DNA from: Syntrophobacteraceae bacterium
Lineage (GTDB): Bacteria; Desulfobacterota; Syntrophobacteria; Syntrophobacterales; Syntrophobacteraceae
Assembly: GCA_018053185.1 (NCBI GenBank)
Contig: JAGPLX010000004.1
Coordinates: 1 to 64,000, forward strand
Length of the DNA stretch: 64,000 nucleotides
Direction of reading: 5' to 3'
The position numbers and the translations under genes are program-made. The notes below the pieces were generated by a model. The model searched no databases. It saw only the letters and a program-made list of their open reading frames with translations, and was not told where the DNA came from. Shown here in pieces: positions 1-64,000 of this stretch. Positions within the stretch are counted from its first letter, which is position 1. Each line of letters begins with the position of its first letter.

Positions 1-1
1 G

Positions 2-136
2 ATGCAGGAAGAACATATGGCCAAGATCGCCGAAATTTTTGGAGACCAGGTGCGGGCCGTGACTCCTCTTTTCGAAACTGAAGTCAAAGGAACCGTCATG
101 CTCCAAAGGTTGGTGGACCACGTTTTTAGTACATGA
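2..136 (+). CDS. C-terminal end of an ArsA/Get3-like ATPase (partial)
   Basis: Only the last 44 codons are in the window; the gene starts upstream of it. The tail contains the run VTPLFETEVKG followed by MLQRLVDHVF. This resembles the C-terminal stretch of ArsA-family ATPases (a PLF.EV.G..ML pattern), which energise anion efflux or tail-anchored protein handling. The P-loop and switch motifs are outside the window, so the family call rests on this short tail alone. The next gene on the same strand starts about 180 bp later, so they may or may not be co-transcribed. Confidence 0.5.
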   Translation: MQEEHMAKIAEIFGDQVRAVTPLFETEVKGTVMLQRLVDHVFST

Positions 137-319
137 GGTCCAGCCGGGATCGACTGGATCGATGAATTTGATCGTGGGGATCCAATTCGTTTTCTTTTCA
201 TCTCCTGAATGGGTTGGAGTGGGGAGTCTCCGAGAGAATCGCCTCAATCCAGCCCTGCCTCCCCTACATCCCGATTCCAGTTTCCTGTGAAAGGCACTTT
301 GGGGAGTCGCCCGGTTTCC

Positions 320-2374
320 ATGAAGATCCTTCTTGTTTTTCCTCCGTTTTATCTGGAACCCATGTACAGCCTTCCTCCTCTCGGACTGCTCAACCTTGCC
401 ACTATCCTTAAAAGCAGCCCTCACCAGACTACAATTCTCGACTTCCCCCTGGCCATCCGAAAGGGCCTCATCCGTCTGGATTCCACCATCTACGAGCAGT
501 GTGCATCGAGGATCCTCGAGGAAGAACCGGACCTTGTGGGCTTTTCCGTTCAATGCACCACCTATCCACCCTCCGTCCAGATCGCCAGGATCGTCAAGAA
601 ACGGCAATCCCGGATCCGGATCGTTTTCGGGGGACACAACGCCACCTTTGTAGACAAGCGAACATTGATGTTCTTCCCCTGGATCGACGCCATCGTCCGG
701 GGGGAAGGCGAAATCACATTTCCCGAGCTTGTGGCCGCCTATGATCGGGGTGAGGACGGAAAGGGAGTCCGCGGAGTTACCTATCGGAATCGAAAGACCG
801 GAGACGTGGTGAGAAATCGTGACCGGGATCTCCTGATGCGTCTCGATGAACTCCCTATTGCCGACTATCGCCTGCTGCCGCCCCTTTCCGAATACCGCGA
901 TGCCTGCAATATCCGCCGAAGCATTGCCATTCTCGAGGTCGGCAGAGGCTGTCCCCACCGCTGTGTGTATTGTTCACAGTCCCTCGTCTGGCGTCGCAAA
1001 ACCCGCACCTTCTCCGTGGACCGCATTATCGGGGAGATTCGGCACCTTCATGAGGATTTCGGTGCCCAGTGTTTTCTCCTCGCCTACGACCAGTTTACCG
1101 CGCGGAGAAGCTATGTGGAGGAGTTCTGCCGTCGAATGGTCGAGGAGCATCTGAACCACATCCCTTGGTACTGCATCTCGAGGTTGGACGGCGTGGACGC
1201 CATCCTGCTTCGAACCATGAGAAGAGCTGGTTGCGAATCCATGTGCTACGGAATTGATTCAGGTTCCAAGAAGACTCTGGCTTTCATCCACAAAGATATC
1301 GATGAGGCCATTCTTCACCAGAGGGTGCGGGAGACGACCGATGAGGAGATCATCCCGACCCTCAGTTTTGTCATCGGTTTTCCCGAAGAAGAACGGGCGG
1401 ATCTGGATGCAACCCTGGTCCTGGCTTTGAAAACCGGAATGCTCGGAACCAGCCATCCCCTGATCCAAATGGCGACGATCCTGCCTGGAACCGAGCTCTA
1501 CCGGCGCCATTCCCATCTGCTGATTCGTGAAGTGGATACCTATTTCTCCCTGGGCATCGAGTTCGACGGAGGCAGACGTCTTCAGGCCGATGAAGACTTG
1601 ATCAACTCGGATCCTCTCCTTTTCAGCAGTTTCTACAATCTCCCGTGCCCTGCAAGGTCCCTAAAGGAGCTGAACCTCATCGCATTTTTTTTCCCGCTGA
1701 TGGTCGCTTACTTCCCCAGGGCCTTTTGGATCCTGACCCATGAACTGGAGGAATCGGCCTCGGATCTTTTCCTCCATTGGATGTTCTGGCTGCAATGCCA
1801 CCTCGGCAGAAGTGAACCGTCTCTTTCCCCTCAAGATTGCTACCGGTACTTTCGCGACTACGCAAAAGGCAGGATCCGGCAAAGAAGGAGGATTCGTTTT
1901 CTCCACATCAACGATGTGTTGGAATATGAACAGTCGAGTATCGAGGTGGGGAAATTCTTTTCACATCCAGCAGGCAATTTCGCCATGGATATCCACGGGA
2001 TTCACGTTTCAAACCCTCGACGCACCGCACAGGTCCTCCTTAAAGAGTTCACATTTCCCATGACGGATATTATTATGGATCTAAAAAAGGGGGTAGTTCG
2101 GATCTCGTATGCTCCCCAAAAGACCTTTCTTGTTTTTCGGCAGAAGGGGGACCGTCTGGACGTAAAAGAAATCAACCAGTTCGGAAGGGATTTGCTTACC
2201 CTGTGCGACGGGACCCATTCCGTTCTCGATATTCGCGAGAAGCTGTATCCCGTCCATGGAAAGGATCACAGCCGGGACCATTTCACGGTTCTCTGTGTCG
2301 ATGCGATCCGGATGTTGGGAGAGATGGGAATCCTTCATGAGGGATCGCTCGATTATCCCGACGAAAGGAGGTGA
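320..2374 (+). CDS. Cobalamin-binding radical SAM enzyme with C-terminal PqqD-like domain
   Basis: A 684-residue protein if started at ATG 320, which gives the canonical B12-binding opening MKILLVFPPFYLEP; the frame is open from 209, but that 37-residue extension is low complexity. Residues 1-170 look like a B12-binding Rossmann domain with a VGFSVQC strand and an FGGHNATF loop. The radical SAM cluster is C211-x3-C215-x2-C218 (GCPHRCVYC). Residues about 590-684 resemble a PqqD/RiPP recognition domain: NQFGRDLLTLCDG, a VLDIREKL helix, then MLGEMGIL. The stop codon lies inside the Shine-Dalgarno (SD) of the 31-codon gene that follows, so the two are translationally linked. B12-dependent radical SAM enzymes perform methylations or difficult C-C chemistry, and PqqD-like domains bind leader peptides. 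A peptide-modifying role is inferred. Confidence 0.85.
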   Translation: MKILLVFPPFYLEPMYSLPPLGLLNLATILKSSPHQTTILDFPLAIRKGLIRLDSTIYEQCASRILEEEPDLVGFSVQCTTYPPSVQIARIVKKRQSRIRIVFGGHNATFVDKRTLMFFPWIDAIVRGEGEITFPELVAAYDRGEDGKGVRGVTYRNRKTGDVVRNRDRDLLMRLDELPIADYRLLPPLSEYRDACNIRRSIAILEVGRGCPHRCVYCSQSLVWRRKTRTFSVDRIIGEIRHLHEDFGAQCFLLAYDQFTARRSYVEEFCRRMVEEHLNHIPWYCISRLDGVDAILLRTMRRAGCESMCYGIDSGSKKTLAFIHKDIDEAILHQRVRETTDEEIIPTLSFVIGFPEEERADLDATLVLALKTGMLGTSHPLIQMATILPGTELYRRHSHLLIREVDTYFSLGIEFDGGRRLQADEDLINSDPLLFSSFYNLPCPARSLKELNLIAFFFPLMVAYFPRAFWILTHELEESASDLFLHWMFWLQCHLGRSEPSLSPQDCYRYFRDYAKGRIRQRRRIRFLHINDVLEYEQSSIEVGKFFSHPAGNFAMDIHGIHVSNPRRTAQVLLKEFTFPMTDIIMDLKKGVVRISYAPQKTFLVFRQKGDRLDVKEINQFGRDLLTLCDGTHSVLDIREKLYPVHGKDHSRDHFTVLCVDAIRMLGEMGILHEGSLDYPDERR

Positions 2375-2379
2375 AGGGG

Positions 2380-2475
2380 ATGCTGAAGGTGAAGGAAGTG
2401 GAGAACAAGGTGCTGTATACGGATGTATGCCATGAATCTTCGGATCAGGCATCCGCATGTCATGTCCCTACCTGA
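2380..2475 (+). CDS. 31-residue putative RiPP precursor peptide
   Basis: ATG 2380 sits 5 bp after the radical SAM stop, behind a near-perfect SD (AAAGGAGGTG). The product begins MLKVKEVENKVLYTD and ends in a polar core containing C17-H18 and C27-H28, with residues ESSDQASA between them and VPT at the C-terminus. A charged, helix-prone N-terminal half followed by a short core with repeated Cys-His and Ser/Thr is the layout expected of a precursor for a radical SAM peptide maturase, and the upstream enzyme carries a PqqD-like leader-binding domain. No homologue is recognised. The strong SD, exact spacing and codon-perfect short frame argue for translation; the substrate role is inferred from context. 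Confidence 0.6.
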   Translation: MLKVKEVENKVLYTDVCHESSDQASACHVPT

Positions 2476-2489
2476 CATGCACCGACGGA

Positions 2490-2506
2490 ATCTCCGGTAC
2501 GGAGAT
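2490..2506 (+). other. Hairpin between peptide gene and dipeptidase gene
   Basis: A perfect inverted repeat ATCTCCG-GTA-CGGAGAT starts 14 bp after the peptide stop codon. It lacks a T-tract, so it is not a standard intrinsic terminator. Its position after a short, well-translated peptide gene would suit an mRNA-stabilising or partial-termination structure that sets the ratio of peptide to downstream dipeptidase mRNA. Confidence 0.4.
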
Positions 2507-2580
2507 AGGGATGAGGTAACAGCAAACGAGGCGGGGTGAGGGGCCGGGATTCCTCATCCCACTTCCCTCAAAGGATCTGG

Positions 2581-3540
2581 ATGCAAATGCTTTCTTCCCC
2601 CCAATCCATCCCTATTGTGGATGGTCACGTGGACATCCTCTTCGAGCTAAGGGAAAACCACCCTGGAAAGACGTTCCGTGAGATCACGTCGGGCAGTGTC
2701 ACCCTCGGGAATTTGATCCGAGGGAATGTCCGGGTCATTGTTTCGGCCATTTACTGTGCCGACCAATATAACGGCGAAGGCTCGTCGGCAAACCATTTCA
2801 AAGAGTTGGTTGACTACGCTCAGGAGCATCTGGACGGCCTCATTCCCCTTCGCACGTCTCAGGAACTCCTGTCTGCATATGAATCCGGCGGACAGCAACC
2901 GGCAACCCTGTTCCTGCTGGAAAACGCCGACGCGCTGGTGGATTTGGATGTCACGGAACTGGATGCCTTGGCCATCCGCGTGGTGGGATTGACTCATGCG
3001 GGAAAAAATCGGATCGGGGATGGCAATGGAATCTTTCTTCCCGGGGGACTAACACGGGAAGGGAAAAGGGTCATCCAGAGGCTTCGGGAGGTTGGATGGG
3101 CCGTAGACGTGGCCCATTTGTCCGATCCCTGCTTCTGGGAGCTCATGGACCTCTTCGACGGCCCTCTCGTGGCCTCCCACACAGGCTTCCGGTTCTTCTG
3201 CGACACCCCGAGGAATCTCACCAAGGATCAGGTTCGAACCTTGGTGGAACGCCGGGCAGTCATCGGGATTTCTGTGAATTCGGAGATGCTCTCGATTGGA
3301 AGACAAGCCGACGAAGAGGATGTTTTCCGACACATCGATTGGATGGTTCAATCCTTCGGGTGCGGTTTCGTCGCACTGGGCTCGGACTATTGTGGTTCCT
3401 TTTTCGTAGCGGAGGGGTTGGAGGACATCTCGAGACTATCTGTTCTCGCAGACCGCATGGTACGGGATGGTTACCCTCCGGAAGCAGTCCGAGCTGTCAT
3501 GGGAGGCAACTGGGTCCGCATTTACTCGAATCTGTTTTAA
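2581..3540 (+). CDS. M19-family membrane-type dipeptidase
   Basis: A 319-residue zinc dipeptidase. The chosen start, ATG 2581, has AAAGGA 5 bp upstream; a GTG at 2536 would add 15 residues. The M19 ligand set is complete: H16-x-D18 in VDGHVD, E114 in LLENADAL, H179 in DVAHLSD, H200 in ASHTGFRF, and D269 in LGSDYCG. The family cleaves dipeptides and tolerates a D-residue at the C-terminal position. No signal peptide is visible, so it should be cytoplasmic. It lies 105 bp after the 31-codon peptide gene on the same strand, so it could trim leader remnants or products of that peptide. That link is inference; a housekeeping dipeptidase role is equally possible. Confidence 0.9.
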   Translation: MQMLSSPQSIPIVDGHVDILFELRENHPGKTFREITSGSVTLGNLIRGNVRVIVSAIYCADQYNGEGSSANHFKELVDYAQEHLDGLIPLRTSQELLSAYESGGQQPATLFLLENADALVDLDVTELDALAIRVVGLTHAGKNRIGDGNGIFLPGGLTREGKRVIQRLREVGWAVDVAHLSDPCFWELMDLFDGPLVASHTGFRFFCDTPRNLTKDQVRTLVERRAVIGISVNSEMLSIGRQADEEDVFRHIDWMVQSFGCGFVALGSDYCGSFFVAEGLEDISRLSVLADRMVRDGYPPEAVRAVMGGNWVRIYSNLF

Positions 3541-3756
3541 TGCTTATCGATATCATTTTCCCCAGGATGGATGACCAAAGTTTTGAAACCTCCACCTTAA
3601 AGGGGCAATCCACTTCCTTCCGGCCTTCCAAGCGGTAGAACTTGCCGTGCTTCACCCATGTGCGGCCTTCCGTGTTTTCCGACAAACCATGCGGAAGAAC
3701 CTCCGGTACGGTTTCCGACCTCTCCCCGAGTTTTGTCCCCTCCCACGGGTACCGTA

Positions 3757-3957
3757 CTATTCCTCCCCCGTTTCTTTCATTTTTGAAAGTTCCGCAGCCC
3801 AATTGGGTGCCTGAGCGTTCACCAGCGTATCCTTCACGGTCCAGAACACGCTTCGAAAAAGGTTGTCGAAGTTGCCGGGCGATACCCTTCCCAGCTCGAT
3901 GAATTTGACAATGATTTCTTTGGAGATGCGGAGAATCTTCTCGTCATCCGGATTCAT
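3757..3957 (-). CDS. Small conserved hypothetical protein, 66 aa
   Basis: The product begins MNPDDEKILRISKEIIVKF and continues with IELGRVSPGNFDNLFRSVF, a compact amphipathic helical protein with no Cys, signal peptide or membrane segment. Short proteins of this style, with a Glu-Lys-rich start and a 'SP.NF...F' motif, are common in Desulfobacterota and have no assigned function as far as I recall. A weak SD (GGGG) precedes the ATG. It is transcribed away from mraZ, so the stretch 3958-4200 is a divergent promoter region. The residue pattern looks coding, but I cannot name a family. Confidence 0.55.
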   Translation of the reverse strand: MNPDDEKILRISKEIIVKFIELGRVSPGNFDNLFRSVFWTVKDTLVNAQAPNWAAELSKMKETGEE

Positions 3958-3983
3958 GGATTTCCCCCTGTGGTTAAAAGAAA

Positions 3984-4032
3984 GCCTCTGCTATTTGGAG
4001 GGAAGGCCTTCTTTTGGGGTACTAGCAGAGGC
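3984..4032. repeat. Long inverted repeat in the divergent region before mraZ
   Basis: Ten-base arms GCCTCTGCTA and TAGCAGAGGC pair perfectly around a 29-nt loop, and the loop itself contains the palindrome GAAGGCCTTC. TTTT lies 3 nt after the right arm on the plus strand, and TTTCTTTT follows the left arm on the minus strand, so it could act as a weak bidirectional terminator separating the dipeptidase transcript from the dcw cluster, or as an operator. Confidence 0.45.
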
Positions 4033-4171
4033 TCCTTTTGGGCGGGCGAAATACCCCGGAAGGCATCTCAGTGCCCGGTGCCTTCGTAGCATAAGGGGAC
4101 ATGGGGATGCAACTGGAAAAGATATAGAGTTTCGGGGACTTAAGAAATAGCCTCCAGAAGGGAAAAAGTGT

Positions 4172-4190
4172 TGGGGTGGTTGGTTGGGGG
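4172..4190 (+). other. G-rich, potential two-tetrad G-quadruplex upstream of the mraZ promoter
   Basis: The stretch contains four or more guanine tracts (TGGGGTGGTTGGTTGGGGG) and ends 10 bp before the -35 hexamer of the dcw promoter. The loop lengths of 1-2 nt fit a two-layer quadruplex. This is a sequence pattern only; no function is shown. Confidence 0.35.
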
Positions 4191-4200
4191 CAATTTGAAT

Positions 4201-4229
4201 TTGACAATGGAAAAAAGGCCGTGTTAAAT
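4201..4229 (+). promoter_or_regulatory. Sigma-70 promoter of the dcw cluster
   Basis: TTGACA at 4201-4206 and TTAAAT at 4224-4229 are separated by exactly 17 bp. Transcription would start near 4236. That rules out an in-frame upstream initiation codon at 4176 for mraZ and supports the GTG at 4269. Confidence 0.75.
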
Positions 4230-4239
4230 GACCCGTCAG

Positions 4240-4274
4240 TGGCGGAAAGTGGGAAGAAAGGGTCAAAAGTGGTT
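4240..4274 (+). promoter_or_regulatory. 10-bp-phased MraZ-type operator repeats
   Basis: TGGCG (4240), TGGGA (4250), GGGTC (4260) and TGGTT (4270) recur every 10 bp with 5-bp spacers, the arrangement known for MraZ boxes (TGGGN repeated with 5-bp spacers). They lie between the predicted transcription start and the mraZ start codon, so autorepression by MraZ is the natural reading. Only the second repeat matches the consensus exactly. Confidence 0.5.
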
Positions 4275-4730
4275 ACCTTGGAAAAGTCCTACTTCAGAGG
4301 TCAATCCATTGCGCGCCTCGATGCCAAGGGTCGGCTACGAGTTCCTACGAAATTCCGCGATGTCTTGCAGGTCCGCCAGTCGGATGCTCTCATCATTACT
4401 CGGCTGGACAAGTGCCTGGTGGCATATCCCATCGATTATTGGCAGCAAATCGAGAACAAGGTCCTCGGTCTCTCCCAAATTCAACCGCAACATCGAACCT
4501 TCATTCGCCACTTCATCTCAGGGGCTGAGGAATGCGAATTTGATGGTCAGGGAAGAATCCTGATTCCACCGCTCCTTCGAGAAAAGGTCCAGCTCGGGCA
4601 GGAGGTGCTCCTGGCCGGTATGCTTTCCAGCTTTGAAATTTGGAACAGGGATGCCTGGGAAAAGCACAGCGAGTGGGGCAGCGATCATTTTCTGGAAATC
4701 GCCTTAGACATTGCCAACACTGGTTTCTGA
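4269..4730 (+). CDS. mraZ: Transcriptional regulator MraZ
   Basis: A 153-residue product from GTG 4269, which has GAAAGGG 6 bp upstream and lies just downstream of the predicted transcription start. MraZ is a ring-forming DNA-binding protein built from two AbrB-like halves, each marked by a D-x-x-G-R motif. Both are present: DAKGRLRVPTKFRD near residue 19 and DGQGRILIPPLLRE near residue 93. It heads the division and cell-wall operon and normally represses its own promoter; phased repeats in front fit this. The reading frame stays open upstream to 4176, but that extension precedes the promoter. Confidence 0.92.
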   Translation: MVTLEKSYFRGQSIARLDAKGRLRVPTKFRDVLQVRQSDALIITRLDKCLVAYPIDYWQQIENKVLGLSQIQPQHRTFIRHFISGAEECEFDGQGRILIPPLLREKVQLGQEVLLAGMLSSFEIWNRDAWEKHSEWGSDHFLEIALDIANTGF

Positions 4731-4737
4731 TCCGGCA

Positions 4738-5682
4738 ATGAGAACTCTGGCTCCACCTCACCATGTCCCGGTTCTTCTGGATGCGGCCATTGGACTCCTG
4801 GGATGTCGAGCGGGCGGGCTCTATGTGGATGGAACCCTGGGGGGCGGAGGCTACACCGGCGAGATCCTTCGGAGGACAGCCCCCGATGGTCTCGTTTTGG
4901 GGCTGGATTGGGACGAGGAAGCCATCGAGCGGGTTCGGGAGCAGTTTCCACACGATCCGAGGTTGTTGCTTCGACGGGCCAGTTTTTCAGACCTTCATGC
5001 CATTTTGGAGGAAATGCAGTGGGAGCCTGTCGACGGAATCGTCGTCGACTTGGGTGTGTCAACGTTTCAACTGGCCGATCCCCACCGGGGATTCAGCTTT
5101 CTTCAGGAAGGGCCCCTGGACATGCGTATGGACCTCCGACTTTCGCAGACTGCGGCTGACTTGGTCAATGCCCTTCCGCAGGACGATTTGTCAAACTTGA
5201 TTTTCCGGTTGGGGGAAGAAAAATGGGCCCGACGTATTGCTCGGGCCATCGTGAGCCGTCGGCGCCGGAAGCCGTTCACGGGAACAGTGGAACTTGCCGC
5301 GGTCATTCAGGAGGTGGTTCCGCCCACAAGGGATACTTTCAGGATTCATCCGGCTACTCGGACCTTTCAAGCGCTGCGTATGGCGGTGAATCGAGAATTG
5401 GAGGCCCTGGACGCATTCCTTTCCCAGGTGCTGGAGGATTTGAGGCCGGGTGGGAGACTGTGCGTGGTGTCGTTTCACTCCCTGGAAGACCGCATGGTCA
5501 AGGACCGATTTCGATCCTGGGCGATGTCCTGCCGGTGTCCCGAAGGTTTGCCCGTGTGCCGGTGTCAAGGGAAGCCTCTGGCAAAGATTCTCACCAGAAA
5601 AGCTGTTCGGCCGGATGCTGGGGAAATCGAACGGAACCCTAGGGCTCGCAGCGCCAGGCTGCGGGCTGTGGAAAAAGTTTGA
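4738..5682 (+). CDS. rsmH: 16S rRNA (cytosine-1402-N4)-methyltransferase RsmH
   Basis: 314 residues from ATG 4738, 7 bp after the mraZ stop. RsmH (MraW) methylates N4 of C1402 in the ribosomal P site. The SAM-binding segment DGTLGGGGYTGEIL is near residue 31, and the family blocks VDLGVSTFQLADPHRGFSF, RTFQALRMAVNREL and VVSFHSLEDRMVKD are all intact. It is the normal second gene of dcw clusters. A TTG start 27 bp upstream would overlap mraZ and is not needed. Confidence 0.96.
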   Translation: MRTLAPPHHVPVLLDAAIGLLGCRAGGLYVDGTLGGGGYTGEILRRTAPDGLVLGLDWDEEAIERVREQFPHDPRLLLRRASFSDLHAILEEMQWEPVDGIVVDLGVSTFQLADPHRGFSFLQEGPLDMRMDLRLSQTAADLVNALPQDDLSNLIFRLGEEKWARRIARAIVSRRRRKPFTGTVELAAVIQEVVPPTRDTFRIHPATRTFQALRMAVNRELEALDAFLSQVLEDLRPGGRLCVVSFHSLEDRMVKDRFRSWAMSCRCPEGLPVCRCQGKPLAKILTRKAVRPDAGEIERNPRARSARLRAVEKV

Positions 5683-5693
5683 GGGAGGAAGCC

Positions 5694-6023
5694 ATGCACA
5701 CTCTGACCATCAAGGCTGGATTGGTGAGCCAGGACAAAGCCGAATCGCATGGAGGGCTCTGGAAATGGCTCGTGGTGGTGGGAACCCTGGCTACGGTGTT
5801 TGCCTGTGCGGCGGTGTTTTACGTGTGGCTCACCGTCGAGCGGGTGCAAAACGGCTATCGTCTGGCAAAACTTCATGACGAATATGAGCAGCTGCTTTCG
5901 GTCCAGAGGAAGTTGCGAGTGGAATGGGTGCGGCTCCAGGACCCGTTTTACATGGAAGAGGTGGGTCGCATGCAATTGGGGTTATGTCCACCCAAGCCGG
6001 ATCAGAAAATCACTCTGCGTTGA
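5694..6023 (+). CDS. ftsL: Cell division protein FtsL
   Basis: 109 residues from ATG 5694, with GGGAGGA ideally spaced. A short cytoplasmic tail leads into one transmembrane helix (LWKWLVVVGTLATVFACAA, about residues 18-40), then a periplasmic coiled-coil-like segment rich in L, V and charged residues. FtsL bridges FtsQ/B to FtsW/FtsI at the septum. The family is poorly conserved, so the call rests on topology, size and its place between rsmH and ftsI. About 220 bp without a recognisable gene separate it from ftsI. Confidence 0.85.
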   Translation: MHTLTIKAGLVSQDKAESHGGLWKWLVVVGTLATVFACAAVFYVWLTVERVQNGYRLAKLHDEYEQLLSVQRKLRVEWVRLQDPFYMEEVGRMQLGLCPPKPDQKITLR

Positions 6024-6244
6024 TGTTCGAAAAAGGCATGAAATTCTGTGGGCAGGTTCTGCTTGGTCGTGATCCCCGGAAACGACGCCGGACGAGAAAG
6101 TTTGGGGAAAACTCTGGGTGCTCGACCCAATACCACGACTGCCTGACCGGGCCAATCGGTTCCACCCCATGGATGCCATCGCCCAGGGGAGCGGAAAGCG
6201 CCTGCGGTTCAAGAGGGCAGGGCGCTGACAGGGAGTGATGAAGA

Positions 6245-8224
6245 ATGGACGCACGGAACGGCAGGAACTTTCTGAACGCTCGATACTGGTCCTGTCATGC
6301 GTTCTGTAAAATTCTCATTGTTTCCGTCCTGGGTCTCATCCTTCTCAAGGCGCTGCGATTGCAGCTATGGGAACACCAAGTGTGGCTTCAAAGGGAACGG
6401 GCTCAGATCGAGACGACTTTCCAGGTTCCCACCTACCGGGGTTCCATCTACGACCGGCAGGGGAGGCTTCTAGCCTACTCTGTACCGCAGCATTCCGTGT
6501 ACGCCGACAGCGAGGTCGTGGAAAACCCCAGGCAATTGGCGAACCGGCTGGCCCCCATTTTGGAGGAGCCGGAAGCTTCTCTGGAAAAGAAGTTGTCCAG
6601 CGGGCGGAAGTTCGTTTGGTTGAAACGGCACATCACGGATCAACAGGCCTTCGCTATCGAGAGGCTGCGGGCCAGAGGACTCAACCTCATCGAGGAGTAC
6701 CGGCGTTTTTATCCTTTTCGGCAGATTGCAGGTCATGTGATTGGTTTTGTGGGAAAGGACGGCGTGGGACTCGAGGGAATAGAAAAGTCTTTTGATCGGG
6801 TCTTGCGTCAAGGAACAACCACCTTCGTCCAGCAAAGGGACGGTGTCCGGAAGTACCTGTGGCTGAATGCGGAAGCCCCGCCCGAAGTGAAGGAGAGTTT
6901 CGGGGTCACGCTCACCATCGACGCCTATATCCAGTATCTTTGCGAAAGCGAACTGGAGAAGTGCATTCAGAAGTACCGGGCGGCTTCAGGGGAGGTGGTG
7001 GTGATGGACCCAAACACTTTCGAAATCTTGGCCATGGCCAACTGGCCTTCCTTCGATCCAAATCTCGATGGGAAAAGGGACGCCGACACCTGGCGGAACC
7101 GATCCATCACCGATTTTTTCGAGCCCGGTTCCACCTTCAAGGTCTTTCTCGTGGGCGCGGCCCTGGAGGAGGGACGCATTCGGGAGAAAGATCGGGTTTT
7201 CTGCGAAAATGGAAAGTGTGTTCTGGCGGGCCACATGATCAAGGACGTGCACCCTTACGGATGGCTCACCATCCCTGAGGTGATCAAGCATTCCAGCAAC
7301 ATTGCGGCGGGAAAACTAGCCCTGCAGCTTGGTCGGGAGCAGTATTATCGATACATCAAGGGTTTCGGATTCGGCTCCCGCACCGGGATCGAGCTCCCTG
7401 GGGAAGCCAGGGGTCTGGTGCGCAACTGGAAAAAGTGGCGTCCCATCGATCTTGCCACCACGGGCTTCGGCCAGAGCGTTGGAGTGACCGCCCTGCAGCT
7501 AACCTCGGCCATTGCCTGCATCGCCAACGGGGGAGAGTGGAACCCTGCCCGGGTGATCCAGGGGATCGTGGACAACAGGGGGGATCCCACCGAACCCCTG
7601 AGAACCAAAGGCCCTCGGCGTGCCATTCAACCGAAGACGGCGCAACAGATTCGTGATATGATGCGCAGCGTGACTGAAGAGGGTGGTACCGGAGTGAAAG
7701 CGGCTCCCGAAGGATATTCGGTGGCAGGAAAGACCGGCACGGCACAGATGCAGGACCCCGTCACGAAGCGCTATGCTTCCAACAAATATACCTCGCTGTT
7801 TACCGGATTTGCTCCTGTAGAGAAGCCTCGTGTGGTCATCAGCGTGGTCATTCATGAGCCCCACGGCGCCATTTATGGAGGTGTGGTTGCCGCCCCTGTT
7901 TTCAAGAATATTGCAGCGAAGGCTCTGCCGTATCTGGGAGTGCAGCCCTCCCCCGTTGGAACCGGCAACGCGCCGGGGCTGAAGCTCGTGAAAACGCTCC
8001 AGAAGGAATCTTCCGGGCCGACTCCCTCGACGGACAACAAAACGACGGCCAAAATGCCCGATGTTTCGGGTCTGAGTCTTCAAAAGGCCCTCCAGCGACT
8101 GGCTCCTCTGGACGCTCAAGTGAAGCTGCGAGGCCGAGGAACGGTGGTGAGCCAGTCTCCTCGGGTGGGTGCGCCATTGAAACCCAAGGAAACCGTGGAA
8201 TTGGTGCTCAACGAGGCGCACTGA
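6245..8224 (+). CDS. ftsI: Septal peptidoglycan transpeptidase FtsI (PBP3) with a PASTA domain
   Basis: 659 residues. One N-terminal membrane helix (about 17-38) is followed by the dimerisation domain and the penicillin-binding transpeptidase domain: S296 in GSTFK (S-x-x-K), S350-x-N352 in HSSNIAAG, and K496-T-G in AGKTGTAQ. A single PASTA repeat occupies roughly residues 600-657, starting MPDVSGLSLQKAL. FtsI crosslinks septal peptidoglycan as partner of FtsW, encoded further down the same cluster. The PASTA tail is absent from E. coli FtsI but common in Desulfobacterota and Firmicutes. Confidence 0.95.
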   Translation: MDARNGRNFLNARYWSCHAFCKILIVSVLGLILLKALRLQLWEHQVWLQRERAQIETTFQVPTYRGSIYDRQGRLLAYSVPQHSVYADSEVVENPRQLANRLAPILEEPEASLEKKLSSGRKFVWLKRHITDQQAFAIERLRARGLNLIEEYRRFYPFRQIAGHVIGFVGKDGVGLEGIEKSFDRVLRQGTTTFVQQRDGVRKYLWLNAEAPPEVKESFGVTLTIDAYIQYLCESELEKCIQKYRAASGEVVVMDPNTFEILAMANWPSFDPNLDGKRDADTWRNRSITDFFEPGSTFKVFLVGAALEEGRIREKDRVFCENGKCVLAGHMIKDVHPYGWLTIPEVIKHSSNIAAGKLALQLGREQYYRYIKGFGFGSRTGIELPGEARGLVRNWKKWRPIDLATTGFGQSVGVTALQLTSAIACIANGGEWNPARVIQGIVDNRGDPTEPLRTKGPRRAIQPKTAQQIRDMMRSVTEEGGTGVKAAPEGYSVAGKTGTAQMQDPVTKRYASNKYTSLFTGFAPVEKPRVVISVVIHEPHGAIYGGVVAAPVFKNIAAKALPYLGVQPSPVGTGNAPGLKLVKTLQKESSGPTPSTDNKTTAKMPDVSGLSLQKALQRLAPLDAQVKLRGRGTVVSQSPRVGAPLKPKETVELVLNEAH

Positions 8225-8287
8225 TATGATCCCCGTTTACAAGGTATTTGCGGTCCATCTATCCATCTACAGGTGGGGTTCCGGTAA

Positions 8288-9841
8288 ATGAACAGAAATG
8301 GAATGGGTAAGACTCTCAGTTGTTTGTTGAAGGGGCTGGACGTCCTGGAGGCCGAGGGAAAGGAGGGCATTTTCATCGAGGGGCTTTCCTACGACAGTCG
8401 GCGGGTGGGGAAGGGAGACCTGTTTGTGGCCCTTCGAGGAACTCGCCTGGATGGAAGAGCCTTTATTCGGGATGCCGTCCAGCGGGGAGCCCGTGCCGTG
8501 GTGGCTGAATCCGCCCCTGAAAACGGATTCACTGTCCCCTGGGTGCGGGTGGCTGATAGCCGCAAGGCTCTGGCCCATCTTGCGACGAATTTTTTTGAAG
8601 ACCCGTCTCGAGATCTGACCCTTATCGGAGTGACGGGCACCAACGGAAAGACCACGACGACCTTGCTCCTGGAGGGAATTCTCCGCCGGATGGGTCATTT
8701 CGTCGGTGTCGTCGGAACCTTGGGATATTGTTGGGTCGGAGTTCGAAAAACGGCTGCCATGACCACCCCCGAATCCCTGGATCTCCAGCGTCTTTTCCAC
8801 GAGATGAGAGTGGACGGGGTCACTCATGTAGTCATGGAGGTTTCGTCTCATGCCCTGGCCATGGGCAGGGTCGAGGGGTGTTCCTTCAAAGGAGCGGTCT
8901 TCACGAACCTCTCCCAGGATCACCTGGATTTTCACGGCGACATGGAGAAGTACTTCGCAGCCAAGTCCCTGCTTTTTTCGAGATTTCTCGGGTCGCCAGG
9001 AGGAGAGCGTGGGACGGCGGTCGTCAATCTGGACGATCATTTTGGTAAACGCCTTGCCGAATCCATTCGGGGTGAGGTCTGGACCTACTCCCTTCATAAC
9101 TCTAAAGCTCGAGTCCGGGTCCAGGAAGCCGATTTTGGAACTGGGGGCATTCGAGCGAAACTGGCCGTTCCCGGTGGAATCATGCGGGTGGAATCACCGT
9201 TGCTGGGACGATTGAACTTGTATAATGTCGTGGCGGCGGCTTCAACAGCTCTTTCCCTAGGCATTCCACCCGAAGCCGTTCCGGACGGTTTGGCTGCGAT
9301 CCATGCCGTGGACGGACGCCTCCAGAGAGTGCCTGTTCCCGAGGAGTTCGGCTTTCAGGTGGTGGTGGACTACGCCCACACTCCCGACGCCATGGACAAA
9401 GCCCTCGGCTGCCTGCGGGAAATGATGACATGCGGGCGTCTTCTGGCGGTTTTCGGATGCGGTGGAGATCGAGATCGAGGAAAGCGTCCTCTTATGGGCG
9501 GAACCGCAGCCAGGTGGGCCGACCTGGTGGTGGTGACCAGCGACAATCCCAGGAGTGAAGATCCCGAGGGAATCATCCGGGAAATCGAGCCCGGTGTCTA
9601 TGCGGAAGGTATGCCGTATTTGGAACCGGACAGGGAAAGTTTGCCCGCCAGGGGATACTCGGTGGTTCCGGATCGCAGGGAGGCCATCGAGCTGGCTTTG
9701 TCCTGGGCCCGTCCGGGAGATGTCGTCTTCATCGGGGGGAAAGGCCACGAGACGTATCAGATAATGGGTAACAATGTTCTCCCCTTCGACGACAAGGTGG
9801 TGGTCCGGGAATTCCTGGCCGCACACAGACCGGCTTCCTAG
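8288..9841 (+). CDS. murE: UDP-MurNAc-L-Ala-D-Glu:meso-DAP ligase MurE
   Basis: 517 residues. MurE adds the third stem residue to the UDP-linked precursor in the cytoplasm. The ATP-binding loop GVTGTNGKTTTT has its lysine at 121. The substrate-selecting motif is D419-N-P-R in DNPRSEDP, the form that reads meso-diaminopimelate rather than lysine, implying mDAP-type peptidoglycan. The SD is weak and 63 bp separate it from ftsI. Length is typical of the family. Confidence 0.96.
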   Translation: MNRNGMGKTLSCLLKGLDVLEAEGKEGIFIEGLSYDSRRVGKGDLFVALRGTRLDGRAFIRDAVQRGARAVVAESAPENGFTVPWVRVADSRKALAHLATNFFEDPSRDLTLIGVTGTNGKTTTTLLLEGILRRMGHFVGVVGTLGYCWVGVRKTAAMTTPESLDLQRLFHEMRVDGVTHVVMEVSSHALAMGRVEGCSFKGAVFTNLSQDHLDFHGDMEKYFAAKSLLFSRFLGSPGGERGTAVVNLDDHFGKRLAESIRGEVWTYSLHNSKARVRVQEADFGTGGIRAKLAVPGGIMRVESPLLGRLNLYNVVAAASTALSLGIPPEAVPDGLAAIHAVDGRLQRVPVPEEFGFQVVVDYAHTPDAMDKALGCLREMMTCGRLLAVFGCGGDRDRGKRPLMGGTAARWADLVVVTSDNPRSEDPEGIIREIEPGVYAEGMPYLEPDRESLPARGYSVVPDRREAIELALSWARPGDVVFIGGKGHETYQIMGNNVLPFDDKVVVREFLAAHRPAS

Positions 9842-9850
9842 CCCGACAGG

Positions 9851-11257
9851 ATGTGTACGACGATGAGTTGGACGAGATCAGCCGTTTTGGAAGCCACCCG
9901 AGGTACACTCCTGCAGGGTTCCCCTGAAGGAGCCGTCGCGAGGATTTCCACCGATACTCGTCGGATTGGGCTGGGGGATGCCTTTGTTGCTCTGCGCGGG
10001 GACAACCACGACGCCCATGGTTTCCTGGAAAGTGCGGTGGAAAAAGGTGCCGGTACCCTTGTGGTCTCCCGACCCAGGAGGGAGTGGTCTGCAGATGTTC
10101 CCGCTCATGTGACCGTGATCCAGGTGCCGGACACCCTCGTGGCTCTCGGAGATCTCGCCCGATATCATCGGCTCCGGTTCACCATTCCCGTGGTGGGCAT
10201 CACAGGCAGCAACGGCAAAACCAGTACCAAGGAAATGGTGTCCGCCATCCTCAGCCAACGAAACAGGGTTCTCAAGAACCAGGGGAACTTCAATAACCTC
10301 GTTGGAGTTCCCCTTACACTTTTGTCTATGGAACCGGAACACGAGATTGCCGTGGTCGAAATGGGGATCAATGTTCCCGGCGAGATGGAACGCCTGGTCC
10401 GCATGGCCGTGCCGACAGCGGGGATCATCACCAATATTCACCCGGCGCACTTGGAGGGCCTTGGCTCGTTGGATCGGATTCTCGATGAAAAGGGAAAGCT
10501 TATCTCGAGTCTCGGACCGCAGGGCGTTGCCGCTATCAACCTGGACGATGAACTTTTGGAGCGATTCTCGAAAACCCTCGAAGCCGGGCTTGTGACCTAT
10601 TCCCTTCACAGAACCGAAGCCATGGTGGTCCTGGCCGGTCCCGTCGAAGTGAACGAAGGAGTCAGCATCTTTCCTGTGAATTTTGGAAAGGAAACTCTCC
10701 GGGTACGGCTCCCGGTTCTGGGAATGCATCAGGTCCAAAACGCCCTGGCCGCAGCTGCCCTTGCGTGGTCTCTGGGAGAGTCCCCCCAGGCTATAGCCGA
10801 AGGGCTTTCCCTGCATCAACCGGTAAAGCAGCGCATGCAGAGGCACCTGCTGGAGGGGGGGAGGATCCTCATTGACGACACCTACAACGCCAATCCCAAA
10901 TCTGTGCTCGCTTCGGTGCGGGCAGTCCTCACCGCAAGTTCCGGGAAACCCGTAGTGGCAGTCCTCGGTGAGATGAGGGAGTTGGGACCCCGAAGCGCCG
11001 CTCTCCATTACGAAGTCGGGCATCAAGTGGGGAGCTTGGGTGTCCGTTATCTGATCACCATGGGAGAACTTGGACGGGAAATCCAGCGGGGCGCCAGGGA
11101 TGCCGGCTTGGCACCGTCCTCCTGTTTTCATGCCCAAACGCATGAAGAGGCCATCGAACGTCTCAGGGACCGAATGCCCGAGGAGGCATGGATTGTGGTG
11201 AAGGGGTCCAGGGGAATGACCATGGAACGAGTCGTCGAGAGGATGGTTGTCCAATGA
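9851..11257 (+). CDS. murF: UDP-MurNAc-tripeptide:D-Ala-D-Ala ligase MurF
   Basis: 468 residues starting 9 bp after murE. MurF completes the pentapeptide by adding D-Ala-D-Ala. The Mur-ligase ATP loop GITGSNGKTSTKEM lies near residues 116-129, and the family blocks NNLVGVPLTLL and DDTYNANPKS are present. An ATG at 9863 is an alternative start. Its stop codon overlaps the murD start as ATGA, so mraY, which usually lies between these genes, is absent here. Confidence 0.95.
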   Translation: MCTTMSWTRSAVLEATRGTLLQGSPEGAVARISTDTRRIGLGDAFVALRGDNHDAHGFLESAVEKGAGTLVVSRPRREWSADVPAHVTVIQVPDTLVALGDLARYHRLRFTIPVVGITGSNGKTSTKEMVSAILSQRNRVLKNQGNFNNLVGVPLTLLSMEPEHEIAVVEMGINVPGEMERLVRMAVPTAGIITNIHPAHLEGLGSLDRILDEKGKLISSLGPQGVAAINLDDELLERFSKTLEAGLVTYSLHRTEAMVVLAGPVEVNEGVSIFPVNFGKETLRVRLPVLGMHQVQNALAAAALAWSLGESPQAIAEGLSLHQPVKQRMQRHLLEGGRILIDDTYNANPKSVLASVRAVLTASSGKPVVAVLGEMRELGPRSAALHYEVGHQVGSLGVRYLITMGELGREIQRGARDAGLAPSSCFHAQTHEEAIERLRDRMPEEAWIVVKGSRGMTMERVVERMVVQ

Positions 11258-12636
11258 AAGGATCGCGACCAGATGTCTCCATGCCGGAAAAGGCGCTGGT
11301 GGTTGGGCTGGGGATCTCGGGAAGATCGGTGTGTGACTTGCTTCTGCGCCATGGTGTCGAGGTCAGGGCCACCGATATGAAATCACGGGGGGAATTCGGA
11401 GCCATCCTGGATTCTCTTGAGGCGAGAGGCTGTCGTTTCCGTCTGGGAAGGCATGAGGTCGAGGACTTTCTCGGTGTGGACCAGATCATCGTCAGTCCGG
11501 GGGTTCCCCTGGAAATCGAGCCGCTCCAAAAGGCTGCCCAAAAGGGAGTCGAGATTGTGGGCGAATTAGACTGGGCCTGGCGCATGACGGATCGCCCGGT
11601 CATTGCCGTCACCGGAACCAACGGGAAAACCACTACCACAACACTCATCGGCGAGATACTTCAACGGGCGGGAAAGAGAGCCTTCGTGGGAGGAAACATC
11701 GGGACCCCTTTGAGTGAATGGATCGCTTCCGGCCAAGAGGTGGATTATCTGGTGCTCGAGGTCAGCAGCTTTCAGCTGGATACGGCTCCTCTCTTTTACC
11801 CGGAGATGGGAGTCCTGTTGAACATTACCGAGGACCATCTGGACCGGTATAAGAGTTTTTCGGCCTACGCCGATTCCAAGATGTCTCTTTTCAAGAGGCA
11901 GGATTCCTCCCATGTGGCGGTCCTTAACGGGGATGACCCTCTTTGTAGGGCAAGGGCTCACGAGGTCCCGGGCCGGGTGCTGGTTTACAGCCGCAAGGAG
12001 CCTTCGGCCCATGCTGTGGTTCGGGAGCGGCGGGTGGTGATCGACATCCCCGGCAAAGAGCAGGTTTCTTTTCCCTTGAACGGGTCCTCTCTTCGAGGAG
12101 TTCACAACGAGGAAAACATCCTGGCCGCCGGCCTTGTAGCCGTGTCGTTGGGGATTTCGCCGCAGGTCCTGGAACAGACGGTCCGGCAATACCGTGTTCC
12201 GCCTCATCGTCTCGAGTTGGTTCGCACCTGGATGGGGATCGACTTTTACGACGACTCGAAAGGGACTAACGTGGGAGCCGTAGTCAAGGCGCTGGAGAAT
12301 TTCCGTCAGCCTGTGCGGCTGCTCCTGGGAGGCAGGGACAAGCTTGGTTCCTACGGACCCATCGGAGAACGAATGAAGGAACGGGGAGAGGCCGTCTATG
12401 CCTTCGGAGAGGCGGCTTCCCGCATGGTCGAGGAGCTTGGTAAATGGATTCCGGTCCGATCCTTTCCGGATCTTTCCCAGGCGTTCGAGGAGGCTGTGAG
12501 GGATGCAAAGGCGGGGGAAGTCGTGCTGCTGTCTCCGGCCTGTTCCTCGTTTGACCAGTATCAAAGCTATTCCCAACGGGGGGATCACTTTCGGCGTCTG
12601 GTTTCCCAGTTGGACGACGAGAGGAAAGGTGCGTGA
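11254..12636 (+). CDS. murD: UDP-MurNAc-L-Ala:D-glutamate ligase MurD
   Basis: 460 residues from ATG 11254, which overlaps the murF stop as ATGA. An N-terminal Rossmann segment (ALVVGLGISGRSV) binds the UDP part. The ATP loop is GTNGKTTTT near residue 122, and the C-terminal domain contains YDDSKGTNVGA and LLLGGRDK. MurD adds D-glutamate to UDP-MurNAc-L-Ala. In-frame codons upstream of 11254 lie inside murF and are unlikely starts. Confidence 0.95.
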   Translation: MKGSRPDVSMPEKALVVGLGISGRSVCDLLLRHGVEVRATDMKSRGEFGAILDSLEARGCRFRLGRHEVEDFLGVDQIIVSPGVPLEIEPLQKAAQKGVEIVGELDWAWRMTDRPVIAVTGTNGKTTTTTLIGEILQRAGKRAFVGGNIGTPLSEWIASGQEVDYLVLEVSSFQLDTAPLFYPEMGVLLNITEDHLDRYKSFSAYADSKMSLFKRQDSSHVAVLNGDDPLCRARAHEVPGRVLVYSRKEPSAHAVVRERRVVIDIPGKEQVSFPLNGSSLRGVHNEENILAAGLVAVSLGISPQVLEQTVRQYRVPPHRLELVRTWMGIDFYDDSKGTNVGAVVKALENFRQPVRLLLGGRDKLGSYGPIGERMKERGEAVYAFGEAASRMVEELGKWIPVRSFPDLSQAFEEAVRDAKAGEVVLLSPACSSFDQYQSYSQRGDHFRRLVSQLDDERKGA

Positions 12637-12692
12637 TCCTCGGGAGAAAAAAATCTCTTCCCGAACTTCGCTCTTGATGGCCGGGGAAAGCA

Positions 12693-13898
12693 ATGTCGAA
12701 AACCACCTCAAATACCTCCTCCTTTCTCACGGAGTCTGCACCCAGGGAAAAGCAGACCACGACGTCGCCCATGCCGTTGGAACTCCACCTGGGGATCGAG
12801 GTTTTCGTTCTCGTGTTGCTTGGTCTCATCATGGTCTATAGCGCCAGTTCCACCGTTCCTTTCAAGGAACTGGCCGAGAAAGCCCAGGTGTTGAAGTCCT
12901 CGTCCCATTACCTGAAGAGGCAGCTGATATGCATCGGGTTGGGCATTGCCGTGATCGCATTGGTACGGCGCATTCCTTATGGGTGGTACAGGGAACAGGC
13001 GAGATGGATGTTTCTTTTGTCCATCGCAGCTTTGATCCTCGTTCTCATCCCTGGGATTGGTGCAGAATTCAATCATGCTCGACGCTGGTTCCAGTTGAAG
13101 GGATTTTCTTTGCAACCGGCCGAATACGCCAAGGTCATTTGGGTGATTTTTCTGAGTGTCTCCTTGACTAAGAAACAAGAGGGAATCAGGAAGATATGGA
13201 TTGGTTTCCTACCCCACGTGAGCCTGTGCGGCATTTTGAGCCTGCTGGTTCTGATCGAGCCCGACTTTGGGAACACTTTCGTCATCGGGTGCCTCACGGT
13301 TTTGATGATGGCCGTGGCTGGGGTGCCGTTCGGACACCTGCTGACCTTGGTTCCCGTCGCCGGCCTTGGGTTTTACAAGTTCGTCTATCTTGTTCCCTAT
13401 CGCTGGGAGCGAGTTACCGCCTTCCGAAATCCTTGGACCGATCCTCTGGACTCGGGCTACCAACTGATCCAGGCCTGGATCGCCGTGGGTTCCGGAGGGC
13501 TGTGGGGCAAAGGCTTGGGAGCCAGCCAGCAGAAGCTTTTCTATCTTCCCGAATCCCATACGGATTTCATTTTGGCAGTGATCGGCGAGGAACTGGGATT
13601 CGGGGGGATCGCCCTGGTCTGTGCCGTTTTCTTCTGTCTTTCCTGGACAGGGCTGCACATATCGAGGAGAGCCCCGGATCAGCTCGGATCCTTGATCGCC
13701 TTCGGTCTGACCATGTTGCTGTCTCTCCAGGCACTTCTCAACATGGGAGTGGTCCTGGGACTCGTTCCCACCAAGGGATTGCCTCTCCCTTTTGTATCCT
13801 ATGGAGGAAGCGCTTTCCTGGCCAGTTGTGTTGCCGTCGGGCTCCTCATGAGCATCGCCCGAAGCGGTGAAAAGAGGGTGGAATCGCCCTATGTTTAA
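12693..13898 (+). CDS. ftsW: Septal peptidoglycan polymerase FtsW (SEDS family)
   Basis: 401 residues with a hydrophilic Ser/Thr-rich tail of about 30 residues followed by about ten membrane helices. SEDS signatures visible include MVYSASS in the first helix, ARRWFQLKGFSLQPAEYAK, HTDFILAVIGEELGF, and the final MGVVLGLVPTKGLPLPFVSYGGS. FtsW polymerises lipid II glycans and works with FtsI. murG normally follows; here murC begins inside the last codons of ftsW. Confidence 0.95.
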   Translation: MSKTTSNTSSFLTESAPREKQTTTSPMPLELHLGIEVFVLVLLGLIMVYSASSTVPFKELAEKAQVLKSSSHYLKRQLICIGLGIAVIALVRRIPYGWYREQARWMFLLSIAALILVLIPGIGAEFNHARRWFQLKGFSLQPAEYAKVIWVIFLSVSLTKKQEGIRKIWIGFLPHVSLCGILSLLVLIEPDFGNTFVIGCLTVLMMAVAGVPFGHLLTLVPVAGLGFYKFVYLVPYRWERVTAFRNPWTDPLDSGYQLIQAWIAVGSGGLWGKGLGASQQKLFYLPESHTDFILAVIGEELGFGGIALVCAVFFCLSWTGLHISRRAPDQLGSLIAFGLTMLLSLQALLNMGVVLGLVPTKGLPLPFVSYGGSAFLASCVAVGLLMSIARSGEKRVESPYV

Positions 13899-15279
13899 GC
13901 GCTATCAGCATATTCATTTTGTAGGAATCGGTGGAATCGGCATGAGCGGGATCGCCGAGCTGCTCTTGAACCTGGGCTATCGAGTGAGCGGCTCGGACCT
14001 GAAGGAAAGCGATCTCACTCGGCGCCTTGAAGCCCTGGGGGCCAGGATCTTTCTGGGGCATGAACCGGAACATGTGCGGGATGCCGACGTGGTGGTCCTC
14101 TCTTCGGCCATTTCCGAAGAAAACCCCGAATGGAAGGCTGCTCGCGCTCTGGGCAAGGTTCCCATCATCCGGCGGGCGGAAATGCTTGCCGAGCTCATGC
14201 GTCTGAAATACTCCGTGCTCATTGCCGGGGCCCACGGCAAGACCACGACCACCTCCATGATTTCCACGGTTTTGGCCCGAGGCGGATTGGATCCCACAGT
14301 GGTGATCGGAGGAAAGTTGAACGCCTGGGGCACGAACGCGAAGCTGGGACATGGGGATTTCATGGTTGCCGAAGCTGACGAGAGCGACGGCACCTTTCTC
14401 ATGCTCCCGCCGACCATTGCGGTGGTAACCAACATCGATCTCGAGCACCTCGATTACTATCGGGACCTGGAGCACATCCAGGATATCTTTCTCCAGTTCA
14501 TCAATAAGATTCCCTTTTATGGTCAGGCGGTTCTCTGCCTCGAGGATGAAAATATTCAGAGCCTGATGCCTCGGATCGGCAAGCGGTTTGTGACCTATGG
14601 GTTCTCTTCCCAGGCGGATTTTCAGGCCCGGGAAGTAAAGATCGACGGATTCAGCGCCTCTTACCGGGCTTACTACCGGGGGGAGGAACTGGGAGAGATC
14701 GAACTGGGAATTCCGGGGCGGCACAACGTGTTGAATTCCCTGGCTGCGGTAGCGGTGGCCAGGGAACTCGAGATCGCATGGCAGGACATCCGTGCGGGGC
14801 TTCGGGACATGACCGGGGTGCAGCGGCGGTTCCAGGTCAAGGGCGAAGTGGGCGGGATATTAGTGCTGGATGACTACGGGCATCACCCCACGGAGATCCG
14901 AACAGTTCTCGAGACGCTGGCCCAGTGCTTTCCCAACCGGCGTCGGATCATCGTCTTCCAGCCCCATCGCTACAGCCGCACCCAGGCCCTCATGGACCAG
15001 TTCGCCCGATGTTTCTACCACTCGGACGTGCTCCTCACGACGGAGATCTACGCCGCCAGTGAAAAGCCCATCGAGGGGGTTACGGGAGAGAGACTGGCCC
15101 GGGAGATCGCCTCCCACGGCCATCATGACCTTCACTACTGTCGCAGTCTCGAGGACCTGGTGGAGAAACTTTGCGAGATCGTTGCTCCGGGAGATGTGGT
15201 CATGACCCTGGGGGCGGGGAATGTTCTCCAGGTGGGCGAGCGACTGCTGGACAGGCTTGGCGGAACACCGAGTGCATGA
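13891..15279 (+). CDS. murC: UDP-N-acetylmuramate:L-alanine ligase MurC
   Basis: 462 residues from ATG 13891, overlapping the ftsW end by 8 bp; an in-frame GTG at 13867 is a less likely start because the family opens at HIHFVGIGGIGMSG. The ATP loop is GAHGKTTTTSM near residue 113. Other Mur-ligase blocks include EADESDGTF and DDYGHHPTEI. MurC attaches the first amino acid of the stem peptide. It sits directly before murB, the enzyme that makes its substrate. Confidence 0.95.
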   Translation: MFKRYQHIHFVGIGGIGMSGIAELLLNLGYRVSGSDLKESDLTRRLEALGARIFLGHEPEHVRDADVVVLSSAISEENPEWKAARALGKVPIIRRAEMLAELMRLKYSVLIAGAHGKTTTTSMISTVLARGGLDPTVVIGGKLNAWGTNAKLGHGDFMVAEADESDGTFLMLPPTIAVVTNIDLEHLDYYRDLEHIQDIFLQFINKIPFYGQAVLCLEDENIQSLMPRIGKRFVTYGFSSQADFQAREVKIDGFSASYRAYYRGEELGEIELGIPGRHNVLNSLAAVAVARELEIAWQDIRAGLRDMTGVQRRFQVKGEVGGILVLDDYGHHPTEIRTVLETLAQCFPNRRRIIVFQPHRYSRTQALMDQFARCFYHSDVLLTTEIYAASEKPIEGVTGERLAREIASHGHHDLHYCRSLEDLVEKLCEIVAPGDVVMTLGAGNVLQVGERLLDRLGGTPSA

Positions 15280-15286
15280 GGGCTGC

Positions 15287-16261
15287 ATGGGCAACATGGC
15301 ACACGACATCACCCAATCCGTGAACTCGATGGTCCCCGGCGTTTCGCAGACCCGGGAGTTCGAATCGCTGTTCCGGTCGATGGATCTCGAGGTGCTGTGG
15401 TGCGAACCCATGTCCGGGCACACGACCTTTCGCATTGGAGGTCCCGTTGCCTGTCTCGTTCGGCCTCCCGACGAAGAGTCTCTGCTCTCGATTCTGGGGG
15501 ACCTGCATCGACATGGACTTCCCCACTTCATTCTGGGGGCCGGGTCCAACCTCCTTGCTCCCGACGATCCGTGGCAGGCGGCTGCCGTCCAGCTGACCGG
15601 AAGCTGTTCGGCAATCTCCCTTCTTGGAAACCAGAGAGGCGGGGTTCAGGTCCATGTGGGAGCTGGCGTGATGCTGCCTCAATTGCTCCGGTTCTGTTTG
15701 AAACACCGATTGGCGGGGATCGAGTCGCTGGTGGGGATACCGGGGACCGTGGGGGGAGCGCTGGTCATGAATGCCGGGACCCGACAGGGGTGTATCGGAG
15801 ATCCCCTTGTATGGGTGGATGTCCTGGAGAGAGACGGTCGGCGCCACCGGATTGGAAAAAACGAGCTCCCGACAGGCTATCGCTCACTGGGGTTGCCTCG
15901 CGATGCGGTGGTCCTGGGGGCATGTCTTCACCTCCGCTCCCTTACCGGTGAGGATCTGCGGGTTCAAATGGCCGAGGTGCTCAAACATCGCCGCTTGACC
16001 CAGCCGGTGGGATTTCCGTCCGCCGGTTGCGTTTTCAAGAACCCACCGGGCGCATCGGCGGGAGCCCTGATCGAGCAGGCAGGATTGAAGGGCATGAGGG
16101 TCGGGGGCGCGCAAATCTCCGAGAAACATGCCAACTGGATCGTCAACCTGGGCAGTGCGCGGGCACGGGAAGTTCTCGCCCTGGTGAAGCTGGCCGAAGA
16201 GCGGGTTTTCGAGGCCTTTGGAGTTCGATTGGAACGAGAATTACGGATACTCCTCCCATGA
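15287..16261 (+). CDS. murB: UDP-N-acetylenolpyruvoylglucosamine reductase MurB
   Basis: 324 residues from ATG 15287 (GAGGG 5 bp upstream); ATG 15296 is an alternative. FAD-binding PCMH-type fold: TTFRIGGPVACLVRP, LGAGSNLL and GIPGTVGGALVMNAG are present. The reductase motif reads SAGCVFKNPPG with C248 at the position occupied by the catalytic serine in E. coli MurB. A cysteine there is, from memory, seen in other bacterial MurBs. MurB makes UDP-MurNAc using NADPH. The stop overlaps the ftsQ start as ATGA, and no ddl gene lies between. Confidence 0.94.
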   Translation: MGNMAHDITQSVNSMVPGVSQTREFESLFRSMDLEVLWCEPMSGHTTFRIGGPVACLVRPPDEESLLSILGDLHRHGLPHFILGAGSNLLAPDDPWQAAAVQLTGSCSAISLLGNQRGGVQVHVGAGVMLPQLLRFCLKHRLAGIESLVGIPGTVGGALVMNAGTRQGCIGDPLVWVDVLERDGRRHRIGKNELPTGYRSLGLPRDAVVLGACLHLRSLTGEDLRVQMAEVLKHRRLTQPVGFPSAGCVFKNPPGASAGALIEQAGLKGMRVGGAQISEKHANWIVNLGSARAREVLALVKLAEERVFEAFGVRLERELRILLP

Positions 16262-17088
16262 TCAAGAAAAAGAGAAACCGTTATCGTTCCGATCCCCGAG
16301 CCACCAGGAAGGCTGTGGCAGCCTTCCTCAAAGGACTTGCAAGAGCGGTTTTGTCCCTTGCGGGGGTTCTGCTCCTGAGCGCCGCCCTGGTGCGGGGTTA
16401 TCATTTCGTCCTCGAGCTTCCCTTCCTGAAGGTGGAGGAAATCCGGATCACGGGGATGCACTACCTCGAGCGCAGGGACATCCTGAACACCCTCGGCGTG
16501 GCAAAGGGTTCCTGCATCCTCGACCTGAAGACCTCCCAGCTGCGCCGACGCCTCGAGGATCTGCCGTGGGTGCGAGATGCGAGGGTGGAGATCGATTTCC
16601 CCGGTTCCATTCTCATTCATGTGACCGAGCGTAAACCCATGGCCATGGTGCATGCCGCAGACCTGTTTCTCTTGGACGAGGAAGGAAAGCTGTTCGCCCG
16701 TGGTGTTCTCGAGAACCATCCCGGTCTGCTGTACGTGACGGGATTTTCCGCCCTGGGCTTGCAGGAGGGGGATTACCTGCCTCCGGAGCCTCTTAACCAA
16801 TTGAAGAGTCTCCTGAAGGCCTTGGACCAACTCCAGGGCCGTGTGCCGTCCCAGTGGATTTCGGAATGTCGTTGGCGAGGGGTGGAGGGTTTTACCATTT
16901 ACACGGCTCCCAACGCAGTACCCGTGGAGTTGGGATCCCAGGAATTTGAGCTGAGACTCGAGAGATTGGAACTGGTTCTCGGAATGCTGACGGATCGTCA
17001 ATGGTTGAACCTGGTAACCCGTATCGATTTGAACTATCCGGATCGGGCGTACGTTGAAGGTCGTTTTCCTACCCAAAAGGGCACTTAG
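16258..17088 (+). CDS. ftsQ: Cell division protein FtsQ
   Basis: 276 residues from ATG 16258. A basic cytoplasmic tail (KKKRNRYRSDPR) precedes one membrane helix (about residues 28-48). The POTRA domain begins FLKVEEIRITGMHYLERRDI, followed by LPWVRDARVEIDFPG and the ERKPMAMV strand. FtsQ is the scaffold that recruits FtsL/B to the septum. The 140 bp after it hold no gene I can recognise before ftsA. Confidence 0.93.
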   Translation: MIKKKRNRYRSDPRATRKAVAAFLKGLARAVLSLAGVLLLSAALVRGYHFVLELPFLKVEEIRITGMHYLERRDILNTLGVAKGSCILDLKTSQLRRRLEDLPWVRDARVEIDFPGSILIHVTERKPMAMVHAADLFLLDEEGKLFARGVLENHPGLLYVTGFSALGLQEGDYLPPEPLNQLKSLLKALDQLQGRVPSQWISECRWRGVEGFTIYTAPNAVPVELGSQEFELRLERLELVLGMLTDRQWLNLVTRIDLNYPDRAYVEGRFPTQKGT

Positions 17089-17228
17089 ATTTCTTTGTCG
17101 AGTGTCGCATCAGAGGCAAGGGGGCTCCTGTCGATGAATTCCGCTTTTCGAGAGCCGCGGGGCGCGGGCATGGATAGGGTAGGTTACTGGACGCCATCTT
17201 TCCTGAGAATGACGTCGAAAGGGAACCA

Positions 17229-18455
17229 ATGGGGAAGAGAGAGGAATTGATTGTAGGCCTTGATCTGGGGACCACCAAGGTTTGCGCCGTGGTGGGGGAG
17301 TTGACGTCCGAGGGAATCGATATTGTGGGCGTGGGCAGCTACCCGTCGGTGGGGCTTCGGAGTGGGGTGGTGCTCAATATCGATCAGACGGTCAACGCCA
17401 TTCGCAGGGCCGTCGAAGAAGCGGAACTGATGGCGGGCTGTGAAATCTCGTCCGTCTACGCAGGGGTAGCCGGGACTCATATCCAGAGCTTGAACAGTCA
17501 TGGAGTGATCGCCATCAAGAGTCGGGAGGTGACCCAGCAGGACATCGACCGCGTGCTCGATGCGGCCAAAACCATGGCAATGCCCTTTGACCGGCAGATC
17601 CTCCATGTTCTGCCGCAGCAGTACATCGTGGACGATCAGGAAGGGATCCTGAATCCACTGGGGATGGCCGGCGTGCGTCTCGAGGCAAAGGTCCACATCA
17701 TCACCGGGGCCGTCAGTGCCGTGCAAAACATTGTCAAATGCTGCGAGCGCGCCGGGCTCCAGGTTCAAGACCTGGTGCTGGAATCGTTGGCCTCAAGCGA
17801 GTCGGTACTGGACCCGGACGAAAAGCACCTGGGAGTTGCTCTCATCGACATGGGGGGAGGGACCAGTGACGTGGCTATTTTCAGCGATCACGCCATTCGG
17901 TATTCCTGCGTGGTGGGTCTGGGGGGGAACCACATCACATCCGATATCTCCGTGGGACTTCGCACCTCCATGGACGAGGCGGAGAAGATCAAAAAGAAAT
18001 TCGGCTGCGCCCTTACCGAATGGGTAAGCCCCCAGGATGTTATCGAGGTGGGGTCCGTGGGAGGGCAAAAGCCACGGCAGTTGGCGAAGTCCATCCTGAC
18101 CCAGATCATCGAGGCCAGGGTGGAAGAAATCATGAAAATCATCGAGTGGGAACTGGTGCGGTCTGGATACCTCGAGTCGTTGCATGCCGGGGCGGTCCTG
18201 ACGGGGGGGGTCGCCCTTCTACCGGGGATCCGGGAATTGGCCGAGAATGTTCTGGATATGCCGGTCCGTATCGGGGTTCCCTACCGTTTCGGAGGATTGG
18301 GGGATGTGGTGAGGAACCCGATCTACGCCACGGCGAGCGGCTTACTCTTGCATGGCCGCAAACATGGAGGACGTCGCAGTCCCCTGGAAGAGCCCACCTT
18401 GTTCAGGAAAGTGATGACGTCCCTGAAGCGGTGGTTTCGGGAGTTTTTGGGATGA
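17229..18455 (+). CDS. ftsA: Cell division protein FtsA (actin-like)
   Basis: 408 residues. Actin/Hsp70-fold ATPase that anchors FtsZ to the membrane: phosphate-1 motif VGLDLGTTKVCAVVGE, SHU2/1C-domain region around VYAGVAGTHI, phosphate-2 motif LIDMGGGTSDVAIF, and adenosine motif AVLTGGVALLPGI. The last residues form an amphipathic membrane-targeting helix (LKRWFREFLG). An AAAGGGA SD precedes ATG 17229. Confidence 0.96.
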   Translation: MGKREELIVGLDLGTTKVCAVVGELTSEGIDIVGVGSYPSVGLRSGVVLNIDQTVNAIRRAVEEAELMAGCEISSVYAGVAGTHIQSLNSHGVIAIKSREVTQQDIDRVLDAAKTMAMPFDRQILHVLPQQYIVDDQEGILNPLGMAGVRLEAKVHIITGAVSAVQNIVKCCERAGLQVQDLVLESLASSESVLDPDEKHLGVALIDMGGGTSDVAIFSDHAIRYSCVVGLGGNHITSDISVGLRTSMDEAEKIKKKFGCALTEWVSPQDVIEVGSVGGQKPRQLAKSILTQIIEARVEEIMKIIEWELVRSGYLESLHAGAVLTGGVALLPGIRELAENVLDMPVRIGVPYRFGGLGDVVRNPIYATASGLLLHGRKHGGRRSPLEEPTLFRKVMTSLKRWFREFLG

Positions 18456-18607
18456 ATCTACGGACGGTGGACAGGGATCTGAAAAGGAAGGAGGAGGCCG
18501 GGACAGGAATCAAGTGGACTCGGTCGAGGGATCTGAGTGGAAGAACGGCAGGACTTGGTTTGCAAGTGTCCTAACCAAATACGATCATCGAGGGGGAAGG
18601 GGCCGAT

Positions 18608-19807
18608 ATGGAAAATTTATCATTGAACAGAGCCAAGATCAAAGTTTTGGGAATCGGTGGCGGCGGTGGCAATGCAATCAACAACATGATCTGCGAAGGG
18701 CTGGAAGGGGTGGAATTCGTAGCGGCCAACACAGATTTCCAGGTGTTGGAACGGAGTTTGGCGTCAACCAAGATTCAGCTGGGGATAAACCTGACAAAGG
18801 GGCTGGGCGCCGGGGGAAACCCGGAGGTGGGGTGCAAGGCCACCCAGGAGGATGTGGATAAAATCCGTGCTTCTGTCGAGGGCAGTGACATGGTGTTCAT
18901 CACGGCGGGGCTGGGCGGTGGAACGGGCACGGGGGGAGCCCCCATCGCCGCCCAGGTGTGCAAAGAAATGGGGATTCTCACCGTGGCCGTGGTCACCAAA
19001 CCTTTTACTTTTGAAGGGAAAGTGCGCCATCGGCACGCCGAGGAGGGATTGAAAGCTCTCCAGGAGGTTGTGGACACCCTCATCACCATTCCCAACGACC
19101 GGCTTTTGTGCCTGGCCGATCGGCGTGCCACCTTCCTCGAGATGGTCAAGCGGGCAGACGATGTGTTATTGTATGCAGTAAAAGGGATCTCGGACCTCAT
19201 CGTCAACCCCGGTTACTTCAATGTGGATTTTGCCGATGTGAAGACCGTCATGGGCGAAATGGGGCTGGCCCTCATGGGAACCGGAGTGGGTCGCGGGGAA
19301 AACCGAGCGGCCCAGGCTGCCCAGCAGGCCATGTCGAGTCCCCTTCTCGAGGACATTTCCATTCATGGGGCAAGGGCAGCCTTGGTCAACATTTGCGCTG
19401 GACCCGATCTCGGGATGCACGAATTCGAGGAAGCTTCCTCCATAATCTACAAAGAAGTGGATGATGAAGCCCACATCATTTTGGGCACGGCCATAGATCC
19501 CACCATGGAAGACGAAATTCGAGTGACGGTCATTGCCACGGGAATTGGGAAAGTCGAGAAGGCCGAGCCCGTCAGCGCGACGGTGACCCGTGCCAAGAGG
19601 GCCAGGGCTGAAGGGGTCATCCCGGAACTCAACTATGACTATCTTCAGATTCCCACGGTGGTTCGCCATCGCTCCGCGCGGGAAAACGGACCGGGCCTCA
19701 GTTACGAGGTCCCGAGAAAGAAAACCTTTCTTCAGCGGCTGACGGGGACCGTCTCCGATGAGGAAGACCTGAATATTCCCACCTTCATTCGTCGTCAGGC
19801 GGATTGA
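18608..19807 (+). CDS. ftsZ: Cell division protein FtsZ (tubulin-like GTPase)
   Basis: 399 residues. The GTPase signature GGGTGTG spans residues 103-109. The N-terminal nucleotide loop GIGGGGGNAINNM and T7-region sequence NVDFADVKTVM, which supplies the catalytic acid for hydrolysis, are intact. A variable linker leads to the C-terminal peptide DLNIPTFIRRQAD that binds FtsA. It closes the dcw cluster. A weak GC hairpin near 19880-19915 could end the transcript but lacks a T-tract. Confidence 0.97.
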   Translation: MENLSLNRAKIKVLGIGGGGGNAINNMICEGLEGVEFVAANTDFQVLERSLASTKIQLGINLTKGLGAGGNPEVGCKATQEDVDKIRASVEGSDMVFITAGLGGGTGTGGAPIAAQVCKEMGILTVAVVTKPFTFEGKVRHRHAEEGLKALQEVVDTLITIPNDRLLCLADRRATFLEMVKRADDVLLYAVKGISDLIVNPGYFNVDFADVKTVMGEMGLALMGTGVGRGENRAAQAAQQAMSSPLLEDISIHGARAALVNICAGPDLGMHEFEEASSIIYKEVDDEAHIILGTAIDPTMEDEIRVTVIATGIGKVEKAEPVSATVTRAKRARAEGVIPELNYDYLQIPTVVRHRSARENGPGLSYEVPRKKTFLQRLTGTVSDEEDLNIPTFIRRQAD

Positions 19808-19946
19808 GGAACGTGTTGCGGTGACGAAGGCCTGGGTGAACGGGCATTCAAGATGCCGATTTATACCCCGCCCACCTTGGCCTCCCCCTGGAGAGTGGAA
19901 GGGGGCCGGGGATTGTCCCAGGGGGATTGCCTCACTTGCGTTCTTC

Positions 19947-19978
19947 GTATATGAAGTGCAAGGTATATGAAGTGCAAG
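19947..19978 (+). repeat. Perfect 16-bp tandem duplication downstream of ftsZ
   Basis: GTATATGAAGTGCAAG occurs twice head to tail with no gap (19947-19962 and 19963-19978). It lies in the 320-bp stretch between ftsZ and the next radical SAM gene, which otherwise holds no recognisable gene. It may be a recent slippage duplication or a two-site operator; each unit includes a TATATGA stretch. Confidence 0.6.
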
Positions 19979-20126
19979 GCCCGCTCCCGGTTGAATCGCA
20001 CCCTGCCGCAGGGGATGGAGGTACAAGACGAGGGAGGGGAGGTATCTCCCGTGTCCAGCGGGAGTCTCCTTGCCGTACGTCCGAGTTCCCGCTGGAAACC
20101 GGGGCTCGAGACCCGGAAGATCCGCC

Positions 20127-21920
20127 ATGCTCTGGAAATGGAAAGAGCGTCAGAGGCAGTGGCTTTCCGCCGAAAGAGGGACGATCCGTAAAGATTGGGG
20201 CGGCAAGGTCCGTGTGGCTCTGGCTTTCCCCAACCGCTATTCCGTCGGCATGTCCAACCTGGGGTTCCAGTCGGTCTATGCAGCGTTGAACGAGCTGGAT
20301 TACGTGGTCTGTGAACGGGTTTTTTACCCCGAACCCCCCGATTTGCCCTTACTCAAACAACAACCCGGAATGCTCCTTTCCCTGGAGTCCCAGAGGGCCG
20401 TGCAGGAGTTTGACCTTCTGGCCTTTTCCATCCCCTACGAGAACGATTATCCGCACGTCGTGGAAATGCTGAGCCTGGCCGGCATCGAGCCTCGTGCAGC
20501 TCACCGTTCATCGGAATCCCCGGCCGTTGCCGCAGGGGGCATTGCGGTCATTTTGAATCCTGAACCCCTTTCTTCTTTCATGGATTTCTTCTTCATCGGC
20601 GAAGCCGAAGACATGATGTCCGACCTGGAAGGCTGGTGGAATGAATTTCAGGAGAGAAGAGCGGACCGCAGGGACTTCCTGGGTCGGTTTGCCAGAGAGG
20701 TTTCCGGTATCTATGTCCCTTCCCTGTACCTGGATACCTACCATTCCGACGGGACCCTGCGTTCTGTGGAACCGGTCCGAGGGACACTTCCCGAAAGAAT
20801 TGCTTATCGTCGAACGGAGCTAAGTCAGGCCAAACCCTGCCGGACCGTGATTCTCACTCCCGAGACCGAATTCAGCGACGTCACCTTGATCGAGATTGGA
20901 AGGGGTTGCGGCCGCGGATGCAGGTTCTGCGCGGCCGGCTACGTCTATCGTCCAGTCCGAACTCACCCGGGAACGAGAGTGATCGAGGTGGCCCTGGATA
21001 ATCTCGACCGGAGCCCACGGGTGGGACTTGTGAGCGCCGCCGTCTCGGATCACCCGGAGATTGTTTTCATCTGCCGATCTCTGCTGGATCGAGGGGCCTC
21101 CCTTTCCTTTTCTTCCCTTCGTGCGGACAGCATCACACAGGAGATTGCATCGAGCCTGGAAGCCAGCCACCATCATGCAGTGGCCATCGCTCCCGAGGCG
21201 GGGTCCGAACGCCTTCGCAGGGTTATTAACAAAAACCTGACCGTGGATCAGATCCATCACGCCGTCGAGGAACTGGTAGAGCGTGGTGTAACGCATCTCA
21301 AACTCTATTTCATGATCGGATTGCCCACGGAGGCAGACGGGGACTTGGACGCCATCGTGGATCTTGTGAAGGCAATCCGCCATCGAATCCTCAAAACCGG
21401 CCGCGGTCGCACCCGGCTGGGAACCTTCACCCTGAGCGTTCATTCTTTTGTCCCCAAACCGTTCACTCCGTTCCAATGGGTCCCCTTTGCCGGGATGAGG
21501 GAACTGAAGGAGCGGGGCAAAAGACTACAGAGAGCTTTAGGGAAGCTTGCCAATGTGCGGGTTCACTTCGATCTGCCCAAATGGGCCTATGTGCAGGCTC
21601 TCCTGTCCCGGGGGGATCGTCGCGTGGCACCCATTCTCGAGAAAGTAGCCCTGGATGGGGTCGGATGGAGCCAGGCCATGAGGAGCGTGCCGACGAACCC
21701 GGATTTCTGGGTCCTGCGCCAGCGGGGAAAAGACGAGGCCTTTCCTTGGGAAATCATCGACCTGGGACTCAAGAGAGCCTTTCTGTGGGAAGAGTACCAG
21801 CGTGCCCTGCGGGGAGAATCGACCACGCCGTGTCGCCCCGATGAAAACTGCCGCCGGTGTGGGGTCTGTACTCCACAAGGCGATTCTGCCGCCATTGTCA
21901 CGAATAGTATTGACGGATAG
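20127..21920 (+). CDS. B12-binding-type radical SAM protein (TIGR03960-like)
   Basis: 597 residues from ATG 20127; an in-frame TTG at 20070 would add 19 poorly structured residues. The N-terminal part (KVRVALAFPNRYSVGMSNLG) is the start typical of a widespread uncharacterised radical SAM family that carries a degenerate B12-binding domain. The cluster motif is C261-x3-C265-x2-C268 within GCGRGCRFCAAG. AIAPEAGSERLRRVINK and LYFMIGLPTE are later TIM-barrel blocks. The C-terminus carries a cluster of cysteines (CRPDENCRRCGVCTP) that could bind a further metal centre. In other genomes the family is often found near RNase G or ribosomal genes; its reaction is not established. Confidence 0.85.
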   Translation: MLWKWKERQRQWLSAERGTIRKDWGGKVRVALAFPNRYSVGMSNLGFQSVYAALNELDYVVCERVFYPEPPDLPLLKQQPGMLLSLESQRAVQEFDLLAFSIPYENDYPHVVEMLSLAGIEPRAAHRSSESPAVAAGGIAVILNPEPLSSFMDFFFIGEAEDMMSDLEGWWNEFQERRADRRDFLGRFAREVSGIYVPSLYLDTYHSDGTLRSVEPVRGTLPERIAYRRTELSQAKPCRTVILTPETEFSDVTLIEIGRGCGRGCRFCAAGYVYRPVRTHPGTRVIEVALDNLDRSPRVGLVSAAVSDHPEIVFICRSLLDRGASLSFSSLRADSITQEIASSLEASHHHAVAIAPEAGSERLRRVINKNLTVDQIHHAVEELVERGVTHLKLYFMIGLPTEADGDLDAIVDLVKAIRHRILKTGRGRTRLGTFTLSVHSFVPKPFTPFQWVPFAGMRELKERGKRLQRALGKLANVRVHFDLPKWAYVQALLSRGDRRVAPILEKVALDGVGWSQAMRSVPTNPDFWVLRQRGKDEAFPWEIIDLGLKRAFLWEEYQRALRGESTTPCRPDENCRRCGVCTPQGDSAAIVTNSIDG

Positions 21921-21951
21921 AACCTCCGATCAAGTTTTGCCTTTCTTGCTG

Positions 21952-21982
21952 ACGGACCGGGGGATTGAAGTCATCGGTCCGT
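21952..21982. terminator. Inverted repeat between convergent genes
   Basis: ACGGACCG and CGGTCCGT form an 8-bp stem around a 15-nt loop, 31 bp after the radical SAM stop and 100 bp from the convergent J-domain gene stop. No T-tract follows, so efficiency as an intrinsic terminator is doubtful. Confidence 0.35.
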
Positions 21983-22084
21983 TGATTGCCCCCCTAAAGA
22001 AGCCCCTCTCAAAGGACGGAGTCCGGACAGACTGTGTGGATGCTTTTGGTATCACGGGCGGAGGTGCATCCCGCAACGGGTTCT

Positions 22085-23350
22085 TTACGGGGTCTCAGGT
22101 GGGGCGACATAACGAAGATTGCTGCTGATGTTGCTTACGTACTGGACCTTGCTTTCCCGAAAGAGAATGCTCGACAGATCATAGAACCAGGTGTTTCCCT
22201 GGATGCTGGTGGGGGTCCCCTGCACGACGAGGACTTCGTCCGGCGTGGCTCCCATGGTGAAAAAGTCCGGATGTGCCTCCCCGACCAGGGGATCCGAAGG
22301 AAAGAGACGCACCTTCAGGTTCCCGAAGTAGTTGTCGTATCCTTGCACGCGGTTGTCCTTGAACCGTATCTCACTGAAGCCGTAATACCATCGATTTCCC
22401 TGGATTCGGGTTGGAGTACCCTGGACAAGGAGCACTTCATCTTTAGACGAGCCCAGAGAAAAAAAGGATGGAGGGTCTCCCTGGGGAGAGGTGGACGGAG
22501 TCAGCTGTACCTTGAGGGAACCGTCGAAGTTGTTGTATCTCCAGACTTGCCCGTCCTTGAAATGCACTTCCGACAGGTTATAGGTCCAGGTTTGGCCATG
22601 AATCCTGCTTGGAGGTCCCTGGACTTGAAGAACTTCCTTCTCGGTAGATCCCAGGGTGAAGAAGGGAGGCGGTGAATACGGAGACGGCCCGGATGTGTGA
22701 CCACGAGGAGGGGATTCAGAAGCGGGGGAAGCGGTCTCCGGGGCGGCTCCGGACACTGCATTGGGTGTGTCCGTAGCAGGGAGGTGGGGGTTCCTGGAAG
22801 GGGGAAGCGGGCTCGGCTCAACGGAGGGAAGTTGAGCGGACGGCCTTCCAGTGATGAAAGGACGAAAGAAGTCCTTTTCCACGGGCCGCCAATGGGAAAG
22901 CATCCAGACCAGAGAACAGCCCAGGAACAAGACGCCGACGCCCACCCGGATCACCCTGGAATGCTTGGAGGTCAGTGCGTGCCTGAATGGAGCCATGACA
23001 AGCCCGGCAAGCCCGGAAGCCCAACCATCCCGCGCGGTTCGGTCCGTAGCGGCAGCCTGGGATTTATTTCTGGGCCTGGACGATGCCTTGGATTTCCCTT
23101 TGACAGGTTCTGTCGCTCTCTCGGAAGGATTTTTCCATGCGCGGGAAAGCCGCCGATAAGCGGCCGTGATTTCTTTGAACCTCTCCTCGGCAATCCGCCT
23201 CTCCCTGGGCCCCTTCTGATGAAAGAAATCCGGGTGCCATTTCTTGGCCAGCTCCCTGTAGGCTTGTTTGACCCTGGCGGGAGAGGTGCCGGGCTCGATA
23301 CCCAGGAGCCGGAAGTCTTCCTCTCGAGTATTGGAGGGCTGAGATTTCAT
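22085..23350 (-). CDS. Membrane-anchored J-domain protein with three C-terminal repeats
   Basis: 421 residues. Residues 12-75 form a DnaJ J-domain with the HPD triad at 39-41, which would stimulate a DnaK-type chaperone in the cytoplasm. A basic, Ser/Ala-rich linker leads to one membrane helix (about 132-152, VIRVGVGVLFLGCSLVWML). After a Pro-rich linker come three tandem repeats starting at residues 230, 296 and 363, each of the form FF.(L/M)G(S/A)...EVL.VQG.P..I.G..W.Y..S...F. This repeat resembles the BamE/SmpA-like or BLIP-like small beta fold. The J-domain and repeats are predicted on opposite sides of the inner membrane. Function unknown. Confidence 0.8.
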   Translation of the reverse strand: MKSQPSNTREEDFRLLGIEPGTSPARVKQAYRELAKKWHPDFFHQKGPRERRIAEERFKEITAAYRRLSRAWKNPSERATEPVKGKSKASSRPRNKSQAAATDRTARDGWASGLAGLVMAPFRHALTSKHSRVIRVGVGVLFLGCSLVWMLSHWRPVEKDFFRPFITGRPSAQLPSVEPSPLPPSRNPHLPATDTPNAVSGAAPETASPASESPPRGHTSGPSPYSPPPFFTLGSTEKEVLQVQGPPSRIHGQTWTYNLSEVHFKDGQVWRYNNFDGSLKVQLTPSTSPQGDPPSFFSLGSSKDEVLLVQGTPTRIQGNRWYYGFSEIRFKDNRVQGYDNYFGNLKVRLFPSDPLVGEAHPDFFTMGATPDEVLVVQGTPTSIQGNTWFYDLSSILFRESKVQYVSNISSNLRYVAPPETP

Positions 23351-23518
23351 TGGAAAAATCGCTCAATCCATTCACAAAGCTTTTTCCCGTGATTCCATGG
23401 GACTACCCTTGGGAGGATATCGAGTGAGGAAAAAATATTCAAGTTTTTCAGGATGTTTTTCGATAGGCATGCTGGATATGACACCTGACCTTGCCCTTCA
23501 TCACCCCAGGATAGGTCC

Positions 23519-24379
23519 ATGAGTGCGGTCGAAGTGCCAAATGTTCTCCAGGACGCCGTCAAGGCTGCGGAGAAGATCCCTCCGTTCCCGGATGTGGTGT
23601 GGAAAGTCATGCCACTAGTGGAACAGCTGGCCCCCGTTGCCCAAATCGAGGCGGTGATCCGCTATGATCCGGTCATCACCGCAAAGGTGCTGGCAGTCAG
23701 TCAGAGTCCCAACTTCAGCCGAGGTCAAAAGATCCATTCCCTTCGAGATGCCATCGTGCTCCTTGGGCAGCAAAGGCTCGTGCAGGTCATACTGGCCGCC
23801 TGTTCGTCCTCTTATCTCATGGAAGAGGCTCCGGGGTACGATCTGCGGGAGGGGGAATTGTGGGAGCACTCGGTGGCTACCGCTCTCATGACGGAAATCG
23901 TGGCGGAACACCAGGGCTGGAAGGATAAAATGACCGCGTTCACTGCGGCAATCCTTCACGATATCGGGAAGACCATCCTTCACCACTTCGTGAGCGCCTA
24001 TTTTGATGCCATTATCGGGAGGGTTGGAGAAAAGAAGATGGGCTTTCTGGATGCGGAAAGAGAGGTACTTGGGATCGACCACCAGGAGCTGGGAAGGATG
24101 ATCGCTCTCAAATGGAACCTTCCTTCCCCCCTCGTCACCGCCATCGGCTTCCACCATCAACCACGAGAGGCTCAGGAGCACCGGCAGCTGGCGGCCTTGG
24201 TGTACCTCTGCACCCGGATGGTTTCGGCAATGGGAATCGGTTGTGGAGTGGATGGGCTCATGCAACCCAACCAAGACGATGTGTGTGTCGACCTGGGAAT
24301 CACTTCCCGCATGATCGAGCACTTCTGTGCAGAGCTTATCGATCGCCTGGAGGCGACGAAAGAATTTCTCATATCCTAG
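23519..24379 (+). CDS. HDOD-domain signalling protein
   Basis: 286 residues, nearly all one HDOD domain. It opens with the usual PPFPDVVWKVMPLV helix, has IRYDPVITAKVLAVSQSP and LRDAIVLLGQQRLVQVIL, and a conserved HD-like element HDIGKTILHHF around residue 147. HDOD proteins lack a demonstrated universal catalytic activity and usually act as adaptors in motility, cell-cycle or second-messenger signalling. It precedes csrA-fliW by about 270 bp, a stretch in which I see no gene. The ATG at 23519 has AGGA upstream. Confidence 0.88.
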   Translation: MSAVEVPNVLQDAVKAAEKIPPFPDVVWKVMPLVEQLAPVAQIEAVIRYDPVITAKVLAVSQSPNFSRGQKIHSLRDAIVLLGQQRLVQVILAACSSSYLMEEAPGYDLREGELWEHSVATALMTEIVAEHQGWKDKMTAFTAAILHDIGKTILHHFVSAYFDAIIGRVGEKKMGFLDAEREVLGIDHQELGRMIALKWNLPSPLVTAIGFHHQPREAQEHRQLAALVYLCTRMVSAMGIGCGVDGLMQPNQDDVCVDLGITSRMIEHFCAELIDRLEATKEFLIS

Positions 24380-24647
24380 AGGAAAAGGCGTCGTGTACTG
24401 TGGATCGATCTGCCGGTTTACGTAACGCTCGCCGGATTGGACTGCGAGGGGAGCGGCCGCCGACCGGTGATCCTCCTCAGTCACATGCCGGAAGCGCAGC
24501 TTCCAATCCCTGTGGGGTGCCTGTCTGGCGTCTTGTTGAGTGGATTGCCGGAAATCCCTTTCGTAGCCAGTTCAGATTTGATAGCATAGACCCGTCTGGG
24601 GGAATCTCGGTTTCATGGAGGAAATGTCTCGATGCGGGTGAGGGTCT

Positions 24648-24908
24648 ATGCTGGTGCTCACAAGAAAGGTCGGGGAGTCCATCCGGATCTGTGACGACAT
24701 CGAGGTGGTCGTCACGGCCATTGACCAGAACAAGGTCAAGCTCGGTATCCGCAGTCCTCGTCACATTCCGGTCTACCGGGAGGAGTTGTATCAAAAGATT
24801 CAGGAAGATAATCTGCGAGCCGCCGGCATGAGAACCGGGGACCTTGACGAAATGCTGGCCATGTTGAAGAAGGATGGATCCGTTGGGACCCCCGCCAAGG
24901 AGTCTTGA
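24648..24908 (+). CDS. csrA: RNA-binding translational regulator CsrA
   Basis: 86 residues. The start MLVLTRKVGESIRI and the RNA-binding segment VKLGIRSPRHIPVYREEL are canonical; the C-terminal tail beyond residue 60 is longer than in E. coli, as in FliW-partnered CsrA proteins. CsrA dimers bind GGA-containing leaders and block translation. The mRNA leader here contains GGA motifs of its own (near 24614-24618), so autoregulation is possible. It overlaps or abuts fliW, its protein antagonist. Confidence 0.94.
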   Translation: MLVLTRKVGESIRICDDIEVVVTAIDQNKVKLGIRSPRHIPVYREELYQKIQEDNLRAAGMRTGDLDEMLAMLKKDGSVGTPAKES

Positions 24909-24931
24909 TACGACGCATCAGGGTAGATCGC

Positions 24932-25384
24932 ATGAGGATTGAAACGACTCGTTTCGGCCCCCTCGAATTGAATGAAACGGTTTTCATCCAATTCCCATGG
25001 GGGATTCCCGGTTTCGAGAATCTGAAGAGATATGTCCTCCTAGAGCACGGGAAAGGCCCGTTCCAATGGCTCCAGGCCGTGGATGAGCCTGCGGTGGCGT
25101 TTGTGGTATGCGCGCCGGAAGCACTCGGCTTCAAATATAAAATCCCTCGAGAGAAGGGGCGGACCATTCACCTGGACGACTGGGACGATTTGCTGGTCCT
25201 GGTCATGGTCTCCTTCGATCGAACGAATTCCACGATTCGACCTCACCAATGCGGGCCTCTCTTGTTCAACACGGCATCGAAAATCGGTTGCCAGTGGACC
25301 ATCGACGTCAAGGACCTTCCCCGATACGTCGGCAAGGCCAACAGAGAACCGCTGCCTTCCAGTCCTTCTCCTTCTACCAAGTAG
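24932..25384 (+). CDS. fliW: Flagellar assembly factor FliW (CsrA antagonist)
   Basis: 150 residues from ATG 24932; a TTG at 24905 overlapping the csrA stop is possible but adds residues not typical of the family. Key blocks are RFGPLELNETVFIQFPWGIPGFEN, split here as a beta start followed by the IPGFE motif, and FQWLQAVDEPAVAFVV. FliW binds CsrA and is released by binding flagellin, coupling flagellin translation to export. No hag/fliC or other flagellar structural gene is in this window. Confidence 0.92.
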   Translation: MRIETTRFGPLELNETVFIQFPWGIPGFENLKRYVLLEHGKGPFQWLQAVDEPAVAFVVCAPEALGFKYKIPREKGRTIHLDDWDDLLVLVMVSFDRTNSTIRPHQCGPLLFNTASKIGCQWTIDVKDLPRYVGKANREPLPSSPSPSTK

Positions 25385-25792
25385 TGGATCCACGCTTGGC
25401 AATTCCCTCTGGAACACCGTCATGGAGTGGTCCGGGGTTATGCTCTGAACGCATAGATCATGGGGTCGGGGTAAAATAGGAAATGGAGGTCTATTCCAGG
25501 GGGTGACTTGGAGGGTTTGGCAAGAACCGCTGTGATTCCCGCACCTCTAAAAAGTTGCTCCGGGTCAGTTGTATGGCTTCAACCAAACCTTTGCGATTTG
25601 CTCATTGTCCCTGCAGCCTTTTGGGGACGGAAGGCCGTCGGTTTCTGCCAGCTTTGGCAAGAGATTATGCTGCCGCACGAAACAGAACCTCACAGAGATG
25701 GTCTTTTTTCGCCAAGTCCGCACGGGAAACGGAATTAAAGCCCGTTACATGGAATAAAAGGATTGGGCGGAAAAAGGTTCGGAGCTGGTGAC
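25385..25792. other. Intergenic stretch without recognisable gene
   Basis: About 400 bp between fliW and the GalT-like gene. Short open frames exist on the plus strand (for example 25508-25738) but have no SD, no family resemblance and unconvincing residue usage. I see no tRNA-like fold or convincing terminator. Confidence 0.5.
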
Positions 25793-26860
25793 ATGGAGAA
25801 GATTCGATTCCATAAGCATTTTCAAAAATCCTCTTTCCTCAACCCCCTGATGGGCGGCAAATTGGATACCCAAAAACTCGAAATCCGAAGGGACCCTCTT
25901 ACCGGGCGGCAAAGCGTGTTCAACCCAAGCCTCGAGGACAAGGCGGCCTTTTTCTTTGGCGCTTCGGACCGCGTTCTCATGGAACGACTTGCCCGCGAGA
26001 GCGAATCGACATGCTTTCTTTGCGAGGATCGATGGAAACGGACGACCCCGACCTATCCCGACAAGACGGTCCCCGGGGGTCGGGTGGTGGTCGGTGAATC
26101 GGTTCTCTTTCCCAACCTGTTTCCCATATCCCAGGTGCACGCGGTCCTGCGGGTCGGCTCCAGGCACTATCTTCCCCTCGAGGATTTTTCCCCTCGGCTG
26201 ATTGAGGAGGCGTTCAGGGCAGCGCGAGAATTTGTGGAACACCTCTTCCGCTCGGAGGAAACCGTCTCTTTTCTCACTCTTAACGGGAACCACCTTGCTC
26301 CTGCGGGAGCCAGTATTTTTCATCCTCATTTTCAAGTGCTTGGAAGTGATGTCCCCTTCACTCACGTGGAAGAACTCCTTGCCCTGGGTACCGAATACAG
26401 GCGGAAACACGGCACCGGCTACTGGGCCGATCTGGTGGAAAAAGAGTTCGAACTCGGTGCTCGCTTCATTGCCGGCACGGGAAGCGTCCACTGGATCACC
26501 AGCTTTTCTCCGCAGGGCACCAATGAGGTCCTGGGGATCCTCGCCGGAAAAAGGGATTTTCTTGAAATGGAAAGGCAGGATTTTTCCGACCTGGCCCAGG
26601 GACTATCGGCCGTTCTCCGAGGGTATGCATCTCTTGGAATTTCGACATTCAATTTTACCCTGTACTCCGGTCCGCTCGGGGCCGGGGAGGATGTGTTCCC
26701 TTGCTTCCTTCGCATCATCTCACGCCAAAATTTCTACGAGAACTATCGCACCGACGACTATTTTTTACAGAAGCTTTTGAGAAACGAACTGATTTTGGTT
26801 ACTCCGGAAAAACTCGCTTCGATCATGCGAAAGAGCTTTGAGTCGGTCGGGAGGGAGTAG
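25793..26860 (+). CDS. GalT-like (HIT superfamily) nucleotidyltransferase or phosphorylase
   Basis: 355 residues from ATG 25793 (GGAG 8 bp upstream). It resembles galactose-1-phosphate uridylyltransferase: a C74-x2-C77 pair (CFLCEDR) that could hold zinc, NLFPISQVHAVL, GASIFHPHFQVL with the H177-x-H179-x-Q181 active-site motif whose second histidine forms the nucleotidyl intermediate, and a second fold repeat around GSVHWITSFSP. It differs from true GalT in several blocks, so the sugar or nucleotide substrate is uncertain. No galactose genes are near. Confidence 0.72.
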   Translation: MEKIRFHKHFQKSSFLNPLMGGKLDTQKLEIRRDPLTGRQSVFNPSLEDKAAFFFGASDRVLMERLARESESTCFLCEDRWKRTTPTYPDKTVPGGRVVVGESVLFPNLFPISQVHAVLRVGSRHYLPLEDFSPRLIEEAFRAAREFVEHLFRSEETVSFLTLNGNHLAPAGASIFHPHFQVLGSDVPFTHVEELLALGTEYRRKHGTGYWADLVEKEFELGARFIAGTGSVHWITSFSPQGTNEVLGILAGKRDFLEMERQDFSDLAQGLSAVLRGYASLGISTFNFTLYSGPLGAGEDVFPCFLRIISRQNFYENYRTDDYFLQKLLRNELILVTPEKLASIMRKSFESVGRE

Positions 26861-26918
26861 TCCGATCCCCCGAGCAGTCGGAAGTGAGATTTTGAAGGGA
26901 GAGATTTGCCCGGCATCC

Positions 26919-26934
26919 CGGTATGTTTTTTGCA
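26919..26934 (+). promoter_or_regulatory. Possible sigma-54 promoter
   Basis: CGGTAT-GTTTT-TTGCA keeps the essential GG and GC dinucleotides exactly 10 bp apart and has a perfect TTGCA -12 box, but the -24 box matches only partly. It would start transcription near 26946, about 44 bp before the ATG of the small secreted protein. Confidence 0.4.
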
Positions 26935-26989
26935 AATTAATGAGTCTCTGAGCAATGTGACCAATATTTTCGAACTGGAGGTGCTTCAA

Positions 26990-27238
26990 ATGGGTAGAAC
27001 AATCTCAATGGCGATTGTGGCGGTTTTCCTTCTTTTCATGCTTTCCATTCCCGGAGAAGCGGTTGCAAAAAAGGGAGGGATCGGGAAAGGAGGAGGTACG
27101 AGGGACGAGATCCTGTACCACAGCCATTCGGACAGGAGTTATTCGGGAAAGGAGCAATTTAAGGGAAAGGGGCATGCCTATGGCCGGGGTCACACCAAAG
27201 CCCCCAAGAGCAAGGGTGGGAAAGCAAAAGCCAAATAA
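26990..27238 (+). CDS. Small secreted basic Gly/Lys-rich protein
   Basis: 82 residues from ATG 26990 with a strong SD (GGAGGTG, 7 bp before). A signal peptide covers residues 1-26 (MGRTISMAIVAVFLLFML then IPGEAVA, cleavage before KKGG). The mature 56 residues are very basic and rich in Gly, Lys and His: GGIGKGGGTRDE, an ILYHSHSDRSYSG block and a tail KAPKSKGGKAKAK. It could bind nucleic acid, peptidoglycan or metal in the periplasm. I recognise no family. Confidence 0.65.
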   Translation: MGRTISMAIVAVFLLFMLSIPGEAVAKKGGIGKGGGTRDEILYHSHSDRSYSGKEQFKGKGHAYGRGHTKAPKSKGGKAKAK

Positions 27239-27572
27239 TTGCAACAGGAAAAAAAATCGAATAGACCTCTTCCCTGCGCAACGAAGAATTCAACGGAAGG
27301 TCATGACTTGACTTGCTTTCGGTGCGACATCACAGAACGGGTTGTCATTCCGCCGAACCAGGCTCAAGTCTCGGGAACAGGCTCCGGACTTGGGTCGGGG
27401 ATTTTCGGCACGGTCTCGGCCCCTGGTTCCAGTGCGAAGATGTCCGCAGATTTCCTTTTGTAAGCCCCCGGACCCGGACCCAGCAGCACAGCAGGTTCTT
27501 CGCGGTGTTGGCAGGGAGGACCGGGGGCGTAAACACAAGGGGATGAGAACCAAAACTGTATCGATCGCCGGA
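27239..27572. other. Convergent intergenic region with inverted repeats
   Basis: No gene seen. GCCCCCGG (27464-27471) pairs with CCGGGGGC (27521-27528) across 49 nt, and GAACCAGG near 27355 pairs with CCTGGTTC near 27422-27429. These could fold the ends of both converging transcripts, but neither is followed by a T-tract. Confidence 0.4.
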
Positions 27573-28364
27573 TCACCGGGTGTCAGACTTGGCGAGGGCG
27601 GTGTCGAGGTCCCCCGTGGATTCCACGATGAGGACCTTGGTGCCCAGGTCCGCCCAATTGAAAAGGGCCTCCGCTGCCGAAAGCGGCAGGTTGATACATC
27701 CGTGAGAGCAGTACCCTCCCACCACGTCGCCCCCATGAATCCACACATGGCCGTAGATTCTTAGAGCCCACGGCATCAGGGCCGGGTAGCCGTAGGCACT
27801 CCGATAACTTTTGGACACATGATCGATGTCCTTGGCCAGGACCTTGAATTTGCCCGCCCGCGTCCAGTTTGACTTTTTCCCGATGCATATGTGCGTGTCG
27901 CCGACGAGACGGCCCTTTTCATACCACCCGAGGAAGGGGATGTTCTTGACGATCAGGATGAATTTGTCCGTATTCGGCTCCAGGGGTAGACGGGCCGGCA
28001 GGGGTGAGAAGTTGCTGTGAGCCTTGAAGTCGTTGGGGACTTTGAGGATGTTGCCTTTCTTCAGATCTTCCTTGATGTAACGAACGTCCTTGGTGTTAAG
28101 CCGGGCAAGGATCTCCCAGCATGCTGGAAGCTCCAGCCCTGCGCGCTCCACACAGAGTTCCGTCAGCTCATTTTCGTGCAACGGCCGTTGGGTATGGGAA
28201 AGATCCGGAGGGGGAACCTCCCTCGGTGCCATGTACCGGGGCCCGCAACCCCACAGCAGTGCGCAAAGCACCGGTAGGCAGAGCAAAACCCGCGAGGGCC
28301 CATCCCCGCCGTCAATCCATGCCTCGAGTAAACCTGCTCTTCCCACGAAGAAAACTCCCGACAC
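27573..28364 (-). CDS. YkuD-type L,D-transpeptidase
   Basis: 263 residues. The C-terminal catalytic domain carries the YkuD signature: a conserved HG in VWIHGGDVVGG and then SHGCINLPL with catalytic C223. Such enzymes make 3-3 crosslinks in peptidoglycan or attach lipoproteins to it. The N-terminus has a hydrophobic segment VLLCLPVLCALLWGC that may be a membrane anchor or an atypical lipobox; the true start may lie downstream of 28364 because the first 25 residues are not signal-like. A LysM-like short segment (DLKKGNILKVP) precedes the catalytic domain. Confidence 0.85.
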   Translation of the reverse strand: MSGVFFVGRAGLLEAWIDGGDGPSRVLLCLPVLCALLWGCGPRYMAPREVPPPDLSHTQRPLHENELTELCVERAGLELPACWEILARLNTKDVRYIKEDLKKGNILKVPNDFKAHSNFSPLPARLPLEPNTDKFILIVKNIPFLGWYEKGRLVGDTHICIGKKSNWTRAGKFKVLAKDIDHVSKSYRSAYGYPALMPWALRIYGHVWIHGGDVVGGYCSHGCINLPLSAAEALFNWADLGTKVLIVESTGDLDTALAKSDTR

Positions 28365-28549
28365 AAAGTAATTGGTCCCCTTCCGAAAAATCGCTGGAAT
28401 TCAGTCCCTGCCCAGAGATTATCAATTACCATGCCATCCACTCCAGATACGCCTCCACGGAACGTGCTGGATTCCCTGCCGTGCGGTCGACGTCCCTGTG
28501 AGATCCCGTCCGTCAGTTCAGCGGCCCGTGCTGTCGTTCGGCCTGACGC

Positions 28550-28578
28550 TTGACATTTCCGACCACATTGCATAAGGT
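28550..28578 (+). promoter_or_regulatory. Sigma-70-like promoter for the glrK operon
   Basis: TTGACA at 28550-28555 and TAAGGT at 28573-28578 are separated by 17 bp. The -35 is perfect and the -10 is poor, as expected of a weak or activated promoter. The sensor kinase ATG is about 80 bp further on. Confidence 0.45.
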
Positions 28579-28659
28579 GCCGTGGTATGTCTTTCAGGAA
28601 AAGGACGTCGATTGGATCGTTCAAACCGCTTCCTTTTTTCTTCAGGGCCCTGACGGCCT

Positions 28660-30198
28660 ATGCGGCTGACAATCTTCCGGCGGGTGATTCTTGCCCAGGG
28701 CATACTCATCCTCCTCATGCTCGGGCTCAGCCTTTATGCCCTCTCGAACCTCCATGAAATCAACCGGCTTCATGCCGGGATCCTAACTGTGGATCTCGCC
28801 TGCATTCGAGAAGAGAAGGAGCTCCTCAGGATCTTCCTGGCCGAAATACGCAATGCGGAGAAATTCCTTTTATTCCATGACGAGGTTTTCCGGGAAAACC
28901 TCCGCCGGGGGAGCAAGGACTTCGAGGAAACCCTGACCCGCGTCGCTGCCCTGGTGGATACGGAACGGGAGCGGGAGCTCGCAACGGAGGTCGCGGACCT
29001 CCACTCCCACTACCACGAGGAGCTCGTTGCGGCCTATGCCGACAAGGTTCGTTGGGAACAGGTCAAAGAGATGATCAGCGATGGCCTCATTGAAAGGGCC
29101 AACGAGCTCATTCGCCTCCGGGAGCAGATCGTGGCGGCCAAGACGAAGCAGGCTCAAGATCGCTCCGCCCTGGCGGCTTACATTATGGGTTGGTTGTCGG
29201 CCGGAGGCATTGCCGTTGCGCTGATCCTTGCCTATTTCCATGCTCGCGGTATCAGCGGCCCGCTCGAAGAACTTGCCCGAGAGATGCAGCAGGTGGCAAA
29301 AGGGGAATTCTCACGATCGCTGAACCTGAGAGCTCCGCGGGAGGTCCAGGAGCTTGCCGCAAACTTCAATCGGATGACTGAAGAGCTGGCCCAAATCGAA
29401 AGGATGAAAGATGACTTCACTGCTCATGTCTCCCACGAACTGCGAACTCCACTGACGGCAATCCGCGAGGGTGCCGCTCTGCTGCTCGAGAGGATCCCGG
29501 GTCCCCTCACGGCTTCGCAGTCGGAAGTGCTCGAGGTGGTTCGCAGCCATACGGAGCGCCTTTTCCGCAGCATCTCCGCCATTCTCGACCTGTCCAAGAT
29601 GGAAGCGAAAATGATGGAGTACCAGTTTACGGCATGCGATCTTTGTGCTCTGATCGCAAGATGCGTCGAGGAGTCGCGACTTGTGGCCGTCAAGCGGCAA
29701 ATTGAACTTCGCTACGAACCTGCATCCGAACTCCCCTTGCTCATGATGGACGAGGTGAGAATGCGGCAGGTGGTTGAAAACCTTTTGAGTAATGCGCTGA
29801 AATTCACCCCGGAAGGAGGCGAGGTCCACCTATGGACTCGTCTCAGAGAAGGCGGAAACGGCCTTGAAGTCGAGGTCAATATTCGCGACACGGGGGAAGG
29901 GATCCCTCCGCAGGAGATCCAGCGGATTTTTCAACGCTATTATCAGCCTCCCCAGCTGGGGAGCCGGCGTCGGCAGGGTACCGGGCTGGGGCTTGCCATT
30001 GCCCGCCATATCGTGGAGGCTCACGGCGGCAGGATCTGGGCGGAAAGCGAGCCCGGCAAAGGAGCGACCTTTACCTTTACACTGCCCATATCTTCTGATC
30101 CTCTTACAATCACGGCTGCCGGGCCGAGTGCATCACCCCGGCCGGAGAGCAGGCAAACGAACGGGAACGGAACCAGCGATGAGACACGGTCTTCTTGA
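28660..30198 (+). CDS. glrK: Sensor histidine kinase GlrK/QseE-type
   Basis: 512 residues. Two membrane helices (about 11-32 and 170-192) flank a helical periplasmic sensor of about 135 residues. A HAMP linker (ISGPLEELAREMQQVAKGEF) leads to HisKA with phospho-acceptor H259 in HVSHELRTPL, then the ATPase motifs N-box NLLSNALKFTPEGG, G1 DTGEGIPP and G2 GTGLGLAIARHI. In enterobacteria GlrK phosphorylates GlrR in response to envelope stress, with lipoprotein QseG as partner. The same three-gene order is seen here. The gene overlaps the lipoprotein start by 20 bp. Confidence 0.88.
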   Translation: MRLTIFRRVILAQGILILLMLGLSLYALSNLHEINRLHAGILTVDLACIREEKELLRIFLAEIRNAEKFLLFHDEVFRENLRRGSKDFEETLTRVAALVDTERERELATEVADLHSHYHEELVAAYADKVRWEQVKEMISDGLIERANELIRLREQIVAAKTKQAQDRSALAAYIMGWLSAGGIAVALILAYFHARGISGPLEELAREMQQVAKGEFSRSLNLRAPREVQELAANFNRMTEELAQIERMKDDFTAHVSHELRTPLTAIREGAALLLERIPGPLTASQSEVLEVVRSHTERLFRSISAILDLSKMEAKMMEYQFTACDLCALIARCVEESRLVAVKRQIELRYEPASELPLLMMDEVRMRQVVENLLSNALKFTPEGGEVHLWTRLREGGNGLEVEVNIRDTGEGIPPQEIQRIFQRYYQPPQLGSRRRQGTGLGLAIARHIVEAHGGRIWAESEPGKGATFTFTLPISSDPLTITAAGPSASPRPESRQTNGNGTSDETRSS

Positions 30199-30760
30199 TT
30201 GCATCCTGGCGGGACTTTTGTTTTTCCTAATATTTTCCATTGCCGGATGCGGGGGTCCTTCCAAGTCGACAGTGGCGGGACGAGAGGCGCCGATCTTTCC
30301 TCCCCAGGAACCCATGGAGAGCGGTGATTATGCCGGATTTCTGGAAGAGAACCGGGATGCGATCGAGGAATGCACGAATCCGCTTCACTGCCAGGAGGCC
30401 TTGTTCAACCTGGGTTTCCTTCATGCCTATTCCAAGAGTCCATACTACAATCCCGCGAAAGCCCTGTGGTATTTTGAAGAGATTATAAGGAAATACCCAG
30501 GGAGTTCCTACGCTTACCAGGCGGGGTTGCTGGTGGATCTCCTTCGATCAGGCATGACGTCCGAGGACAGACGACGGCACCTCCAGGGAGTGCTCAAGTC
30601 GCGGGAGGCGGAGCTCCGATCCCGTGAGTCCCGGCTAAAGGGCCTGGACGAAGAAATCAAGTCCAAGGAGACAGCTATTGAAGAGCTGAATGAGCGGCTC
30701 CAGCGCTCGCGCGAGATCGATATGAAGATGGACCGGAAAGAACGCGAGCTGCTGCAATAA
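30179..30760 (+). CDS. Lipoprotein QseG/YfhG-like, accessory to GlrK
   Basis: 193 residues from ATG 30179, overlapping the kinase gene. A lipoprotein signal peptide ends in the lipobox SIAGC with lipidated C24. The middle contains TPR-like helices (QEALFNLGFLHAYSKSPYYN followed by AKALWYFEEIIRKYPGSSYAY); the end is a long coiled coil rich in Glu/Arg/Lys. In E. coli the equivalent outer-membrane lipoprotein QseG is needed for kinase activation. Position between glrK and glrR supports the same role; sequence identity cannot be judged here. Confidence 0.75.
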   Translation: MRHGLLDCILAGLLFFLIFSIAGCGGPSKSTVAGREAPIFPPQEPMESGDYAGFLEENRDAIEECTNPLHCQEALFNLGFLHAYSKSPYYNPAKALWYFEEIIRKYPGSSYAYQAGLLVDLLRSGMTSEDRRRHLQGVLKSREAELRSRESRLKGLDEEIKSKETAIEELNERLQRSREIDMKMDRKERELLQ

Positions 30761-30773
30761 GGTGTGGCCCCAC

Positions 30774-32189
30774 ATGCCCGGAGAAAAAATCCTTATTGTA
30801 GACGACGACAAGGGTCTGTTGATGCTTATGAAGACCCGCCTCGAAGCGGCCGGCTACCTCGTCGCTCAGGCCGAAGGGGGTGAGGATGCCCTGAGTGCCG
30901 CTCAGGAGGATATCTTCCATGTGGCGATCCTCGACCTCAAGTTGGACGATATGGACGGCATCACTCTCATGGAGAGACTGCTCCACATCCAGCCCCATCT
31001 GCCCGTGATCATTCTCAGTGCCTATGGGACCATTGCCAGTGCCGTCGATGCCACCAAAAAGGGTGCCTACGATTTCCTCACGAAACCGTTTGAGGCCCGG
31101 GACCTGCTCAATCGACTGGAAAAGGCCCTCGAGGTCGGCAGACTCAAAGCCGAGGTGGACAGACTGCGACTGCTTGTTCGCGAGCGTTACCATTTCGACG
31201 GCATCATCGCTTCCAGCGAAAAAATGCAGCAGGTACTCCGTCAGGTCGCTCAGATCGCTCCCACCGACTCCACGGTCTGCCTCTATGGAGAGAGCGGAAC
31301 CGGTAAGGAACTCATCGCCAAGGCGATTCACCTGAGCAGCCCGCGCTCCGGTGAGCCCTTTGTGGCAATCAACTGCGGAGCCATCCCCGAGGGACTGCTG
31401 GAAAGCGAGCTCTTCGGCCACGTAAAAGGCGCGTTTACCGGGGCAAGCCAACCGAAAAAAGGGCTCCTCCAGCAGGCGGACAGGGGGACACTCTTCATGG
31501 ATGAGATCGCCGAACTCACCCCGCCTCTCCAGGTGAAGCTCCTCCGGGTTTTCCAGGAGCACGAATTCTATCCAGTGGGTGGAGTGAAGCCGGCCAAGGT
31601 GGACATCCGTCTCATTGCGGCCACCAACCAGGATTTATGGAAGGCGATTCGTGACGGCAAGTTCCGGGAAGACCTCTACTACCGGATTCACGTCATTCCC
31701 ATATACCTGCCGCCCCTCCGAGAGCGTCTCGAGGATATCCCGGTGCTGACCCAGCATTTCCTCCAACATTTTAGCCGTGAAATGGGCAAGAACATCGAGG
31801 GGATTGATCCCGAAGCGTTGCGTTGCATCATGGCGCATCGTTGGCCCGGCAACATTCGCGAGCTTATGAACGTAATCGAAAGAGCTGTCGCACTTGCCGA
31901 TCACGGCAGGATCACTTGTGCTCATCTCCTTCTGGGGCAGGAGGGGAAGCCGACCCCGCCAGTCGGTCACGCCCGGATTCCGTCCCTCAACGAGGCACGC
32001 GAGGAATTCGAAAGGGCCTACCTCACCCGCCTGCTTGACTCCACCCGCGGCAATGTATCGCGGGCTGCGGCCGTGGCGGGCCGCTACCGGGCGGAGTTCT
32101 ATAAACTACTGCGCAAACACGGAGTCGATCCTTCGGTGTTCAAGGATCCGTCCCCGTCCAAGGATGGCCGTGAACCCACCTCCCCCTGA
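30774..32189 (+). CDS. glrR: Sigma-54-dependent response regulator GlrR-type
   Basis: 471 residues from ATG 30774 (GTG 30762 is possible). The receiver domain has acidic pocket IVDDDKG and phospho-acceptor D54 in ILDLKLDDMDG. The AAA+ domain has Walker A GESGTGKE (lysine 178), the sigma-54 contact loop GAFTGA near 219-224, Walker B GTLFMDEIAEL and arginine-finger region. A short C-terminal helix-turn-helix follows (RGNVSRAAAVAGRYRAEFYK). It activates sigma-54 promoters; one lies about 0.5 kb downstream of its stop. Confidence 0.92.
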   Translation: MPGEKILIVDDDKGLLMLMKTRLEAAGYLVAQAEGGEDALSAAQEDIFHVAILDLKLDDMDGITLMERLLHIQPHLPVIILSAYGTIASAVDATKKGAYDFLTKPFEARDLLNRLEKALEVGRLKAEVDRLRLLVRERYHFDGIIASSEKMQQVLRQVAQIAPTDSTVCLYGESGTGKELIAKAIHLSSPRSGEPFVAINCGAIPEGLLESELFGHVKGAFTGASQPKKGLLQQADRGTLFMDEIAELTPPLQVKLLRVFQEHEFYPVGGVKPAKVDIRLIAATNQDLWKAIRDGKFREDLYYRIHVIPIYLPPLRERLEDIPVLTQHFLQHFSREMGKNIEGIDPEALRCIMAHRWPGNIRELMNVIERAVALADHGRITCAHLLLGQEGKPTPPVGHARIPSLNEAREEFERAYLTRLLDSTRGNVSRAAAVAGRYRAEFYKLLRKHGVDPSVFKDPSPSKDGREPTSP

Positions 32190-32688
32190 CCCCCGCTGAA
32201 ACGCCGATTCTCCGGAGTCTTTCCTTCTTTGTCTGTTGCCGCCATCGTCTCTTCTGTCCACCCGCGAACGCAAACATCCGGGGTTATGTTTCCCATTTCT
32301 TTCTTCCCCTCGGATGCCTGCGTTCTGGGCATGAAGGAGGGTAAATTGTGTGAGAAAACTACTCTCCTATCAGAGCAAGATGGATGCCATTTGGTCAACG
32401 ACCCGCATTCCTGTCTTAGCCCCAGCCTGGAGTAGCATTCGGCAAAACGTTCCGTTGTTTGAAGTGAATGTAGAGTGTAGGGTTTTCCCTACACCGCTGA
32501 AGGACTTTGCCTACAGAGAAACCGGTCTCCTTGCCGTCGAGGGGAAGGGCTGGGCCGGAGATGCCTCTTTCATCCAAAGTCGTACAAAATCTTCCCCTTG
32601 TTGGGAGGGGCTGTGCTGTGGGTGAAATGCGGATCGTGGACAGGTTCTCCTTGGATCATCTCATCGCAAGAATTGCCGGGAACCACGC
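32190..32688 (+). other. Intergenic region downstream of glrR
   Basis: About 500 bp without a convincing gene. Open frames such as 32507-32857 lack an SD and show no family resemblance. The notable elements are the hairpin at 32475-32494 and the sigma-54 promoter at its right edge. Confidence 0.5.
32475..32494. other. Perfect hairpin GTGTAGGG-TTTT-CCCTACAC
   Basis: An 8-bp perfect stem with a TTTT loop, about 290 bp after the glrR stop and 195 bp before the sigma-54 promoter. No T-tract follows. It could mark the 3-prime end of the glrR mRNA or be a palindromic activator site. Confidence 0.45.
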
Positions 32689-32704
32689 TGGCACACGACT
32701 TGCT
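32689..32704 (+). promoter_or_regulatory. Sigma-54 (RpoN) promoter
   Basis: TGGCAC-ACGAC-TTGCT matches the RpoN consensus (TGGCAC-N5-TTGCW) at every defined base, with GG and GC exactly 10 bp apart. Transcription would start near 32716, giving a leader of about 180 nt to the ATG at 32898, or a separate small RNA ending at the T6 tract near 32866-32871. The sigma-54 activator GlrR is encoded immediately upstream. Confidence 0.8.
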
Positions 32705-32897
32705 CTGGTACGCACAGGTGGGCGGGTGCGGCCGGATCCGACGGTTGCTCGATGCTTGCTGCCGCGTCCATTTTCCTGTCCGGCGCATGGTCGCAGTGAG
32801 GCGCATCATGTCCCTGCGCACATCGGGGAGGTAATTCCTCAGGCGGAAATGGGCTGAACCCTTATGTTTTTTCGGTCAATACTTTAAGGAGGAAGGT

Positions 32898-33605
32898 ATG
32901 TGCGGAAAGCCAGTGAAAAGGATTGTGATGTCGGGGATGGTAAATCTTCTCTTTGTGACTACGGCGTTTGCGGGGGCGCCCTGGTCCCTCTTTGGTGAAG
33001 CTCGGAGCGTAAAGGAAGGGATGAAGCCGAATCCATGGGCAGTAGAACTGAGCTCGAGGTGCCCACCGGAGAGCCTGAATTGTCTTCCGGACGACAGTCT
33101 CACGTACTCGGGCATCACCTTCAATGCTCCCAACAAGCGGCTTTCTTTTGCCGACATCCACAGGCTATCCACCTCGTACAAAATCGAGGAGGGGGACTGC
33201 CGAGGAGGTTCGCCCAGGTTTTCCATCGGCATCGACACGGACGGGGACGGCAAGGTGAACGGGCATGTCTTTGTATACTTGGGGCCCACCCCGGATTTTA
33301 CAGGATGCACTATTGGAAGGTGGGAAGAGACCGGCAACCTCATCGGCGGTGCTGACGCCCGCTTCGATATCTCACAGCTCGTTGCCGGCAGCCCCTACAT
33401 GGCGTATGCGGATGCACTGACGGCTCTGGGGAACATGGCCGAACGCCCTGTTTTATACGTCATGCTGGTAGCAGACGGGGGTTGGGCAGCCGATCAGGTC
33501 ATTATCGTGGACAATGTGCGGGTCAACAATTTCAGACTGACGGCAAAGGGCTTCAAGAAGAATTTAAAGAGTCAGATGTCACCGGCGGAGCCGGTGGCCC
33601 GGTAA
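32898..33605 (+). CDS. Secreted protein of unknown function, 235 aa
   Basis: ATG 32898 has a near-ideal SD (TAAGGAGGAAGG). A signal peptide spans residues 1-25, cleaved after TTAFA. The mature part has four cysteines (two near 54-62, two in GDCRGG and FTGCTIG) suggesting disulfides, and an Asp-rich loop DTDGDGKVNG at 113-122 of calcium-binding type. The rest is predicted beta-rich, with HVFVYLGP and LYVMLVADGG strands. No family recognised. It is the first gene after the sigma-54 promoter, so envelope-stress control by GlrR is a reasonable inference. Confidence 0.75.
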   Translation: MCGKPVKRIVMSGMVNLLFVTTAFAGAPWSLFGEARSVKEGMKPNPWAVELSSRCPPESLNCLPDDSLTYSGITFNAPNKRLSFADIHRLSTSYKIEEGDCRGGSPRFSIGIDTDGDGKVNGHVFVYLGPTPDFTGCTIGRWEETGNLIGGADARFDISQLVAGSPYMAYADALTALGNMAERPVLYVMLVADGGWAADQVIIVDNVRVNNFRLTAKGFKKNLKSQMSPAEPVAR

Positions 33606-33684
33606 ATCGTGAACTGCTCAAAGCGGTTAGGGATCCTTGGGGCGGTTTCACACCATCGACCATGTCCGGCACGCCACACACGAC

Positions 33685-33709
33685 ACCCCGGCAGGTTTTA
33701 AGCCGGGGT
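33685..33709 (+). terminator. Hairpin after the secreted-protein gene
   Basis: ACCCCGGC-AGGTTTTAA-GCCGGGGT is a perfect 8-bp stem 80 bp after the stop codon, followed by CCGGTGCTTTAATCTTTG. Strong GC stem with only a loose T-rich tail; probable terminator. Confidence 0.5.
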
Positions 33710-33865
33710 CCGGTGCTTTAATCTTTGAAGAATAAAAAAACATGGATCTCGGCTCATGAGCGCTGCCGGAATGACGAGATGGCGGCCTGTCCTTTAAGTG
33801 GAGAACTGAACCGCCTTGAAGCGCAGAACTTTAATACATTTCCGGAACCGTCAAACTCCGGGAGT

Positions 33866-33882
33866 CCCCGGCAAAGCCGGGG
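33866..33882. repeat. Second CCCCGGC/GCCGGGG hairpin
   Basis: CCCCGGC-AAA-GCCGGGG repeats the same stem as the hairpin 180 bp upstream with a different loop. Two copies of one stem in one intergenic region suggest a dispersed palindromic element. The surrounding 33606-34065 contains no gene that I can support. Confidence 0.45.
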
Positions 33883-34065
33883 GTTACCCAAATGAAATTA
33901 GAGAGGGCATCCCCGGGGAAGGGTTCGACAGGCTCTCAGCTGAAGATTCCAGAAACTCGGAGGCAACCCTGAGGGGAAAAGGATCCTTCGGGACGATTTC
34001 GAAGGGTCGAGAGACGGGTTGAATCGTTCATCGGCACGAGGATAAAGAGAAAAAAAGGAGCAGGG

Positions 34066-34287
34066 ATGGACTTGGGCAGAATGGCGATCGTTGTCTTACT
34101 TACCGCATCGATGATGGGATGCGCGGGAATGAGTCCCAGAGAACAGCGGATCCTCAGCGGCGGCGCGATCGGAAGCGCGGCGGGAGTGGGGACGGCCGCC
34201 ATCGTGGGGGCACCGCTGATCGTCGGGGGTGCTGTGGGAGCCGCCGCAGGGGCCGTTGGCGGGGCAATCTATGACGAGATCAAGTAA
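34066..34287 (+). CDS. Small glycine-zipper lipoprotein
   Basis: 73 residues from ATG 34066 (AAAGGAG well spaced). A lipoprotein signal peptide ends in ASMMGC with C19. The mature part is one Gly/Ala-rich hydrophobic glycine-zipper stretch (GGAIGSAAGVGTAAIVGAP and GGAVGAAAGAVGGAIYDE). Such proteins resemble YMGG/SlyB-like outer-membrane lipoproteins linked to envelope integrity. No specific function is evident. Confidence 0.75.
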   Translation: MDLGRMAIVVLLTASMMGCAGMSPREQRILSGGAIGSAAGVGTAAIVGAPLIVGGAVGAAAGAVGGAIYDEIK

Positions 34288-34366
34288 AGGGGATAGAGAA
34301 AGAGTTGAAGCGGAAGGCCGGTGCCGCTTGACAGACTCACCAATTCATCGACTCACTGACTCTCAT

Positions 34367-35359
34367 TTACAAAACCCGATAGACCATGACCGGTTTCTGG
34401 ATGTTCTTGAGCTGGTGCCGGCCCATGGGTTGGAAAGAAAATGTCTGCCCGACCCTCTTGAAGGTTTCGTGGCCTGTGAGAATGGTGCCGTCGGAGGCAA
34501 GGGCGCTGATTCTAGCGGCTTTGTTGGTCACAGGACCTGAGGCTGTGAAGGTCCAACGGGTTCCTGAAATCCCTTCGAGGCGGGTAGACCCCACCGAGGC
34601 AGTCCCCGAGTTGATACCCATGTTGACAACGACCGGGGCATAGAGACCTCGGTGAGCTTCATTGATGAGTTTCGCTTGGTCCCGAATTCCGATGGCGGCT
34701 CGGACGGCATTGGCGGCATGGTTCCGCCCTTCGGGATCCCGAAAGAGGATCATCAGGCCGTCTCCCGCAGTTTCGGTAATGTCACCCTCGTTGACGAAAA
34801 TTACGTCGAGAAAGCTCGAGAAGTAGGTCTGGATGAGATAAGTCACCTGCTCGTGATTGATTTGTTCGCTGAGCCTGGTGTACCCGGCAATGTCCAGAAA
34901 GAGCACGGTGATATCCTCGTCCCGCTTCTCGAGGTCCGGATTTTCAGGGTTTTTCTCGATAAGATTCTTGACGGAGGACGGGACGAACTTCGAGAGTTGA
35001 TCACGGATGCTCTCCAACAGGCGCACTTTCTTCAGGGTGGCCTCGATCTGCTTGTTCTTGACGGCGAGTTCATCGATCATCTGTTCGAGATGGAATTCGC
35101 GTGCCTCCACCTGAACAAGCATCATGCCGAAGGACTCAGCCAGATTCCGAATCAGAGGCGGGTACCGGTCCTGCCGGGTCAACTCCATCAGTTGATCTGC
35201 ATGATCGTATTTTCCCCTGGCTACCTTATGGGCAAGGTCCATGAGCAATTGGATCAGTTTGGTGAGTTCTGTGCTCTCCACGTCTGTACCCCGCAGGGTA
35301 AAAAAAGAAGGAAAAAACGACGCTTCAGCATTATGCACCGTCGGATGCGAAGATGGCAA
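34367..35359 (-). CDS. Class III nucleotide cyclase (adenylate/guanylate type)
   Basis: 330 residues; a GTG about 26 codons downstream is an alternative start. Helical N-terminus with a coiled coil (about 85-125) that would drive dimerisation, then the catalytic domain. Metal aspartates are D156 (FLDIAGYT) and D200 (AGDG); the transition-state pair is N279 and R283. The position that is lysine in adenylate cyclases is E196 (ETAGDG), as in guanylate cyclases, while the second base-selecting position is T272. No membrane segment, so cytoplasmic. Substrate ATP or GTP is open. Confidence 0.85.
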   Translation of the reverse strand: MPSSHPTVHNAEASFFPSFFTLRGTDVESTELTKLIQLLMDLAHKVARGKYDHADQLMELTRQDRYPPLIRNLAESFGMMLVQVEAREFHLEQMIDELAVKNKQIEATLKKVRLLESIRDQLSKFVPSSVKNLIEKNPENPDLEKRDEDITVLFLDIAGYTRLSEQINHEQVTYLIQTYFSSFLDVIFVNEGDITETAGDGLMILFRDPEGRNHAANAVRAAIGIRDQAKLINEAHRGLYAPVVVNMGINSGTASVGSTRLEGISGTRWTFTASGPVTNKAARISALASDGTILTGHETFKRVGQTFSFQPMGRHQLKNIQKPVMVYRVL

Positions 35360-35920
35360 TCATCGGTCCTCCGTGTGAACCCTGCCGCTCTCCACAGCCC
35401 CCTCCCCTCGATGTTGAAGAAGAAGCGGGGTCCTTTTCCCGGCTTCTTTGACCGTCTTCGGAACCAGCTTGAGAGATAGAGCGGCATTCATTGCCCCTCC
35501 GGCGAGGAAAGGCCCCCTTGGGGAGGCGCGGGAGGGATGTTGCCGTATGAGGTCGGACTGGGGTTTTGGCTCGAGTGCCGCGGAGGTCGAAGCGACATGT
35601 TGAGGCGCCCTCCCCGGAGAAGCCTCCGGGGCACTCCCGTATTGTGCGGATCCGGCAGGCCATGGCGGGACAGGGGATTTTGCCCCTCCATCGTACCCGC
35701 CGGGCAGGGGCGGAGTGCCCAGGGCCTGACACGCTGACTCCCTGGAAAGCATGAGCATCCCCGTCTCTGGGGATTCGTGGAAAAAGAAAGCCCCACCCTG
35801 CCGGAGGGGGTAAGCAAACCAAGGCTTTCGAAGGGTTGGGAGGAAAAGACACCTTCTCAACCCTGGCTCAAGGCTGATCGGCAGTTGTTGAATAAATTCC
35901 AAGAGGGCCGAAATTGATTT
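35360..35920. other. Intergenic region downstream of ilvE
   Basis: About 560 bp. Two long overlapping frames exist on the minus strand, but they are Pro/Gly/Arg-rich, mutually overlapping and have no SD or recognisable family, so I do not call them. The one clear element is the minus-strand terminator at 35781-35812. Confidence 0.45.
35781..35812 (-). terminator. Intrinsic terminator downstream of ilvE
   Basis: On the minus strand a GC stem (ACCCCCT paired imperfectly with AGGGTGGGG around CCGGC) is followed by CTTTCTTTTT. It lies 110 bp after the ilvE stop. Confidence 0.55.
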
Positions 35921-36997
35921 TCAAATCTTCATCCGGTAGGTCCATCCGAAGGGATCTTCCCGCTCTCCGTATTGAATCCCCACGATTTCATCATAGAGCT
36001 TCTGAGACCATTCGCCCACGCCCCCGTCGGCCACACGCAGGTGCTGATCCCGGTACGAAACCTGTCCCACGGGGGAGATGACCGCAGCGGTACCAGTCCC
36101 AAAAACCTCCTTCATATCCCCAGATCGTATGGTGTCCATCACCTCCTGGATGTCGATCGGCCGCTCGCTTACCTGGATTCCCCAGTGACGAGCCAGCTGA
36201 ATCACCGAATCCCGGGTCACCCCAGCCAGGATGCTGCCGGAAAGAGGTGGGGTGATCAACTCGTCCTTAATTCGGAAAAAGATGTTCATGGTGCCCACTT
36301 CTTCCACAAACCTTCGTTCCACGGCATCCAGCCACAGGACTTGAGTAAAGCCCCTCTCTTTTGCCAGTTTGGCGGCAAAGAGGCTGGCGGCGTAATTGGC
36401 CATGGTCTTGGCTTCCCCCACCCCTCCCCGGACCGTTCGGAAGAGTTCGTCCGTCACAAAGATCTTCACCGGGTTAAAACCCTCGGCGTAGTATGCCGCC
36501 ACGGGCCCGGTGATGATGTAGTACAGGTACTCCTTGGCCGGCCGGACTCCCAGCGCGGCTTCGGTGGCGATCATGGTGGGCCGGATATACAAAGAGGATC
36601 CCACGCTGTGGGGGATCCAATCCTTGTCCAGCTTCAACAGGGTTTCCAAGATTTCAAACTGTATTTCCGTTGGAATCTCCGGCATGCAAACCCTGAAAGC
36701 GGAACGGTTGAACCGTTCGAAGTTTTTTTGAGGGCGAAAGAGCCGAATTTCGCCATCCCGACATCGATAGGCCTTCAGTCCCTCAAAAATCCCCTGACCG
36801 TAATGAAGCACCATGGCGGCAGGATCCATTTGCAAGGGCTGGTATGGGACGATTCTGGCATTGTGCCACCCTGCACCCGATACGTAGTCCATCATGAACA
36901 TGTGGTCGCTGAAGGTCTTTCCGAAAACGAGTTTGCTTTCGTCCGCCGGTTTCGCATTGCTTTTCGCGGGGTTTATGGGTTGGACCTTGATTTCCAT
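35921..36997 (-). CDS. ilvE: Branched-chain amino acid aminotransferase IlvE
   Basis: 358 residues from the ATG whose first base is at 36997, with GGAGG upstream; nine upstream in-frame residues are basic and unlikely. Fold-type IV PLP enzyme: MVLHYGQGIFEGLKAYR, the PLP lysine in GVGEAKTMANYAAS, and EVFGTGTAAVISPVG. It interconverts branched-chain 2-oxo acids and Leu, Ile or Val with glutamate. plsB lies 87 bp upstream on the same strand, probably a chance neighbour. Confidence 0.93.
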   Translation of the reverse strand: MEIKVQPINPAKSNAKPADESKLVFGKTFSDHMFMMDYVSGAGWHNARIVPYQPLQMDPAAMVLHYGQGIFEGLKAYRCRDGEIRLFRPQKNFERFNRSAFRVCMPEIPTEIQFEILETLLKLDKDWIPHSVGSSLYIRPTMIATEAALGVRPAKEYLYYIITGPVAAYYAEGFNPVKIFVTDELFRTVRGGVGEAKTMANYAASLFAAKLAKERGFTQVLWLDAVERRFVEEVGTMNIFFRIKDELITPPLSGSILAGVTRDSVIQLARHWGIQVSERPIDIQEVMDTIRSGDMKEVFGTGTAAVISPVGQVSYRDQHLRVADGGVGEWSQKLYDEIVGIQYGEREDPFGWTYRMKI

Positions 36998-37083
36998 CTG
37001 ACGCCTCCGTCCGCGGATTCGCACATTACCTGTGAAGAATGTTCATCATATCGAGCATTGAGTCTATAGCACGATTCACCCTC

Positions 37084-39747
37084 TTATTGGAGAGTGAAAT
37101 AGGGAGATCGAAGAAAGCGGCTGATCTGTCTACTGTATTCCTGGACCAGAGGACGATTTCCCGCCACTGCATACCATTCCTGATCCCGATCCTTTCCCTT
37201 GGGGTCCATTTTCTTTTCAATGATGCCGTTTTCCAGAAAGTACTGGATGGCGTTGGCAAAAAGGATTTTCGAGATGGATTCGGGCCTTTCGATGAGTTCC
37301 AATTTCAGGGCTTTCTGCCCGAGATTGAGGATCTTTTTCATGAAATCCTTTTCGCTGTATGGTTTCTTGTGCAGGTAGCGGAGAGACCGGAACACAATCC
37401 AGTAACCCTCGAAGTAGTTTCGGAGGAGTCCGTGAAAGGCATAAGCCGCCTTCAGTCCTTTGTGACTCAAGAGGAAGGGGCGATCGTTCGGTTCCACCCG
37501 GTGGAGCAATCCCATCTTCTCGAAGGTGTCCAGGACTTTCCGAACCAGGTCTTCGTTGCTGACCTCGTTGTCGTATACAAATTCGTATTTAAAAAAGTTC
37601 TTCATGAAGGCCACATCTTCCAGCACCTGAGCCACACTGAAACGAAAGGTCTGCTGGGCCAGGATCGACGTGGAAACGCAGGCTGCCGGAAGCAGAAAGT
37701 GAATCACGTTGTTCTTGTAATATTCCAAGGCCAGGCGCTTGTTGTCCTCCATGGTGAAGACCTCTTCCTCGAGGTCGTCGTCCTCGTCTTTGAGCTTGCC
37801 GATCAGTTTGCTTCGCTCGAGATCATGGAGAGTCTCGTCGATGGTGACGTCATAGCTTCGGAAGGTGTTGGAAAACCGAACTTCCTGCTGGTTCAGATAA
37901 TCATAAAAGGTTCGGCAGACCTCCTGGAACTCGGCTGTGGAAACCCCATGTCGGGCGGTGGTCATAAAGGCCGAGGCGGCCAACGCATGGGGGGTCACCA
38001 GGGATGCCTGATTGATGCTGTTGATGATGCGGTAGGCAAAGTCCCGGTACATGGCGTGCCGCTCCCTGGGCTTCAATTCCTCCCGGTTTCCCCGGTAACG
38101 GGCAAGATACCGCTGGAGGGAGATGGGTTCGGCGAACTGGACATAGACCCGTCCGTAGCGCCTTTTCAGGAATCGTCTTGCCCGGACCAGTTGCCCCAGA
38201 TTTTCCTCGACCTTGGTTCCGCCCGTGATTTCATTCAGGTAGGCTTCCTGTTCCGGAATGTGATCATAGGAGATGGAAGTGGGCACGAACACCAGGTCCT
38301 GGCAGAATCCCTCCTCGACGGCCTGAATGAGGATGGCAAGGAGTCCCAGTTTGGGCAGAACCATTTTCCCCGTTCTGCTCCTTCCCCCCTCGATGAAAAA
38401 TTCGATGTTGTGTCCGTGCTGCACCATGGTCTTCACATAAATAGAGAAGACCTCGGTATAAAACTTGAGGCCCTTGAAGCTCCTGCGGATGAAAAAGGCG
38501 CCCCCCCTCCGAAACAGGGGGCCGATGGGCCAAAAGGCCAGGTTTTTGCCAGCCGCCACGATGGGTAGGGAGAGATTGTTGTGGAAGAGTACGTGGGAGA
38601 GGATCAGGTAGTCCATGTGACTCTTGTGAGTGGGGATATACACCAGCGTGTTGTTGCGGGCGGCCTTCTTGACCTTGTGAAGGCTCTCCATGTCCACGTG
38701 GATGCCGTCGAAAAGGTTGTTCCACATCCAGCTTAGGACCTTTTCACCCAGTTGAAACAAGGTGAAGTTGAAACCGGCGGCGATTTCCTCCAGGTACTGG
38801 TCCGCTTCCATGCGGACTTTCCAGATTTCCTGTTTGCTGGACCTGGCCCTCCGCTGCATGAAGGTCTCGAGCCGGGGATGGTGGAGAATGATTTCCTTGA
38901 GCTCGATCTTGCTCTTGAGCAAGGGGCCCACGATGGCGCGCTTGATGGTGTCGGTCGAATCGATCAGGTTTCTGCGCAGTTGAAAGATCTGTTTGCGGCG
39001 TTCCCCAAGGTTCTCGGAAAGCTCGGGCAGCACCTCCTGGAGATTCAGGGGTTCCCCGGCTTCCAACACGGCGTTGGGGTAACTCCGGAAGAAGGAGACC
39101 AGTTTTCGGAACACACCCTGGTTTTCCCTTTGTCCGAGGAAGATCTCGAGGAGTCCTCTGCGTTGTCGTCCAGGGTCCCTCGAGTATAGGAGTACCAGTG
39201 GAACGACGAACACGGGTCGAGCCGTCTGTTTCTGGATTTCCACGAGGTGTTCCAGCGGATCGTTTCCCACCAGAACGGTACGCTGATAGTAGCCGCGTTT
39301 TCCCACGAGGAAAAAAACCCCCGACGCTCCCTTTTCCACTTTTTCGCGGTAATACCCGCCGTCGTATGGATTGGGCAGGCGGCCGTACCGGCAGTAGTGG
39401 TAAAGATGGTAGGCAAAGATTTTCAAAGCATACCACCGACGCTGCCAGGCATAGGGATGCAGATCGAAAATGAATTCCGGTGAGGGAAGTCCCAGTTGAT
39501 AAAGGCGCAGGCTGATAAAGACAAAATCCAGCTGGGATCGATACTTGATTGCGTAAACGATCGTCCCTTTCCTGCTCAGGTCATCGAGCAAACGCTGCTG
39601 ATCTTCAGGCATGAAGGTCTTGGAAATGAGCTTTTCAAGCCAGCTTTGAAACAAGAACGACGGCTTATGGTCCACAGCATATCCGAAGGGATCCTGCTGG
39701 ATGGAAAGAGGTTTCTCACCCCTCATTTTCTGCCACCATTGAAACAT
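37084..39747 (-). CDS. plsB: Glycerol-3-phosphate acyltransferase PlsB
   Basis: 887 residues. PlsB puts the first acyl chain on sn-glycerol-3-phosphate at the inner membrane. The acyltransferase blocks are in order: the H-x4-D motif in PTHKSHMDYL near residue 375, the GPLFRRGGAFFIRRSF glycerol-phosphate block, the FFIEGGRSRTGK block and VPTSISYD. The long N- and C-terminal helical regions match the size of the gammaproteobacterial-type PlsB rather than the short PlsY. A GGAAGGTGAG SD precedes the ATG. An imperfect hairpin overlaps its stop codon (37075-37098). Confidence 0.93.
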   Translation of the reverse strand: MFQWWQKMRGEKPLSIQQDPFGYAVDHKPSFLFQSWLEKLISKTFMPEDQQRLLDDLSRKGTIVYAIKYRSQLDFVFISLRLYQLGLPSPEFIFDLHPYAWQRRWYALKIFAYHLYHYCRYGRLPNPYDGGYYREKVEKGASGVFFLVGKRGYYQRTVLVGNDPLEHLVEIQKQTARPVFVVPLVLLYSRDPGRQRRGLLEIFLGQRENQGVFRKLVSFFRSYPNAVLEAGEPLNLQEVLPELSENLGERRKQIFQLRRNLIDSTDTIKRAIVGPLLKSKIELKEIILHHPRLETFMQRRARSSKQEIWKVRMEADQYLEEIAAGFNFTLFQLGEKVLSWMWNNLFDGIHVDMESLHKVKKAARNNTLVYIPTHKSHMDYLILSHVLFHNNLSLPIVAAGKNLAFWPIGPLFRRGGAFFIRRSFKGLKFYTEVFSIYVKTMVQHGHNIEFFIEGGRSRTGKMVLPKLGLLAILIQAVEEGFCQDLVFVPTSISYDHIPEQEAYLNEITGGTKVEENLGQLVRARRFLKRRYGRVYVQFAEPISLQRYLARYRGNREELKPRERHAMYRDFAYRIINSINQASLVTPHALAASAFMTTARHGVSTAEFQEVCRTFYDYLNQQEVRFSNTFRSYDVTIDETLHDLERSKLIGKLKDEDDDLEEEVFTMEDNKRLALEYYKNNVIHFLLPAACVSTSILAQQTFRFSVAQVLEDVAFMKNFFKYEFVYDNEVSNEDLVRKVLDTFEKMGLLHRVEPNDRPFLLSHKGLKAAYAFHGLLRNYFEGYWIVFRSLRYLHKKPYSEKDFMKKILNLGQKALKLELIERPESISKILFANAIQYFLENGIIEKKMDPKGKDRDQEWYAVAGNRPLVQEYSRQISRFLRSPYFTLQ

Positions 39748-39961
39748 GGGCTCTCACCTTCCCTTTGTTTCGGTCCTATTTCGAGGAACGGCTTGGGCTG
39801 AGGAAGCATAAGCTATCAAAAAAGCGGGGGGAAACCAAACCATTTGTGAGGAAGGTCCCAGGGGGAAGCGGGGGGTCGGAGGTCCGGCAAAAAGGGTTGA
39901 TTGTCGGAATAGACTCCTCCATAGTGGCCTCGTCTCGACCAGGCCAACGGGAGGAGGATCC

Positions 39962-41644
39962 GTGCTTACGGAACTGATGGTCCATAATCTTGCCGTCATT
40001 CGGAATCTCGAGCTGTCCTTTCTTGACGGACTGAACATCCTGTCCGGCGAAACCGGGGCGGGAAAATCCATCCTGGTGGGTGCCATGAACCTGATTCTCG
40101 GTGGACGGGCTTCCCAGGAGATGATCCGCACAGGGGCTACGGAAGCTACCGTCGAGGGTCTGTTTTCCCTTTCGGATTCTTTCCCGTGGAGGGAAAAGCT
40201 GGCCGCCCTGGGATTGCCCCCTTCGGACCGGGTGATCATTCGACGGAGCATCCACCGAAGTGGTCGAAACCGGGTTTTCGTCAATGAGCAGCTGGTGAGT
40301 GTCCAGCAACTCCAGCATCTGGCCCGTGGACTGGCTTCCATTTCCGGTCAGCATGAACACCAGCTTCTCCTGGACCCGGAAGTACACCTCAGTCTCCTGG
40401 ATCAGTACGGCGGTCTCGATGCCCTCGTTGCTGAAGTCGGTGCTCTCTACGCCGAGTGGGCTCGGCTTCGGGATGAGCTCGGCCGGCTGCGCCGGACCAG
40501 GGAAGAACGGGCGGTGCAGGCCGACTTCATGAGGTTTCAGCTCCAGGAACTTCAGTCGGCAAAGCTTCAGCCGGGGGAAGACCGTCATTTGGAGCAGGAA
40601 AGGAACCTCCTGAAGCACGCCGCATCCCTTTCCCAGGCGGCCAAATCCGCCCATGAAACCCTTTATTCCGGGCGAGGGGCCGTGGTCGAGCAGCTTGCTT
40701 CTATCGAGAAACACCTTGATACCCTGGTCCAAATCGATCCCGGACAGGCACCCCTCAAGGACCAGCTGGCCCAGGCCCGCATCCATGCGGAAGAACTGGC
40801 CCACGCTCTTCACAAGTATGCTCGGCAGATTACCTTCGACCCTCAAAGGCTTTCGGCGGTCGAGGAACGGTCGGCTCTACTCCAGCGGCTGGGCAAAAAG
40901 TACGGGAGCACCGTCGAGGCCATGCTCGAGCGAATGGAGGATCTTCGCGGGAAACTGAACGAGGTCGAGGATGCCGGCATGCAGGAGGAGGAATCGGAGA
41001 AGGCCCTCGAGGAGGTTCGTTGCCGGTATTTCGAGAAGGCAGCGGAACTGTCGGGCCTAAGACGGGAGGCGGCGAACCGCCTGGCCGCCGAAGTAGTGGA
41101 AATCCTGGCCCGGTTGGACATGTCGTCGGTGAGGTTCCAGGCGCTTTTTTCTCCGGAGGGGGTTCCGGAGACTCCCCAAGACATCTGGTTTTCGCCCCGT
41201 GGGATGGACCGGGTGGAGTTTCTTCTGTCCGCCAACATCGGTGAGGAGCTGAAGCCCCTCGCGAAAGTGGCTTCCGGGGGGGAACTGTCTCGAATCCTTT
41301 TGGCCTTGAAAAGCCTGTTCAGCCGAAAAGGGGAGGCAGAGACCCTCGTTTTTGACGAAGTGGATGCCGGCATCGGAGGCCGCACGGCGGAACTGGTGGG
41401 GTTGCAGCTCCAGCGTCTCGCTCAAAATCAGCAAGTGATCTGCATCACCCATCTTCCCCAGATCGCCTGTTACGGGGAGGGGCACTTCAAGGTCACCAAG
41501 AATACCCAGGGCCGGGAGACCGTGACCACCATCCGTCGGCTCGATCGGGAAGAACGTATCGAGGAACTGGCCCGCATGCTGGGGGGGGTTCACATCTCGG
41601 ACAAGGCCCGGGCCCACGCGGCGGAAATGCTCAAATCCCCATGA
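39962..41644 (+). CDS. recN: DNA repair ATPase RecN
   Basis: 560 residues from GTG 39962 with GGGAGGA upstream. SMC-like: Walker A GETGAGKS (residues 29-36), long coiled-coil arms, the ABC signature region ASGGELSRILLALKSL and Walker B TLVFDEVDAGIGG, followed by ICITHLPQIAC. RecN acts at double-strand breaks with RecA. No LexA-type box is obvious in the 214 bp upstream shared with plsB. Its last 14 bp overlap the convergent ATP-grasp gene. Confidence 0.95.
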   Translation: MLTELMVHNLAVIRNLELSFLDGLNILSGETGAGKSILVGAMNLILGGRASQEMIRTGATEATVEGLFSLSDSFPWREKLAALGLPPSDRVIIRRSIHRSGRNRVFVNEQLVSVQQLQHLARGLASISGQHEHQLLLDPEVHLSLLDQYGGLDALVAEVGALYAEWARLRDELGRLRRTREERAVQADFMRFQLQELQSAKLQPGEDRHLEQERNLLKHAASLSQAAKSAHETLYSGRGAVVEQLASIEKHLDTLVQIDPGQAPLKDQLAQARIHAEELAHALHKYARQITFDPQRLSAVEERSALLQRLGKKYGSTVEAMLERMEDLRGKLNEVEDAGMQEEESEKALEEVRCRYFEKAAELSGLRREAANRLAAEVVEILARLDMSSVRFQALFSPEGVPETPQDIWFSPRGMDRVEFLLSANIGEELKPLAKVASGGELSRILLALKSLFSRKGEAETLVFDEVDAGIGGRTAELVGLQLQRLAQNQQVICITHLPQIACYGEGHFKVTKNTQGRETVTTIRRLDREERIEELARMLGGVHISDKARAHAAEMLKSP

Positions 41645-42419
41645 CCCGATCCCATAAAATCCGGGAAACGTCCAATCCCTTCCTGCGAAATCCCTCCAAT
41701 CCGAACACCATGTTGGCCTCGATAACATAGGTCTTGCCGTTGCACTGGCAGAGGTCCAGGCCGACCTCTTCAAACCCGCATCGCAGGCAAACCTGCTCGG
41801 CAAAATCCAGGGCTTCGGGGGGAATGTCTTCATAGGAAATCCCTGCCCCCCTCGAGACATTGTGCCGGAACTCGCCCTCCCGGCCTATTCGCCAATAGGC
41901 ATGGACCACCTTCCCCCCGATCACTACCGCTCGCAGGTCTTTGTCGATAGCCAGGTACTCCTGGATATACGCTGGGCGATGATCGTCGAGATATTCTTCC
42001 AGTTCCTCGATGTTCCGCACCATCCAGACTCCGAGTCCCTGGGACGACCCGACGGGATTTTTGGCGACGAAGGGAAAAGAGAAGTCCTGCAGGATGTATT
42101 GGGTGGGGTTTCGGCCGTAGTAGAGGCGAGTTCGGGGATGGGGGACCTCGAGAAGCTGGAACAGGTTGGTCTGGTGAATCTTATTTCCCATGAATCGGTA
42201 ATAGTTTCGGGGGAAAACTCTTCTGCCCAATGATTGGAAGACATCTTCGTAGAGGGGAGTTGGGTAGCAGACGAGGTCCGAACTCCGGATAGCCTGGCGC
42301 ACCTCGGGGGTGTAATCTTCCCAGTTGGGTTTCACACCATGGCAGGGAATCGCGGTGCAGGAACGAAGGCGTTTTCCCAGGGCGAGACGCCGTGGCCGGG
42401 CCGTTAGATTCATTGACAT
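41631..42419 (-). CDS. RimK-like ATP-grasp protein
   Basis: 262 residues from the minus-strand ATG at 42419 (second ATG at 42413). Blocks visible: NKIHQTNLFQLLEVPHPRT, PFVAKNPVGSSQGLGVWMV (ATP-binding loop), YIQEYLAIDKDLRAVVIGGK, and metal-binding CNGKTYVIEANMVFGLEG. This matches ATP-grasp ligases of the RimK/GshB type, which join a carboxylate to an amine. The substrate is unknown. It is divergent from tetR and its start codon lies within the -35 box of the tetR promoter, so the two are probably co-regulated. Confidence 0.8.
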   Translation of the reverse strand: MSMNLTARPRRLALGKRLRSCTAIPCHGVKPNWEDYTPEVRQAIRSSDLVCYPTPLYEDVFQSLGRRVFPRNYYRFMGNKIHQTNLFQLLEVPHPRTRLYYGRNPTQYILQDFSFPFVAKNPVGSSQGLGVWMVRNIEELEEYLDDHRPAYIQEYLAIDKDLRAVVIGGKVVHAYWRIGREGEFRHNVSRGAGISYEDIPPEALDFAEQVCLRCGFEEVGLDLCQCNGKTYVIEANMVFGLEGFRRKGLDVSRILWDRVMGI

Positions 42420-42440
42420 GGGTACGGATTTCCTTATAAT
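42413..42440 (+). promoter_or_regulatory. Sigma-70 promoter of tetR and the menaquinone operon
   Basis: TTGACA (42413-42418) and TATAAT (42435-42440) are both perfect, with a 16-bp spacer. It overlaps the start codon of the divergent ATP-grasp gene. Confidence 0.85.
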
Positions 42441-42455
42441 GACCAGGTGGTCATT
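42438..42455. promoter_or_regulatory. TetR-type operator palindrome
   Basis: AATGACCA-GG-TGGTCATT is a perfect 18-bp palindrome that begins inside the -10 box of the tetR promoter. This is the classic geometry for autorepression by a TetR dimer. It also lies in the 5-prime leader or promoter of the divergent ATP-grasp gene. Confidence 0.8.
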
Positions 42456-42482
42456 TTTTCGAGGGCAAGAGAAAGGCTCCCC

Positions 42483-43130
42483 ATGAACCTCTCCAGGACC
42501 TTCAGCAAACTCGAGAACGACAAGCAGCAGCGCATTTTGGACACGGCCATCGAGGAATTCGCCCGCCACGGGTTCCGCCAGGCCAGTGTCAATCGCATGG
42601 TGCAAAGCCTGGGAATCGCCAAGGGTTCCATTTTCCAGTACTTCGGCAACAAGGAAGGCCTCTTTCAAGTCATCTTCAACTACGCCGTCGAGATGGTTCG
42701 ACGTTCGCTCCGTCAGGTCAAGCAGGAAACGGCGGAGTCGGATTTTTTTGAGCGAATCCGCAAAAGCCTGCTGGCAGGGATTTTCTTTATCGAACGTCAC
42801 CCGCGAATCTACCAGATCTATCTCAAAATGATCTTCCAGGAAGATTTTCCTCTACGAACGGCCTTTCTGCAACAGGTTCATTTGTTTTCGGCCGAATACC
42901 TGAAACCCGTGGTTGAACGGGGCCTGGATCGGGGGGAGTTGCGCCGGGATCTGGATGTGGACATGACGGTATTCTTTCTGGATGCCCTCATGGACCGCTT
43001 CCTTCAAGCGTATTGCGTCTCTTTCTTGGATGCCGGGGCGGGTCTGTATCAGGCATCCCCAACCCAGTTGGAGAAAAAGGTCGATGAATTCATTCGGCTG
43101 CTTCAGCACGGGATCGGCAGGCATCGGTAG
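42483..43130 (+). CDS. TetR/AcrR-family transcriptional regulator
   Basis: 215 residues from ATG 42483 (AAAGG upstream). The N-terminal helix-turn-helix reads ILDTAIEEFARHGFRQASVN, then IAKGSIFQYFGNKEGLF, the family signature. The C-terminal ligand-binding domain is helical and hydrophobic, with FFIERHPRIYQIYLKMIF. A perfect palindrome sits over its own -10 box. The mqn genes follow on the same strand with no intervening terminator, so this regulator probably controls menaquinone synthesis; its ligand is unknown. Confidence 0.9.
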   Translation: MNLSRTFSKLENDKQQRILDTAIEEFARHGFRQASVNRMVQSLGIAKGSIFQYFGNKEGLFQVIFNYAVEMVRRSLRQVKQETAESDFFERIRKSLLAGIFFIERHPRIYQIYLKMIFQEDFPLRTAFLQQVHLFSAEYLKPVVERGLDRGELRRDLDVDMTVFFLDALMDRFLQAYCVSFLDAGAGLYQASPTQLEKKVDEFIRLLQHGIGRHR

Positions 43131-43228
43131 GTCGGGGAAAAGGATGGATGCAGGAACGCGGAGGGCTCTTTTTGATCGAGGAGACGGCCGGTTTGACGTT
43201 CATCCGGCGTCGGGAAGGACAGGATGGT

Positions 43229-44332
43229 ATGATCGAGGTCCGAACGTACGAGCGACTCGGCTTGGCCGATATTTATGAAAAGGTCCTGGAGGGCCGACGT
43301 TTGAGCATTGAGGACGGGGCACGGCTCTTTGATTGCCCTGATGTTCTGGCCGTGGGCTCGCTGGCTCGACATATGCGCACGAGCCTCCATGGGAATACCG
43401 CATACTACGTCCTCAACCAACACATCAATTATTCCAACGTCTGTGTCAACGGTTGCCGTTTTTGTGCCTTCGGGAGGGAAAAGGGGGACCCCCTCGCCTT
43501 CGAGATGTCCCTGGAAGAGGTGTTCGAGAAGATTCGATCCCGCAAAGACGAACCCTTGACGGAGATCCACATTGTGGGGGGATGTCATCCGGATTTGCCT
43601 CTGTCTTACTACATGGAAATGCTGGAAGGAGTGAGACGGTTGCGACCTTCCGCTTCCATTAAGGCTTTCACGGCGGTGGAGATCGCTCACTTTGCCAGGC
43701 GTGAGGGCCTCCCCACCCGGGAGATTCTCCTGCGCCTTCGAACCGCAGGCCTCAATATGCTGCCTGGCGGAGGTGCCGAGATTTTCAGCCCGAGGGTTCG
43801 CCGGCTGCTCTGTCCCAGGAAACTCAGCGGCCTCGAATGGTTGAACCTCATCCGGGAAGCTCACAGCCTGGGCATCAAGACCAATGCAACCATGCTGTTC
43901 GGACACTTCGAGACGACCCGGGAGCGGCTCGAACATCTGGCGGCCATGCGGGAGCTCCAGGACGAGACCCATGGATTCCTCTGCTTCATCCCTCTTCCTT
44001 TTCTGACGGCCAACAGCCACGTTTCTGGGATCGCCCCCCCCACCGGCGTAGATGAATTGAAAACCATCGCCGTCAGCCGACTCATGCTGGACAATTTTCC
44101 CCACATCAAAGCGTACTGGATCATGCTCACGGTCAAGCTTGCCCAGGTGGCCATGCATTTTGGTGCCGACGATTTCGATGGCACGGTCATGGAGGAACGG
44201 ATCGGGCATATGGCTGGAGCGCAATCCGAACAGGCCCTCACGCGTTCCCAGCTCGAGAGGGTCATCACCGAGGCCGGATTCGACCCCGTTGAGCGCAATT
44301 GTTTCTTCGAGCCGGTTGGCAAAAGAGTTTGA
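43229..44332 (+). CDS. mqnE: Aminodeoxyfutalosine synthase MqnE
   Basis: 367 residues from ATG 43229, which fits the family start; an in-frame ATG at 43148 would add 27 unlikely residues. Radical SAM cluster C72-x3-C76-x2-C79 within NVCVNGCRFCAFGR. Further blocks HIVGGCHPDLPLSYY, LNMLPGGGAEIF and NATMLFGH are typical. MqnE joins the radical SAM adenosyl group to the enolpyruvyl product of MqnA, giving aminodeoxyfutalosine. It forms an operon with mqnC, mqnX, mqnA and ubiX. Confidence 0.93.
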   Translation: MIEVRTYERLGLADIYEKVLEGRRLSIEDGARLFDCPDVLAVGSLARHMRTSLHGNTAYYVLNQHINYSNVCVNGCRFCAFGREKGDPLAFEMSLEEVFEKIRSRKDEPLTEIHIVGGCHPDLPLSYYMEMLEGVRRLRPSASIKAFTAVEIAHFARREGLPTREILLRLRTAGLNMLPGGGAEIFSPRVRRLLCPRKLSGLEWLNLIREAHSLGIKTNATMLFGHFETTRERLEHLAAMRELQDETHGFLCFIPLPFLTANSHVSGIAPPTGVDELKTIAVSRLMLDNFPHIKAYWIMLTVKLAQVAMHFGADDFDGTVMEERIGHMAGAQSEQALTRSQLERVITEAGFDPVERNCFFEPVGKRV

Positions 44333-44344
44333 GAGGATACCGCG

Positions 44345-45406
44345 ATGGTCCCCATGGAGAAACCGATTCCTCGGGAGAGTTGCCCTCGTCTCACCTTTTC
44401 CCAGGCCATGGATCTCTACCAGAACGCCGATTTCTACGACCTGGGAGTCCTTGCTCACCGGGTCCGAATGCAGAAGCACCCGAATCTTACGGTCAGCTAC
44501 GTAGTGGATCGGAACATCAACTATTCCAACGTCTGTGTGTGCGCATGCCGATTCTGCGCGTTTTTTCGTCCTCCTGGTCATCCCGAAGCCTATGTCCTGT
44601 CCAGAGAGGAGCTGGGGGCTAAAATCGAGGAGACCCTCGAGTTGGGGGGAACACAAATCCTCCTCCAGGGCGGACACCATCCTGCCTTGCCGCTTTCTTT
44701 CTACGAGGAAATGCTTGCATTCATCAAGGACCGGTATTCGATTCATGTTCATGCTTTCTCCCCTCCTGAAATTGTTCACTTCAGCAGGATCGAAGGCATC
44801 GGCGTTTCGGAAGTTCTCAGGCGACTGAGGAGCGCCGGCCTGGATTCGATTCCCGGAGGAGGGGCGGAAATCCTCGTGGATTCGGTGCGCAAGAAGGTCT
44901 CTCCCAGAAAATGTTCTGCCAAAGAGTGGTTGGATGTGATGGAGGAAGCCCACGCACAGGGGCTCAGGACCACGGCCACCATGATGTTCGGACATGAGGA
45001 GCAGCCCCGTCACCGTTTGGAACATCTCTTTGCTCTCCGGGACCTGCAGGACCGCACGGGAGGCTTTACCGCTTTCATCCCCTGGTCGTTTCAGCCAAAC
45101 AACACGGCCATCAATCGCTTCCCCGAAACAGCAGTTTCCTACTTGAGACTACTGGCCGTCTCCCGGCTTGTCCTGGACAATTTCGACAATGTGCAGGCAT
45201 CCTGGGTCACCATGGGTCCCAAAATCGCTCAACTCGCCCTGAGCTTTGGAGCCAACGATTTTGGATCCACCATGATCGAGGAGAACGTCGTGGCTGCGGC
45301 GGGTGTGTGTTTCAGAATGCCGGTGGAGGAAATTCGCAGAGTGATACGCAGCGCTGGTTTCGTCCCGCGCCGGCGGACTATGGATTACCGGTGGGTCGAG
45401 CCATGA
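44345..45406 (+). CDS. mqnC: Cyclic dehypoxanthine futalosine synthase MqnC
   Basis: 353 residues, 12 bp after mqnE with a GAGAGGA SD. Radical SAM motif C64-x3-C68-x2-C71 in NVCVCACRFCAFFR, with an additional C66 inside the motif. ILLQGGHHPALPLSFYE, GLDSIPGGGAEILVD and TTATMMFGHEE follow. MqnC cyclises dehypoxanthine futalosine in the menaquinone pathway. It is paralogous to MqnE, as expected. Confidence 0.94.
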   Translation: MVPMEKPIPRESCPRLTFSQAMDLYQNADFYDLGVLAHRVRMQKHPNLTVSYVVDRNINYSNVCVCACRFCAFFRPPGHPEAYVLSREELGAKIEETLELGGTQILLQGGHHPALPLSFYEEMLAFIKDRYSIHVHAFSPPEIVHFSRIEGIGVSEVLRRLRSAGLDSIPGGGAEILVDSVRKKVSPRKCSAKEWLDVMEEAHAQGLRTTATMMFGHEEQPRHRLEHLFALRDLQDRTGGFTAFIPWSFQPNNTAINRFPETAVSYLRLLAVSRLVLDNFDNVQASWVTMGPKIAQLALSFGANDFGSTMIEENVVAAAGVCFRMPVEEIRRVIRSAGFVPRRRTMDYRWVEP

Positions 45407-46662
45407 GGTCTATCACCGAAACTCTTTCCGTTTTGCATCGGGCTGCCTGGGTGATTCCCATGGGAAGTCCTCCCGTGCAGGACGGGGGGGTTTGGGTGCA
45501 CTCGGGGCGGGTAACGGCGGTCGGCCGCTTTCGGGATTTGAGAACCCGGTGCCCCTCCCATACAGCGATTCATGACCAGGGAGACTGTGCCCTGATGCCT
45601 GCCCTGGTGAACGCTCATACCCATTTGGAGCTCACCGGCCTGCAAGGACTCATTTGCCTGCCGCAACCGAACTTTGCCCGGTGGCTGGAAGAATTGCTTC
45701 CTCTCCGACGCGGCCTCTCCGTGGAGGACCAGAGGACGGCACTGGAAGAAGGGGAACGGTGTCTCTTCGAGGAAGCAACGGCGCTCTGCGCGGACATCAC
45801 CAATGGAGCGACTTTCACCTTGCCGGAGGGTTCCCCATGGGTGGCAAGAAAATCCTTTCTCGAGGTCATCGGCTTCAACCAGCCGGGCCTCGAATCCGTG
45901 TTGGGTGACGAGCATTACAAATCATCACTGGAGGTGCCTGGAACGAAAACCTGCGGCGGACTGGCTGCCCATGCCTGTTATTCGACTGCAGGGGCCGTCA
46001 TTCGGGAGGCCAAGGAAGTGAGTCGGAAGGGCCAGCTTCTTTTCTCCATTCACGTGGCGGAGCATGAAGACGAGATCGAGTTTCTCCGGCGGGGGACCGG
46101 TTTCTGCCGGGATCTTCTCGAAAGCATGGGAAAATGGGTTTCGGGCTGGAAACCTCCCGGCACCACCCCGGTTCAATACCTCGACCGTCTGGGGGTCCTG
46201 GATGAAGGAACCCTCCTGGTCCACTGTGTCCATCTCAGCCGTCGCGACTGGGAAATCATTGCTGCAAGGGGATGTTCGGTGTGTTTTTGCCCTCGAAGCA
46301 ATCGGAATCTGAACGTCGGGGAGGCGAACATCCCGGAGGCTGTCCGTTGGAACATTCCCTGGGCTCTCGGGACGGACAGTCTGGCAAGCAATGAACGCTT
46401 GAGCCTGTTCGCCGAGGCCTGTCTGGCCATGGAATCCCACCCGGAGATTTCCCCCGACGTATTTCTCAGGGCGGCGACTTTGGGGGGGGCTGAAGCTCTT
46501 CACATGCAGGGAGAATACGGAACCATTCGGCCGGGAAGCAGGGCTGTCCTGATTTCAGTGTCTCTTCCAATTTCGATCCGGGAAGTCCAACTGAGTGAAA
46601 CCATCCTGTACCGCGGAAGAGAAGGAGAATACCAATGGGTTCATCACCCGGGCGCCGATTGA
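45403..46662 (+). CDS. mqnX: Aminodeoxyfutalosine deaminase MqnX (amidohydrolase)
   Basis: 419 residues from ATG 45403, overlapping the mqnC stop as ATGA. Amidohydrolase metal motifs: HTHLE in VNAHTHLELTGLQG, HVAEHEDE, HCVHLS and the aspartate in LGTDSLASNE. In the pathway variant that passes through aminodeoxyfutalosine, this enzyme deaminates its adenine to give futalosine. The position inside the mqn operon supports this role over other amidohydrolases of the family. Confidence 0.88.
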   Translation: MRSITETLSVLHRAAWVIPMGSPPVQDGGVWVHSGRVTAVGRFRDLRTRCPSHTAIHDQGDCALMPALVNAHTHLELTGLQGLICLPQPNFARWLEELLPLRRGLSVEDQRTALEEGERCLFEEATALCADITNGATFTLPEGSPWVARKSFLEVIGFNQPGLESVLGDEHYKSSLEVPGTKTCGGLAAHACYSTAGAVIREAKEVSRKGQLLFSIHVAEHEDEIEFLRRGTGFCRDLLESMGKWVSGWKPPGTTPVQYLDRLGVLDEGTLLVHCVHLSRRDWEIIAARGCSVCFCPRSNRNLNVGEANIPEAVRWNIPWALGTDSLASNERLSLFAEACLAMESHPEISPDVFLRAATLGGAEALHMQGEYGTIRPGSRAVLISVSLPISIREVQLSETILYRGREGEYQWVHHPGAD

Positions 46663-47495
46663 GACTGGGAAGAATCGGCTTCTTGAATGTCCTTCCCATC
46701 TACTACCCTCTGGAGTGCGGAATTCTTCCGCACCCGTTTGAGATCATCTCGGGTACCCCGGCTTACCTCAATGGGCTCATGGCCGAAGGAAAACTGGATC
46801 TGAGTGTTGTTTCCTCCATCGAGTACGCCCGACACCCCGGGCGGTACTATATACTTCCCAACCTGTCCATCAGTTGCCGGGGCCCCGTCAAGAGTGTTCT
46901 GCTCATGAGTCGGGTGCCCGTTCGGGAACTTTCGGGGCAGACGATTTTGGTCAGTGCTCAGTCGCACACGTCGGTGGCATTGCTCCGTATACTATTTGAT
47001 TTTTCCCTGGGAGTTCGAGCGAATTTCGATGTGGGAGACTGTACCGAAGCCTTGTCTCAAAACCGGTATCCGACGGCTTTTCTCGCCATCGGAGACGAGG
47101 CCCTCGTGCTTCGCAACCATTCTCTCTACCCTCATGTCCTGGACCTGGGAGAGGCCTGGCATTCCTGGACGGGGATTCCCTTCGTTTTCGCCGTTTGGAT
47201 CATTCAGCGTGAAGCGGTGGAAGGAGGGAACGGGGAATTGGGGCCGGCCTTGGAAACCCTGTCCCGGGCCAAGAAATGGGGACGGGATCATCTGGATCCC
47301 GTGTGTCGGGAGGCTTCGCTGCGGGGAGTCCTGAGCCGCCATGGATTGCATGACTACTACCGGTGCTTGAGGTATGAACTCGGGGACGAGGAGGTACGGG
47401 GACTCCGGCTCTTTTTCCAGTTTCTGGTGAAGATGGGAGAGATCGGGGAGGAGCCCCCCGTGGACATTTTTCCCGCTCCGGCCGGTGTGGTGTGA
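46635..47495 (+). CDS. mqnA: Chorismate dehydratase MqnA
   Basis: 286 residues; it starts 28 bp inside mqnX and has a good SD (GAAGGAG). Periplasmic-binding-protein-like fold: RLGRIGFLNVLPIYYPLE, the DLSVVSSIEYARHP loop, a small-residue loop SAQSHTSVALLRIL, and FLAIGDEAL. MqnA dehydrates chorismate to 3-enolpyruvylbenzoate, the first committed step. No signal peptide, so cytoplasmic. Confidence 0.93.
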   Translation: MGSSPGRRLRLGRIGFLNVLPIYYPLECGILPHPFEIISGTPAYLNGLMAEGKLDLSVVSSIEYARHPGRYYILPNLSISCRGPVKSVLLMSRVPVRELSGQTILVSAQSHTSVALLRILFDFSLGVRANFDVGDCTEALSQNRYPTAFLAIGDEALVLRNHSLYPHVLDLGEAWHSWTGIPFVFAVWIIQREAVEGGNGELGPALETLSRAKKWGRDHLDPVCREASLRGVLSRHGLHDYYRCLRYELGDEEVRGLRLFFQFLVKMGEIGEEPPVDIFPAPAGVV

Positions 47496-47574
47496 TTGGA
47501 CGGTTTCGGGCTTTCTTCGGCCGGATCCAGCAGGCTGTGCCCACGGTCTTGTCCGTCTTGACCGGGAATTTGCC

Positions 47575-48186
47575 ATGGGGAAAGTCTGGAACAGGGAGAA
47601 TGGTTTGAGCCCAAAAGAGCTCATAGTGGCCGTAACGGGAGCGAGCGGGGCAGTGTATGCCAGGACCTTGCTCCGGTACCTGTCGAGGCAGGGGGTGGAA
47701 ATCCACCTGATTCCATCCAGTGCCGGAAGACTTGTGTACCAGTTGGAGATCGGGATCCCCCTCGAGCAGGATCTGCCGCCGACCGTTCGATGCTACAATG
47801 AGAAGGACTTCTTCGCTCCCCCGGCCAGTGGGTCGTTCTCCGCGCACGGGATGGTGATCGTGCCCTGCACCATGGGGACACTGGCGGCCGTTGCCAATGG
47901 ATTGTCCCTGAATCTCATCCACCGGGCAGCCGATGTGTGCCTTAAAGAGCGGCGCCCTCTCGTGGTGGTGCCCCGGGAAACCCCTCTCAATCGCGTTCAT
48001 CTAAGAAACATGCTGAAACTTACCGAAGCCGGGGCCATCCTGTTGCCAGCCATGCCCGGCTTCTACCATCGCCCCCTGGGCATCGAGGACATCGCTCGTT
48101 TTATTGTTGCCAGGATCCTCGATCAGCTCGGTTTTGCCCAGGACCTGGTCCCGCCATGGAACCCCAACCCCGAGATTCTTTCCTAG
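47575..48186 (+). CDS. ubiX: Flavin prenyltransferase UbiX
   Basis: 203 residues from ATG 47575; TTG 47602 is an alternative. UbiX/Pad1 blocks: LIVAVTGASGAVYARTLL with the flavin-binding TGASG at 21-25, FSAHGMVIVPCTMGTLAAVANG, LVVVPRETPLNRVHLRNML and GAILLPAMPGFYH. It makes prenylated FMN for UbiD-type decarboxylases. In this operon it would support the late decarboxylation in menaquinone synthesis. No ubiD-like gene is in the window. Confidence 0.92.
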   Translation: MGKVWNRENGLSPKELIVAVTGASGAVYARTLLRYLSRQGVEIHLIPSSAGRLVYQLEIGIPLEQDLPPTVRCYNEKDFFAPPASGSFSAHGMVIVPCTMGTLAAVANGLSLNLIHRAADVCLKERRPLVVVPRETPLNRVHLRNMLKLTEAGAILLPAMPGFYHRPLGIEDIARFIVARILDQLGFAQDLVPPWNPNPEILS

Positions 48187-48316
48187 GACAGCCTGGCAGA
48201 ACCGTGCATCCAGTCTCTGCCAAGCAGCATAAAGGGCCGTGCCCACCAGAAGGGACCGTTGAATGATGCCGCACTGCACTTACCGGACAGCGGCAGGTTC
48301 CAAGGTAGTCCCTCAT

Positions 48317-48332
48317 GACCTGCCCGCAGGTC
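48317..48332. terminator. Hairpin between ubiX and the convergent purH-like gene
   Basis: GACCTG-CCCG-CAGGTC, a perfect 6-bp stem directly abutting the stop codon of the minus-strand gene. No strong T-tract on either side, so a weak terminator at best. Confidence 0.4.
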
Positions 48333-48333
48333 T

Positions 48334-49623
48334 TCAGTGTTTGAACGCCCTCTGTTCCGTGAACACCATGGTGGCATCGGCTTCATTGCAGGCCTCGATG
48401 ACTTCCCAGTCCCTTATGGAACCTCCGGGCTGCACCACCGCTGTGATGCCCTGACGCAGTCCCACGTCGACGCCGTCGCGGAACGGGAAGAAAGCATCGG
48501 AAACCATGGAGGCTCCCCGGAGCCCACCTTTGGCCTCCTGGGTCTGGAGATCGATCTCCATCTTTTGCTCCCTGGGCCTTTGCCCTTTCTCGACGGCCAA
48601 TTCCAGCTCTTTGTACGAGATCTTGTGCCGGTCAAAGCAAAGAGCGTCCGCATATTTCTGGTAGGCTTTGAAAACAGCGATCTCCGCCACCCCAACCCGG
48701 TCCTGCTCCCCCGTACCAATGCCGACGGTGCACTCATCCTTGACGTACAGAACCGAATTGGAGGTGACCCCCTGTTCCACAAACCAGCCGAAAAGCAGGT
48801 CCCGGAGCTCCTGTTCCGAGGGTTCTCGGCGGATGCGATAGAGCTTGCCGTTGTGTGTGGCCTGGGCCGGTTTGAGATCCCCGGCTTCCCGTATGCGATT
48901 CAGGGGAGACTGCTGAACGATGAGACCGCCGTCCATCAGGGATTTTAAATCCACGAACCTGGAAAGGGCGTAGTCGGTCAGCCGGTTGATTCCGGCGATC
49001 TGAATGATCCGGAGGTTCGATCGTCGTTTGAGGATTTCCATGGTACCTTCTTCATAGTCCGGGGCAGCCAGGACTTCGAGGTAGTTTTGGGCCACGAGTT
49101 CGGCTGTTTCCTTGTCCACGGACCGGTTGAACACTACACAGCCCCCGAAAGCAGCAATGCGATCGGCGCGATTGGCCCGATGGTAAGCCCGGGCAAGGGA
49201 TTCGCCATAGGCGGCCCCGCAGGGGTTGTTGTGCTTGAGGATGACCGCCGCCGGTTTCTTCATCAGGAATTTCAGGATGTTGAGGCCGTTGTCCAGGTCG
49301 GTGAGGTTGATTTTTCCCGGATGCTTTCCCTCCTGGAGCATGTCCTCCTCCCGAATAGCGCTGACCAATCCCAGACCCGGTTCGATGAAACGGCATTCCC
49401 CGAGTTTGAGATGTCCTCCAACCAGCTCGTACAAGGCGGCCTCTTGTCCTGGATTCTCCCCGTATCGCAAACCCTTTTCAATGAGCTCTCCCGTCTTGTC
49501 GTCAGGAAATTTCCAGCTTCGTTTCCGGTACCTGAGCTCCTGGTCCCCGAAGAAAATACGCAGGGAATCGGGGAAATGATCTTCCATCACCGTTCGATAC
49601 ATCTTTTTTAGATCCGCTGTCAT
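48334..49623 (-). CDS. purH: AICAR transformylase (PurH transformylase domain only)
   Basis: 429 residues from the minus-strand ATG at 49623, with SD GGAGGGAAGG. It carries the AICAR formyltransferase half of PurH: RYGENPGQEAALYE, the folate/AICAR motif KHNNPCGAAYGESL, AFGGCVVFNRSVD, and SDAFFPFRDGVD near the C-terminus. The N-terminal IMP cyclohydrolase domain of bifunctional PurH is absent, so this is a stand-alone enzyme that formylates AICAR in purine synthesis; cyclisation needs another gene product. Its leader contains an intrinsic terminator. Confidence 0.88.
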   Translation of the reverse strand: MTADLKKMYRTVMEDHFPDSLRIFFGDQELRYRKRSWKFPDDKTGELIEKGLRYGENPGQEAALYELVGGHLKLGECRFIEPGLGLVSAIREEDMLQEGKHPGKINLTDLDNGLNILKFLMKKPAAVILKHNNPCGAAYGESLARAYHRANRADRIAAFGGCVVFNRSVDKETAELVAQNYLEVLAAPDYEEGTMEILKRRSNLRIIQIAGINRLTDYALSRFVDLKSLMDGGLIVQQSPLNRIREAGDLKPAQATHNGKLYRIRREPSEQELRDLLFGWFVEQGVTSNSVLYVKDECTVGIGTGEQDRVGVAEIAVFKAYQKYADALCFDRHKISYKELELAVEKGQRPREQKMEIDLQTQEAKGGLRGASMVSDAFFPFRDGVDVGLRQGITAVVQPGGSIRDWEVIEACNEADATMVFTEQRAFKH

Positions 49624-49638
49624 AACCTTCCCTCCATG

Positions 49639-49663
49639 AAAAAAGCCCGGATGTTCTCCAGGC
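49639..49663 (-). terminator. Intrinsic terminator/attenuator in the AICAR transformylase leader
   Basis: On the minus strand GCCTGG-AGAACAT-CCGGGC is followed directly by TTTTTT, and the SD and ATG of the AICAR transformylase follow within 16 bp. The stem is fully paired only on this strand (one G-U). No gene lies upstream on the minus strand for over 1 kb, so the terminator can only act on the leader of this gene. Confidence 0.65.
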
Positions 49664-49726
49664 ATTTTTGTACGACACCCTTACCGTTCGATCAACCCCT
49701 CCGTGGCTCGGACGGCCAAAAATGAA

Positions 49727-49775
49727 AATCGGGTCGTGATTTCGGCAAACCACCGATTCCTCTGTTTTTATTGTA
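49727..49775 (-). promoter_or_regulatory. Structured leader and -10 box of the AICAR transformylase gene
   Basis: On the minus strand a TACAAT -10-like box (49770-49775) precedes a long hairpin at 49727-49758: AATCG-GTGGTTT-GCCG-AAATCAC-GACC-CGATT, with 12 pairs and a 4-nt bulge. Together with the terminator 64 bp further on, this looks like a riboswitch-type or attenuator leader of about 140 nt. I could not match it to a known riboswitch. Confidence 0.45.
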
Positions 49776-50918
49776 ACCATAACCCCTACTCGATGTTCCA
49801 CCCGATCATGTGAAGCGTTCTCATTTTCAAATCGGTGCTTGAAGAGGCCGTCCCGGGGCCTCACCTCCGTAGACCGGTCGGTAATGAGCAGGTGGGGGTA
49901 GAATAGATCCAAGGACCCATTCTACTGGTGAATACCGGGGCCGAAGCCGAAGGGAGGACGATCTCCGGGCTGGGAGAAAAAGCGAAAAACCGCTGGGTGA
50001 CTTTTCCTTCCGAAGCGCCATCGCACCCAGGCCGCCCGGAGGCGAACAGGCCGCCGTTCAAGATAAATCGGCAATGAGATCGCGCTTATGACTGAAAAAA
50101 ACAGGCCGCAAAAATAACAAGGGGCTCCCCTGCTCGTCAAGGGAAGACCGACCTCGGGAAAATAAGTGCCGAGTCCTCCTCGTGAAGGATTCGAAGCTGT
50201 TTCAGAAATAGGGACCCGTTGGCGAAATATCCTCCTTCGTATGCGTGGACCGGAGGGAGACGGATGCCGAAGAGAGTGAATATCAGCTCCAGGTGGTGAG
50301 AAATCAGGGCGAGGTTGGTCGATCGAGGGTGGAGACCGTTTTGGGATACAAAAGAGGAGGGTACCCGTTCATTCCCCATGCCTGGAGGAGATGGAGATGG
50401 GAAAATCGAAGGAGAAAAAGGATCGATCCTTGACAAGGAACGGATCATTCATTAGGGTATGGTGGATTCCAGGCCCTTGCCACAGGCAGGGCAACTCCTC
50501 ACAAACATAACTCCTTCGCCAGGTGGTGCACCCCAATTACAACAAGGCTCCGGTTTCCTGTGACCAGTGTGTCTAGGTAGGAAGAGCGAAGAAAGAGGTC
50601 GGTTCTCCAAATTCCTCCTCAATCCGAGAAGGCTTGCGGGAAACAAAGCAATTCCATCAGGGAGACCGCTCGAGTGAGGGGACGCGGTTGCGAACCCGAA
50701 AGAGGCTTCTTGCGTTTCCGAACCATGTTGTGGGAGAAGCGTCCTTTTCGCACCCATGAAGCGGCTCGAGGGGTTTCAGAGGGCGGAACAGGATGGACGG
50801 TTTCAATTGCCGCTCCTGGGTTCGGGGGGAGAACTCCGCTGGGTTCCTGATTTTGAAGGACGGTTGTTGGTTACGCTTCGCAGGTGACGGGTTTTTGGTA
50901 GAGAGAAAGGACAAGGAA
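49776..50918. other. Long region of low coding content
   Basis: About 1.1 kb with only short, unconvincing frames on both strands. A minus-strand frame ending near 50452 finishes with CPACGKGLESTIP, a zinc-ribbon-like tail that may be a gene remnant, but nothing upstream supports a full gene. A TTGACA at 50430-50435 has a poor -10 (TAGGGT) 17 bp on. Confidence 0.4.
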
Positions 50919-51341
50919 ATGCAGGTCGAGTATAAGAACATCGATCCCAAACTCGTGGTAAATGAAATACGCAATGGACGGTCTTTGGAATCGGTCCAGA
51001 AGCTCTTCGGGATCAAATTCAAAAGTGAGGTGCAGGACCTGTACCTGAGAGGATTGATGGAGCTGGGCGAAATTCCACGGGTGGATTTCAATAAGCACAA
51101 TTCCACCCGGCTGATATCTTCTCCGGAAGACCGTTCCATTGTTCGGCGTCGGGAGAAATACACCACCAAGCCGACCATGTTGATCAAGACTTCCAACTTC
51201 AGGACCATCGGCCAGAGCGGCAGCATCACCCTCAACAAAGCTTTGCTCATCGAACAACTGGGTTTCGAGGTCGGGGATTCTTTCGAGATTTACCGTGAGG
51301 AAGATCGAATCGTTTTGAAGAAGAGCACCAATCCTCATTAG
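50919..51341 (+). CDS. AbrB-like DNA-binding protein with N-terminal helical domain
   Basis: 140 residues from ATG 50919 (AAGGACAAGGA upstream). The N-terminal half, VVNEIRNGRSLESVQKLFG followed by EVQDLYLRGLMELGEIP, looks like a helix-turn-helix. The C-terminal half GQSGSITLNKALLIEQLGF then VGDSFEIYREEDRIVLKK is a clear AbrB/SpoVT-type swapped-hairpin strand pattern. Probable transcriptional regulator; no target is evident. The frame stays open further upstream but without a good SD. Confidence 0.72.
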   Translation: MQVEYKNIDPKLVVNEIRNGRSLESVQKLFGIKFKSEVQDLYLRGLMELGEIPRVDFNKHNSTRLISSPEDRSIVRRREKYTTKPTMLIKTSNFRTIGQSGSITLNKALLIEQLGFEVGDSFEIYREEDRIVLKKSTNPH

Positions 51342-51414
51342 AACTGTGCGTTTGACGAGTCCCTCGAACAACACACCCCGCCGAGATCCGCCTTTACTGA
51401 AAGGGTTGGGTTCC

Positions 51415-52056
51415 TTACTGACGAAGACGATTCAGCACGTGCAGAAAGCGCCACAGAGCCGTCAGGTTCGTGCCTACGGCCAGTGCGAGGAGAACCGTGA
51501 CCAGAGCGAGGTCCCGGGTCCAGTGACCGGTCTGTGCACCCGCAATCCAATTGACGCCGGGATTCAGGATCCCCGCCAGCCCGATGAGGATGATTCTTTC
51601 GCCGCGCTGAAAGGTCCCCACGAGACAGCGAACACCAAGACCTTCCGCCCGAGCACGGGTATAACTCACCATCAGGGATCCAAAGAGAATCAGGAGAAGG
51701 ATCAGGGAAAAAAAGGGGGTTGCTCCGCCTCCCCGGTAGAAATAACACCATATACCCAAGTAGATGATGAGTTCGGTATACCGATCGAGGACGGAATCGA
51801 GGAAGGCGCCGAACTTTTTCGGCTGGCCCAAAGCCCGGGCCAACGACCCATCCAGGGTGTCCAGGAGTCCGGTGAGTAAGGTCAAAATCCCCCCCCAAAA
51901 GGGATCGGAGGCAAAAGCAAGTCCCGCCAGCACGCTGGTAACCAGACCGAGCAGAGTGATATGATTGGGTGTGAGCCTCAAATGAACCAGTTTTGGAACC
52001 ATGTGGCGTTCCAGGAACCGATAATAGCTCACTTCCACGGGCGTGCCCTTGAGCAT
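51415..52056 (-). CDS. CDP-alcohol phosphatidyltransferase family protein
   Basis: 213 residues with about six membrane helices. The complete catalytic motif D-x2-D-G-x2-A-R-x8-G-x3-D-x3-D is at D66, D69, G70, A73, R74, G83, D87 and D91. Such enzymes transfer a phosphoalcohol from CDP to a second alcohol, for example in phosphatidylinositol-phosphate or phosphatidylglycerophosphate synthesis. The acceptor cannot be told from sequence. moeA lies 163 bp upstream on the same strand. Confidence 0.85.
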   Translation of the reverse strand: MLKGTPVEVSYYRFLERHMVPKLVHLRLTPNHITLLGLVTSVLAGLAFASDPFWGGILTLLTGLLDTLDGSLARALGQPKKFGAFLDSVLDRYTELIIYLGIWCYFYRGGGATPFFSLILLLILFGSLMVSYTRARAEGLGVRCLVGTFQRGERIILIGLAGILNPGVNWIAGAQTGHWTRDLALVTVLLALAVGTNLTALWRFLHVLNRLRQ

Positions 52057-52219
52057 AGGATCCTTTCGGTCAGGGTCTCTTCAGAAGGTCGTGGTTCCGG
52101 ATGCTGTGTGAAAGGCCATCCGCGAACGGGAGGCCGATCGGTGGGACCGTCCTCCTGCCCCTCTCCCCATTTCGTACCTCAAGGGGCCTGTTTTCCCGCA
52201 ACAGCTCAGGCATACCCTC

Positions 52220-53464
52220 TCACCGATCGACTGTATCGGCCCATTGGAGGGCCAGGCATGGAAGATCGTGTACGCGTACCCGGACACTCCCTCCTGCGGG
52301 TACTTCTACCACATCAGGTCCCAAAAGCGTATAGGCAAAGTGATCCCGCACGAGTTCGAACATGGAAGGCAATCCCTCCACGGCAGGTTTGAAGACAACG
52401 GCACTCTCCCGGAGGAACAGCGTTCCCCTGATCCCCTTGTGGAATCCTTTCCTTTTCCTGATGATATGAGATGTGCGGCCCGGAAGCTCGAAATGGGAGG
52501 GCGATTGAATTCCCAGCCTTTTCCAGAGCATGGGAGCAATCAACTCCTGGAAAATGAATTGGGCCGCCCAGGGGTTTCCGGGCAGGCCCCAGAAGACACT
52601 GGCACCCCGGCTTCCCATGGAGGCGTTCTTCCCGGGAGAGACATTGAGCTCGCGAAAAAGGGCCTCCACCCCCAGAAGCTTCCAAGCCTTCGAAACACAA
52701 TCCCTTTCTCCTTGACCGGTCCCGCCTGTGGTGATGAGAATATCAGCTTTGACCTCTTCCAGAAAGGAAGCGATGGTATGGGGATCGTCCCGACTGACTC
52801 CCAGGTGAATCACTTCGGCTCCGTTCAGGGTTGCCAGCCAGCCCAGGAGGTAACGACTGTTGCAAAAGATCGTGGAACCCTCGGCAGGCTGCCCCAATTC
52901 TATGATTTCATCTCCCGTGGCCAGCACGGCTACCACGGGGCGCCGGAAAACCGGCAGGCGCGCGATACCCATGGCCACCAGCATGGCCAGCCTCGAAGGG
53001 GTGAGAAAAGAGCCTTTCAGTAGGAGTAGCTCTCCTTGCAAAATATCACTTCCTGCCGGGAGTATCCCCCTGCCGGCGGGCACTGTCCGACGGATTTCGA
53101 GACAATTTCCGGCCCCTAGGACTTCTTCTTCCGGAACCACGGCATCGGTGCCCCTGGGAGGGCAGGCACCCGTGAGGATCCGGATGCATTGGCCCCCAGC
53201 TACCGATTTGTCGTGCGAATCCGCCGCAGTGAGAATGCCCGGGAGAAGATCGAGCTGAATGGGAAAGCTCGCCCGTGCAGCCACGGTGTCTTCGCTGCAC
53301 AGAGCGTAACCATCGAAGCGGGAGCGAGGTCGAGAAGGCAAACTCCGGACCGCCCGTATATCCTCGGCCAGTACTCTGCCCAAGGCACCATCCAGCCCGA
53401 CCCACTCTACCCCGGCACCGTGAGCCAGCTGAAGTGTCAATTCCCTTGCTTTTTCCAGTTCCAT
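52220..53464 (-). CDS. moeA: Molybdopterin molybdenumtransferase MoeA
   Basis: 414 residues. MoeA inserts molybdate (or tungstate) into adenylylated molybdopterin. Blocks: SRFDGYAL, GGQCIRILTGACPPRGTDAV, VVAVLATGDEIIE, ILITTGGTGQGERDCV and VFWGLPGNPWAAQFIF. Two catalytic-loop positions differ slightly from E. coli (GGTGQGERD rather than GGTSVGEKD), a variation common in this group. It overlaps the mobA 3-prime end by 28 bp in an operon mobB-mobA-moeA. Confidence 0.92.
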   Translation of the reverse strand: MELEKARELTLQLAHGAGVEWVGLDGALGRVLAEDIRAVRSLPSRPRSRFDGYALCSEDTVAARASFPIQLDLLPGILTAADSHDKSVAGGQCIRILTGACPPRGTDAVVPEEEVLGAGNCLEIRRTVPAGRGILPAGSDILQGELLLLKGSFLTPSRLAMLVAMGIARLPVFRRPVVAVLATGDEIIELGQPAEGSTIFCNSRYLLGWLATLNGAEVIHLGVSRDDPHTIASFLEEVKADILITTGGTGQGERDCVSKAWKLLGVEALFRELNVSPGKNASMGSRGASVFWGLPGNPWAAQFIFQELIAPMLWKRLGIQSPSHFELPGRTSHIIRKRKGFHKGIRGTLFLRESAVVFKPAVEGLPSMFELVRDHFAYTLLGPDVVEVPAGGSVRVRVHDLPCLALQWADTVDR

Positions 53465-54030
53465 TCCAGGGCTGCCAATTCTTCGGGGGTGTTTGCGTTC
53501 TTAAAGCTGAGACCATCGGGGTCCACCGCCTTCCACTCGATTTCTTGCAGGAATCGAACCCTTACCTGGCGGTAAAAGGTGAAGGCCTTTCTGTCGGAGC
53601 CTTCGAGCGCCCTGGTTACGGCGGGAAGGCAGCGCCGACGGTAAAGGGCCAGGAGCGGTTCATATCGTTCATGATGTACCGGGACCACAGCATCATGGTC
53701 TTCCTTCAACCCAATCATTAGGGTCAGGACCTCTGGCACCAGAATCGGCATATCCGCCGCCTTGATGAACACCCATTCATGTGGGCTAAACCATAAGGCC
53801 GTGCAAATCCCCCCCAGGGGGCCCTGATGGGGAACGAGATCTCTCAGGAGGAATGTGTTCACTCCCACATAGTCCGTGAGGTTATTGGCGACTACAAAGA
53901 TCGGATCGCAGTGGGGAGCGAGGGCGGCCACACTCCGGTCGATGAGCCGCACCCCGTCAAAGAGCTCCATCGCCTTGTTTCTACCGTAGCGCAGGCTTTT
54001 GCCGCCGGCCAGAATGGCCCCCGTAATCAT
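53437..54030 (-). CDS. mobA: Molybdenum cofactor guanylyltransferase MobA
   Basis: 197 residues beginning directly after the mobB stop. The nucleotidyltransferase signature LAGGKSLRYGRNKA is at residues 7-20, and KAADMPIL and VVPVHHERYEPLLALY follow. MobA adds GMP to Mo-molybdopterin to make MGD, needed by DMSO-reductase-family enzymes such as formate dehydrogenases. Confidence 0.93.
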   Translation of the reverse strand: MITGAILAGGKSLRYGRNKAMELFDGVRLIDRSVAALAPHCDPIFVVANNLTDYVGVNTFLLRDLVPHQGPLGGICTALWFSPHEWVFIKAADMPILVPEVLTLMIGLKEDHDAVVPVHHERYEPLLALYRRRCLPAVTRALEGSDRKAFTFYRQVRVRFLQEIEWKAVDPDGLSFKNANTPEELAALEWNWKKQGN

Positions 54031-54687
54031 CTATCGATCCTCGATCCGGAGGTGGATGTCCACCGTCGAGGGATGGTCCCAGCCCTTCAGATTGGACAGC
54101 ATTCCCCGGAGGACTCCCACAACGATATCCCGCACAAAATCGTTCATGGGCAGTCGCCTCCCGTCCAGTTGGACGAGGATCCGGTGTTTCTTCCGATGCT
54201 TCAGAAACCGTTCCTCGATGAAATCCGCCACCTTGTCCGCCTCGTGAAAGCCGAACCTTGGGACTTCCACCCTCGATGGATCGTCGGTGACCAGTGCCAC
54301 CAGGTGATCTTTCCGGGTGCAAATGGGTTTTGCCTCGATTCCGGATCGGAAAACCTCGATTTTAGGAAAATCGGATTGCCTGTAGCCTTCCGTCAAAAGG
54401 ATATCTTCTCGCCAGAAGAACCGAGCCGCCACTTCCTCCGGGGAAAGCTCCCCGGCAAGCCGGCGGATGGTCGCCACCTGGTCGGGGGATACAATCGCAA
54501 TGGCTTGAGCGCCTGCCTGTCGGAGGCGATAGGTATCTTTGCCTTCATGGTCCATCTCGAAGCCATGGGAGCCGTGTTTGAGACATCCCACCCGGTAACC
54601 TCTTTTTGTCAGCTCGGGGATCAATTTTTCCAGAAAAGTCGTCTTTCCCGCATTGGACGCGCCTACGACACACACGATGGGCAACAT
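54031..54687 (-). CDS. mobB: Molybdopterin-guanine dinucleotide biosynthesis adaptor MobB
   Basis: 218 residues. P-loop GASNAGKTT (residues 9-17), then VGCLKHGSHGFEMDHEGKDT and the DILLTEGYRQSDFPKIEV block. MobB is a GTP-binding helper of MobA. The C-terminal part beyond residue 165 (VQLDGRRLPMNDFVRDIVVG and on) is an extension not in E. coli MobB but recurrent in anaerobes. It is the first gene of mobB-mobA-moeA. Confidence 0.9.
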   Translation of the reverse strand: MLPIVCVVGASNAGKTTFLEKLIPELTKRGYRVGCLKHGSHGFEMDHEGKDTYRLRQAGAQAIAIVSPDQVATIRRLAGELSPEEVAARFFWREDILLTEGYRQSDFPKIEVFRSGIEAKPICTRKDHLVALVTDDPSRVEVPRFGFHEADKVADFIEERFLKHRKKHRILVQLDGRRLPMNDFVRDIVVGVLRGMLSNLKGWDHPSTVDIHLRIEDR

Positions 54688-54838
54688 GACCTTCCTCTTT
54701 TTGTAGTGGTTCCACCGGCCCCCATCGACCTACGGAGGGGGCAACGACGACCCTGTGCCGCCAACTGTGGAGCGGAAGTCCTGGATGACGCCCGTCTGGC
54801 CCCATTCCGACGGGTCCGGGACCGGGGTTTGTTGAATA

Positions 54839-56299
54839 CTAATAGCACAGGTAAATCGTCTTGAGTTCCGTGTATTCCTCTACCCCGACATGAGCCCTTT
54901 CCCGTCCCAATCCGCTTTGCTTCATTCCCCCAAATGGTGCCTCGGGGTAGGCCGGGTGGATTCGGTTGACCCAGACGCTTCCGGCCTGGATTCGGTTAGC
55001 CCATTCGATGGCATTCCCCAAATCCCCGGTGAAAAGATAGGCGGCCAGACCATAGGGGGTGGAGTTGGCCTGGCTGATTGCCGTTTCGATGTCGTCAAAG
55101 CGACCGAGCAGGACAATGGGTCCGAACACGTCCTCCCGGAGGATCTGCATGGAGGGCTCGATCTCCGTCAAGACGGTGGGCGCGTAGAAAAACCCCGGCC
55201 GATCGAGGGTATGGCCTCCCAGGGCCAGCTTTGCCCCCTCTTTGACGGCGCCGGCGACCTGATCCCGGACCTTGGCAAAAAGCTCGCGGTTGTTCAGGGG
55301 ACCTAATTCCACATTGGGGTCTCTTGCAGGTCCGACTCGATACCTGGATGCCCGGGTGACGAATTGTTTTACAAAGTCTTCGTAGATCCTCGAGTCTACA
55401 AGGATTTGACTGGGGCGGTAACAGTATTGACCACTGTTCTTCAGGCTTTGAGATACCAGAACATCCAGAAAGGCAGGCCAGTCGGCATCATGACACACAA
55501 AGGCCGGACAATGGCCTCCAAGCTCCAGAATCACCTTGCGAACCCACTTGGCACTCGCCGCCTGCACCTGTTTGCCTACCTCGAGGCTGCCGGTGAAGCT
55601 GATCAACCCCGGAATGGGATGGTCCAGAAGGAAGGGTCCTACTTCAGATCCGGGACCCGTGACAACATTGAACACCCCTGGAGGGAACCCGACTTCCATC
55701 GCTATTTTGGCCAGCTCGAGGGTGCTGAGGGGGGCATGTTCATCGGGTTTCACAACGACCGTACAGCCGACCCCCAGGGCTGGAGCGACTTTGCAGGCGA
55801 GCGTGCTCAAGGGATAGTTGAAAGGAGTGATGGCCACCACCACGCCCACCGGCACTCTCACGATGAGAACCTGCTCCCTTGGATAGCCCCGGAGCGGCAT
55901 CTGTCCGACGAGCCGCAGGCTTTCTTCCGCGAAGAAATCCACCAAAGCGGCCGTGCGCAGGGCTTCTTCCCTGGCGCTCCGGATGGGTTTTCCCACCTCG
56001 TTGCAGAGAAGGAGGGAAAGAAGCTCTTCTTCTTCCCGGATCCTGGCGGCAAATTTGTGAAGAAGTTCCGCCCTTTCCAGGCTCGGCAGACATCGCCATG
56101 AAGGAAGGCTTTCCTGTGCCCCTTCCAAAGCCAGGTAGACCATGGACCGATCAGCGATGGTGACTTGGGCGAGAATTTCGCCCGTGGAAGGATTAAAAAC
56201 GGGGTGACGATCACGCCCCGTCTTCCATTGACCATTGATAAGACATCCGAGGGATTCTGTCGGAGGATGCTCCAAGACCTCTCTCCACCTATGTTGCAA
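54839..56299 (-). CDS. NAD(P)-dependent aldehyde dehydrogenase
   Basis: 486 residues from a TTG start at 56299 with GGGAGG upstream; a promoter-like TTGACA with CATAGT 18 bp on lies just before it on the minus strand. ALDH-superfamily motifs: ITPFNYPLSTLACKVAPAL, the general-base glutamate in LELGGHCPAFV, the nucleophile cysteine in SGQYCYRPSQ, and REDVFGPIVLLGRFD. Oxidises an aldehyde to the acid; substrate unknown. Closest in style to lactaldehyde or succinate-semialdehyde dehydrogenases. Confidence 0.9.
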   Translation of the reverse strand: MQHRWREVLEHPPTESLGCLINGQWKTGRDRHPVFNPSTGEILAQVTIADRSMVYLALEGAQESLPSWRCLPSLERAELLHKFAARIREEEELLSLLLCNEVGKPIRSAREEALRTAALVDFFAEESLRLVGQMPLRGYPREQVLIVRVPVGVVVAITPFNYPLSTLACKVAPALGVGCTVVVKPDEHAPLSTLELAKIAMEVGFPPGVFNVVTGPGSEVGPFLLDHPIPGLISFTGSLEVGKQVQAASAKWVRKVILELGGHCPAFVCHDADWPAFLDVLVSQSLKNSGQYCYRPSQILVDSRIYEDFVKQFVTRASRYRVGPARDPNVELGPLNNRELFAKVRDQVAGAVKEGAKLALGGHTLDRPGFFYAPTVLTEIEPSMQILREDVFGPIVLLGRFDDIETAISQANSTPYGLAAYLFTGDLGNAIEWANRIQAGSVWVNRIHPAYPEAPFGGMKQSGLGRERAHVGVEEYTELKTIYLCY

Positions 56300-56528
56300 G
56301 CGACTTGAACCTCCCTTACTATGTCACAGCATTCGCCCGACTGTCAACGCGCTGCAGACTTCGTTTCCAGGTTTTTTGGTTTCCTGATGTTTCATAACTC
56401 GCACGCCTGCCGGGTCAACCTGTGTCCGTTCTTCGAGAGGGGCCGAGCCGTCGGGGCGGTGATGGAAGACGACCCGGCCGGACCGGCTGCTCCTGCCTCG
56501 GCTTAGTGTGGTCACAATTCCTCCCTGG

Positions 56529-56557
56529 TTGAATTGCCTCCACTGTGGTGCTATGGT
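56529..56557 (+). promoter_or_regulatory. Possible sigma-70 promoter of lgt
   Basis: TTGAAT (56529-56534) and TATGGT (56552-56557) are separated by 17 bp; transcription would start near 56564, about 32 bp before the lgt ATG. The 56300-56528 stretch holds no gene I can support. Confidence 0.4.
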
Positions 56558-56595
56558 GGCAGGGCAAAGGTGTATGGGAGAAGTGTAAACCGACG

Positions 56596-57399
56596 ATGAT
56601 TCCTTATCCGCAAATCAATCCCGACCTCATCACCATCGGGCCCGTCCATGTTCGATGGTACGGGGTCATGTACGTCCTCGGCTTTCTCGGGGCATATGTG
56701 TTCATCCAGAGACAGGAGCGGTCCCGGCAGATCGGCTTGACGGGAGTTGTGGTCCAGGACCTGGTGTTCTATCTGGCCATCGGCGTGATCGTGGGAGCTC
56801 GATTGGGATACATTCTTTTCTATCAATATCATGCGTATCTTTTCTACCTGGAAAATCCCCTTGAAATCATCGCTACCTGGCGGGGCGGCATGTCCTTTCA
56901 CGGGGGCCTCGTGGGGGCCGTGCTTGCCGCTTTCCTCTTCTGCCGGCGAAGAAGGCTCCCCTTCTGGGTGGTTGCCGACAGCACGGCGGTCACGGTCCCC
57001 ATTGGGTTGGGCCTGGGACGGATCGGCAATTTCATCAATGCCGAATTACCGGGGCGGGTCACCGACGTACCCTGGGCAATGGTTTTTCCGGGAGGAGGTC
57101 CCATGCCTCGTCACCCTTCCCAGCTCTACGAGGCATTGATGGAAGGTCCCGTACTTTTTCTTCTTCTCTGGACACTTCGTAAGAGAGAGTTTCGAGACGG
57201 GATGATGGTCGCGTTCTTTCTTGTTTTTTACGGCATTTTCCGGTTCTTCCTCGAGTTCTTCCGGGAACCGGACCCCCAGATCGGTTTCGTCGCGGGCCTT
57301 TTCACGATGGGACAGGTCCTGTGCCTCATCATGATTGCCGCCGGGGTCCTGCTGGCGGCCTTTCTTTCCCGGAGGACCCCCGGGGCGGGACAGGGATGA
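56596..57399 (+). CDS. lgt: Prolipoprotein diacylglyceryl transferase Lgt
   Basis: 267 residues from ATG 56596. Seven-helix inner-membrane enzyme that transfers diacylglycerol to the lipobox cysteine of prolipoproteins. The Lgt signature GRIGNFINAELPGR is intact, as are WRGGMSFHGGLVG and the RHPSQLYEA motif. Several lipoproteins encoded in this window would be its substrates. The downstream CoA-transferase gene starts 29 bp later. Confidence 0.95.
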   Translation: MIPYPQINPDLITIGPVHVRWYGVMYVLGFLGAYVFIQRQERSRQIGLTGVVVQDLVFYLAIGVIVGARLGYILFYQYHAYLFYLENPLEIIATWRGGMSFHGGLVGAVLAAFLFCRRRRLPFWVVADSTAVTVPIGLGLGRIGNFINAELPGRVTDVPWAMVFPGGGPMPRHPSQLYEALMEGPVLFLLLWTLRKREFRDGMMVAFFLVFYGIFRFFLEFFREPDPQIGFVAGLFTMGQVLCLIMIAAGVLLAAFLSRRTPGAGQG

Positions 57400-57428
57400 G
57401 ATTTTGAGTCCCCCAAGAGGACGATACA

Positions 57429-59360
57429 ATGGTGGAGATTTCTGCCCAGGATAAGATTTTTGAACGGGAAGATTCGACGGCTCGGCCGTGGCAGTCTATT
57501 TACCATGAAAGGACGACCACGGCTGCCAAAGCCCTGCGCAAAATCAAGCGAGGGAACCGCATTTTCATCGGTTCCGGGTGCGGGGAACCTCAACACCTTG
57601 TGCGCACACTCGAGGAGATTGTCCCGCTCTTGGCCGATGTGGAAATCCTGCATATTCTGAGCGTCGGACGAAGTGGATACACCGAGGCGAGCTTCTTCGA
57701 CAAATGCCGGCTGAAATCATTCTTTGTGGCAGTCGCCAGCAGGGAGGCCGTGGCCGAGGGGCGGGCCGACTATACACCCATCAACCTGGGAGATATTCCA
57801 GCTCTTTTTCGAAGTGGTGCCGAGCACGTGGACGTGGCGCTCATCCAGGTGTCGCCCCCCGATCGCCACGGGTTTTCGAGTTACGGCATTTCAGTGGACA
57901 TTGTCAAGGCAGCCACGGAAAGCGCCAAGTATGTCATTGCGCAAGTCAACCCTCGCATGCCCAGAACCCTGGGCGACTCCTTCATCCACATTCGAGACAT
58001 CGACGCCGTCGTGGAATACGAAGAACCCCTTCTCGAGGTAGGCCAGCCCTTCATGAACCCGATTGCCGAGGACATCGGCAAGCATACGGCCAGATTGATC
58101 GAGGACGGTTCCACCATCCGAGTGGGAGTTGGGAGTATTTCCACGGCCGTTCTCTATGCTCTTCATGACAAGAAGGATTTGGGGGTCCACGCGGACATGC
58201 TGACGGATGCCTACCTCTACCTGGTCAAAAAGGGGGTCATCACCAATGCCCGGAAGACCCTTCATCACGGCAAAATCGTGGCCAGTTTCTGCCTGGGTTC
58301 CCGGGAGCTCTATGACTTCGTCCACAACAATCCCATGGTGGCGATGTATCCCATCGATTACACAAACAATTACATGGTGATTTCGGAGAATGACAAGATG
58401 GTGTCCATCAACTCGGCCCTGGAAGTGGACCTCACGGGCCAGGTATGTGCCGATTCCGTCGGCTATGAGATCTACAGCGGCGTGGGAGGGACGATCGACT
58501 TTCTCCGTGGTGCCATGCAGTCATACAGGGGCAAAGCCATTCTTGTTCTTCCATCCACGACCCTGGACGGTCAGAAGTCCAGGATCGTCCGGTCCCTGAC
58601 GGAGGGGAGCGGGGTTGTGACCACCCGGGGCGGCGTCCAGTACGTGGTCACCGAATACGGCATCGCTCAATTGCACGGAAAGAGCATCCGTGACCGGGCA
58701 CTGGCTCTCATCGGAATCGCTCACCCCGACTTCCGGGAAGAATTGATGCGGGCAGCCTATGAATTCAACTATCTCCACGAGGACGTTTTGCGCGTCATCG
58801 CCCCCAAAGCCGTGTACCCAGTTGAATATGAGCGAATCCAGGTCTTCGATGGGGACCTGGCTGTCTGTTTCAGGCCTGCAAAACCTACCGACGAGCGGGC
58901 TCTCAAGGAGTTTTTTTATTCTCTGCCCAAGGACGAGGCCTACGTTCGTTTTTTGTCCAACATGAGGGTCTATCCCCACTATGACGTCCAGGGCATGGTG
59001 AATATCGACTACGATCGCGAAATGACCCTGTTTGGTCTCGTCGGAGAAATAGACGCGGAGAGAATCATTGCCATTGCGCGCTACCAGGTCAAGGAAGAAA
59101 ACCTCACGGCGGAGATCGACTTTGCGGTCCACCCGGATTTTGGGAGAAAAGGGGTTGCGTCCTTCCTTGTACACCACCTGACGGACATTGCCCGCAGTAA
59201 AAAGATTGGCAGGCTTGTTGCCTACAGCTCCGTCGGAAATGAGAAGGTGCTGGGGGTCTTTCAGAAACTGGGGTACCTCATGGAGGCATCCTTTTCCAAG
59301 GGAGTATACGAGATCCGGGTGGATCTCACCCAAGAAGCGGATGTGTGCCTGACAAATTGA
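57429..59360 (+). CDS. Acetyl-CoA hydrolase/transferase fused to a GNAT acetyltransferase
   Basis: 643 residues. Residues about 30-460 resemble Cat1-type acetyl-CoA hydrolase/CoA-transferase: FIGSGCGEPQHLV, SPPDRHGFSSYGISVD, VGVGSISTAVLYAL, and GGTIDFLRGAMQS plus TRGGVQYVVTEYGIAQLHGK. After RPAKPTDERALKEFFYSL (about 488) comes a GNAT domain with AEIDFAVHPDFGRKGVASFL, the acetyl-CoA pyrophosphate loop. The fusion suggests CoA-ester chemistry coupled to acetylation of a protein or small molecule. Probably co-transcribed with lgt by spacing only. Confidence 0.88.
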   Translation: MVEISAQDKIFEREDSTARPWQSIYHERTTTAAKALRKIKRGNRIFIGSGCGEPQHLVRTLEEIVPLLADVEILHILSVGRSGYTEASFFDKCRLKSFFVAVASREAVAEGRADYTPINLGDIPALFRSGAEHVDVALIQVSPPDRHGFSSYGISVDIVKAATESAKYVIAQVNPRMPRTLGDSFIHIRDIDAVVEYEEPLLEVGQPFMNPIAEDIGKHTARLIEDGSTIRVGVGSISTAVLYALHDKKDLGVHADMLTDAYLYLVKKGVITNARKTLHHGKIVASFCLGSRELYDFVHNNPMVAMYPIDYTNNYMVISENDKMVSINSALEVDLTGQVCADSVGYEIYSGVGGTIDFLRGAMQSYRGKAILVLPSTTLDGQKSRIVRSLTEGSGVVTTRGGVQYVVTEYGIAQLHGKSIRDRALALIGIAHPDFREELMRAAYEFNYLHEDVLRVIAPKAVYPVEYERIQVFDGDLAVCFRPAKPTDERALKEFFYSLPKDEAYVRFLSNMRVYPHYDVQGMVNIDYDREMTLFGLVGEIDAERIIAIARYQVKEENLTAEIDFAVHPDFGRKGVASFLVHHLTDIARSKKIGRLVAYSSVGNEKVLGVFQKLGYLMEASFSKGVYEIRVDLTQEADVCLTN

Positions 59361-59565
59361 CGGATGGGTCGACCTCTCTCGAGTGCCCTGTTTTGAAGAG
59401 GCTCATTTTGCTCAGGTTGGGTTTCATTTAGGATTCGTGAGAGTCAAAGGCATACAGCCACACAGGGGCGTGGAGGGATGCCGGAGAACTCCCCTGGAAT
59501 CTTTGAACCCGTTTGTAAGGGATTCGATCCTGTCGGGATTGTGGTTGAGGCGAACATCGGGACGA

Positions 59566-59592
59566 CGGGTCCGGCAAAAGAAAGCGGACCCG
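59566..59592. terminator. Hairpin between convergent genes
   Basis: CGGGTCCG and CGGACCCG form a perfect 8-bp stem with an 11-nt loop in the 277-bp gap between the CoA-transferase fusion and the convergent SYLF gene. No T-tract. Otherwise the gap holds nothing recognisable. Confidence 0.4.
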
Positions 59593-59637
59593 CCCCCGTG
59601 ACGTCTCGTGCACGCCCTGTTGGATCGCGTGGCGGGA

Positions 59638-60297
59638 TCAGTACTTGGCAAGCACCTTCTGGAGCTTCTTTGCCCCAGCGGGCACCTTCACTTTTCCGGT
59701 CAAAATTTCTTGAGGGGTGACCGCCCTGCCGTAGTACTTGGCGTTGGCGTCGTCTCTCGTGGCGATGACCGTTCCCTCGAGGGAGATGCCTGCAAAAAGG
59801 CCCTGACTCCGGCTATAGGTGTAGACCGCCGCCGTAGGAGCGACTCCGACCTCCACACTTCGGCCAACGGGTCCTGCCGCCACGCTCACATCGGCGCCGA
59901 GGGTCAGGTTTCCTTTCGAAAAGGCGCGTACCGCCTCATCGGTGTTCAGGATGAATATGAACTCTGAAACCTGGCCTCCGATCTGGAGGCCGAACCCGGC
60001 ACCGCCGGTACCAATGGCGCAAGGTCCGCTCCATCCCTTTTTGGTTCTTGCCACCACCAACCCCTTACCGCCTCTGCCGCTCACAACGAAGCCGGCTTTG
60101 ACCACGGTCAGGACGGCAAGGCCTTTGGCATCTCGAAGCACCGCCGTCGGAATGGATTTTTCCGGGATTTCCTGAAAACGCTGGATGATGGAGACGGCCT
60201 GATCGATATCATCCTGCAGGCCCTCCGCGTACACGGGAGATGATTGGAGCGTCATGATCGAGAGTAAGACCGCCGCCAACAGACTGATCCATTTCAT
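59638..60297 (-). CDS. Secreted SYLF-domain (lipid-binding Ysc84-like) protein
   Basis: 219 residues from the minus-strand ATG at 60297, preceded by the perfect SD AAGGAGG. Signal peptide MKWISLLAAVLLSIMTLQSS ending PVYA. The SYLF domain blocks are AVLRDAKGLAVLTVVKAGFV, GGAGFGLQIGGQVSEFIFIL, LGADVSVAAGPVGRSVEVG and TYSRSQGLFAGISLEG. In eukaryotes SYLF domains bind phosphoinositides; bacterial members are periplasmic proteins of unknown role. An upstream extension of the frame to 60441 is not supported. Confidence 0.88.
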   Translation of the reverse strand: MKWISLLAAVLLSIMTLQSSPVYAEGLQDDIDQAVSIIQRFQEIPEKSIPTAVLRDAKGLAVLTVVKAGFVVSGRGGKGLVVARTKKGWSGPCAIGTGGAGFGLQIGGQVSEFIFILNTDEAVRAFSKGNLTLGADVSVAAGPVGRSVEVGVAPTAAVYTYSRSQGLFAGISLEGTVIATRDDANAKYYGRAVTPQEILTGKVKVPAGAKKLQKVLAKY

Positions 60298-60437
60298 TAG
60301 TGACCTCCTTTTTGGGTATTTGTGGATTCCTGGTTCTCTATCGGCCTCAACCATTCCCGCCGTTGGCTGCCATCGGGCGGGTCCGCCGTCCGTCCACGGG
60401 GAAGGACATCCGGAAACAATAAGCTCGAACGCGGGAC

Positions 60438-61781
60438 TCATCCGACCCTTCCCCTCAGAATAAAGGACCGCACGTGTTTGGGCAGGGTGTGAATCTTCAT
60501 GTTCAAATCCGTCAGCACGTACTTGTCGACCAGCGCGCCGATGGATGCTTCGGGCAGCTTCAGAAATCGGAGATACTCCTGGAGGTATAGGTGTTTGAGA
60601 AACTCTTCTTCCCCGCCACCGAGGTAATCATAGGCTGCATGGGCCACATAGAGGACGGCGACATGGTCCCGGTAGGGAGTGGGAATCTCCTGAGGCGGGA
60701 GGAATTCTGGATAATATTGGTACTCCACGGTCTGGCAGATACTGTCGGGGATATTCCAGTCCTTCAGCAACATGGCGGCAACCTTGGCGGGTTCCAGCAT
60801 ATCTACAATGAAGGACCACCTGGGATTTTGAGCTTTTAGCAGCAGGACCATGTTTTCGCCGATCTCGTGGAGAAGGGCGATGGTGCCCATGGTCGAGGAC
60901 TTCCGGCGATCGCAGAGCTGCCCGATTTCGAACGCAAGATGAGCAATGATCACGGAATGCTGATATAGTTCGTCGAACCTGGGTGTGCGCGGCATCACCT
61001 TTTGCAACCCGTTCGAGATGACGATATGGTACACTTGGTTGAATCCGAGATAGACAATGGCATAGGAAAGGTCGGAAATTCTTCGCTGAAGGCTATAGTA
61101 GGATGAGTTTACCGCCTTGAGGATCTCCCCCGCCAGGGATGGGTCCTCCATGGCCAGGTGGGTCACTTCTCGTGCCGAGCTGCTTTCCATGGACAGCATC
61201 TGTATCAGCTTGGACACGTGCACGGGCAACCGAGGCACACTTTTGAGGATGTTCAGGATGACTTCCGCCTGCTCGTAGCCCCTGGTCCTCCCCTGGAGTA
61301 ATTCCCCCATCCGTATCACTTGACGCTTGTTGGCCGAGGAAAGATGCCTCAGGTTGTCTTCCAGGCAATGGGTCCTGCGGACGGAGGTTTCGTGAAGTTT
61401 TTTCCAGATGAAATTCTGTATTTTGAGATCGAGGTTTTGCAGGGCCGAGGGATCCAACACCAGTACCGATGAGGGCTCCCCGGCAACCAGAGGGCGGGTC
61501 CGGCCGGGCTGCTCCGAGCCGATTCCCCCGCCAATCCAATCCCCTTCACGAAAAACCGTTTCTTGAATGAGTCCTGAAAAGTCCTCGTCGATTTGGATCC
61601 TGCCCTTGAGAACGAGAAACAGGCTCTCCTCCTTCACTCCCTCCTGCTCCTGGATGAGGGAGCTACCGGTGTTCAGCCTCAGGACTTGGCCCACGTTATA
61701 GATGGAATGGAACTCCCTCTCGCTCAATCCCTTGATGGAGATCCCCTGGATTGATCCATCTTTATCCAAATGCCGTGTCAT
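60438..61781 (-). CDS. Cyclic-nucleotide-binding-type domain fused to HDOD domain
   Basis: 447 residues. Residues 20-120 form a cNMP-binding-type barrel (LRLNTGSSLIQEQ, LFLVLKGRIQIDEDF, FREGDWIGG). A helical linker leads to an HDOD domain (about 175-390): LPVHVSKLIQMLSMES, AMEDPSLAGEILKAVNSSYY and LSYAIVYLGFNQVYHIV. The HD-like site reads LHEIGENM, with Glu replacing the second metal ligand, arguing for a non-catalytic signalling role. The barrel lacks an obvious phosphate cassette, so the ligand is unclear. Confidence 0.85.
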   Translation of the reverse strand: MTRHLDKDGSIQGISIKGLSEREFHSIYNVGQVLRLNTGSSLIQEQEGVKEESLFLVLKGRIQIDEDFSGLIQETVFREGDWIGGGIGSEQPGRTRPLVAGEPSSVLVLDPSALQNLDLKIQNFIWKKLHETSVRRTHCLEDNLRHLSSANKRQVIRMGELLQGRTRGYEQAEVILNILKSVPRLPVHVSKLIQMLSMESSSAREVTHLAMEDPSLAGEILKAVNSSYYSLQRRISDLSYAIVYLGFNQVYHIVISNGLQKVMPRTPRFDELYQHSVIIAHLAFEIGQLCDRRKSSTMGTIALLHEIGENMVLLLKAQNPRWSFIVDMLEPAKVAAMLLKDWNIPDSICQTVEYQYYPEFLPPQEIPTPYRDHVAVLYVAHAAYDYLGGGEEEFLKHLYLQEYLRFLKLPEASIGALVDKYVLTDLNMKIHTLPKHVRSFILRGRVG

Positions 61782-62139
61782 GGGCTTCTTTTCATCCTGC
61801 TGATTTCAGTCGGTTGACTTGATTCTCTGTTCTCGTTTGCATCATTACGAACCTTTGCAAAACATGTGCAAGTGATGGAAATAGCTTGAAGTGAGAGGGA
61901 AGAAGGGCTATACGAATCCGGGATTCGACAGGAAAGCTTAAGGAAGTACGACCGTAGCCTCCACTCCCGTTTAGACTATACCGTTTTTAGAAGTGTTTCG
62001 GAACTGTTTTCATGCAAGGGAATTTCAACCTGATGGGAGCGATTCCCTGTAGTCGCATAACTATTTGATTCTTATATAAAAACTATCTAAAATTTTCGTA
62101 TATCTTTCACGACGAAATCCGGCAATTTCAACCTTTCAT
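61782..62139. other. AT-rich intergenic region
   Basis: About 360 bp between two minus-strand genes with no gene seen. The stretch 62060-62105 is notably AT-rich and, read on the minus strand, contains TTTTATATAAGAAT, a plausible promoter or DNA-bending site for the cNMP/HDOD gene. Confidence 0.4.
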
Positions 62140-62159
62140 TCCGGAGGGGCCGCTCCGGA
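62140..62159. terminator. Hairpin just after the CNNM/CorC gene
   Basis: TCCGGAG-GGGCCG-CTCCGGA, a perfect 7-bp stem with a 6-nt loop, 13 bp after the stop codon of the minus-strand gene. No T-tract follows. Confidence 0.45.
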
Positions 62160-62172
62160 TACGGAAGCTCCT

Positions 62173-63516
62173 TCATCCCGAACTTCGTTCCACGCCATTG
62201 CTCTCTTCTTTCATGACCAGGAGCTTGTCGACGCGGTGTCCGTCCATATCCACGACTTCAATGGTGAGGCCTCGGAATTGAAAACGATCCCCGACCTGGG
62301 GAATGCGGCCCAGGCAGGTCATGACGAATCCGCCGAGCGTCTGGTAATATCCGGCTTTCTCCCCGGGCAAATCCCCCTTGATATGAAAAAGCTCCTTGAA
62401 CTCGTCCACGGGGAGCATGCCATCGACCAGCCAGGAACCATCCTCCCTCTGGACTATTCGTGGCTCCTCCCGGGCGTCCTCGGAGGAAATATCACCAATA
62501 ATGGCCTCGAGGATGTCGTTCAAGGTGATGAGGCCTTCCACCGTGCCATATTCGTCGATCACCAGCCCCATTTCCATGCCCGATTCCCTGAAACGCTCCA
62601 AGACTTTCAAGACCTGCATGTCTTCAGGGATATACAGCGGGGGTCTCAAGCAGGCTTGCAAATCGAAGGGTTGTCCCTGGAGGCTTCTTATCAGGAGGTC
62701 CCGCACATGAACAACACCCAGAATCCTGCCGGTTTTGCCCTCGATCACCGGAAATCGCGAGTAGTTGCTTTTGGAAATGCGTCGCCGGATTTTTTCAATG
62801 GAATCGTTCACATCCAGCCAGAAGACTCTCTTCCTCGGTGTCATCAAAACACCGGCTTTGCGGTCCCCCAGCCGAAACACTCTCTGCACCATGGTTTTCT
62901 CGGCCTCATCGAACACTCCCGCCACGGTTGCCTGCTCGATGAGCACCTTGATTTCCTCCTCGGTGACGGGAGGCTCCTTGGAAGGGCGTATCCCCGCAAC
63001 CTTCAGAATACTTTCGGTGGAAATGCTGAGAAGCTGGATGACGGGATGAGCGATCACGGAAAGGGCCCTCATGGGAGCGGCCATGACGGAAGCGATCTCT
63101 TCGGGATAGTACAAAGCCAGGCGCTTGGGGACCAGTTCCCCGAAGACCAGGGAGAAGTAGGTGACCAGGAAGACCACCAGGACAAACGCCATGGTCCCGC
63201 TGAAAGGGCGGAAAATTTCGTAGCCGGATAACCATTGGGCCACGGTGTCGGCGATAGTGGCTCCACTGAACACACCGGTGAGCACTCCGATGAGGGTGAT
63301 GCCGACTTGCACCGTGGAAAGAAAGAGATTGGGCGATCCGGCCAACTCGAGGGCTTCCGCCGCTTTCGGGTTCCCGTCTTCGGCCAGTTGCTGGAGACGG
63401 GGCTTGCGCGCCGAAATGACGGCAAACTCGGACATCGAGAAAATGCCGTTGGCGGCAATGAGGGCCAGAATCACCAGGATTTCCAGGGCTCCGGAGATCA
63501 AACCTGCCTTTTCCAT
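62173..63516 (-). CDS. CNNM/CBS-domain transport protein (CorC/HlyC type)
   Basis: 447 residues. N-terminal CNNM/DUF21 membrane domain with about four helices and the motifs AANGIFSMSEFAVISARKPR and VFGELVPKRLAL. Two CBS modules follow (about 205-330, including VMTP-like GVLMTPRKRVFWLDV and LVIDEYGTVEGLITLNDIL), then a C-terminal CorC/HlyC domain (WLVDGMLPVDEFKELF). Such proteins are linked to magnesium or cobalt efflux; the older hemolysin label has little meaning. Confidence 0.92.
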   Translation of the reverse strand: MEKAGLISGALEILVILALIAANGIFSMSEFAVISARKPRLQQLAEDGNPKAAEALELAGSPNLFLSTVQVGITLIGVLTGVFSGATIADTVAQWLSGYEIFRPFSGTMAFVLVVFLVTYFSLVFGELVPKRLALYYPEEIASVMAAPMRALSVIAHPVIQLLSISTESILKVAGIRPSKEPPVTEEEIKVLIEQATVAGVFDEAEKTMVQRVFRLGDRKAGVLMTPRKRVFWLDVNDSIEKIRRRISKSNYSRFPVIEGKTGRILGVVHVRDLLIRSLQGQPFDLQACLRPPLYIPEDMQVLKVLERFRESGMEMGLVIDEYGTVEGLITLNDILEAIIGDISSEDAREEPRIVQREDGSWLVDGMLPVDEFKELFHIKGDLPGEKAGYYQTLGGFVMTCLGRIPQVGDRFQFRGLTIEVVDMDGHRVDKLLVMKEESNGVERSSG

Positions 63517-63642
63517 ATGCTTAGGATCCTGCCTGGGGAGTGGGGAAGAGACGCTATTCCTTCATGGGATTCTTTCGGTGGGCACTCGGATTCACCCGAG
63601 TTCCTCGGTTCTCGTTTCGGACTACGCCAAGACGAGGGACTC

Positions 63643-64000
63643 TCAGGAAAATTCGTAGAAAAGGCTTGTTTCGTTGAGGACCTCGCAACCGTTCGAGGTC
63701 ACTCTTACCATATTCTCGAGGCGCACTCCACCGCAGCCGGGCAAATAGATACCGGGCTCCACCGTGATCACCATGTTTTCTCGAAGAATGGTCGGATCTT
63801 GTTTCCTGATGCCCGGTTTTTCATGGACTGCAAGTCCCACTCCATGCCCCAGGCCATGCCCGAAATTCGGACCATATCCCGCGTTCTCGATGATTTTGCG
63901 AGCCACTCCATCCACCTCGACGGAATTGGCCCCATCCCGGATGGAGGTTTGGGCCGCAAGCTGAGCCTCTCTCACTATGCGGTAAATCTCCCGCACCCAG
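63643..64000 (-). CDS. M24-family aminopeptidase (Xaa-Pro type), C-terminal part
   Basis: The gene runs off the right edge; its 5-prime end lies beyond 64000. The visible 118 residues contain GHGLGHGVGLAVHEKPGI with the metal-binding histidine, VITVEPGIYLPGCGGVRLEN with both metal-binding glutamates, and the terminal SFYEFS-like end. This is the catalytic pita-bread fold of Xaa-Pro aminopeptidase/dipeptidase. The two upstream aspartate ligands are outside the window. Confidence 0.88.
   Translation of the reverse strand, partial: WVREIYRIVREAQLAAQTSIRDGANSVEVDGVARKIIENAGYGPNFGHGLGHGVGLAVHEKPGIRKQDPTILRENMVITVEPGIYLPGCGGVRLENMVRVTSNGCEVLNETSLFYEFS

Follow-up and report, generated by a model that had tools for sequence, protein, structure and literature searches.

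Near the start of the DNA analysed here (Syntrophobacteraceae bacterium, GCA_018053185.1, contig JAGPLX010000004.1, positions 1 to 64,000 of the forward strand; hereafter the window) a B12-dependent radical SAM enzyme, a 31-residue peptide and an M19 dipeptidase are encoded one after another on the + strand, and the question raised by this locus is what the three might make.

The enzyme and its C-terminal domain

The first gene (320..2374; ATG 320, TGA 2372-2374) encodes a protein of 684 amino acids, relatives of which were found in 29 other genomes, the nearest being 50-75% identical. A cobalamin-binding domain (residues 16-138, 365..733; PF02310, E=6.5e-16) is followed by a radical SAM core (residues 206-366, 935..1417; PF04055, E=8.7e-15), in which the C211-x3-C215-x2-C218 motif (950-973) was found to be invariant across 19 enzyme relatives. 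The enzyme is thus of the B12-dependent radical SAM type, and the B12-binding start and Cys motif noticed in an earlier sequence-only reading of this DNA were confirmed. A model of the full enzyme (pLDDT 88) gave structural matches to TsrM, MgmA, OxsB, TokK and CysS.

The same reading had described a PqqD-like C-terminal segment. The C-terminal 187 amino acids (residues 498-684, 1811..2371), an ApyI/HvfC/TglI-like region, matched the ApyI model (NF050149) in 19 of 19 members, with the window enzyme scoring under its cut-off, and the PqqD Pfam family in 14-15 of the 19. When modelled (pLDDT 86), the region took on the order beta-beta-alpha-alpha-alpha, with a winged helix at residues about 600-676 (2117-2347), and Foldseek matched it to TglHI (8hci, E=7.5e-5), NGO1945 (HvfC; 3dee, 3.9e-4) and lasso B1 with its leader (6jx3, TM 0.80 of target). 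A profile of the region gave only chance matches to PDB sequences; the likeness emerged from the fold search. The model strongly supports assignment of this domain as a RiPP recognition element (RRE), predicted to bind a leader peptide.

The best family model for the enzyme was ApyD (NF050148, E=6e-72), an RRE-bearing B12-radical SAM enzyme which methylates the Tyr C-beta of a ribosomal precursor in the aminopyruvatide pathway (PMC11117315). Both systems pair such an enzyme with a ribosomal precursor, the window enzyme carrying its ApyI-like region at the C-terminus. However, membership was rejected on a score of 242.9 bits against a cut-off of 750 and the absence of an MNIO at the locus. The MNIO, P450 and ApyS genes of aminopyruvatide clusters were not found at the window locus, no MNIO (ApyH) was recognised among the relatives' neighbour genes examined, and the aminopyruvatide precursor ends in YLYD whereas the present family has a Cys-His repeat core behind a different leader. 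As to the earlier suggestion of an undescribed RiPP combination, a B12-radical SAM enzyme that carries an RRE and works on a precursor has already been reported (PMC11117315); a Cys-His repeat scaffold was not found described in the literature searched, and a search for SCHAP/CHAP repeats returned no relevant report.

The precursor peptide and its Cys-His core

The stop codon of the enzyme gene forms the final three bases of a full-length Shine-Dalgarno sequence (AAGGAGGTGA, 2365..2374), from which 5 bases separate the ATG of the precursor gene (2380..2475; 31 amino acids, MLKVKEVENKVLYTDVCHESSDQASACHVPT); inspection of the sequence bore out this arrangement, already reported together with the downstream M19 gene. 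Either AAGGAGGTGA or AGGAGGTGA precedes most enzyme-linked precursors of the relatives and, as shown by its sequence, the 31-codon gene is predicted to be strongly translated. A promoter and terminator scan performed no better than on shuffled sequences.

A profile HMM built on the peptides of 27 relatives from other genomes was run on 1033 window ORFs and returned the 31-mer with E=7e-14, compared to 0.57 for the runner-up, which excludes a chance ORF. The enzyme gene is followed by a precursor in 28 of the 30 genomes; at the loci L002 and L033 none was found. The leader (residues about 1-15, 2380-2424; MLKVKEVEKK in the window) is conserved across the 28 genomes as ML-x-[VI]-K-x-[VI]-E-K-K, and the core (residues about 16-31, 2425-2472) is variable. 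Together, sequence conservation and the fold model strongly support the earlier proposal of a RiPP-type cassette in which the peptide is the candidate substrate and the PqqD-like domain is predicted to hold its leader. A missing short frame, lack of a winged helix and a peptide unconserved in relatives had been named in advance as outcomes that would speak against the cassette, and none was observed.

In what is apparently its older form the core consists of 4-9 (S/A)CHAP repeats, whose codons differ synonymously. Without exception, the 96 Cys of the 28 precursors have His as the next residue, and Cys-His pairs are shown, at the level of sequence, as the only conserved putative chemistry of the core. 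The window core has two such pairs, Cys17-His18 (2428..2433) and Cys27-His28 (2458..2463), the latter within CHVPT, the counterpart of CHAP. When 395 genomes of the phylum were searched for a CHAP DNA pattern it was present in 11 (reversed control, 0), in 10 of these exactly at the enzyme-adjacent precursor and in the eleventh at an additional precursor, which shares the leader. Two viral contigs bearing CHAP/CQTP-type pentapeptide repeats, in a different context and with no leader, were set aside. CefA (NF038108), a RiPP peptide with Cys at every fifth residue, has the same five-residue Cys spacing; membership was rejected, as scores went no higher than 21-22 bits (best CHAP precursor, 21.3) against a cut-off of 30, and the leader of the one member over the cut-off is dissimilar to the CHAP leader.

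The enzyme-adjacent precursors in most of genus g6 are without Cys (TTYVVPT); a second CHAP precursor lies elsewhere in six g6 genomes and none was seen in four. Relative to the CHAP form, the cassette in the window is derived and has two Cys-His pairs.

Dipeptidase, methyltransferase and PLP enzyme

The third gene (2581..3540; 319 amino acids; PF01244, E=4.3e-56) lies in an ORF open from GTG 2536, but ATG 2581 is the likely start because the homology of relatives begins there. The metal-binding motifs GHVD, LLENADA, VAH, SHTG and GSD are present, no signal peptide was visible in the protein, and 20 of the 30 genomes have the same gene next to the cassette. The nearest solved structures are of the renal-dipeptidase family and include GliJ, which acts on S-substituted Cys-Gly ahead of a PLP C-S lyase. 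As M19 enzymes are dipeptidases, unable to trim the leader of a 31-mer, the earlier idea that this protein trims the peptide was abandoned, and hydrolysis of a released, possibly modified, dipeptide is the better reading.

That the three genes form a pathway was supported as far as the cassette goes; the partner that tells most, encoded beside the relatives' precursors, is a methyltransferase of OvoM-like type and is absent from the window. The gene 3' of the precursor encodes this Trm112-methyltransferase in 12 of 13 CHAP loci, and the copy of the window genome is on another contig (G000:C8:1261-2199). Its best PDB matches were OvsM (1e-31), OvoA (4e-31) and OvoM (2e-29), the next methyltransferase following at 4e-11; its closest solved relatives are thus 5-seleno/5-thiohistidine N-methyltransferases. 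TIGR04345 was matched by all 12 linked copies (best E 7.8e-33), the first member scoring 98 bits against a cut-off of 170. The methyltransferase was present in 13/13 enzyme-bearing genomes of the phylum sample compared to 32/382 others (Fisher 1e-13), and within the family in 15/15 compared to 4/11, the genomes in both comparisons not being phylogenetically independent. Linked and unlinked copies were not separated in a tree, and orthology is therefore not claimed. Precursors were looked for next to the unlinked copies and none was found; most of these adjoin a molybdopterin oxidoreductase gene and the others a CysQ-like phosphatase gene, and the family also occurs beside the oxidoreductase in the absence of the B12-radical SAM enzyme.

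In addition, a class-V PLP enzyme (PF00266, EgtE superfamily) was detected at E<1e-138 in 15 of 26 enzyme genomes, with nothing as strong in 7 family members devoid of the B12-radical SAM enzyme. Its gene is convergent with and next to M19 in 7 genomes, and on the opposite strand wherever linked; no close homologue was found in the window genome.

A candidate thiohistidine pathway and its rivals

With its M19 dipeptidase, co-occurring PLP enzyme and OvoM-like methyltransferase, the pathway resembles an anaerobic way of making ovothiol-like thiohistidines from a ribosomal peptide. The RRE would bind the leader, and the B12-radical SAM core would link the sulfur of each Cys to a carbon in the imidazole ring of the adjacent His, turning every Cys-His unit into a thioether (-2 Da). 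The core would then be cut by cellular proteases, the S-linked Cys-His dipeptide hydrolysed by M19, the C-S bond broken by the class-V PLP enzyme, or else by a beta-lyase of the housekeeping kind, to give 5-thiohistidine, and this N-methylated by the Trm112-OvoM-like enzyme, so that each repeat would yield one molecule of ovothiol A or a close thiohistidine with no need for the sulfoxide synthase OvoA. We put the chance that the window encodes such a peptide-scaffold pathway, in derived form and drawing on Cys-His units, at a little short of even, and slightly lower still the chance of an O2-independent, ribosomally templated route in place of the O2-dependent OvoA reaction. In the window genome, where the methyltransferase gene sits on a separate contig and no close PLP homologue was found, the route may stop earlier or lead to a different end product.

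Most B12-radical SAM enzymes are methylases. Thioether formation by this class has a precedent in ThnL (PMC13331322). Counting against the proposed route are the methylase activity of ApyD, the nearest characterised relative, the Cys-less g6 precursors, the sub-cut-off methyltransferase score, the occurrence of the methyltransferase family beside a molybdopterin oxidoreductase, one genome (G041) with CHAP repeats but no OvoM-like methyltransferase, the position of the PLP gene on the opposite strand where linked and its absence from the window genome, and the phylogenetic non-independence of the genome counts.

Like the ovothiol OvoA/OvoB pathway, the proposed route would start from Cys and His, has a methyltransferase related to OvoM, OvsM and the C-terminal part of OvoA, and includes a PLP enzyme as candidate C-S lyase. 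The ovothiol pathway differs in using the OvoA sulfoxide synthase, whose domain (TIGR04344) exceeded the cut-off in 0 of 19 genomes (best 135 against 400 bits); here the inputs would be Cys-His within a ribosomal peptide, and the methyltransferase carries a fused Trm112 zinc domain. In gliotoxin formation an M19 dipeptidase (GliJ) and a PLP C-S lyase (GliI) together release a thiol from an S-linked Cys dipeptide; the logic is shared, but gliotoxin is fungal, glutathione-derived and non-ribosomal. The 3-thiaglutamate pathway (PMC9016710) also builds a small thiol amino acid on a ribosomal peptide, and TglI, its RRE partner, gave the closest structural match to the enzyme's C-terminal domain, yet that pathway employs an MNIO and tRNA-added Cys in place of a B12-radical SAM enzyme and encoded Cys-His repeats.

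The main rival to thioether coupling is C-methylation as by ApyD, considered unlikely but the strongest of the alternatives, in which the methyl group would go to a carbon that is unactivated or in the aromatic side chain, in His or in Tyr/Phe at the same position in g6, to give a C-methylated peptide or amino acid, the OvoM-like enzyme adding an imidazole N-methyl. It accords with ApyD being the closest family model and with the C-terminal His site staying aromatic (H/Y/F) after Cys loss (SH, RH, IH, TY, TF), but the ApyD match is far under its cut-off and spans residues 19-443 only, and neither the Cys-always-then-His rule nor the co-occurrence of a 5-thiohistidine-type methyltransferase with the PLP enzyme would be explained. 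A metal-binding peptide of bufferin or methanobactin kind, with ligands for Cu, Zn or Ni tuned by the B12 enzyme and methyltransferase and M19 merely degrading leader remnants, would suit the variable number of Cys-His-rich repeats, the HvfC-like RRE region and the ABC importer genes of amino-acid type that several genomes have upstream; it is improbable, as the surroundings of the cassettes revealed neither a signal peptide nor a gene for export or metal regulation, and the dipeptidase, OvoM-like and PLP enzymes better suit release of a small molecule than a long peptide. Least probable is a shifted product in the degenerate copies of Syntrophobacteraceae, that of the window among them, with the leader still bound, a different residue modified and M19 retained: the 15 enzymes of this family group in a single clade (97), in which the cores are degenerate and the methyltransferase is not linked, and the PLP enzyme is missing from the window genome, but both Cys-His pairs and the methyltransferase are kept there, as are a CHAP precursor at the locus in L035 (G021) and those elsewhere in g6.

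No relevant report linking ovothiol with radical SAM enzymes or with a precursor peptide was found, nor any O2-independent route to 5-thiohistidines in the literature searched. If true, the thiohistidine proposal would tie a primary-metabolite-like antioxidant to RiPP logic, extend radical chemistry with a new C-S reaction at imidazole, and account for the puzzling Trm112-OvoM methyltransferase family in anaerobes.

The cassette and its precursor peptide

The B12-dependent radical SAM enzyme (320-2374; 684 aa as read in the sequence) carries B12-binding and Radical_SAM domains (Pfam), and its CxxxCxxC motif (C211, C215 and C218) is unchanged across 19 relatives, in agreement with the sequence-only reading. 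As that reading had also noted, the TGA stop codon of the enzyme (2372-2374) forms the tail of a full-length Shine-Dalgarno sequence, AAGGAGGTGA, which is followed on the same strand by a precursor gene of 31 codons (2380-2475) and by an M19 dipeptidase gene (Pfam Peptidase_M19) ending at 3540. Shortly after the cassette lies a dcw cell-division/cell-wall cluster (4176-11257; mraZ, mraW, ftsL, ftsI, murE and murF by appearance), with no functional link seen between the two, and the gene tail at the contig start (2-136) appeared ArsA/GET3-like by eye only.

The 31-residue peptide had no match in Pfam or NCBIfam. Using it as a tblastn query, homologous peptides were identified directly behind the enzyme in relatives' loci, sharing the strong ribosome-binding site. 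The proposal depended on a short frame beside the enzyme's homologues that is conserved as a peptide; such a precursor was present at the enzyme locus in 28 of 30 enzyme genomes (not found at loci L002 and L033, the genome of the latter, G024, carrying one elsewhere), and an HMM built from 27 relatives' peptides, with the window peptide left out, identified the 31-codon gene among 1033 window ORFs (E=7e-14; runner-up 0.57). The leader consensus is ML-x-[VI]-K-x-[VI]-E-K-K, while three kinds of core were observed: (S/A)CHAP (Cys-His-Ala-Pro) repeats of 4 to 9 units in most lineages, degenerate Cys-His cores in the window and genomes G001, G003 and G005, and Cys-free cores (e.g. AVDEAPTTYVVPT) in genus g6. 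Every Cys in the 28 locus precursors (96/96) is followed by His. The repeat codons vary synonymously while C, H and P are unchanged, indicating that selection acts on the peptide. Judged by sequence, the 31-mer is a precursor. One locus (L035, genome G021) holds two differing precursors (10109 and 10579; spaced CHAP units and no Cys, respectively).

A DNA pattern for two CHAP units was searched in the 395 genomes of the phylum sample, with the reversed pattern as control. It occurred in 11 genomes, at the enzyme locus in ten of them and in the eleventh, G006, at another precursor that shares the leader, while the reversed pattern had zero occurrences in the 395. Two Cys of the unlinked G006 precursor are not followed by His; no other such cases were observed. 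Second, unlinked CHAP precursors were found in six g6 genomes by precursor profile search. At four g6 loci (L182, L183, L188 and L189) the unlinked precursor comes immediately after genes for a 2-hydroxyacyl-CoA dehydratase-like protein and its activator ATPase, with a further dehydratase-like gene after it in the last three; in G025 (L190:1477-2924, reverse-complement coordinates) it is followed by HAD-like and YedF-like selenium-metabolism genes (by eye). Two IMG/VR contigs (L169:11414-11850 and L170:1243-1510) encode long CHAP/CQTP pentapeptide repeats with no leader, and no enzyme in the stretches examined; these are probably unrelated to the cassette.

The C-terminal domain of the enzyme

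No family library gave a confident name to this domain in the window enzyme; among 19 relatives, ApyI (NF050149) matched 19, PqqD 14-15 and HvfC 13. The PqqD-like segment noted from sequence was upheld by AlphaFold models (pLDDT 88 for the full enzyme, 86 for residues 498-684), which show the predicted C-terminal region as the beta-beta-alpha-alpha-alpha winged helix of a RiPP recognition element (RRE). The best Foldseek match of this region was TglI of TglHI (7.5e-5), then NGO1945/HvfC (3.9e-4) and leader-bound lasso B1 proteins, of which 6jx3 covers 0.80 of the target by TM-score; in the structure search the full model resembles TsrM, MgmA, AprD4, OxsB, TokK and CysS. ApyD of the aminopyruvatide pathway already joins B12-radical SAM and RRE domains and acts on a precursor, so this combination is not new. 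The precursor family, Cys-His repeats and ovothiol-type partner had no description in the literature searched, which covered few subscription journals, and a description may be published elsewhere.

Partner genes

In 12 of 13 CHAP loci, the next gene behind the precursor encodes a methyltransferase of 312 residues that carries a Trm112 domain at its N terminus. The best solved relatives of its profile are OvsM (1e-31), OvoA (4e-31) and OvoM (2e-29), the next methyltransferase scoring 4e-11; OvsM and OvoM are 5-selenohistidine and 5-thiohistidine N-methyltransferases, respectively. TIGR04345 matched 12/12 members, with a score under the family cut-off in the member shown. In the Syntrophobacteraceae, including the window genome (G000:C8:1261-2199, on another contig), the gene is not at the enzyme locus yet occurs elsewhere in the genome. 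It was present in 13/13 enzyme genomes versus 32/382 others in the phylum sample, and in 15/15 versus 4/11 within the family (counts uncorrected for kinship), G041 being the one enzyme genome without it. In about a dozen phylum genomes that lack the B12 enzyme (L134-L136, L138-L141 and L143-L148), a Trm112-OvoM-like methyltransferase gene has a molybdopterin oxidoreductase gene (~690-735 aa) directly behind it, possibly another anaerobic route sharing the final step.

The M19 gene adjoins the cassette in 20 of 30 enzyme genomes, and in several of the remainder the sequence is cut off by the end of the contig. Convergent to M19 in seven genomes from several families is a PLP enzyme of the class-V aminotransferase-like kind; it was found in 15/26 enzyme genomes, and an equally strong match in 0/7 family members without the B12 enzyme. 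In several genomes (L029 and L031-L035), the enzyme is preceded by genes for an amino-acid-type ABC importer, which are directly upstream at L032 and L034.

A possible scaffold route to a thiohistidine

Together, the invariant Cys-His, OvoM-like methyltransferase, dipeptidase and PLP enzyme fit, we infer, a scaffold route to a thiohistidine. The B12-radical SAM enzyme would join the Cys sulfur to the imidazole of the adjacent His (C-S bond), and the modified unit would then be excised from the peptide; M19 would hydrolyse the S-linked dipeptide, with C-S lysis and a final N-methylation to follow. GliJ, which performs a reaction like the proposed M19 step in gliotoxin biosynthesis, is among the solved M19 relatives of the cassette dipeptidase. 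ThnL provides a precedent for B12-radical SAM thioether formation (PMC13331322). Ovothiol synthesis by the established pathway relies on OvoA, including its methyltransferase domain, and on OvoB (PMC12631010). Among 19 enzyme genomes checked, none had a sulfoxide synthase domain of OvoA scoring over the cut-off. The chief rival is that the enzyme performs C-methylation instead of C-S bond formation: ApyD, the nearest characterised enzyme, yields beta-methyltyrosine (PMC11117315), and the Cys-free cores retain an aromatic position. The objection that g6 has lost its Cys-His substrate is, for its part, weakened by the unlinked CHAP precursors of that genus.

In the enzyme tree (midpoint root), the 15 Syntrophobacteraceae proteins including that of the window group as a single clade (support 97), and the CHAP enzymes fall outside it. 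On the simplest interpretation, CHAP precursor, methyltransferase and M19 represent the older arrangement, and the window cassette is a derived form keeping two Cys-His pairs.

Follow-up and report, generated by a model that had tools for sequence, protein, structure and literature searches.

A candidate selenocysteine-containing RiPP precursor beside a B12 radical SAM enzyme in a Syntrophobacteraceae bacterium, with a proposed route to thio- or selenohistidine

This study identified a small gene at positions 2380–2508 of the window, the 64,000-nucleotide stretch of Syntrophobacteraceae DNA analysed here, which begins at base 1 of its own contig. The gene is almost certainly the precursor gene of a RiPP-type system, and its in-frame TGA at 2473–2475 very probably, judging from sequence comparison, inserts selenocysteine. 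A RiPP-type pathway, ribosomal and O2-independent, to thio- or selenohistidine appears to be the best explanation of the locus, and we hold it with moderate confidence. The features concerned are the following:

320–2374, forward strand: radical SAM enzyme with B12-binding domain (the maturase); probable start ATG 320, from which the orthologues align; the longest frame runs from 209
2015–2341, forward strand: PqqD/RRE-like C-terminal domain of the maturase, modelled alone (pLDDT 86.6); expected leader-binding site
2364–2373, forward strand: strong Shine-Dalgarno site, AAAGGAGGTG, overlapping the stop of the radical SAM gene; the same site precedes most homologous precursors
2380–2508, forward strand: precursor of 42 aa, predicted to contain Sec; leader MLKVKEVENK, degenerate units CHESS and CHVPT, then UHAPTESPVRR; stop TAG 2506–2508
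2473–2475, forward strand: in-frame TGA, the apparent stop of a 31-residue ORF, read here as selenocysteine; aligned with Cys of the CHAP units of relatives
2490–2506, forward strand: SECIS-like hairpin AUCUCC-GGUAC-GGAGAU, directly 3' of the TGA
2581–3540, forward strand: M19 dipeptidase (renal-dipeptidase family); frame open from GTG 2536; Pfam Peptidase_M19 190.8 bits against a cut-off of 26

The original prediction had placed a 31-residue peptide with the pairs C17-H18 and C27-H28 behind a strong Shine-Dalgarno sequence at this site, and these elements were all found: the frame from ATG 2380 to TGA 2473–2475 encodes MLKVKEVENKVLYTDVCHESSDQASACHVPT, contains both pairs and follows AAAGGAGGTG. 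The TGA did not hold up as its terminus, since the frame runs on as U-H-A-P-T-E-S-P-V-R-R to TAG 2506–2508, and the full product is MLKVKEVENKVLYTDVCHESSDQASACHVPT-U-HAPTESPVRR, 42 residues long. Elsewhere in the window, the C-terminal end of an ArsA/GET3-like ATPase (2–136, forward strand; a weak match below cut-off) lies upstream of the maturase at the contig edge. A 66-aa frame on the reverse strand (3757–3957), with no match in Pfam or NCBIfam, stands between the dipeptidase and an mraZ-rsmH-ftsL-ftsI-like cell-division cluster, which was recognised by eye.

A protein search of 59 related genomes recovered 16 radical SAM orthologues besides that of the window (48–74% identity). When these neighbourhoods were scanned with the leader pattern alone, the tail being left unconditioned, homologous small frames were found in 15 of the 17 orthologue loci, nearly all behind AGGAGGTGA. 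A sixteenth precursor (G005, L034) has a GTG start, and at the seventeenth locus (G024, L058) the precursor is lost and the radical SAM frame now runs into the precursor tail, owing either to a natural deletion or to an assembly fault. The radical SAM protein there (L058:4500-4560) has PESPVRR, formerly the precursor's tail, as its C-terminus, and the hairpin has been retained.

A wider scan, in which each of 84,980 species was represented by one genome, gave 69 loci, of which 26 (L091–L116, 21–30% identity) were excluded before counting as distant radical SAM proteins. The 43 full-length or nearly full-length orthologues (L048–L090, including L089, which is cut by a contig end) carry MAG labels of Syntrophobacteraceae, Desulfobacterales, Geobacteraceae, Geobacter, Geoalkalibacter, Desulfuromonas, Solidesulfovibrio and similar groups, and most genomes of the 59-genome search recur among them. 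With the window and L034 they make up a set of 45 loci from Desulfobacterota-type anaerobes, and the precursor adjoins the orthologous enzyme in 42; none was found in L049, the contig ends about 100 bases on in L072, and L058 has the deletion.

The family leader has the consensus MLxVKEVEKK, and its core consists of 1–12 CHAP/UHAP units. The majority of precursors are tandem Cys-His-Ala-Pro (CHAP) repeats, such as MLKVKKVERKVSYASSCHAPSCHAPSCHAPSCHAPSCHAPS, with up to 12 CHAP units in L084. In 39 loci we counted 189 units of the form [Cys/Sec]-His-x-Pro, a count that omits L071, L077 and L081, whose precursors were missed by the counting pattern and are shown by another scan. His directly follows 191 of the 192 precursor Cys/Sec residues in these 39 loci, which supports the earlier suggestion that the Cys-His pairs are modification units. 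The invariance of C17-H18 and C27-H28 at their own positions was not borne out, as some relatives have no Cys at all before the TGA; among window-type precursors only the Sec-His-Ala-Pro unit, located past the apparent stop, is invariant. For the leader, the pooled pN/pS of codons 1–10 was 0.19 (14 loci), and this value, together with the homologues in relatives, indicates a real small gene under selection. The arrangement is that of a RiPP precursor, namely a short gene beside a maturase with a recognition element, with a conserved leader and a variable or repeated core.

The identity of these peptides with the CefA Cys-every-fifth RiPP (NF038108) was considered and rejected, the weak matches being a matter of composition: the best CHAP peptide scored 20.1 bits against a cut-off of 30, and the window peptide was unmatched. 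Matches to NF038108 at E <= 0.01 occurred in 17 of 395 genomes of the phylum, one of them above the cut-off, and when the stretches were read they turned out to be either the CHAP genes or repeat frames of no relation to them, several of which lie on the reverse strand.

The window-type precursors, in which the leader and few or no CHAP units are followed by TGA, were found in the window and 13 relatives, 14 loci in total. Each of them continues after the TGA as HAP[TS][EQ]SPVRR and meets a second stop at the same place, and within the HAP codons the only differences are at third positions (0, 0 and 3 for the three codon positions). The pooled pN/pS after the TGA was 0.078 over HAP[TS] and 0.088 over the whole tail, for tails located by a HAP-requiring pattern; the two alternative frames gave 2.6 and 39. 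The conservation of the tail is independent of that pattern, because the precursors were gathered by their leader and every one of them that was not plain CHAP had the HAP[TS][EQ]SPVRR tail. Frameshift or decay as the cause of the TGA was rejected because of this purifying selection on the downstream frame.

The genome of the window contains a tRNA-SeC with anticodon tca and SelB (386.6 bits against a cut-off of 242). Among 26 maturase genomes, the best tRNA-Sec score was 58–79 bits in 25 and only 50 bits, the level of a cross-hit, in G001 (88% complete). In addition, the formate dehydrogenase FdhA of the window's genome has a TGA followed by HAPT, and a hairpin with a GGU loop lies about as far from the TGA as in the precursor gene; the gene is located at L194 (G000 C7:2886-4895, G000 being this genome). 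The presence of a UHAPT selenocysteine cassette in both FdhA and the precursor may reflect either shared origin or convergence, and formate-dehydrogenase mimicry or capture of the cassette are candidate readings. Because purifying selection downstream, tRNA-Sec with SelB and the similar UHAP-plus-hairpin in FdhA all agree, and since the TGA is aligned with Cys of homologues as in selenoprotein genes, we read it as Sec; the gene would therefore be 2380–2508, and UHAP, by its alignment with CHAP, is predicted to be the selenium version of that unit. One locus (L061) carries two precursors, a cysteine type with five CHAP units and a UHAP selenocysteine type (7034-7225 and 7504-7608), with starts about 470 bases apart.

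The loop of the hairpin sits 20 bases past the TGA, and its GGU is kept in 13 of 14 loci, L062 having AGU. The stem is invariant across loci, without covariation, and the z-score against shuffled sequences was only -0.92 in single-sequence folding. An Rfam scan of 2300–2620 gave only three chance-level matches and no model at the hairpin; these hairpin results count against the main reading. Decoding of Sec through a hairpin immediately downstream of the UGA would be part of the proposed system, and SelB-SECIS pairs can be specific to a species.

Concerning the maturase, the 320–2374 protein exceeds the Pfam cut-offs for both B12-binding and Radical_SAM, and the folds nearest to its AlphaFold model (pLDDT 91.4) are TsrM, TokK, MgmA, OxsB, AprD4 and CysS. 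Its C-terminal domain matched the RRE of the lasso protein TbiB1 with Z 10.8 (84 aligned, 2.2 A) and PqqD with Z 8.4, a fold match that is not specific on its own because a histone-methyltransferase domain ranks first (11.2). Pfam PqqD reaches its cut-off in the orthologue L082, lies below it in three other orthologues and has no match in the window maturase's own C-terminal domain. The best NCBIfam model was ApyD (NF050148), at 242.7 bits and thus below its cut-off of 750; ApyD is itself a B12 radical SAM protein with an RRE, and its reaction is the beta-methylation of Tyr (PMC10635010). Thioether formation by a cobalamin radical SAM enzyme is known from ThnL (PMC13331322).

The second enzyme linked to the precursors is a methyltransferase with a Trm112-like N-terminus. 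Its best NCBIfam model, and by far its closest family, is the OvoA C-terminal 4-mercaptohistidine N1-methyltransferase (TIGR04345), with scores of 84–114 bits that stay under the cut-off of 170. Compared with solved structures, its profile matched OvoA (113.5 bits), OvsM (113.0 bits) and OvoM (111.4 bits), the next chain scoring 51. In 395 genomes of the phylum, the maturase occurs in 13, the methyltransferase in 52 (E <= 1e-25) or 45 (E <= 1e-100) and a metallopterin enzyme, whose best solved relative is acetylene hydratase, in 20. The methyltransferase is present in every one of the 13 maturase genomes: in 10 it adjoins the maturase, and in G000, G003 and G006 it lies elsewhere (hypergeometric P 1e-13, relatedness ignored). 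It is found in 18 of the 20 metallopterin genomes, and the metallopterin enzyme and the maturase occur together in none (P 3e-4 within the 45, relatedness ignored). This pattern fits alternative C-S-forming modules feeding one methyltransferase.

Against the main reading here, the methyltransferase scores below the TIGR04345 cut-off, that of the window's genome sits on another contig, and 14 of the 45 methyltransferase genomes have neither the maturase nor the metallopterin enzyme, three of those having OvoA. In 20 methyltransferase loci (L162–L181; 17 genomes without the maturase plus G000, G003 and G006), no convincing CHAP/UHAP peptide was found nearby, and the metallopterin enzyme was in the neighbourhood in 12, where it may provide a possible metallopterin-dependent route to thiohistidine. 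The methyltransferase of the window's genome (C8:1261-2199), in the stretch L162:379-3661 (G000 C8), lies between a gene of the Sfum_1244 family (DUF6866) and cysQ, and a gene of the cysQ cluster is also beside the methyltransferase in G003 and G006. The OvoA N-terminal (sulfoxide-synthase) domain was above cut-off in none of the 26 maturase genomes; five gave weak matches to the model (126–137 bits), which we label EgtB-like, and OvoA was present in 6 of 14 further genomes checked.

In 13 of the 14 selenocysteine-type loci, a dipeptidase gene follows downstream of the maturase on its strand; the contig of the fourteenth ends after a further 362 bases. In the 31 other loci, the dipeptidase occurs in 14 (in one of them upstream and divergent), the methyltransferase in 18 and at least one of the two in 24. 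A convergent cysteine-desulfurase-like PLP gene was found in 9 of the 45 loci. Genes for a polar-amino-acid ABC transporter (solute-binding protein, permease and ATPase; closest models GlnQ, EhuA, TcyN and HisP) stand just upstream of the maturase in several genomes (L083:587-4890, L060, L061 and L086).

The precursor family, the conserved frame after the TGA, the selenocysteine machinery, the gene neighbourhood and the co-occurrence are established from sequence, and on this ground we propose a pathway. From its fold, the RRE would bind the leader (MLKVKEVE.K), and the radical SAM enzyme would then form a bond between the Cys sulfur or Sec selenium and the imidazole ring of the neighbouring His, as an O2-independent counterpart of the OvoA reaction, of which a Cys or Sec directly before His is reminiscent. 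The histidyl-(seleno)cysteine may be freed by proteolysis and the M19 dipeptidase, and a C-S/C-Se lyase, perhaps the neighbouring cysteine-desulfurase-like PLP enzyme, would release 5-thio- or 5-selenohistidine. Finally, as homology and co-occurrence suggest, the OvoM/OvsM-like methyltransferase would N-methylate this compound to ovothiol or ovoselenol. Because the Cys/Sec exchange is always next to His and is accompanied by a thio/selenohistidine methyltransferase and a dipeptidase, the product is more likely to be a small chalcogen-histidine compound than a mature peptide. We regard thio- or selenohistidine as the probable, though far from certain, product, and put the chances that the maturase forms the Cys/Sec-His bond at about even. 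The full sequence of events, in which the B12 radical SAM enzyme joins the Sec or Cys of UHAP/CHAP to the adjacent His and 5-selenohistidine/ovoselenol or 5-thiohistidine/ovothiol is then set free, with the genetic code selecting Se or S, is likewise a balanced proposition.

Several known systems bear comparison with this proposal. The ovothiol pathway consists of OvoA (5-histidylcysteine sulfoxide synthase), OvoB (beta-lyase) and OvoC (N-methyltransferase); a 2025 paper describes ovothiol A biosynthesis only via these three (PMC12631010), and OvoA couples free Cys and His oxidatively (PMC12631010, PMC10903977). Both routes would achieve a net transfer of Cys sulfur to His followed by N-methylation, with a homologous methyltransferase, whereas a ribosomal peptide and a radical SAM enzyme are used here and OvoA is absent from 26 of 26 maturase genomes. 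The stand-alone 5-thio- and 5-selenohistidine N-methyltransferases OvoM and OvsM (PDB 9bxl and 9bxh; names as in the PDB molecule names) are the top profile matches of the associated enzyme, and their S/Se pair parallels CHAP/UHAP, although the associated enzyme has an extra N-terminal Trm112-like segment and its substrate is assigned by homology. The aminopyruvatide maturase ApyD, with ApyI, likewise combines B12 radical SAM chemistry, a built-in RRE and a ribosomal precursor, but it acts on Tyr, and the MNIO and P450 of that system are absent here. The metallopterin-dependent ergothioneine synthase MES of anaerobes forms a C-S bond on a histidine derivative without O2 and has acetylene hydratase as a reported relative (PMC9516567). 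It resembles the present system in that genomes other than those with the maturase pair an acetylene-hydratase-like relative with this methyltransferase family; unlike the maturase, MES performs Mo/W chemistry on a free amino acid, and its relative never occurs with the maturase in 395 genomes. As in the pearlins and 3-thiaglutamate (carrier peptide TglA), an amino-acid product would be made on a ribosomal peptide scaffold (PMC9016710, PMC9303977); the pearlin scaffold receives Cys from cysteinyl-tRNA (PMC9016710), and the enzymes differ. The formate dehydrogenase alpha subunit encoded by this genome also has U-H-A-P-T and a hairpin with a GGU loop, but is a large molybdo/tungstoenzyme with the motif as a single active site, not a repeat; that UHAPT is also this active-site motif counts against the main reading.

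Three other explanations were weighed against the thio/selenohistidine pathway. In the most serious, which we consider unlikely, the same RiPP-type gene would have its core C-methylated by the radical SAM enzyme (e.g., at His or Pro), giving a modified peptide whose Cys/Sec serve in redox or crosslinking, the methyltransferase link being incidental. Such a function would agree with the beta-methyltyrosine formed by ApyD, the nearest NCBIfam model, and with the cobalamin radical SAM methylases that make up most structural neighbours of the maturase. However, the retention of Cys/Sec before His in 191 of 192 cases and the swap of Cys for Sec point to a likely participation of the chalcogen itself, the methyltransferase accompanies the maturase in 13 of 13 genomes, and the dipeptidase suggests a very small product.

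The two CH pairs had led the original prediction to suggest a defined modification or metal-binding core. Cys-His repeats are dense in the family, with as many as 12 CHAP units in L084, and tandem Cys/Sec-His ligands, modified or not, might sequester or deliver a metal. This is improbable, since window-type precursors have a single UHAP and sometimes zero Cys, metal-transport genes are not recurrent among the conserved neighbours examined, and the methyltransferase and dipeptidase would be left unexplained; nothing points to metal in the neighbours, which are the B12 radical SAM enzyme, the M19 dipeptidase and often the thiohistidine-methyltransferase-like enzyme. Least probable in our judgement is that the TGA is an ordinary stop, with the 31-residue peptide made and the hairpin a mere regulatory element: an invariant stem would be compatible with that function, but the frame-specific purifying selection past the TGA, the conserved second stop, the exact Sec/Cys correspondence with CHAP and the presence of tRNA-Sec and SelB all speak for selenocysteine.

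Protein-family annotation includes proposals of radical-SAM 'selenobiotic' peptide systems. A search of the open-licence literature gave no occurrence of that word in the papers listed for it, and no description of CHAP/UHAP precursors or of a peptide route to ovothiol.

The gene described in this study would be a RiPP precursor with a genetically encoded selenocysteine and natural sulfur counterparts in relatives, and because these counterparts exist, the decoding of the TGA as well as the function of the chalcogen is open to testing. As gene callers stop at TGA, they would truncate such precursors. The thio/selenohistidine pathway is one candidate explanation for a possible formation of ovothiol-type compounds in strict anaerobes that lack OvoA, and it may be a possible source of selenium metabolites. 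If it is true, the choice between sulfur and selenium in a small metabolite would be made by the genetic code itself.
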